Source of the DNA: a virus | Length of the DNA: 23,078 nucleotides | IMG/VR virus record: IMGVR_UViG_3300027754_002617 | Coordinates: 1 to 23,078 of that record | Direction: 5' to 3' (one strand) | Shown here: positions 1 through 23,078 of the stretch, piece by piece | Layout: each line of letters starts with the position of its first letter | How positions within the stretch are numbered: the stretch's first letter is position 1 | Translations under genes and position numbers: made by a program | Notes under the pieces: model-generated | The model's input: only the letters and a program-made list of their open reading frames with translations | Database searches by the model: none | Told to the model about the DNA's origin: nothing

Positions 1-2
1 AA

Positions 3-1565
3 GGTAGCCAATCAGTGGCCATTGGATACCAGGCTGGTGCTACCACACAAGGCACCTTCGCAGTGGCCGTTGGTTATAATGCTGGTCGAAACTCACAAGC
101 CAACAACTCAATCATATTAAATGCTACTGGAGCCAACTTAGATCAAACCACAGCCAACACATTCACTGTGGCACCAGTTCGCAATGATACTGCCAACGTT
201 GGAGAAGTGGTATTCTACAACACCACCAGCAAAGAAGTCACCTACGGCAATATCATAAGTGTAGCTGGTAATATCACCGGCAATGTATTCATCGGTAACG
301 GCGCCGGACTTACCAATATCAATGCTAGTAATATTACTGGTGCGTATAATAACACTAACGTATCTAGTTTCTTGGCGGCATTTGGTTCAAATACAATTTC
401 AACCAGTGGCACAATTAATTCTGGTAACATTACCGGTGGTAATTTATTAACATCTGGCATAATGAGTTCAACTGGTAATGTAACTGGCGGAAATATTCGT
501 ACAGCAGGATCAATAAGTGCTACAGGTAACATCACTGGTGGCAACATCAGCACTGGCATCATCACACTCACCAACGGTGCAGTGATTCGAGACACCACAG
601 GTAATGCCGTGGCCGTTGGCTCGGGTGCTGGATTCGCAGGCCAAAGTGAGAATGCCGTGGCCATTGGTTCTAGTGCTGGTTCAAACACACAAGGACAATA
701 CGCAGTGGCAGTTGGTACTAGTGCTGGTCGAATCACACAAGGACAATACGCAGTGGCAGTTGGTCCTAGTGCCGGTTTTACTGGACAAGGTGAATACGCA
801 GTGGCCGTTGGTTTTCTGGCTGGTGTTACCACACAAGGTGAATACGCAGTGGCCGTTGGTTATAATGCTGGTCGAAACTCACAAGCCAACAACTCAATCA
901 TATTAAATGCTACTGGAGCCAACTTAGATCAAACCACAACCAACACATTCACAGTGGCACCAGTTCGCAATGATACTTCAAATATTTCTCAAGTGGTATT
1001 CTACAACACCACCAGCAAAGAAGTTACGTATGGCAATGTCATAAGTGTGGCTGGTAACATCACCGGCAACTATATTTTAGGCAATGGATCACAATTAACC
1101 GGCGTTAGTACCACATCAAGCAATATTAACAACGGCACCAGTAACGTCACAGTAGTAAGTTCTGGTGGCAACATCACAGTGGGTGTGGGTGGAACAGCCA
1201 ACGTGGCAATATTTGCCACAACAGGTGTTAGTGTATTAGGCACTATTGTTGGCAACGGTAATGTAACTGGCGGTAATATATTAACAGCTGGATTAATAAG
1301 TGCCACCGCCAATGTTACAGGCGGTAATATATTCACCACAGGCTCAGGCGGTGATATTGTCCTGACTGGCGGCAGCATCACTGGTGCTCGTATCGTTACA
1401 ACAACTCCAACTGCCCTGGTCAACTTGACTGCTGTGGCTGGCGGCCGTGCGTTTATCAATAATGCCAATTTGGTGGCTGCGGGCAACTTTGGAAACCAGG
1501 TTGGCTCGGGTGGATCAAATGTAGTGCCGGTGTGGTCAAATGGCACCAACTGGTACATAGGCTAA
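3..1565 (+). CDS. Repeat-built tail fibre / adhesin-like structural protein, 5' end outside window
   Basis: The reading frame is open from the first complete codon at base 3, and the repeat pattern is already running there, so the GTG at 15 is not the true start and the gene begins upstream. The protein is Gly/Ala/Asn/Thr rich with no enzymatic motif. It holds AVAVGxxAGxxxQGxY units of 16 residues that resemble the head repeats of YadA-type trimeric adhesins (Hep_Hag-like), and 17-residue GNVTGGNIxTAGxISAT units typical of beta-structured phage fibres. The C-terminus ends in VPVWSNGTNWYIG, which looks like a natural fibre tip. The likely role is a trimeric receptor-binding or fibre shaft protein on the virion. 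The repeats and end are seen directly. The fibre role is inferred from repeat type and phage context. Confidence 0.75.
   Translation, partial: GSQSVAIGYQAGATTQGTFAVAVGYNAGRNSQANNSIILNATGANLDQTTANTFTVAPVRNDTANVGEVVFYNTTSKEVTYGNIISVAGNITGNVFIGNGAGLTNINASNITGAYNNTNVSSFLAAFGSNTISTSGTINSGNITGGNLLTSGIMSSTGNVTGGNIRTAGSISATGNITGGNISTGIITLTNGAVIRDTTGNAVAVGSGAGFAGQSENAVAIGSSAGSNTQGQYAVAVGTSAGRITQGQYAVAVGPSAGFTGQGEYAVAVGFLAGVTTQGEYAVAVGYNAGRNSQANNSIILNATGANLDQTTTNTFTVAPVRNDTSNISQVVFYNTTSKEVTYGNVISVAGNITGNYILGNGSQLTGVSTTSSNINNGTSNVTVVSSGGNITVGVGGTANVAIFATTGVSVLGTIVGNGNVTGGNILTAGLISATANVTGGNIFTTGSGGDIVLTGGSITGARIVTTTPTALVNLTAVAGGRAFINNANLVAAGNFGNQVGSGGSNVVPVWSNGTNWYIG
32..1069 (+). repeat. Long direct duplication inside the fibre gene (32-283 and 818-1069)
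   Basis: Bases 32-283 recur at 818-1069 with a constant offset of 786 bases, which keeps the reading frame (262 codons). The core from about 61 to 197 is almost identical to 847-983, and the flanks have drifted. The unit encodes the last AVAVG repeat plus the segment from NSIILNATGANLDQT to the next GNITGN motif. It is either a recent internal duplication or one kept uniform by recombination. Confidence 0.85.
606..893 (+). repeat. Six tandem 48-bp units encoding AVAVGxxAG repeats
   Basis: Six consecutive 48-base units start at 606, 654, 702, 750, 798 and 846. Each encodes 16 residues of the form AV-A-[VI]-G-x2-AG-x3-Q-x3. The middle units (654-845) share QGQY or QGEY ends, while the last unit changes to QANN and leads into the non-repeat segment. 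The pattern matches beta-roll head repeats of trimeric adhesins, and copy number could vary by slippage or recombination. Confidence 0.85.
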
Positions 1566-1659
1566 ACAATAACCGCTATCAAAATAGCAAACGGAATCAC
1601 AGTCGGAGCAGGTGGGGCTGGCTATACACTTGACGAGGCAAGCTAACTAGATATTAAAA
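1566..1659 (+). other. Intergenic stretch with in-frame fibre-like remnant
   Basis: Directly after the fibre stop codon (1563-1565) the same frame stays open for 26 codons to a TAA at 1644-1646. It encodes a Gly-rich, protein-like string that includes IANGITVGAGGAGYTLDEAS and has no start codon. It may be a leftover of a longer fibre tip or of an exchanged module. The rest, to the end of the minus-strand gene at 1660, is AT-rich, with no clear terminator hairpin seen. Confidence 0.4.
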
Positions 1660-2199
1660 TTAAATTTTAAGCCATTCGGCGTAGATTCTATTGTTGGTGT
1701 CCCAGGAAACTTCTAACAACTTATAACCAAATTTATCTGTTAGTCGTATATGCTCGTCAAAAGACCAAGGGTAAAAAGGAATATCCTCGCACTCTTGATT
1801 ACCATGATCCTTGCGCCCAGGATTACAGCGCCAGTATATACGTGATCCTATTCCGTTTAATAATTTGTCCACCAACCCAATTTGATGCTCGATATCTTCA
1901 GCTGTGCCAAAGTTAATAGATCCTAAACAAAATGCCACATCAAACTTAGTATCATGTTGTTGAACATAGTCTTCTAAACTTAGTTGAAAATCTGCTTCAG
2001 GGAAAGCTGGGTCAATACCTATTAAGTTTGGTATTTTACCCCGAAACGGATTAATCCCACAACCAATGTCAATAACTGATTCTTTTTGGTGTACTTGATT
2101 GATTAATGCGTATCCAGTTTTATTGTATTGGTCAAAACCGCGGTCGCGATTACGCCAAGCGGTACTAAAATAATTATTAAGGTGTTGTTGATCTAGCAT
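1660..2199 (-). CDS. SAM-dependent methyltransferase (class I fold), 179 aa
   Basis: This is the only gene on the minus strand in the window. Residues 42-53 (VIDIGCGINPFR) form the glycine-rich SAM-binding motif I, G61-I-D63 supplies the acidic residue of motif II, and FDVAFCLGSINF (86-97) fits motif IV after strand 4. The length and small C-terminal part fit a compact type 11/12 methyltransferase with little substrate-specific domain. The substrate cannot be told. There is no Shine-Dalgarno before the ATG. A GTAAATA motif six bases upstream suggests a late promoter giving a nearly leaderless mRNA. It lies between the fibre gene and the TctC-like gene, as part of an accessory island. Similar small methyltransferases are frequent near tail genes of T4-like aquatic phages (my recollection). 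Confidence 0.75.
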   Translation of the reverse strand: MLDQQHLNNYFSTAWRNRDRGFDQYNKTGYALINQVHQKESVIDIGCGINPFRGKIPNLIGIDPAFPEADFQLSLEDYVQQHDTKFDVAFCLGSINFGTAEDIEHQIGLVDKLLNGIGSRIYWRCNPGRKDHGNQECEDIPFYPWSFDEHIRLTDKFGYKLLEVSWDTNNRIYAEWLKI

Positions 2200-2205
2200 A
2201 AATTA

Positions 2206-2212
2206 TATTTAC
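2206..2212 (-). promoter_or_regulatory. Putative late promoter (GTAAATA) for the methyltransferase
   Basis: On the minus strand GTAAATA is followed by TAATTT and then the ATG. In T4 the last A of the late motif lies near -6, so the predicted start is base 2200, one nucleotide before the start codon. The motif is short and could occur by chance. Confidence 0.4.
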
Positions 2213-2226
2213 ATCAAGAAGAAACC

Positions 2227-3174
2227 ATGAAAAAATTATTACTCGCATTACTACTGATTCCCATATTGGCATTTGCTTGGGAACCTACCAAACCTATTAC
2301 AGTTATTGTTGGATTTGCTCCTGGATCTGGAAATGAACTAGCATTTAGACAAGTCAGTTCAATTGTTCAAAAAAATAATCCTAAAGTTAACTTTATTGTT
2401 GAAAACAAACCAGGCGCTGATGCGGTGATCGCACAAAATTATATGCTTACAGTTCCTGCTGATGGATATACTGTTAGTGTACCCAGTCACATGAGTTTAT
2501 TTGTAACTAACGATATTTGGCAAAAAGACGTTAAAAAATTTAAATGGGATACATTTACAAATGTTGCAACATTAGGAAAAAGTCCATTAGTGTTGGTAGT
2601 GAACAGTCGTAGCCCCGTCGACACACCTGAAATGTTTAAAGGTCTAGTTAAAATGGGATATCGTCCTGTAAATATTGCTATCGGCGGCGGGGCGCATCAA
2701 ATGGCCTACGAATACATAATGAATCAAGTCGGATCTAATGATCAAGTTCAAATGATCAAGTATCAAGGTCCGTTACAAGCAGTGACAGCAGTGGCAGGCG
2801 ATCAAACAGAATTTGGAATTATGCCTATAGCCGTGGCAAGACCATTAATAGAAGCTGGCAAAGTTAAAGTTATTGGATTAACCACTGATAAAAAATTAGA
2901 TAATTATCCGTTGCTAAATCAAGCATTTCCAGGCATAGAAGTATATGCTGGCTGGATGGTATCATTGCCACCTAATACTCCGCAGGATATTATTGATTGG
3001 TATCAAAAAGAATTTAGTCTTGCTATTAAAAGCCAGGAATATAGACAGTGGGCAAAACAAAATCAAATATTAGTTGTTGATAATGAGCTTAGTCCCGCTG
3101 GCACTTTAAACTATGGCAAAAAATTAAGATCTACATTTACTTCTATTATAAACAATAATAATTTATCAAAATGA
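2227..3174 (+). CDS. TctC/Bug-type periplasmic substrate-binding protein
   Basis: The 315-residue product has an N-terminal signal peptide (KK, a hydrophobic run, cleavage probably after ILAFA near residue 17). The Bug-family opening follows: EPTKPITVIVGFAPGSGNE, then a VENKPGAD segment and PADGYTV, the usual hallmarks of the substrate pocket of tripartite tricarboxylate transporter receptors. Length is normal for the family (about 300-330). In bacteria these periplasmic proteins bind carboxylates or other small anions and deliver them to TctAB-type membrane partners. No such partners are encoded here, so it would have to use host permeases or act as a sensor or scavenger. It overlaps the next gene by four bases. 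A phage copy is unusual and points to a host rich in Bug receptors, probably Burkholderiales (inference). Confidence 0.85.
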   Translation: MKKLLLALLLIPILAFAWEPTKPITVIVGFAPGSGNELAFRQVSSIVQKNNPKVNFIVENKPGADAVIAQNYMLTVPADGYTVSVPSHMSLFVTNDIWQKDVKKFKWDTFTNVATLGKSPLVLVVNSRSPVDTPEMFKGLVKMGYRPVNIAIGGGAHQMAYEYIMNQVGSNDQVQMIKYQGPLQAVTAVAGDQTEFGIMPIAVARPLIEAGKVKVIGLTTDKKLDNYPLLNQAFPGIEVYAGWMVSLPPNTPQDIIDWYQKEFSLAIKSQEYRQWAKQNQILVVDNELSPAGTLNYGKKLRSTFTSIINNNNLSK

Positions 3175-3791
3175 AGTATATCTTTATGGCCGGTGCCCCG
3201 GGCTCAAAATGGAGCTCAGTAAGCAAAAACATTTATTTTAGCCCTAGTATTGATCGTAGCGATTCCAGCCCAGATCGAGAATACTATCAAGATGCTCCAA
3301 GTAAATTGCAATTAATGCACACAGGCGCATATTTTGATCCTGGAATGGAATTTGGCGATTTTTTTGATAAATTAGATCAACACACCAAAGAAGAATGTGA
3401 AGCTGAATTTGATCGACCGTTTACTGGCCAAGGTGTGCGTATTATTAAAAGCCATGTTTTTTCACATCATATCGATTATATCAAAAAAACTTGGCCCGAT
3501 TGCCCTATTATTTTAATACATAGAGATAGTGATGCTTGTTTAGGTTGGTGGGTGCGTAGTGGCCATTTTAATATTACCTATCCTAACTACAACAAATATT
3601 ATAAAGATTTAAAAAATATGGCCCAAGAAATTGATGCTCAAAATAAAGATATTTTGACCGCTTGGAATAATTACACAGGCACAGAACCAGAAACAAATAT
3701 GTCTTTAGCGTATACTTTGGGTATATATGGGCCGCCCGATGGTAATTTACAAAATTATAAAAAATTAAACATAAAGGTAAAAGTAATATGA
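3171..3791 (+). CDS. Sulfotransferase-like protein
   Basis: The 206-residue protein starts MKYIFMAGAPGSKWSSVSK. The GAPGSKWSS stretch (8-16) resembles the PAPS 5'-phosphosulfate-binding loop of sulfotransferases. RIIKSHVFSHH (90-100) and IILIHRDSDAC (113-123) match the usual second half of the PAPS pocket, with R118 and S120 as candidate 3'-phosphate contacts. It starts within the TctC-like gene (ATGA overlap), so the two are probably co-translated. Related proteins are common in T4-like cyanophages, where the acceptor is unknown. A role in modifying virion or host surface sugars or metabolites is possible. Catalytic competence cannot be judged from motifs alone. Confidence 0.65.
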   Translation: MKYIFMAGAPGSKWSSVSKNIYFSPSIDRSDSSPDREYYQDAPSKLQLMHTGAYFDPGMEFGDFFDKLDQHTKEECEAEFDRPFTGQGVRIIKSHVFSHHIDYIKKTWPDCPIILIHRDSDACLGWWVRSGHFNITYPNYNKYYKDLKNMAQEIDAQNKDILTAWNNYTGTEPETNMSLAYTLGIYGPPDGNLQNYKKLNIKVKVI

Positions 3792-3846
3792 ATAGTATCA
3801 TGTTAATATTACTAAATTTGACCCGACTCAACCGATAACGCTGGGC

Positions 3847-3882
3847 ATAACCCTAGAATTATACAGAAATAACTGGGGTTAT
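3847..3882 (+). terminator. Strong hairpin without U-tract between island and lysis cassette
   Basis: ATAACCCTAG (3847-3856) pairs with CTGGGGTTAT (3873-3882), giving ten base pairs with one G-U and a 16-nt loop. No run of T follows, so it is not a classical intrinsic terminator. It may act as a weak or factor-dependent terminator or as an mRNA end-protecting or processing hairpin. Confidence 0.5.
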
Positions 3883-3910
3883 AACTGAGCATATTACAAC
3901 GCTAGATTTA

Positions 3911-3918
3911 GCTAAATA
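3911..3918 (+). promoter_or_regulatory. Putative late promoter GCTAAATA of the lysis cassette
   Basis: GCTAAATA resembles the T4 late motif TATAAATA and recurs before two other genes here (13315, 17916). With T4 spacing the start falls near 3924, about 18 bases before the endolysin ATG and downstream of most of the left arm of the hairpin at 3916-3943. Confidence 0.5.
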
Positions 3919-3943
3919 GTAGATCAAGGAGTAAATCTACTAT
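3916..3943 (+). promoter_or_regulatory. Hairpin enclosing the endolysin ribosome-binding site
   Basis: ATAGTAGAT (3916-3924) is perfectly complementary to ATCTACTAT (3935-3943). The ten-base loop CAAGGAGTAA holds the Shine-Dalgarno AAGGAG, and the right arm includes the A and U of the start codon. Long read-through mRNAs would fold it. An mRNA started at the overlapping late promoter would lack almost all of the left arm. Confidence 0.65.
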
Positions 3944-4565
3944 GGCGATTTCGCAAGAACAATTACAACAAATTTTACCTGGTAATCCTTACTTGGATCA
4001 GTGGTGCGAAGCATTGAATAAAATCCTTCCTGACTATGATATCAACACACCACAGCGCGAAGCAGCTTTCCTAGCACAATGCGCTCACGAGTCGGGTAAT
4101 TTTACAGCACTACACGAAAATTTAAACTATCGTGCGGCTACACTACGCAAAGTATTTCCTAAATATTTTCCAACAGACGCTATCGCTGAACAATATGCGT
4201 CACAGCCTAACAAAGCTGAACTAATTGCTAATCGTGTGTATGCCAATCGCATGGGCAATGGTGACGAAGCAAGTGGTGATGGTTATCGCTATTGTGGCCG
4301 TGGCTTAATTCAATTAACTGGTAAAAATAATTATCAAGCGTTTGCTGATAGTGTAGAAATGAATGTAGAAGACGTTCCAGCTTTCTTAGAAACATTCGAG
4401 GGTGCTGTGCAAAGTGCCTGCTGGTTTTGGGAAACAAACAATTTAAATCAATATGCAGATAGCGGCGATATTTTAACAATGACAAAAAGAATTAATGGTG
4501 GCACGATTGGATTAGAAGATCGTATCAAGCATTACGAACACGCTAAACACGTACTGGGGGCCTAA
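3942..4565 (+). CDS. GH19 chitinase-like endolysin
   Basis: The 207-residue product is a compact glycoside hydrolase family 19 domain of the kind phages use as endolysins to cut the glycan strands of peptidoglycan. The catalytic Glu is E50 in AQCAHESGNF. A second acid, E59, sits in LHENLNY. CGRGLIQLTGKNNY (118-131) is the conserved substrate-cleft motif, and KRINGG (182-187) is the typical C-terminal motif. There is no signal peptide or transmembrane segment, so export would depend on the holin. It opens the lysis cassette and overlaps the spanin gene (TAATG). AAGGAG precedes the ATG by about a dozen bases, inside a regulatory hairpin. Length is normal for single-domain GH19 endolysins. Confidence 0.9.
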   Translation: MAISQEQLQQILPGNPYLDQWCEALNKILPDYDINTPQREAAFLAQCAHESGNFTALHENLNYRAATLRKVFPKYFPTDAIAEQYASQPNKAELIANRVYANRMGNGDEASGDGYRYCGRGLIQLTGKNNYQAFADSVEMNVEDVPAFLETFEGAVQSACWFWETNNLNQYADSGDILTMTKRINGGTIGLEDRIKHYEHAKHVLGA

Positions 4566-5017
4566 TGTTTTTACTACACTTTTTACCTGATTGGTTGCTG
4601 TCTGGTTTTGTCAACACTATTTTAGTAGTGGGCGCAATATTGACGGTGTTAAGTTATTTTACTAGTTGGATTCCGTTTATTACACAATATCGAGTACCAG
4701 CACAAGTTATTGGACTTGTTTTATTAACTGGTGGCGTTTACTTCAAAGGCGGTCAAGCCGCTGAATTACAATGGCGCGGTCGTGTAGCGGAGCTTGAACA
4801 AAAAATTGAGTTGGCTGAACAGAAAAGCAAAGATGCGGCACAACGTCTTAACGATGAAGTTAAGCGCAACAAAGCCACAGTCAAAGCAAACACCGCCGCT
4901 GTTAAACAAGACATTGCTCGCGATGCTATTCAGTTAGATAGTGAATGCCGTGTAAGTGATTCAGCTATTACTATCCACAACAATGCGGCAGCAAATAAAA
5001 CTAAGGTGACAAAATGA
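4565..5017 (+). CDS. Inner-membrane spanin (Rz-like), 150 aa
   Basis: Two hydrophobic segments (about 12-34 and 45-61) are followed by a basic patch and a long Ala/Glu/Lys-rich coiled coil (about 66-120) with a polar C-terminus. This is the shape of an i-spanin, whose periplasmic coiled coil joins an outer-membrane lipoprotein to fuse the two membranes at the end of lysis. It lies directly after the endolysin and overlaps by four bases a small lipoprotein gene, the usual Rz/Rz1 arrangement. Classical Rz has one transmembrane segment. The second hydrophobic stretch here makes the topology less certain, and a holin-spanin hybrid is an alternative. The assignment rests on architecture and gene order, not on a sequence motif. 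Confidence 0.65.
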   Translation: MFLLHFLPDWLLSGFVNTILVVGAILTVLSYFTSWIPFITQYRVPAQVIGLVLLTGGVYFKGGQAAELQWRGRVAELEQKIELAEQKSKDAAQRLNDEVKRNKATVKANTAAVKQDIARDAIQLDSECRVSDSAITIHNNAAANKTKVTK

Positions 5018-5280
5018 AAAAATTAATTGCCTTTGCATTTATTCTATTGATAGGTTGTACAAGTGCGCCTGTTAAAATACAGTTTCCTACTGTGCCAGAA
5101 GAGTTAACAAAGTCTTGCGGCGATTTACAATTAGTGAAAGAAGACAATCATCAGTTTAGCAATTTCTTAAATGTTGTAGTTGACAACTATGGCACTTACT
5201 ACGAGTGTAAGATTCAAGCCGATGCCTGGCAACGCTGGTACGAAGAACAAAAGAAAATTTTCAACGAGGCATTTAAATGA
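5014..5280 (+). CDS. Outer-membrane spanin lipoprotein (Rz1-like), 88 aa
   Basis: The N-terminus MKKLIAFAFILLIGCTS is a lipoprotein signal with a lipobox ending at C15. The mature part of about 73 residues has two further Cys (residues 35 and 62), a YYECKIQADAWQRWYEEQ segment and an amphipathic C-terminus. Its four-base overlap with the coiled-coil gene upstream marks it as the o-spanin partner, which would sit in the outer membrane facing the periplasm. Unlike lambda Rz1 it is a separate, barely overlapping gene and is not proline-rich. Confidence comes from the lipobox plus position. Confidence 0.7.
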   Translation: MKKLIAFAFILLIGCTSAPVKIQFPTVPEELTKSCGDLQLVKEDNHQFSNFLNVVVDNYGTYYECKIQADAWQRWYEEQKKIFNEAFK

Positions 5281-5642
5281 CATTTTCTAGTTTTATGAAT
5301 TATTTTACCGCTGACAATACCATGGAAATGATATTGGCAGGATTAATATTATTAATCCTAATATCTTTAATTCGTGTAAGTCGCAATCCAGCAAACACTA
5401 TGCATCTTACTGATTTGATAACAGTTCATGGAAGACTAGATGAAAAGAAATTTAGTCGGTTTGGCGCTTGGATTGTTAGCACCTGGGGATTTATCTATAT
5501 TATAGTTAATAATCCTACACAGTTTCCAGAATGGTATTTCCTTGGTTACATGACTGTATGGGTCAGTAATGCTATCATGGGCAAATATGTTAGTACTATG
5601 AATCCTGTAAATCCCACACAGCCTCCGCAGAAAGAATTATAA
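5277..5642 (+). CDS. Small three-transmembrane protein in the lysis cassette
   Basis: The 121-residue product has hydrophobic segments at about 16-33, 63-77 and 86-102, a charged loop (RVSRN...RLDEKKFSR) between the first two, and a Pro-rich polar tail (NPVNPTQPPQKEL). Size, three segments and location between spanin and lipoprotein genes fit a holin or antiholin, but I recognise no family. It overlaps its neighbours on both sides (ATGA and TAATG), so translation is likely coupled. Confidence 0.6.
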   Translation: MTFSSFMNYFTADNTMEMILAGLILLILISLIRVSRNPANTMHLTDLITVHGRLDEKKFSRFGAWIVSTWGFIYIIVNNPTQFPEWYFLGYMTVWVSNAIMGKYVSTMNPVNPTQPPQKEL

Positions 5643-6049
5643 TGCGTAAACTACTATTACTTGCGATAGTAGCACTATTGCCAGGTTGTGCGTTATACGA
5701 TGCTTATATGTTAACTGGGTTTGATCCTAACGAATATTTAATTATTACACAAATTCGCACAGATGCTGGCTTATATAAAAAACAATGTAATAATCACTTA
5801 TTAGCTTCTACTAACGCTGTTGCTATCTCCAATAAAACAGATTTGTTTCAAAATTACAACGAACAAATTCCGCACAACGAAAACGGTATTAAAGCTAGTA
5901 AAAGTTTAAATGAAATCGCCCAAGGATTAGCTAATGCTTACATAGATCCTAAAAGCGAACCAAGTGCATTATTTTGTAAGTTAAAATACAATAGCATTGA
6001 AAACTCAGCTGTAGTTATTCAACACGTCGTTGGAAAAAGACCTAGATAA
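5642..6049 (+). CDS. Lipoprotein of unknown function, 135 aa
   Basis: The signal MRKLLLLAIVALLPGCALYD has a clear lipobox (LPGC, C16), so the protein is exported and lipid-anchored. The mature part of about 120 residues contains two more Cys (KKQCNNH and LFCKLKY) that could form a disulfide, and is mostly polar. No family is recognised. It starts on the stop codon of the membrane protein gene before it. A role in the envelope at lysis or in superinfection exclusion is possible. Only the export signal is seen directly. Confidence 0.65.
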   Translation: MRKLLLLAIVALLPGCALYDAYMLTGFDPNEYLIITQIRTDAGLYKKQCNNHLLASTNAVAISNKTDLFQNYNEQIPHNENGIKASKSLNEIAQGLANAYIDPKSEPSALFCKLKYNSIENSAVVIQHVVGKRPR

Positions 6050-6058
6050 GGAAACAAC

Positions 6059-6316
6059 ATGTACTTAGATCAATTACAACAACAATTAGCAGATTTAACC
6101 AACTGTGGAGATCCAGTGTTTGCCCAAGCAGCAGACAACATTCAACAGATAGTAGAAGCCGCTAAAGCAGGGCAGTTGCCCCCAGCAGAATTAAAAGAAA
6201 TATTGCTAGATCAACAGCGTCAATTGAGCATTATTGACGAGATGAGCCAGCTTTCTTTGAAAGAACAGTTAAATACAGTACTAACAGGACTGATCAAAAT
6301 AATATCAGCCGTTTAA
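6059..6316 (+). CDS. Small helical protein of unknown function, 85 aa
   Basis: The product is Gln/Leu/Ala-rich (start MYLDQLQQQLADL) and predicted to be almost entirely alpha-helical, without signal or membrane segment apart from a mildly hydrophobic end (LTGLIKIISAV). A TAAGGA Shine-Dalgarno lies about nine bases before the ATG. It sits in the lysis operon after the lipoprotein. I do not recognise the family. A cytoplasmic partner or regulator of a membrane protein would fit. Confidence 0.6.
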   Translation: MYLDQLQQQLADLTNCGDPVFAQAADNIQQIVEAAKAGQLPPAELKEILLDQQRQLSIIDEMSQLSLKEQLNTVLTGLIKIISAV

Positions 6317-6341
6317 AAGCAGTAAAGTAGTACATTATAAT
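6313..6341 (+). promoter_or_regulatory. Possible sigma70-like promoter before the holin
   Basis: TTAAAA (6313-6318) and TATAAT (6336-6341) are separated by 17 bases. The -35 box is poor (4 of 6) and the surrounding ATA/TAA repeats make a chance -10 likely. The predicted start near 6348 would remove the left arm of the hairpin over the holin start codon. Confidence 0.3.
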
Positions 6342-6371
6342 AATAATAATAAAAATAAGGAGCTATAATGT
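6332..6371 (+). promoter_or_regulatory. Inverted repeat masking the holin start codon
   Basis: ACATTATA (6332-6339) pairs perfectly with TATAATGT (6364-6371), which contains the whole start codon. The 24-base loop is an ATA-rich run ending in the Shine-Dalgarno AAGGAG (6357-6362). It is an eight-pair, mostly A-U stem, modest in strength. Confidence 0.4.
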
Positions 6372-6805
6372 CTGAAGAAGTAAAGATGTCTGCTAGTGAG
6401 CAGAAAAAAGAAGATTGGATGAATTCAAAATGGCGTCCAATGATGGGGTGGATGTATATGTTAGTATGTACAATGGATTTCGTAGTATTTCCAATCTTAT
6501 GGAGTTTAATACAATCATTAAGTCACGGCAATGTAGCAACACAATGGAGCCCTGTGACATTACAAGGCGCTGGATTATTCCATATGGCCATGGGTGCTGT
6601 TATTGGTGTTGCGGCATTTGGTCGCACACAAGAAAAATTAGCCGGCAAAGCAAATGACAATAGTATACCGCCAAGTTTTGGCGCACAGGCGGTACCTACA
6701 TTTGGTAGCAGTCCTGCTCCGTCGTTTGGAGCGCCAAGTGCGCCGCCACCAAGTTTTGATAGTAAACCAGCGGGACCTGGTCCAACATCGTTCCCGGCAT
6801 TATAA
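6368..6805 (+). CDS. 3TM-type holin with Pro/Gly/Phe-rich tail, 145 aa
   Basis: The core KWRPMMGWMYMLVCTMDF (21-38), then PILW, QWSPVTLQGAGLFHMAMGA and GVAAFGRTQEK, is characteristic of the phage/GTA 'holin of 3TM' family. It has hydrophobic segments at about 26-50 and 66-85. Such proteins collect in the inner membrane and open holes that release the endolysin. The last 45 residues are low in complexity, with PSFGA, PTFGS, PSFGA and PSFDS repeats, and are probably disordered. That tail is unusual for the family. AAGGAG lies six bases before the ATG, and the ATG is inside an inverted repeat. Family recognition is confident. The tail's role is unknown. Confidence 0.8.
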   Translation: MSEEVKMSASEQKKEDWMNSKWRPMMGWMYMLVCTMDFVVFPILWSLIQSLSHGNVATQWSPVTLQGAGLFHMAMGAVIGVAAFGRTQEKLAGKANDNSIPPSFGAQAVPTFGSSPAPSFGAPSAPPPSFDSKPAGPGPTSFPAL

Positions 6806-6821
6806 CCTAAGGAGAATTACC

Positions 6822-6938
6822 ATGTTAGAAACATTATTTTGGATCGCAGTAGGAGCATTTGTAGGTTGGAATTTACCACAACCTGATTTCGCTAAAAGCA
6901 TTCAGGCAAAAATTTTAGGCCTGTTAAAAGGAAAATAA
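6822..6938 (+). CDS. 38-aa single-pass membrane peptide
   Basis: The start is taken at 6822 because AAGGAG lies ten bases upstream (taaggagaattaccATG); the longer open frame that begins at 6654 runs inside the holin gene. The peptide MLETLFWIAVGAFVGWNLPQ has one hydrophobic helix followed by a short basic amphipathic tail (KSIQAKILGLLKGK). It could be a small pinholin-like or regulatory membrane peptide. No family is recognised. It ends one base before the next start. Confidence 0.6.
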   Translation: MLETLFWIAVGAFVGWNLPQPDFAKSIQAKILGLLKGK

Positions 6939-6939
6939 T

Positions 6940-7149
6940 ATGCCGTTTTTTAATTTAGTATTTTGGTCGGCATTTGCGGTATTGGTAGCATTATCATTAC
7001 CGCAAAAAGCACACGCAGAAGCAGTTATGAAAAAAGTTTGCCATGAAGTAAACGGTAAACAAGTGTGTAAGAATGTTAAAGTACATAAAAAAGTTGAAGG
7101 TACCAAAGTTCCACAAAAAGCTCCTGTTCAACCAAAACAGAAAAAATAA
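6940..7149 (+). CDS. Small secreted basic protein, 69 aa
   Basis: An N-terminal signal sequence (MPFFNLVFWSAFAVLVALSLPQKAHA) with an AHA-A type cleavage site near residue 26 leaves a mature peptide of about 43 residues. This carries two Cys seven residues apart (VCHEVNGKQVC), probably a disulfide hairpin, and a very basic Lys/Pro/Gln-rich tail (KVPQKAPVQPKQKK). A periplasmic place and possible peptidoglycan or envelope binding fit its position at the end of the lysis cassette. There is no recognised family. Confidence 0.6.
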   Translation: MPFFNLVFWSAFAVLVALSLPQKAHAEAVMKKVCHEVNGKQVCKNVKVHKKVEGTKVPQKAPVQPKQKK

Positions 7150-7178
7150 TTGCGTACACTGGTGTAAGATAGTATAAT
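7150..7178 (+). promoter_or_regulatory. Sigma70-like promoter of the dnaJ-like gene
   Basis: TTGCGT (7150-7155) and TATAAT (7173-7178) are exactly 17 bases apart. The predicted start is about 7185, one base before the ATG at 7186, and no Shine-Dalgarno exists. A perfect inverted repeat ATAGTA-TAAT-TACTAT (7169-7184) is centred on the -10 box and could be an operator. Confidence 0.6.
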
Positions 7179-7185
7179 TACTATT

Positions 7186-8007
7186 ATGACTGATTATTAT
7201 TCAACATTAGGGGTTCAGCGTAACGCTACGCCCGACGAAATCAAAAAGGCTTATCGCAAACTAGCGGGTCAACATCATCCGGATAAAGAAGGTGGTGATA
7301 AACTTAAATTTCAAGAAATCCAAAAAGCATACGAAATATTAGGTGATGACGGTAAACGTTCCCAGTACGACCGCCCACAACCACAGGGCTTCCATTTTGA
7401 ATTTAATGGAGCACCCAACGGCGGGTTTGATTTTAATAATATTTTTAGTATGTTTGGGCAACAATTTCAACAAGGCGGACCGCAAGGTGGCCCACAACCT
7501 GGACGTGGCCCTCGCCAACAGTTTACTCGTATGAGTTTATGGGTTACATTACAGGATATAGCATCTGGTGGTAAACGCCCTGTTAACGTAGGCACACAAC
7601 ATGGCACATCAACTATTGAAATTGAAATTCCGTTGGGCATTAACGATGGCGATAATGTTCAGTATGCTGGCATTGGACCTGGCGGCACTGATTTAATTGT
7701 AAACTTCCGAATACACAATAATCCTAAGTGGCACCGCAACGGATTAAATTTAACTACCGATCATCAAATTAGTATTTGGGACTGTTTAGTAGGCGGAGAA
7801 ACTGAAATTAAAGATGTATTAAATAATCCTATTTCAATTACAATTCCTCCGTGTTCGCAACCAGGCGGACTGCTACGCTTAAAAGGCAGAGGATTAGCAC
7901 AACGGCAAGGAGCACCCGGAGATTTATTAGTTAGATTACAAGCTCGTATGCCGTCATCAATCAATCCAGAATTAAGTGAGCTTATCAAACAAGAGCAGAA
8001 AAAATAG
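7186..8007 (+). CDS. DnaJ/CbpA-like co-chaperone without zinc finger
   Basis: The 273-residue protein begins directly with a J domain (about 1-65) with the HPD motif at 31-33 that stimulates DnaK ATPase. A Gly/Phe/Gln/Pro-rich linker (about 66-110) and a C-terminal peptide-binding region with CTD I/II features (IEIEIPLGINDGDNVQYAG, LKGRG) follow. The four CxxCxGxG motifs of class I DnaJ are absent, so it is class II (CbpA-like) and slightly short. It should recruit host DnaK to phage or host substrates. It stands beside the ClpA-like gene, forming a chaperone pair. An in-frame stop at 7165 and the immediate J domain fix the start, so the lack of a Shine-Dalgarno is real. Confidence 0.9.
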   Translation: MTDYYSTLGVQRNATPDEIKKAYRKLAGQHHPDKEGGDKLKFQEIQKAYEILGDDGKRSQYDRPQPQGFHFEFNGAPNGGFDFNNIFSMFGQQFQQGGPQGGPQPGRGPRQQFTRMSLWVTLQDIASGGKRPVNVGTQHGTSTIEIEIPLGINDGDNVQYAGIGPGGTDLIVNFRIHNNPKWHRNGLNLTTDHQISIWDCLVGGETEIKDVLNNPISITIPPCSQPGGLLRLKGRGLAQRQGAPGDLLVRLQARMPSSINPELSELIKQEQKK

Positions 8008-8016
8008 CCATAATAG

Positions 8017-8054
8017 TTGTATTTGTCTTAAACATACTATATACTGTAATAGTA
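8017..8054 (+). promoter_or_regulatory. Sigma70-like promoter and inverted repeat before clpA-like gene
   Basis: TTGTAT (8017-8022) and TATACT (8040-8045) are 17 bases apart, with a predicted start near 8052. TACTAT (8035-8040) and ATAGTA (8049-8054) form an inverted repeat around the -10 box. The same two hexamers in the opposite arrangement flank the dnaJ -10 box. A normal AAAGGAAG Shine-Dalgarno follows at about 8061. Confidence 0.5.
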
Positions 8055-8070
8055 CCAAACAAAGGAAGCT

Positions 8071-10350
8071 ATGAATCACAATCACGAAATTGAACAAATT
8101 GTTGCACAGGCAGTTAAATTGGCAAAAGAACGCCATCACGAATATGTACTGACCGAACACGTATTGTTAGCATTAATACGTCATGTTCCATTTAAGAAAG
8201 TTATGGAAACTTTTGGCACTAATGTTGATTTATTGGAGTTGGAGCTTGATGCTTACTTACACAGTTTGGCAAGTTTAGTTACTAACAAAAAAGATTATCA
8301 ACCACGCAAAACAAATGCTCTTGAGCGTTGTTTTAATCGCGCTATGACACAAGTATTATTTACTGGCCGCCGTTCGATGACTACTGGCGATTTATATCTT
8401 GCTATGATGAGCGAAACAAATAGTCACGCACAATACTTCTTATTAAAATATGGTGTTAAGAAAGTTGAGTTTTATGATTACTGGCAGGCCAACTACAAAC
8501 ACGATTCTGTTACGCTAACAGATAGTCAAGCAGATGATATTCTTAACGAGTATTGTACTAATTTAACTAAGTTAGCCGCAGAAGATCGCTTAGAGCCAAT
8601 GATTGGCCGTAGTGATGAACTGGACGAAATGATTACTGTATTAGCCCGTAAGTTCAAAGCTAATGTGTTAATGGTAGGGGATCCCGGCGTGGGGAAAACT
8701 GCGATTGTGGAAGGATTGGCTCAAGAGATTGTACACAATCGTGTTCCTAAGTTCCTTATTGCTCACGAAGTATGGGGTCTTGAGATTGGCTCGTTACTTG
8801 CTGGTAGTAAATATCGCGGCGAGTTTGAAGAGAAATTTAAACAAGTTATCGGAGCATTAGAAGCCAAGAAAAATTGTATTTTGTTTATTGACGAAGCACA
8901 CACTATGAAGGGTGCTGGAGCAAGTACACAAAGTACATTGGACTTTGCTAATATGTTAAAGCCTGCTATTACTAAAGGCAAGTTAAAGATTGTAGCAAGT
9001 ACCACCTGGGAAGAATACTACGAGTCCTTTGAAAAGGATCGTGCGTTAATGCGTCGCTTCCATCGTGTGGCTATTGATGAGCCAACTCCAGAAGTTACAG
9101 AACAAATCCTTATTGGATTAAGCCCACGTCTCGAACAGTTCCACAATGTATTAATTGAAACAGAAGCTATCCAAGCGGCTGTAGAGTTGTCTGGACGTTA
9201 TATACACGACCGTAAAAATCCAGATAAGAGCATTGACCTTATTGATGGTGCTTGTGCTAAAGAACGAGTAAAAGACCAAGGCACAGTTACTATTACTAAA
9301 GATTTAATTATGGCACAAATTAGTCGTGTTACTGATGTTCCCATGGACAGACTACAAAACGAAAACTCTGCTAACATTATAGAGCTTGAAAGTAATATTA
9401 AAGAAAAACTATACGGACAAGATGATGCTGTAGATAGCGTACTTGAGCGAGTATACATTAACTTCTCGGGCATTGGTAATGATTCCCGGCCTATCGCATC
9501 GTTCTTATTCCTTGGCCCAACAGGTACGGGTAAAACTGAACTTGCTAAGTTATTGGCCAAGAACTTAGATATGAATTTGTTAAAGTACGATATGTCTGAA
9601 TATCAAGAAAAACATACAGTTAGTAGTTTGATTGGTGCTCCTCCAGGATATGTAGGCTTCGAAGATGGCAACATTGGTGGCGGCAAACTTATCTCCGATG
9701 TGTCTAAGAACCCATACTCTATCTTATTGTTTGACGAGATTGAAAAAGCTCACCCAGATGTTGTTAACATTATGCTACAAATGTTAGATGAAGCCCGTAT
9801 TACTTCAGCCAACGGTAAAACAGTAAATCTTAAAAACTGTATTATTATTATGACATCAAACTTGGGTGCTCGTGATAACGAAAATAACAACATTGGCTTT
9901 GGACAAGATTTAGAAAAAACAGGTTCAGAAGAAAAAGCAATGAAGGACTTTTTCAAGCCTGAACTACGCAATCGTATTGATCAAATTTGCCGTTTTAAGA
10001 AACTTGACACACTTGCTATTAAGAAAGTTGTACTCAAGTTTGTTGATCAATTACAGTCAAGTTTAAATAACAAAAATATTAGACTTAACTTAGCTGAGTC
10101 GGTTATTGATATGTTAGCTGATAAAGGATATGATAATAAAATGGGTGCTCGCCCACTTGGTCGTAAGATTGACGAACTTATTCGTGTACCATTAAGTAAA
10201 AAAATCCTGTTTGAGCGATTAGCTGATTGTAATATAAATGCTATTATGATTGACGACAAAATTGATTTTACAATCATACCTACTGAGCCACTTCCAACAG
10301 TAGATAGCAACGGAATTATTGTACTTGGTAATGCCGCCCCTCAAGTTTAA
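8071..10350 (+). CDS. ClpA-like AAA+ unfoldase, 759 aa
   Basis: The protein has the full ClpA layout and length: an N-domain (about 1-140), D1 AAA+ module with Walker A GDPGVGKT (203-210) and Walker B LFIDEAH (271-277), and D2 with Walker A GPTGTGKT (482-489) and Walker B LLFDEIEKA (552-560). The long coiled-coil middle domain of ClpB is missing, so a disaggregase is unlikely. After the D2 core lies I608-G609-F610 (NNNIGFGQD), at the place of the ClpP-docking loop of ClpA/ClpX. It may therefore unfold proteins and feed them to host ClpP, since no phage ClpP is present here. It has its own promoter and a good Shine-Dalgarno, and its end overlaps the next gene. Confidence 0.9.
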   Translation: MNHNHEIEQIVAQAVKLAKERHHEYVLTEHVLLALIRHVPFKKVMETFGTNVDLLELELDAYLHSLASLVTNKKDYQPRKTNALERCFNRAMTQVLFTGRRSMTTGDLYLAMMSETNSHAQYFLLKYGVKKVEFYDYWQANYKHDSVTLTDSQADDILNEYCTNLTKLAAEDRLEPMIGRSDELDEMITVLARKFKANVLMVGDPGVGKTAIVEGLAQEIVHNRVPKFLIAHEVWGLEIGSLLAGSKYRGEFEEKFKQVIGALEAKKNCILFIDEAHTMKGAGASTQSTLDFANMLKPAITKGKLKIVASTTWEEYYESFEKDRALMRRFHRVAIDEPTPEVTEQILIGLSPRLEQFHNVLIETEAIQAAVELSGRYIHDRKNPDKSIDLIDGACAKERVKDQGTVTITKDLIMAQISRVTDVPMDRLQNENSANIIELESNIKEKLYGQDDAVDSVLERVYINFSGIGNDSRPIASFLFLGPTGTGKTELAKLLAKNLDMNLLKYDMSEYQEKHTVSSLIGAPPGYVGFEDGNIGGGKLISDVSKNPYSILLFDEIEKAHPDVVNIMLQMLDEARITSANGKTVNLKNCIIIMTSNLGARDNENNNIGFGQDLEKTGSEEKAMKDFFKPELRNRIDQICRFKKLDTLAIKKVVLKFVDQLQSSLNNKNIRLNLAESVIDMLADKGYDNKMGARPLGRKIDELIRVPLSKKILFERLADCNINAIMIDDKIDFTIIPTEPLPTVDSNGIIVLGNAAPQV

Positions 10351-11035
10351 ACCTGTTGTAAAAGATCGACTCTTTTACGACAATTATCGATACTGTATGT
10401 CCTTTTACTTGGCAGAGGTCAGTGCCTTGAAAACACTTGATCACGCATATATAAATGTCATTATCGATAGGCGTAAACTTTGGCGGGAAGTGGCACATCA
10501 ACGAATAGGTGGTGGAGTAAATGTTAAATCACGGCAAACTATTGTTAGTCGTCGATGGAAAGAGATTACCGACGACACAGTTGAAGATTTACATGAACTG
10601 GCCGACATCTTAATTAAAACATCAATAGACCATAAATTTGTTACTTCAGTTAACCACGCTTATGTTTATACTAATAATATTACGCTGTTTAAAAGAATAG
10701 TTAAGTTAACCAATATACAGGATATAGGCTATTCAGAAGCAGTAATAAATCGCCCTAAAGATACTATTAAGTTAGCTAACCCCAAATATCCATATAGGAG
10801 TTATCTCAAAAGTGTTAAATTAAGTCCCAAAGAAAAAGAAAATATTATTAACTTCTTTAGTAATCAACAAGATTATATGCGAATCAGCCCGGCGTTAGTT
10901 AAATGGTTACTTACCCCTTATCACAGAACGCAAGACTACTTTTTTATAGATTATGACAACGAAAGCTGGTTAGTAATGTTAGGGCTAGTAAAACCTGGAT
11001 TAATACGAAAAACTGTCAACATTATTTCGGCATAA
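10331..11035 (+). CDS. Conserved-looking protein of unknown function, 234 aa
   Basis: I chose the ATG at 10331, inside the 3' end of the clpA-like gene, over an in-frame TTG at 10319; the overlap is 20 bases and suggests coupled translation. The product is soluble, basic and mixed alpha/beta, with no signal. Features include IDRRKLWREV, a Lys/Pro-rich KYPYRSYLKSVKLSPKEKEN segment, and an aromatic end (HRTQDYFFIDYDNESWLVM). I recall similar proteins of unknown function in T4-like aquatic phages but cannot name a family. Confidence 0.7.
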   Translation: MPPLKFKPVVKDRLFYDNYRYCMSFYLAEVSALKTLDHAYINVIIDRRKLWREVAHQRIGGGVNVKSRQTIVSRRWKEITDDTVEDLHELADILIKTSIDHKFVTSVNHAYVYTNNITLFKRIVKLTNIQDIGYSEAVINRPKDTIKLANPKYPYRSYLKSVKLSPKEKENIINFFSNQQDYMRISPALVKWLLTPYHRTQDYFFIDYDNESWLVMLGLVKPGLIRKTVNIISA

Positions 11036-11038
11036 ATA
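11031..11038 (+). promoter_or_regulatory. Putative late promoter CATAAATA
   Basis: CATAAATA overlaps the stop codon of the previous gene. The predicted start is about 11044, two bases before the ATG at 11046, and no Shine-Dalgarno is present. The overlap with a coding end makes chance occurrence plausible. Confidence 0.35.
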
Positions 11039-11045
11039 ATGTACT

Positions 11046-11414
11046 ATGACAACTTTCACAAACGAACTGTTATTGCCAACTACATTATACGGTTCCCCAT
11101 CAGGTAACTACAACGGAACTACACCAGATTTTATTGGTAATTCTGTTCCGGCTGCTAATTTCTACAACGGACAAGGTGCAGCACAAACTGTTTTAATTCA
11201 AACTACTAGTTTTGTTGGAGTTATTACATTAGAAGCTAGTTTAAACGACTGGCATGAGCAAGCCATGTGGTTTGAAATTGGAACTTATGGCAATGCTAGT
11301 GTTCCTACTACTAACACAGAAGCTATCAACATAGTTGGTAATTTTGCGTGGATTCGTGCCAACGTAACTGCGTTTACTGGTGGCACAATTAATTCAGCAA
11401 GTGTAGTTTATTAA
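11046..11414 (+). CDS. Small beta-rich protein, probably virion structural, 122 aa
   Basis: The 122-residue protein is rich in Thr, Asn, Gly and Val and lacks charged helices. Its pattern (AAQTVLIQTTSFVGVITLEAS, then WFEIG, IVGNFAWIRANVTAF and a final ASVVY strand) suggests a jelly-roll or Ig-like beta sandwich. Proteins of this look are common as head decoration or neck/fibre accessory proteins in T4-like aquatic phages, which is recollection rather than proof. It is followed after one base by the nucleotidyltransferase gene. Confidence 0.6.
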   Translation: MTTFTNELLLPTTLYGSPSGNYNGTTPDFIGNSVPAANFYNGQGAAQTVLIQTTSFVGVITLEASLNDWHEQAMWFEIGTYGNASVPTTNTEAINIVGNFAWIRANVTAFTGGTINSASVVY

Positions 11415-11415
11415 A

Positions 11416-12234
11416 ATGCGTACCATTGTCATTTATCCAGGTCGCTTCCAGCCCGGTCATAAAGGGCATAAATCCTCTTATGATTATCTAGCCAATAAAT
11501 TTGGTGCTGAAAATGTATATGTTGCTACATCTAATGTTACAGCACCTGTAACTAATCCGTTTAGTTTTGCTGATAAAGTTCAAATGCTTAGTAAATTAGA
11601 TATTCCTAGTAGTCATATCATACAAGTACGCAATCCTTATCAAGCAGAAGAAATTACTAAAGATATTCCTGATCCAGAACATACGGCACTTATATTTGCT
11701 GTATCTGAAAAAGATATGGGAGAAACCCCACGCTTTAAATTTGGTATCAAGAAAAACGGTGAGCCCAGTTATATGCAACCTTACCCCAAAGAAGGCAAGA
11801 AACTACAACCGTTAACTAAACACGCTTATGTCATGGTTACTCCGACTACTACATTTAAAGTACGCGGAGCAGATGCTAGTTCTGCTACGGCAATACGCAA
11901 TATGTATGTGGCTGGAAATGATGCCGATCACAAACAAATTATACACGATTTATATGGTGTTGATGATTCAGCCCTACAAGACTTATTTGACAAAAAATTA
12001 GGTGTAGCACAAAAAACTAAAGATGCTATATTACAAGAACCTCCTATGGATAGTAATGTAATGGACACTCCTGCTCCGATACAGCGTGAAAGCGCAGAAC
12101 GCAAGAAAAAACTAACAAAATTGCTGGAATCAACTATGATAGCTGAGCGCAAAGCCGCATATTGCTATCGCTCTTTTGACGAAGATTTAATCCCAAACTA
12201 TATTGCGGAAACAGACAAAAAAGTATATTATTAA
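11416..12234 (+). CDS. NMNAT/cytidylyltransferase-like nucleotidyltransferase, 272 aa
   Basis: The HxGH signature of the nucleotidyltransferase alpha/beta-phosphodiesterase superfamily appears as GRFQPGHKGH (9-18; H15, H18). The second motif, usually ISSTxxR, is S156-ATAI-R161. These residues bind ATP or CTP phosphates in NMN adenylyltransferases and CTP:phosphocholine/glycerol-phosphate enzymes. The catalytic domain ends near 190. A basic, Lys/Glu-rich tail of about 80 residues (ERKKKLTKLLESTMIAERKA) follows and is not part of the enzyme fold. It may serve NAD synthesis, or the tail may tether the enzyme to the virion. The substrate is undetermined. Confidence 0.75.
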   Translation: MRTIVIYPGRFQPGHKGHKSSYDYLANKFGAENVYVATSNVTAPVTNPFSFADKVQMLSKLDIPSSHIIQVRNPYQAEEITKDIPDPEHTALIFAVSEKDMGETPRFKFGIKKNGEPSYMQPYPKEGKKLQPLTKHAYVMVTPTTTFKVRGADASSATAIRNMYVAGNDADHKQIIHDLYGVDDSALQDLFDKKLGVAQKTKDAILQEPPMDSNVMDTPAPIQRESAERKKKLTKLLESTMIAERKAAYCYRSFDEDLIPNYIAETDKKVYY

Positions 12235-12311
12235 TATTCCAGGCTCTGAAAATTTTACCGGTGATTGTAACTCCAGTAAATATTAGCAGACAACAACGTA
12301 AAGGAATATTA
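12232..12311 (+). promoter_or_regulatory. Long-range inverted repeat over the glycosyltransferase start, with late promoter inside
   Basis: TAATATTCC (12232-12240) is perfectly complementary to GGAATATTA (12303-12311), which holds most of the Shine-Dalgarno and the A of the start codon. Between the arms GTAAATA (12276-12282) looks like a late promoter with a start near 12288. An RNA begun there would lack the left arm. Confidence 0.4.
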
Positions 12312-13252
12312 TGTCAGAACAACAAACAGCAGTAGCACCTCAAGCAACACCAACTACAGAGGCTCCAGCTGCTCCAGCTGCTCCGCAACAAGGCCAAGTA
12401 CAAGTCAATATTGACTATTTAAAAACCACTCGCGTTCACATCTGTATGCCATGTTATGGTGGAATGTTAACAGAATCAACTTTCATGTCCTATATTAAAT
12501 GGGCTAATACAGCACGTCAAATGGGCATTGATTGGACAATGGAAACTATGACTAATGAGTCACTTATTTCCCGTGCTCGTAACACACTTACAGCCAAATT
12601 CCTTTCTAACCCAGATTCCACACACTTAATGTTTATTGATGCTGATATTGGTTGGGAGCCATGGCATTTATTAGTATTGCTTAATCGCGACGTTGATGTT
12701 ATTGGCGGACTATACCCAATGAAATCTCTTCCAGTTAAATGGTGTGTAAACGGATTCGAGGGCGCAGAAGAAGGCCCAGATGGCTTACAAGAAGTTACTA
12801 AAACAGGCACAGGTTTCTTGTTAATGAAACGTGGTGTATTTGAGAAGTTAAATGCCCACCCAGCAGTTAAACCTTTTAACTCTGACATTGGTTTACCACC
12901 AGAATTAAATGTATACATGAAGACATACTTTGATACAGCAGTTCGTGAGAACCGTTATTATTCAGAGGACTGGACATTCTGTGAAAACTGGCGTGATATC
13001 GGCGGTAAAGTTTGGGTAGACAAACGAGTACTTTTACGCCACACAGGCACATACGTATTTGACTTTGCTACACAAGATCAACTATACAAAGACTTACACG
13101 CATTAGCTATGACTAACCAACAAGCGGCTCAACAAGTAGCACTAGCTGCTGGCACTGGCACAACTGCCGCTCCAGCAATGGCAGCTCCTGTAGATGTTCC
13201 TGCTGTTACTGCTCCTAAGGTAGTAGCCAGCAGTAAAAAGAAGAAAAAATAA
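12311..13252 (+). CDS. GT-A type glycosyltransferase with low-complexity tails, 313 aa
   Basis: The central domain (about 38-260) resembles family-2-like GT-A glycosyltransferases: VHICMPCYGGML opens the nucleotide-binding half, and LMFIDADIGWEP carries the DxD motif (D110, D112) that binds metal and nucleotide sugar. SEDWTFCENWRDIGGKVWVD fits the later acceptor/base region. The first 35 residues are Ala/Pro/Gln-rich, and the last 45 are Ala/Val/Pro-rich and end in SSKKKKK, both probably disordered. It may glycosylate phage DNA, virion or host surface; the sequence does not say which. AAAGGA precedes the ATG, and an intrinsic terminator follows the gene. Confidence 0.75.
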   Translation: MSEQQTAVAPQATPTTEAPAAPAAPQQGQVQVNIDYLKTTRVHICMPCYGGMLTESTFMSYIKWANTARQMGIDWTMETMTNESLISRARNTLTAKFLSNPDSTHLMFIDADIGWEPWHLLVLLNRDVDVIGGLYPMKSLPVKWCVNGFEGAEEGPDGLQEVTKTGTGFLLMKRGVFEKLNAHPAVKPFNSDIGLPPELNVYMKTYFDTAVRENRYYSEDWTFCENWRDIGGKVWVDKRVLLRHTGTYVFDFATQDQLYKDLHALAMTNQQAAQQVALAAGTGTTAAPAMAAPVDVPAVTAPKVVASSKKKKK

Positions 13253-13277
13253 ACTGAGTAGTTTATAAACGGGCAAT

Positions 13278-13310
13278 AAGCCGCTAGAGCAATCTAAGCG
13301 GCTTTTTGTT
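13278..13310 (+). terminator. Intrinsic terminator after the glycosyltransferase
   Basis: AAGCCGCT (13278-13285) pairs with AGCGGCTT (13297-13304). The stem extends by AGA/TCT with one bulged A and is closed by a GCAA tetraloop, and TTTTTGTTTT follows. This is the clearest Rho-independent terminator in the window. It separates the 11046-13252 block from the mosaic cluster that starts at 13328. Confidence 0.9.
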
Positions 13311-13314
13311 TTCC

Positions 13315-13322
13315 GCTAAATA
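13315..13322 (+). promoter_or_regulatory. Putative late promoter GCTAAATA at the start of the mosaic cluster
   Basis: GCTAAATATAGTAATG places the T4-type late motif five bases before the ATG at 13328. With the last A at -6 the predicted start is the A of the ATG itself. There is no Shine-Dalgarno, and the motif directly follows a strong terminator, so some promoter is needed here. Confidence 0.6.
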
Positions 13323-13327
13323 TAGTA

Positions 13328-15460
13328 ATGAACATTGAGCAACTAGAATCTTTCAATTTATCCGATGCTGTAAAGTTTCACGATAAACTTAACCCTTTGC
13401 TGTGGGATAATAGGGAAAACTTACATCCTGAAATTAAGGAACAGTTATTGGCTATTGCCGCGGATTTTGGCGATTATATTGGCGTTGATAATTTAAATTT
13501 AAAAGACATAACAATATCGGGTAGTAATGCCGCTTTTTCATATACTCCACATTCTGACATAGATTTACATTTAATTGTAGATTTAGGCGATGAAGAACAC
13601 AAAGACATCTTCCGCGAATTGTTTGATGCTAAGAAGTCGATCTACAACACAGAACACAAAATTACCATCAAAGGCATTCCTGTTGAACTATATGTACAGG
13701 ATGCTAACCAAGCACATCACAGTCAGGGCGTTTATAGCATTTTAAACAATGCTTGGTTAGAAATTCCTCGACGTCGTCATGCTGATATTGATGACATGAG
13801 CGTTCGTAGCAAATACAAAGATTTAAGTAAGCGTATTAGAGCAGCTATTAAATCCAAATCCGTTGAGCAAATGAATGCTGTTATGGAAAAGATCAGAGAT
13901 ATCCGTGGGGCAGGTCTAGCCAGTCACGGTGAGTTTGGTGCCGAAAATTTGGCATTTAAATTATTACGCAACAAGGGCGATTTGAAACGACTACAAAATG
14001 CTCGCAAGGCAGCCAAAAGTGCAGAGTTAAGTTTGAAAGAGCGTATTCGCCCTCCAGTTAATTATGGTTACGGGCAAGACTATTTAGATGAAGTAGGACT
14101 AACTCCAGATGGTACTAACCCAAGCACTTGCGAGTTTACCAATGAACAACAGTTGGACGAAGTTGGTTTAACTCCAGATGGCACTAACCCAAGTACTTCA
14201 CAATTTACTAATGAAGGTGGCAAAACAGACAGCGATATAATAAATGATTTTGCTCAGTTCTGCGTTACTAATTTAAGATTAGAGTTACCTATTAGACTTA
14301 GACTAAAAAAAGATCCAGCTTGGTCCGAACGCAATAAAACATTTGGTCGTTATAATCACGAAACTAATGAACTTGAAGTATCACTAGCAGGTCGCCATTT
14401 AATGGATGTACTGCGCACAATCGCACACGAACTTACACATCAACGTCAACATGAGCGTGAAAATGTTCCCGATCATGCCGGTGAAACTGGTAGCGAATAT
14501 GAAAACGAAGCTAATGCTCGTGCTGGCATACTAATGCGCGAGTATGGTCGTGCTCACCCAGAATTATTTACGGATGCAGATTTAAAAGAAGGATTATTAT
14601 CTGAATATATTTCTATGGGATCAGATAAAAATTTCCAAGAAGCAGAACCTTATAAAAATTATAAAATATATGTACGGAAAAAACCATTTGGTAATACTGG
14701 AATGTATACAGCACATACCGAAATAGATCGTAGAGAATTCGTAGGCAAAGGCACTAGTCAAGAAGAGGCAATTCAAGCAGCTCGTGATAAAATTGATTTT
14801 GTGTTAAACGCTCAAAAGAAAGTTACTGGGTCAAGTACAATTGATTTTAATGTTAAATTTGCCACAGATTTATTAGCTGATCCCCGTCAAACATTTTATG
14901 CTAAACTTGAAAATATTAATGGCGGACCTAAATTAGTTATTGCCGGTACAGACATTGCGTCTGATCCAGAATTATTGGCTGCTGGCGATTTTAAAAAAAG
15001 CTCATTACGAAACAGAGTCGACGATGAAGGACGCTCTACCCCATTGCCGGGTATTCCATTATCTGCTAAAAGTTTAAGAGCTGGACAATGGATAGCCAAC
15101 GGTAGATATGCTATTGGCAATGAAACAACAGACAGCGATGGTAATCGCATATTTGATTTAACTTATCATAGCACAGCACATACTAAAACTGATAAATTAA
15201 GATTAAATCAACCGGCATTTACATTAGGTACAAATCGTGAAATTAGTGAAGCTACAGGATATATTCCCACTGCCGCAGAAGCCGACGATCCACGTTTTGA
15301 AATGGCACTTACTGTAGATATACGCCCAGGGGCTATTGGAAAGAACGCTAATAAATTATTGTTAAATACAGACAGTCAAGGACACCCACAAGAGTTACGT
15401 GCCGACGGTGTTGTACAACGTATGATGAAAGAATATTTGGAGTTTAAAAATGAAAATTAA
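13328..15460 (+). CDS. Nucleotidyltransferase-metallopeptidase fusion, 710 aa
   Basis: Residues about 30-240 form a polymerase-beta-like nucleotidyltransferase: G65-S66, SDIDLHL with D77 and D79, and E120 in GIPVELYV as third acid. Residues 253-298 are two tandem 23-residue repeats that begin LDEVGLTPDGTNPST. Residues 300-415 contain a zinc metallopeptidase domain with H367-E-L-T-H371 and a downstream acidic helix (E394) as probable third ligand, similar to SprT/ImmA-like folds. The remaining 300 residues hold small beta domains and end in a module (TGYIPTAAEADDPRFEMALT) that I recall from other phage proteins. The LDE sites in the repeats look like T4 gp21 prohead protease sites ((L/I)-x-E), so the chain may be cut. 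Either enzyme domain could act as a toxin, immune antagonist or maturation factor; the function is unproven. Confidence 0.7.
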   Translation: MNIEQLESFNLSDAVKFHDKLNPLLWDNRENLHPEIKEQLLAIAADFGDYIGVDNLNLKDITISGSNAAFSYTPHSDIDLHLIVDLGDEEHKDIFRELFDAKKSIYNTEHKITIKGIPVELYVQDANQAHHSQGVYSILNNAWLEIPRRRHADIDDMSVRSKYKDLSKRIRAAIKSKSVEQMNAVMEKIRDIRGAGLASHGEFGAENLAFKLLRNKGDLKRLQNARKAAKSAELSLKERIRPPVNYGYGQDYLDEVGLTPDGTNPSTCEFTNEQQLDEVGLTPDGTNPSTSQFTNEGGKTDSDIINDFAQFCVTNLRLELPIRLRLKKDPAWSERNKTFGRYNHETNELEVSLAGRHLMDVLRTIAHELTHQRQHERENVPDHAGETGSEYENEANARAGILMREYGRAHPELFTDADLKEGLLSEYISMGSDKNFQEAEPYKNYKIYVRKKPFGNTGMYTAHTEIDRREFVGKGTSQEEAIQAARDKIDFVLNAQKKVTGSSTIDFNVKFATDLLADPRQTFYAKLENINGGPKLVIAGTDIASDPELLAAGDFKKSSLRNRVDDEGRSTPLPGIPLSAKSLRAGQWIANGRYAIGNETTDSDGNRIFDLTYHSTAHTKTDKLRLNQPAFTLGTNREISEATGYIPTAAEADDPRFEMALTVDIRPGAIGKNANKLLLNTDSQGHPQELRADGVVQRMMKEYLEFKNEN
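14084..14221 (+). repeat. 69-bp tandem duplication in the fusion gene linker
   Basis: Two 69-base units (14084-14152 and 14153-14221) encode LDEVGLTPDGTNPST followed by CEFTNEQQ and SQFTNEGG. They differ at scattered, largely synonymous bases, so the duplication is not very recent and the peptide sequence appears conserved. The unit lies exactly between the nucleotidyltransferase and metallopeptidase domains. Confidence 0.85.
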
Positions 15461-16403
15461 TGAATTTATGTTTGAAGAGTGGAGCCAGAAGTATAAGAGC
15501 AGTATCAACTGTTCACACCCTAAAGGCTTTAGTCAAAAGGCTCATTGTGCTGGTAAGAAAAAGCATAACGAAAGCATTGAGATGGAAATGACCTGTCCTG
15601 ACTGCGGTATGTGCAAAACACATGGTAGCATTATGGAAATTAAAAAAGGTGCTAAGGATAGCAACGGGTATACTAAGTGTTGGCCAGGACATCATGCCGC
15701 AGGCACTAAGAAGGGTAAAAACGGCGGACAAGTACGCAACTGCGTACCTAACGAAAGTATTCAAGAAGCCGGCGATCGTGTAGATCCTCTGCTAATCAAA
15801 GCATTGAATCGTATGCCTGATGGTTTAAACAATCACGGCGAAGTACTTAATGCTTGTTACGATGCTTATGCTATGGAATTGGGCCGTATGCAGATGAAAT
15901 CTAACTATGGAACAACTCATGCGTACATTCCACAACTGATGGATTTGTACAAACAAAAACACGGGTTGACTTTTAAGGAAAACGCTGAGTTGGAAGAAGA
16001 GTTTGATCTTATTGAATCAATCATCGATAATCTTGCTCTACGTAATCAAGTGGACGCAGAAGTAATTTGGGAAGATTTAGAATCTTTGTCTGATGACGAA
16101 TTGTATGTATTTGCTACTACAACTCCAGTTATGGAAGATTGGCAGAAAGCCAATAAGAAGGACAAAACAGACGGCATGAGTCAAAAAGCTGTAAATGCTT
16201 ACAAGCGTGAACATCCTGGTAGCAAATTAAAAACTGCTGTGACCACTAAACCCAGCAAGTTGAAAAAAGGTGGCAAGGCCAGCAAGCGTAGAAAGAGCTA
16301 TTGCTCACGCAGTCGAGGTCAAATGAAAATGCACAGTATTAGTTGTGCTAAAACTCCAGACAAGGCCATATGTAAAGCACGTCGTCGTTGGAACTGTGAA
16401 TGA
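15450..16403 (+). CDS. Cys-rich, basic mosaic protein (DUF5872-like C-terminus), 317 aa
   Basis: The N-terminus MKINEFMFEEW resembles a T4 capsid-targeting leader. Short modules follow: CSHPKGFSQKAHCAGKKKH (21-39), a CPDCGMCKTHG knuckle (49-59) that may bind zinc, and CWPGHHAAGTKKGKNGG (77-93) ending in NC. A helical acidic middle (about 107-235) comes next, and the last 85 residues are Lys/Arg-rich with four Cys (KANKKDKTDGMSQKAV...). That end I recall as DUF5872. Basic Cys-rich tails suggest nucleic-acid binding. SIQE-A at 103-107 is a candidate prohead protease site. TTGGAG precedes the ATG, and both ends overlap neighbours. No enzymatic role is evident. Confidence 0.65.
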   Translation: MKINEFMFEEWSQKYKSSINCSHPKGFSQKAHCAGKKKHNESIEMEMTCPDCGMCKTHGSIMEIKKGAKDSNGYTKCWPGHHAAGTKKGKNGGQVRNCVPNESIQEAGDRVDPLLIKALNRMPDGLNNHGEVLNACYDAYAMELGRMQMKSNYGTTHAYIPQLMDLYKQKHGLTFKENAELEEEFDLIESIIDNLALRNQVDAEVIWEDLESLSDDELYVFATTTPVMEDWQKANKKDKTDGMSQKAVNAYKREHPGSKLKTAVTTKPSKLKKGGKASKRRKSYCSRSRGQMKMHSISCAKTPDKAICKARRRWNCE

Positions 16404-17059
16404 TATTAAATGATTTTACTGTTCCTAAAACAAAGTATAGCAACGAACAATTAGATGCGGTGCTGGTCGAGCTATGTGAAATTATTTTAGAAGGTAAACA
16501 AGATAATCCAGACTTTTATGGTTCAGTATCAGCCGCTGTTATTGATCCTAAAGGTAGATTGGTCACAGGATTAAACTACGTGTATGGCGACTATCGCATA
16601 CACGCAGAACGTGCTGCTATAGACAAGTACGAAGAAGAATACAGCGAACTTCCCAAGGGTAGTATTGTAGTTACTACGCTAAGTCCGTGTTCGGACAGAA
16701 TGGATAGTCGCTATGAAGAATCCTGTACTGATTTATTAAACAGTAAAGGTGTTAAAGTTGCTTACTGCGGATACAACGATCCTACACAAGAAAATACACA
16801 AGACAAATTTGTTACTATTATTACAGAAAATAGTAAGATCAAAAAACTATGCGGTAAATTTGCTGACACATTTTTAAAAAAAGATATTAATGAAAACTTT
16901 GCCGATGGCAAGGGTCCAGGCCGTCCAGGGGATAGTCAGCGTCACGGTATCTCAAAAGGTGCTAGTATGTCTGAATTAGAAAAAGCATCGCATAGTAAAG
17001 GACGCAAAGGACAGTTGGCTCGCTGGCAGTTGAATATGCGTAGAGGCCATAAAAAATGA
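16400..17059 (+). CDS. RibD/CDA-like deaminase domain with basic tail, 219 aa
   Basis: Residues about 15-145 are a cytidine-deaminase-fold domain: H68-A-E70 (zinc ligand plus catalytic Glu), P96-C97 and C109 as the other zinc ligands. The gap between the two Cys is longer than the PCxxC of dCMP/cytidine deaminases and closer to the PCS-x-C spacing of RibD (pyrimidine deaminase of riboflavin synthesis). The domain is followed by INE (163-165), a possible prohead protease site, and a basic tail (GKGPGRPGDSQ ... GRKGQLARWQLNMRRGHKK) likely to bind DNA or RNA. The leader MILNDF resembles those of neighbouring proteins. Substrate could be a nucleotide, a base in nucleic acid, or a riboflavin intermediate. 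Confidence 0.7.
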   Translation: MILNDFTVPKTKYSNEQLDAVLVELCEIILEGKQDNPDFYGSVSAAVIDPKGRLVTGLNYVYGDYRIHAERAAIDKYEEEYSELPKGSIVVTTLSPCSDRMDSRYEESCTDLLNSKGVKVAYCGYNDPTQENTQDKFVTIITENSKIKKLCGKFADTFLKKDINENFADGKGPGRPGDSQRHGISKGASMSELEKASHSKGRKGQLARWQLNMRRGHKK

Positions 17060-17910
17060 TCTTACAAGATCTATTTGAAAATAAGTCATTTAATCAATGC
17101 TATGCTACTGCTTGTAAGTTATATGACAAAGCAGAAGCTAAAGGATTAGAAGCAAAGTTAGTACAAGTAGCTGGATATAACGGTGATGGCAGTCAAGCCG
17201 ATCCTAAATGGTTAAAAATACCGCAGACACACTGGCAGCATTATGTCACTATTATAGGTGATACAGTATTAGATCCAACTGCCACACAGTTCGGCCCAGA
17301 TAAATCAACCAAGTATCCTATTGCTCAATTAAATAGTGACTGGGACAACCAATATCAAATTAAACCAAAAGAGTTAAGCGAAGTGATTTATCATAACAAC
17401 ATAAAGCCTAAAAATCAAGATAGTTCTGGATTAGTAAATCGTGGTGAACCAGTTCCGCAAGGTAAAGAAAAACGCTTACTGGGTAACTTAGTGGGTAAGA
17501 TAGGAGCTTACGAAGTGTACAAGTGGGACGAAGGTAATGACTCTGCTTACTCTGTATACGATCCTAAAACACGCATTAGTCAAATGACTATTAGCGGGCA
17601 CAATAAGCCACACTCATTTGAAATTTTTGGTATATACGCTGGACCACAAGCTCCTATTAAAGCCTCTGACTTATATGCTTGGTTAGTCAAGGACCAAGGA
17701 CTTACTTTAGTAAGTGACAAGTATCAAAGTCCAGGTGGTCAACGAGTATGGCAAGACTTAGAACAACGCTACGGACGCTCTGTAAATGTTTACGCATTTA
17801 ACATGAAAACCAACAAGCCCATAAACACTGGGGCAGATGACCCTGAATCAACTCACGGACATAGAGGCGACATAGCTCAGAATGTTCGACTAGTAGCCAG
17901 CCCCAAATAA
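17056..17910 (+). CDS. Papain-like cysteine peptidase/deamidase domain plus second domain, 284 aa
   Basis: Residues 12-80 show a papain/transglutaminase-like order of C15 (NQCYATAC), H62 (HWQHYVTIIGD) and D73 (VLDPTATQFG), a plausible Cys-His-Asp triad. The second half (about 147-284) starts GNLVGKIGAYEVYKW and includes LVSDKYQSPGGQRVWQDL, a pattern I associate with GNAT-like or related phage domains; it is not named confidently. The two parts are joined by a polar linker. LSE-V at 107-110 is a candidate prohead protease site. The leader MILQDLFENK resembles those of neighbours. It overlaps the deaminase gene by four bases. It may be a peptidase, deamidase or deubiquitinase-like effector, and the activity is untested. 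Confidence 0.55.
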   Translation: MILQDLFENKSFNQCYATACKLYDKAEAKGLEAKLVQVAGYNGDGSQADPKWLKIPQTHWQHYVTIIGDTVLDPTATQFGPDKSTKYPIAQLNSDWDNQYQIKPKELSEVIYHNNIKPKNQDSSGLVNRGEPVPQGKEKRLLGNLVGKIGAYEVYKWDEGNDSAYSVYDPKTRISQMTISGHNKPHSFEIFGIYAGPQAPIKASDLYAWLVKDQGLTLVSDKYQSPGGQRVWQDLEQRYGRSVNVYAFNMKTNKPINTGADDPESTHGHRGDIAQNVRLVASPK

Positions 17911-17915
17911 AAAAC

Positions 17916-17923
17916 GCTAAATA
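17916..17923 (+). promoter_or_regulatory. Putative late promoter GCTAAATA inside the mosaic cluster
   Basis: GCTAAATACAGTATG puts the motif four bases before the ATG at 17928, in the only real gap of this cluster. The predicted start falls within one base of the ATG, and no Shine-Dalgarno is seen. It shares GCTAAATA-n-AGTA with the site at 13315. Confidence 0.5.
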
Positions 17924-17927
17924 CAGT

Positions 17928-18215
17928 ATGAATAAAACATTCGTACGAGTATTAAGTGACATTGACTGTGATTGGGAAGGATTAAGTCCTATCTATCGTT
18001 TGTATGTCAACGACGAATTGTTTTCTGAGCGTACTTGGATTTGGCCCGATAACGCATTACAAGAAATTATACAAGTAGAAGGCCCTCCAGGAGACTATAC
18101 TTTACGCTATGAGCTAGTTAACCCTCATTTAGCCCAATTTAAAGTGGGTAGTTTATCCACAGATTACGGCCCTGTTGAAATTATCGATAATCTACACTTT
18201 AGGATTACAACATGA
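17928..18215 (+). CDS. Small beta-rich conserved protein, 95 aa
   Basis: The product (MNKTFVRVLSDIDCDW, then YRLYVNDELFSERTWIW and PPGDYTLRYELVN) is a compact series of beta strands with no signal. I recall near relatives across T4-like cyanophages, annotated as hypothetical. A beta-sandwich structural or accessory virion protein would fit, but there is no direct evidence. Its end overlaps the next gene by four bases. Confidence 0.65.
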   Translation: MNKTFVRVLSDIDCDWEGLSPIYRLYVNDELFSERTWIWPDNALQEIIQVEGPPGDYTLRYELVNPHLAQFKVGSLSTDYGPVEIIDNLHFRITT

Positions 18216-18418
18216 AATTATATGAAATTGTAGGATTAAAAGAAAACGCATCTGCTGGCTCAACCGGGTCAGGAAGCATAGCAACAGTAGCAGCACCGCT
18301 GGGAGCAATACAACGAAGAATACCGCAAGATAGTATGTTTTCAGGTAAATATACTACCGACGCAAATCTGACGCCAAATACGCCAGATTGGATGAAAAAA
18401 TTTAAACGGAAGAAATAA
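18212..18418 (+). CDS. Small protein with T4 internal-protein-like leader, 68 aa
   Basis: The N-terminus MKLYEIVGLKE-N (cut predicted after L9-K-E11) closely resembles the capsid-targeting sequence of T4 internal protein III (MKTYQEF...E-A), which directs proteins into the prohead and is removed by gp21. The remainder is a Ser/Gly/Ala-rich stretch (NASAGSTGSGSIATVAAPLG), then a basic end (WMKKFKRKK). It is probably a disordered, DNA-compatible capsid-internal peptide. The function is inferred from the leader only. Confidence 0.6.
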   Translation: MKLYEIVGLKENASAGSTGSGSIATVAAPLGAIQRRIPQDSMFSGKYTTDANLTPNTPDWMKKFKRKK

Positions 18419-18858
18419 TGTTAGCTGACTTATTAAAAATTTTACTTGCTAGTGATTTTGCTTACTACTTAAAAGCACACTTCTTCCATTTTAATGTAGA
18501 AGGAAAAGACTTCTATCAATATCATAAATTCCTACAAAAAGTATACGAAGATGCATATTCTGCTGTCGACCCAATAGGAGAATTTATCCGCACCTTAGAT
18601 GAATACACGCCCGCTAGCCTTACCAGATTCCATGAACTATCCCGTATTCAAGACCAAACTAAAGTGCCACGTGCACAGCTCATGCTTGAGGAACTATTAG
18701 CTGATTCCTATGTTATGGTCGCCCTTCTTAATGAATGTTTTGCGGCTGCTACAGCAGAGAACAAACAAGACATTGCTAATTTTATCGCTGAAAGATTAAC
18801 TGCTACTAACAAGTATATCTGGATGCTACAAAGTTTTTTGAAAGAAGCTAGAGCATAA
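18418..18858 (+). CDS. Dps/ferritin-like protein, 146 aa
   Basis: The predicted four-helix protein aligns by eye with the Dps core: H24 in FHFNVEG matches H51 of E. coli Dps (HWNMRG), H36 in YHKF matches H63 with the same 12-residue spacing, and D51-P-I-G-E55 matches D78 and E82. The Dps residue D67 corresponds to Q40, so the ferroxidase site is nearly but not fully kept. Dps proteins form 12-mers that oxidise iron, quench peroxide and may coat DNA. The charged N-terminal tail of DNA-binding Dps is missing. The gene lies within the mosaic cluster, overlapping the gene before it by one base. Confidence 0.75.
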   Translation: MLADLLKILLASDFAYYLKAHFFHFNVEGKDFYQYHKFLQKVYEDAYSAVDPIGEFIRTLDEYTPASLTRFHELSRIQDQTKVPRAQLMLEELLADSYVMVALLNECFAAATAENKQDIANFIAERLTATNKYIWMLQSFLKEARA

Positions 18859-18859
18859 T

Positions 18860-19780
18860 ATGGACTATGATTTTAGAAGCATTGTTGAAAAGTTAGCTAT
18901 TCTTGAAGGTCGCATTGACCCGTCAAATAACGAACCTTTGCCTGAAGCAAAGCAAAAGAAACCAGCACTCTTTAACAACTTGAAAAAGAAAGAAGAGTCT
19001 GCTATGCCCATGGTCGGCGGTGTTGAGTTTGCTGAAGATAAAATGAAAGAAGACGTGTTAGGTCAAGTTAAAGCAAGTTTAGCTGATTACTTAAAGTCTG
19101 CTGAAGAAAATATTAAACAAGATAGCGATTTAATTGCTAAGAAAAAACAAGATTTAGATTTAAAGAAAAAAGAATTAAAAGATTTAGAACTACAAGTTAA
19201 TCAACACAAAGTTGAAGAAGCTATTCCAATGACATTAGAAGATCATCAGAAGTTAGAAGTAGGTGATAGTATTTGTGTTGTAGGTCCTAATGATCACCAA
19301 GGTGAATTTGGTAATATTACAGAGTTTAGTCCAAGTGGTAAGTTTGTGGTTGTCGACCTTGGATACGGTAAAGAAATAAGTATGCACTTGAGTGATATCG
19401 AATTCCATGATGATCAAGAAGATGTCGAAGATGATGAGCACGATGCTGTATGGGACTTACAACACGGTAAAGATTTAGATGAAGATCCAAATCAAACTCC
19501 GTCACAGGGCGAAGCTCCTGCGGGAATGACAGATCCTACATACGCAGAGTCTGCTCCAGTTAAAACAACTAATGTTGAATGGACATCAGGTGGCGGTAGT
19601 GTGTTAGTTGAAATTCACGGCGACGAACGAGATGGATTTTGTATTAAACGTGCTGGTAAAGAATTGCCAACCCGCTTTAAGAGTTTAGAAGAAGCCGAGA
19701 TAGCATTAGAAATGTTTACAGCAAGACGCAAAGCACAATTAGCAACTGAAGAATCCGCTGACTACATCGACGAGGCTTAA
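18860..19780 (+). CDS. Coiled-coil and SH3-like mosaic protein, 306 aa
   Basis: The N-terminal segment MDYDFRSIVEKLAILEGRI is a short helix I recall as a recurrent module in phage mosaic proteins. It is followed by LPE-A (27-30), a textbook T4-like prohead protease site. Residues about 62-118 form a Lys/Glu-rich coiled coil. Residues 132-180 look like a KOW/SH3-type beta barrel (EVGDSICVVGPNDHQGEFG). An acidic linker rich in Asp and Glu (181-212) and a small alpha/beta domain (about 236-292) complete it. There is no signal or catalytic motif. A scaffold or internal virion role is inferred from the modules and the cluster. Confidence 0.6.
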   Translation: MDYDFRSIVEKLAILEGRIDPSNNEPLPEAKQKKPALFNNLKKKEESAMPMVGGVEFAEDKMKEDVLGQVKASLADYLKSAEENIKQDSDLIAKKKQDLDLKKKELKDLELQVNQHKVEEAIPMTLEDHQKLEVGDSICVVGPNDHQGEFGNITEFSPSGKFVVVDLGYGKEISMHLSDIEFHDDQEDVEDDEHDAVWDLQHGKDLDEDPNQTPSQGEAPAGMTDPTYAESAPVKTTNVEWTSGGGSVLVEIHGDERDGFCIKRAGKELPTRFKSLEEAEIALEMFTARRKAQLATEESADYIDEA

Positions 19781-19782
19781 CA

Positions 19783-21612
19783 ATGAATTTACACAATTTA
19801 TTTGCTAAGACCAAAAAGCAATCAACATTCAACTGGTGCGAATTAAGCGAAGACTTATCTATAGCTCAAAAAATGAATATTGCTGAAAATTATTTTATTA
19901 ATAATAAATTATTGGAATCTGATGATCACGCAATTAAATATTTTACAAATTTAACTTCAGATTCTCCTAAAAAAAATCACAAATATGTTGTAGTACCGCT
20001 ATTATTAATACAAAATAATGTTCATACGCTAAACACAGAATTGTTATATTTAACATATCTTAAAAAAACTAACGAAGGATTAGTATTTGCTAATGATAAA
20101 GGCAAAAATAAAACTTATCCTGAAACCAAAACAACTAAAGGAATTTACAGAACATTTGCATTCAGTAACAATAATTCCTATAACGATTTTAGAAGTAAAC
20201 TTAGTTTAAAATTTAATATAGATTTACCGCCTGCTGATAATATTTTTAAACAAGATGTTAAAGAAGGTACTATCGACGACCTTGAAGCACGTCGTATTGA
20301 AGATTTAAACGCTAAAATGGACGACTTAACTGCTCGTGCCAAAGATACAAGTGATCCAAAATTTAAAGAAGCATTACGCCACGAGTTTGCTCGAGCCAAA
20401 GCAGAGCGTGATAGCTATTACAAAATAAATGTAGATGAAGCACCGGGTGCTGAAACTTTAGCACACAATCAAGCTACAGATGCTAGTAACATACAAGCAT
20501 TAGGGTTAGCAGAAAATGATTTAGAAGAACATGGTGGCGGAGGTGGTGTTCCACGCGAATGGCATAACTTTGTAAAAGCACATCGCACCAACGAAGAAAT
20601 TGACACAAACTATACATACACAGTTTTTATTGATGGGACTAAAGAAGGCACTTATGGTAGTAAAGAAGAAGCCAAAGCTGTAGTTGCCCGCAAAAAACAA
20701 CAAGCCCCTGGCAGAGATTATACAATTAGGCCAAAGTCACGCACAAATATGGCAAGTATCAAACGATTCCAAAAAAATAGAGATCGCGAGATTGAAGAAG
20801 CAGCTAATCCAGCACAGCAAGCCGCTATTGCTATCAACATGAAAAAGCATCATCAAAAACCTAAAACCGAAACAAGTATGGCCGGAGCATCACATAAGTC
20901 AACGGGTCCTAAATTTAGCGGCTACTTAAAAGGAACAGATCCTGCTCCTACTGAATATAGTAACAAGAGCTTTGGTTCTGAAGCTAAAGAAAACCCAATG
21001 GGCGAAAAAGAATTGGCATATTTAATTGCTATGGCCAAAGCCGCACATAGCAAATCTTATCCAGAACTACATCAAGGCGACGAGCGCGAAATCAACGGTG
21101 ACGACCTTGAAGTTGAAGAAGGCATCAACGGCAATATGACTGTTCGCTCATCCCCGTTATCACAACCATTGCGTAAGCGTAACTTTGTAGCAAAAAATGC
21201 TATTCAATCAGGTGCTGGTAAACACGCGAATCAATTGAAAAAAGCTGCGGCAGCAGGTCGTCATGCTAAACACAAAGGTCAACCTCTTGATTTAGACGAA
21301 GGCGATAACTTTTTAACTTGGGCGGTTCGCAACGGTTATAATCTTAACAAGCCAGCTGTATACGAATCTGCTAAACAAAAATATAATTCATTGTTAAAAG
21401 ATAGTGGCCCTATTGCTCCACATGAAACATATTACGGTGCTATGGACGAAAGTCTTAAAAAAGGTGAATATTTTATTTGGACTGTATACTTTGATGACGG
21501 TAGTAGTAAACGTATTAAAGTAACTTCCGATGAGTTTGACCCATATGAATATTATGCCAAACAAAAGAAAAATGTAATCAATGTTGATTATAATTGGGAA
21601 ATACAGCAATAA
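19783..21612 (+). CDS. Large mosaic protein of unknown function, 609 aa
   Basis: The leader MNLHNLFAKTKKQ resembles those of neighbours. An alpha/beta N-terminal domain (about 15-155) has no recognised family. Then come a charged helical stretch (IDDLEARRIEDLNAKMDD), a Gly-rich linker (EEHGGGGGVPREW), a small YTVFIDGTKEGTYGSKEEA domain (about 284-310), and a Lys/His/Ala-rich basic part (AKNAIQSGAGKHANQLKKAA) typical of nucleic-acid-compatible modules. Last is a small domain (EYFIWTVYFDDGSSKRIKV). Several (L/I)-x-E sites fall in the linkers, for instance EIEE-AANP and DLDE-GDNF. It is likely a capsid-internal or scaffold-type polyprotein; this is inference. GAGG lies nine bases before the ATG. 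Confidence 0.55.
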   Translation: MNLHNLFAKTKKQSTFNWCELSEDLSIAQKMNIAENYFINNKLLESDDHAIKYFTNLTSDSPKKNHKYVVVPLLLIQNNVHTLNTELLYLTYLKKTNEGLVFANDKGKNKTYPETKTTKGIYRTFAFSNNNSYNDFRSKLSLKFNIDLPPADNIFKQDVKEGTIDDLEARRIEDLNAKMDDLTARAKDTSDPKFKEALRHEFARAKAERDSYYKINVDEAPGAETLAHNQATDASNIQALGLAENDLEEHGGGGGVPREWHNFVKAHRTNEEIDTNYTYTVFIDGTKEGTYGSKEEAKAVVARKKQQAPGRDYTIRPKSRTNMASIKRFQKNRDREIEEAANPAQQAAIAINMKKHHQKPKTETSMAGASHKSTGPKFSGYLKGTDPAPTEYSNKSFGSEAKENPMGEKELAYLIAMAKAAHSKSYPELHQGDEREINGDDLEVEEGINGNMTVRSSPLSQPLRKRNFVAKNAIQSGAGKHANQLKKAAAAGRHAKHKGQPLDLDEGDNFLTWAVRNGYNLNKPAVYESAKQKYNSLLKDSGPIAPHETYYGAMDESLKKGEYFIWTVYFDDGSSKRIKVTSDEFDPYEYYAKQKKNVINVDYNWEIQQ

Positions 21613-21689
21613 TGGAAAACCAATATCCAATTACTCCAGAACAACAAGGTGATGAGGATTATAAACTTAATCCTTACGCACCTGTTTAA
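21612..21689 (+). CDS. Possible 25-aa peptide at the end of the cluster
   Basis: An ATG overlapping the stop of the 609-aa gene (TAATG) opens a short frame encoding MENQYPITPEQQGDEDYKLN plus five residues. The composition (Pro, Gln, acidic, Tyr) is protein-like, and the TAATG coupling matches other junctions here, but the length allows no family call. Confidence 0.4.
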   Translation: MENQYPITPEQQGDEDYKLNPYAPV

Positions 21690-21777
21690 GTAACCACCTT
21701 AGGACCGGTACTCGTTACCGTTTGGTGTAGGCGGACCCTGCCTTGGTAAAGCGATTCGCTACCGTGTAGCCAAAAGT
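21690..21777 (+). ncRNA. Structured non-coding stretch with three hairpins
   Basis: The segment is more GC-rich than its surroundings and folds by eye into three helices. CGGTA-ctcgt-TACCG (21706-21720) is closed by CACC/GGTG (21695-21698 with 21724-21727). AGGC pairs with GCCT (21729-21732 with 21740-21743). AGCG-att-CGCT (21750-21760) is closed by GGT/ACC. It could be a small phage RNA or 5' leader element. It does not fit tRNA or any riboswitch I recognise, and no start codon precedes the partly open frames. Confidence 0.4.
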
Positions 21778-21818
21778 GTCAAATACCATTTGACTTTATC
21801 CAAAACATCCTGTATACT
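21778..21818 (+). promoter_or_regulatory. Sigma70-like promoter of dsbA with overlapping palindrome
   Basis: TTGACT (21790-21795) and TATACT (21813-21818) are 17 bases apart, the best sigma70-type promoter in the window, with a predicted start near 21825. GTCAAAT-acc-ATTTGAC (21778-21794) is a perfect seven-base inverted repeat that overlaps the -35 box. It may be a repressor operator, or the stem of a weak terminator (TTTATCC follows) for the upstream cluster. Confidence 0.7.
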
Positions 21819-21844
21819 TGTAACATTATTAACAGGAGAATCAA

Positions 21845-22105
21845 ATGTCAGATCGCGTATTCACAGCAGAACAAACTAAAAAACTTGAACAGATTATTAA
21901 CGAAGGTATGCAAGTTACAATGGAAATTGAAACTTTAACCGGCGGCTTAAATGATACTGTTAAAGCAGTAGCTGAAGAATTAGAAATCAAACCTGGCATT
22001 CTCAAAAAAGCAATTCGCATCGCGCACAAATCTGAATTTGGCCGCACACAAGATGACCACGCACTACTTGAGCAAATTTTAACGCAGGTTGGCAAAACGC
22101 TATAA
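21845..22105 (+). CDS. dsbA: DsbA-like dsDNA-binding late-transcription protein, 86 aa
   Basis: This small, helical, charged protein has the sequence feel of T4 DsbA homologues in aquatic T4-like phages: a Glu-rich N-terminal helix (EQIINEGMQVTMEIE), the core DTVKAVAEELEIKPGILKKA, and IRIAHKSEF. In T4, DsbA is a homodimeric double-stranded DNA-binding protein that modulates late transcription; its gene lies beside gene 33. Here it sits just before DNA polymerase and behind its own sigma70-like promoter, with a good AGGAG. The name is from remembered similarity and size, not a search. Confidence 0.65.
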   Translation: MSDRVFTAEQTKKLEQIINEGMQVTMEIETLTGGLNDTVKAVAEELEIKPGILKKAIRIAHKSEFGRTQDDHALLEQILTQVGKTL

Positions 22106-22108
22106 ATA
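22101..22108 (+). promoter_or_regulatory. TATAAATA, exact T4 late promoter motif, before DNA polymerase
   Basis: The octamer TATAAATA overlaps the dsbA stop codon and matches the T4 late consensus exactly. The predicted start is near 22114, giving a leader of about 70 bases to the polymerase ATG. A late promoter for a replication gene is unexpected, and the overlap with coding sequence leaves room for chance. Confidence 0.45.
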
Positions 22109-22129
22109 TTATAGTTAGCAATAAGAGTC

Positions 22130-22173
22130 GTTCACTTAAGAACATGAAACAAGGGCAGTGACCCATAAGTCAC
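22130..22173 (+). promoter_or_regulatory. Two hairpins in the polymerase leader, possible gp43 operator
   Basis: GTTC-acttaa-GAAC (22130-22143) and GTGAC-ccataa-GTCAC (22158-22173) are perfect short hairpins. The second ends twelve bases before the ATG, touching the weak ribosome site AAAGAG (22176-22181). In T4, gp43 represses its own translation by binding a five-pair hairpin just upstream of its ribosome site. Position and stem length match, while the loop is six rather than eight bases. Confidence 0.5.
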
Positions 22174-22184
22174 AGAAAGAGTAA

Positions 22185-23078
22185 ATGAGCTACGTTGATT
22201 GCCTTTATGATAGAGAACACGACAGAATTCATGTAGTGGAGAGAGTTGAAGGAAAGCGGGTGTACCGAGAGTACCCAGCTGAGTATATTTTTTATTATAA
22301 CGATCCTCGCGGCAAATTTACATCTATCTACGGCACACCAGTTGCCCGTTTCTCTGCTCGTAACAGTAAAGAATTTCGTAGGGAAGTTGCTATACAAAAA
22401 GGTAAACAACTATACGAGTCGGATATCAATCCTATCTTCCGTTGTTTGGAAGAACACTACAAAAATAAAGATGCTCCTGAATTACATACAGCGTTCTTCG
22501 ACATCGAAGTAGACTTTCACAAGGAGCGAGGCTTTTCTCCTACAACAGATCCGTTTAATGCTATTACAGCTATTTCTGTTTACTTACAGTGGATGGATCA
22601 ATTAGTTACCTTAGTAGTTCCGCCTAAGCATATGAGTTTAGCTACAGCACAGGAAGTAGCGGCAGACTTTGAAAACTGTATTGTATTTGAGCGCGAGGAA
22701 GATATGCTTAATACTTTCCTTGACTTAATTGAAGATGCCGATGTACTATCCGGTTGGAACTCAGAGGGTTATGATATACCCTATACAATCAATCGCATTA
22801 CTCGTGTATTAAGTAAAAACGATACACGCAGATTTTGTTTGTGGGGGCAGGCTCCTAAAGAGCGTGAGTTCGAACGCTATGGAGCAACCAGCACTACATT
22901 TGATATTGTAGGCCGTGTCCATATGGACTATATGCAACTGTATCGCAAATACACATACGAAGAGCGCCATAGTTATTCCCTGGATGCTATTACTGAATAT
23001 GAGTTAGGTGAAAGTAAAACACAATACGAAGGCACCTTGGATCAGTTATATAACAAAGACTTTAAAAAGTTTATTGAA
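22185..23078 (+). CDS. 43: Family B DNA polymerase (T4 gp43-like), N-terminal 298 codons
   Basis: The gene runs off the window after 298 codons, so only the N-terminal domain and most of the 3'-5' proofreading exonuclease are present. Exo I is FFDIEVDF (D106, E108). Exo II is LSGWNSEGYDIPY (N192, D197). GRVHMDYMQLYRKY followed by SYSLDAI (244-271) matches the T4 gp43 segment between Exo II and Exo III. The replicative polymerase would act with clamp, clamp loader and helicase encoded elsewhere. TAA at 22182-22184 is in frame directly before the ATG, which fixes the start. The ribosome site is weak (AAAGAG) and lies beside a hairpin, which suggests translational control. Confidence 0.93.
   Translation, partial: MSYVDCLYDREHDRIHVVERVEGKRVYREYPAEYIFYYNDPRGKFTSIYGTPVARFSARNSKEFRREVAIQKGKQLYESDINPIFRCLEEHYKNKDAPELHTAFFDIEVDFHKERGFSPTTDPFNAITAISVYLQWMDQLVTLVVPPKHMSLATAQEVAADFENCIVFEREEDMLNTFLDLIEDADVLSGWNSEGYDIPYTINRITRVLSKNDTRRFCLWGQAPKEREFERYGATSTTFDIVGRVHMDYMQLYRKYTYEERHSYSLDAITEYELGESKTQYEGTLDQLYNKDFKKFIE

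Follow-up and report, generated by a model that had tools for sequence, protein, structure and literature searches.

Masked late genes in T4 and Aeh1

In bacteriophage T4, several late genes, among them e, soc, 49 and I-TevI, have start sites that are masked in read-through RNA and become free when transcription begins at late promoters, with repression of gene e amounting to about 100-fold (PMC3014915). Masked late starts are also found at T4 I-TevI, I-TevII, I-TevIII and segB and at mobE of Aeromonas phage Aeh1 (PMC3014915, PMC2988022), and similar e leaders are predicted only in close relatives of T4 (PMC3014915). The stretch of DNA analysed here (hereafter the window) is a 23-kb IMG/VR fragment of 23,078 nt. 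As in T4 gene e, an endolysin start would be tied up in read-through RNA, and a late promoter in the hairpin would give RNA without the left arm. Unlike T4 gene e, the window gene codes for a GH19 enzyme rather than a member of the T4 lysozyme family, has one late element, GCTAAATA, where T4 has two TATAAATA elements, holds the AUG in the stem and the Shine-Dalgarno in the loop where T4 holds the Shine-Dalgarno in the stem, has a weaker stem and heads a contiguous, overlapping endolysin-spanin cassette. The late promoter-in-hairpin logic would be common to the window and T4 soc, 49, I-TevI/II/III, segB and Aeh1 mobE, which are capsid, resolvase or homing endonuclease genes and not GH19-type lysis genes. 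The late promoters of Aeh1 (CTAAATA) have the -12 C variant seen in the window (PMC1524935), but according to the T4 review the gene e of Aeh1 has no apparent structure at its start site (PMC3014915). No report of GH19-endolysin masking was found in the open-access literature, the scope searched, and T4 gene e-type double control, which in the window would head a contiguous lysis cassette, would be new for this enzyme family.

The endolysin start site and the lysis cassette

The endolysin gene (3942..4565, + strand) opens at the ATG at 3942-3944 and comprises a 207-aa ORF ending at 4565. Its product matches phrog_181 endolysin (E 9.5e-80) and, above the cut-off, PF00182 (GH19; E 3.8e-6), and not the T4 lysozyme family; with spanins encoded directly downstream, it is classed as a GH19 phage endolysin. 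Its control would work like that of gene e, but the gene is not gene e. An Rz-like i-spanin (4565..5017, + strand; phrog_312, E 1e-4) overlaps the endolysin stop as TAATG (4563-4567), and an Rz1-like o-spanin (5014..5280, + strand; phrog_456, E 1.1e-6; Pfam LysC below cut-off) in turn overlaps the i-spanin as ATGA (5014-5017). A candidate holin is encoded at 6368..6805 (+ strand; PF11351 GTA_holin_3TM, E 8.6e-8; phrog_3427 holin, E 2.5e-10). No export signal is evident by eye in the window's GH19 endolysin, which presumably needs a holin for lysis.

The window sequence, read directly, has a perfect 9-bp inverted repeat (3916-3924 with 3935-3943) at the endolysin start. The left arm, ATAGTAGAT (3916-3924, + strand), is identified by sequence, folding and pairing tests, and the 10-nt loop, CAAGGAGTAA (3925-3934, + strand), by sequence and folding. 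The Shine-Dalgarno AAGGAG (3926-3931, + strand; 10 nt 5' of the ATG) lies in this loop, while the right arm, ATCTACTAT (3935-3943, + strand), contains the AU of the endolysin start codon. The element GCTAAATA (3911-3918) overlaps the left arm at 3916-3918. The preliminary description had read this layout correctly from the letters, in the repeat, the placement of the Shine-Dalgarno and AU and the overlap with GCTAAATA. A search of Rfam gave no match.

Directly 5' of the lysis cassette, the window carries host-like accessory genes (2227..3791, + strand) coding for a tripartite tricarboxylate receptor of the TctC type and a sulfotransferase-like protein, which are a possible source of read-through RNA. 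No T-tract terminator was found between 3791 and 3911. The 150-nt gap 5' of the promoter also holds an inverted repeat, ATAACCC/GGGTTAT (3846-3886), which has a stable fold, is not accompanied by a T-tract and gives no Rfam match.

Late promoter and late sigma factor

The predicted T4-type late promoter element GCTAAATA (3911..3918, + strand; -13 to -6) is indicated by its sequence, motif enrichment, the Aeh1 motif and the sigma factor of relatives. Under the T4 -13 to -6 rule, the late transcript is predicted to start at 3923..3925 (+ strand), with T4 spacing giving 3924, and such a start would leave at most one left-arm base in the late RNA. While GCTAAATA is not over-represented in the window (three copies against 1.86 expected), all three copies are on the + strand directly 5' of gene starts, compared with 0/63 for permuted control 7-mers. 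NTAAATA is enriched 2-35 nt before ATGs relative to permuted 7-mers in the window and in the related genomes G001 and G002, and CTAAATA is the published late promoter element of Aeromonas phage Aeh1 (PMC1524935). A gp55-like late sigma homologue is encoded in five related contigs (G001, G003, G006, G007 and G017; E 1e-63 to 1e-76), and G001 carries both this sigma and the L005 endolysin; no gp55-type sigma is present in the 23-kb window fragment.

The element GCTAAATA also precedes the ATG at 13328 by 5 nt and that at 17928 by 4 nt (window 13315-13330 and 17916-17930), two starts at which a Shine-Dalgarno is absent. T4 spacing puts +1 on these ATGs or at most 1 nt away, which would result in leaderless late messages. 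A cluster of motif-ATG gaps of 4-7 nt is observed in G002 (L558-L568) as well. A small protein encoded at 21845-22105 matches phrog_12534 and the phage transcriptional regulator family phrog_639, and TATAAATA at 22101 lies across the end of its gene.

Predicted folding of read-through and late RNA

Read-through and late-start RNAs are predicted to fold differently, a comparison the preliminary description had put forward: RNAfold gives exactly the 3916-3924/3935-3943 stem in read-through RNA, and in that RNA only, the stem being absent from RNA starting at 3924. The right arm (3935-3943) is predicted to be unpaired 2-3% of the time in read-through RNA, as against about 63% in late RNA, while the Shine-Dalgarno is about 90% unpaired in the predicted hairpin loop. 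The cost of opening 3927-3944 falls from 7-8 kcal/mol in read-through RNA to about 2.2 kcal/mol when the RNA starts at 3922-3926; the Shine-Dalgarno interval in this calculation (3927-3932) is one base off AAGGAG, and the energies barely depend on the interval. At 15 C the opening energy rises in both RNAs, to 9.4 (read-through) and 4.9 (late start). With +1 at 3922-3926, the late RNA would thus be without the left arm and open. The hairpin alone is moderate, at -6.8 kcal/mol, and much weaker than that of T4 e, which scores as expected with the same code and has an opening cost of 15.3. Work on initiation hairpins places a hairpin of -6.8 kcal/mol close to the onset of repression, so that the window on its own would predict partial repression; given a moderate stem weaker than that of T4 e, repression may indeed be partial.

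Masking stems in related phages

A scan of IMG/VR with endolysin queries yielded 250 distinct endolysin start regions, 35 of which have a late-type motif within 45 nt. The test set comprised 19 distinct GH19-endolysin starts behind NCTAAATA, and the control set 83 other late-gene starts with the same motif. A significant masking stem (p<0.05) is found at 10/19 of the endolysin starts (Fisher combined 1.8e-8, from upstream shuffles that ignore kinship) and at 7% of the 83 controls. The left arms pair with their own start sites at a mean of -10.5 kcal/mol and, when swapped between phages, at -6.6 kcal/mol, with 0/20000 permutations as good; the same p is obtained after thinning to 14 less related members, and close kin that share arms make this test harder to pass. 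In the swap test neither other late genes (p=0.07) nor phrog_12928 head-protein starts (p=0.56) reach significance. The window left arm ranks 1/19 for pairing with its own start site. The arrangement is real, and across the group of relatives the pairing is conserved.

These p-values are not pre-registered, as the contiguous-stem test and swap permutation were picked after earlier statistics had been seen. The full-fold opening cost was dropped as sole statistic for being too blunt with the Shine-Dalgarno in the loop (window p=0.096), and the base-pair-probability sum between the lost segment and the start site for its high background in AT-rich leaders, the comparison of endolysins with other Shine-Dalgarno-type starts reaching only p=0.07. 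The two arms did not stay in register in MAFFT alignments, and the pairing evidence includes no column-wise covariation count. A pattern scan for GCTAAATATGGGTA returned mostly unrelated loci. The phrog_12928 head-protein family, which stands behind GCTAAATA, first seemed masked and has no signal in the contiguous-stem or swap test.

Conservation of pairing in relatives, proposed earlier as a check, is borne out in that pairing is kept while the arm sequences change. The stems read TATGGATAGATT/GGTCTATCCATG in L429, TATGGGTAT/ATACCCATG in L382 (same contig as L086), TATGGGT/ACCCATG in L006 and L424, TATGTGC/GCACATG in L425, TATTTTGA/TCAAAATG in L432, and CTTTGAGA(T) with (A)TTTCGAGG or TTTCAAGG in L460 and L462. 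In L242 and L427, CTAATAA/TTATTAG is located inside GGGGC/GCCCC, and changes between L242, L427 and L426, which have a common stem, keep the pairs. The promoter is in the hairpin loop in L055 and L521, as in T4 e, and L009/L428 have an 11-bp stem with one mismatch that was missed by the gap-free test. Despite a late motif, a clear stem is not seen, or the fold is ambiguous, in L346, L120, L007 and L005, the last by full folding, in which the G001 endolysin ranks low for masking.

Two further genes have comparable structures at their starts. An HNH endonuclease gene (L321:4477-4920, - strand) has its start site covered by an 11-bp stem, GTTCCTAAATA/TATTTAGGAAC, with the late-type motif CCTAAATA within the stem, and in this resembles the masked homing endonucleases of T4 and Aeh1. 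A 147-aa exported-looking protein in G001 (L556:8239) has GTAAATA inside a strong GC-rich stem over its start site (opening cost 21 vs 3 kcal/mol), although this stem could instead be a terminator.

Stem turnover, upstream context and alternative explanations

The window, L006, L086 and L428 have the same TctC-receptor and sulfotransferase-like genes upstream and a spanin downstream, and each keeps a stem while the arms differ. The endolysins of L425, L242 and L426 are 90-93% alike, yet they have two unrelated stems, those of L425 and L242 being unrelated at 93% identity of the enzymes. Masked genes fall in several separate groups of the endolysin tree, in which many forks are unresolved. The alternatives that the control logic arose or persisted around this endolysin, as previously suggested, both seem true: the layout persists, the arms are rebuilt, and promoter-in-loop and TATAAATA forms occur.

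The stop codon of the upstream gene is adjacent to the promoter or overlaps it in L005, L429, L425, L242 and L426, so that any upstream message running on must carry the left arm. This position of the stop, within or just 5' of the promoter and left arm, is also what would be expected if ribosomes ending the upstream gene opened the adjacent hairpin and so linked endolysin synthesis to upstream translation, as are the predicted upstream frames that end inside the hairpin in L432 and L460. Such translational coupling is nevertheless improbable as the main explanation, as the upstream stop is 150 nt from the hairpin in the window and 52-73 nt away in L055, L521, L427 and L462, and, were coupling the whole explanation, a late promoter within the left arm or the loop would have no role. 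Where the upstream neighbour of a late-promoter endolysin is on the opposite strand, a significant stem is absent in 4/4 cases (L003, L438, L048 and L076). That masks track same-strand upstream genes is suggestive only, given that L048 and L076 are near copies and that the same-strand L346, L120 and L007 also have no clear stem.

Chance pairing in AT-rich sequence would account for a 9-bp repeat as such, which is nothing unusual in 23 kb: the window contains three perfect stems of 9 bp or more with loops of 3-15, against 2.3 in shuffles. The position of the repeat is unusual. Among local shuffles, 26/20000 (p about 0.001) contain a stem of 9 bp or more whose right arm covers the AUG, and 1% of upstream shuffles have a left arm pairing this well with the start site (p 0.01), which, with the group-level permutation result, leaves chance an unlikely source of the window hairpin. 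Least probable is that the repeat, a perfect palindrome overlapping the promoter, serves as a DNA operator at which a dimeric regulator controls the late promoter, the RNA pairing being a by-product. The arms differ between close relatives (L425/L242) and so offer no common site, while tolerated G-U pairs (L460/L462) and right arms that follow the start codon or Shine-Dalgarno are in keeping with RNA.

Cultured phages

The Vibrio phages Va1, pv27, phiKT1024, phiTY18 and SRILMA have TATAAATACTCTAAAAT(T/A)ATTTGGAGTATTTTATG 5' of a GH19 endolysin. In this version, TATAAATA is combined with a 12-bp stem that covers the start site and has GGAG in its right arm, and the opening cost is 11-13 against about 2 kcal/mol (shuffle p 0.01-0.045). 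A late sigma is encoded in 4/4 of the Vibrio phages searched (E about 1e-18 to 1e-19; Va1 E 1e-19). The pv27 paper names the protein a GH19 endolysin and places the phage distant from Straboviridae, and the words 'promoter' and 'hairpin' are absent from its text (PMC12063606). The Va1 endolysin is 4th of 25 TATAAATA-type starts by masking score, and several starts score high; in Va1, as in T4, the masking device is not restricted to lysis. The layout is absent at the GH19 endolysins of Pseudomonas phage Dolphis, Xanthomonas XacN1, Delftia PhiW-14, Vibrio Yong XC31, Flavobacterium immuto, Microcystis Mel-JY01 and Stenotrophomonas RAS14. In Microcystis phage Mel-JY01 (L577) and Stenotrophomonas phage RAS14 (L578), a strong GC-rich hairpin followed by T-rich sequence stands directly 5' of an open Shine-Dalgarno; these hairpins are possibly terminators rather than masks, another way to bar read-through RNA from the endolysin.

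Proposed control of the endolysin and its implications

The layout, the folding difference and the selection on pairing make it probable that the window has T4 gene e-type double control of its endolysin, in which promoter use, start site, read-through, repression and timing would follow the T4 pattern. RNA entering from the upstream genes would have both arms and form the hairpin, which would tie up the start codon and hold the Shine-Dalgarno in the 10-nt loop, so that little endolysin would be made from read-through RNA. Late in infection, a gp55-type sigma would start transcription at GCTAAATA, as the motif and the relatives suggest, and RNA from about 3924, without the left arm, would stay open and be translated. 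As the endolysin and spanin frames form an overlapping run (TAATG, ATGA), one mask may gate the cassette, holding down the start of the whole.

The mechanism predicted from these sequences is very likely of the T4 gene e type. The double control proposed in the preliminary description gains support from conserved pairing in relatives and from the promoter evidence, and its late-promoter reading from the position of the motif, the gp55-like sigma in relatives with the same layout and the CTAAATA of Aeh1. Its further suggestion, that early lysis is prevented, goes too far in that wording: a soluble endolysin presumably has to wait for the holin, and what the mask would hold back is early production of the enzyme, not lysis itself.

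The chances are about even that promoter-containing hairpins over lysis-gene starts are a repeatedly re-evolved, fast-turning device across T4-like phages, the arms being rebuilt while the logic stays, kept mainly with same-strand read-in and here with one hairpin gating an overlapping cassette. The layout offers a signature by which late start sites may be recognised from sequence in genomes that lack expression data, and the Vibrio phages offer a cultured system for testing masking. The T4 gene e hairpin is the textbook case of such control and, by the 2010 review, was known only in close T4 relatives; that the same logic recurs at an endolysin unrelated to that of T4, both in many uncultured phages and in Vibrio phages available in culture, suggests that early endolysin synthesis is generally selected against in phages whose late transcription is of the T4 type.
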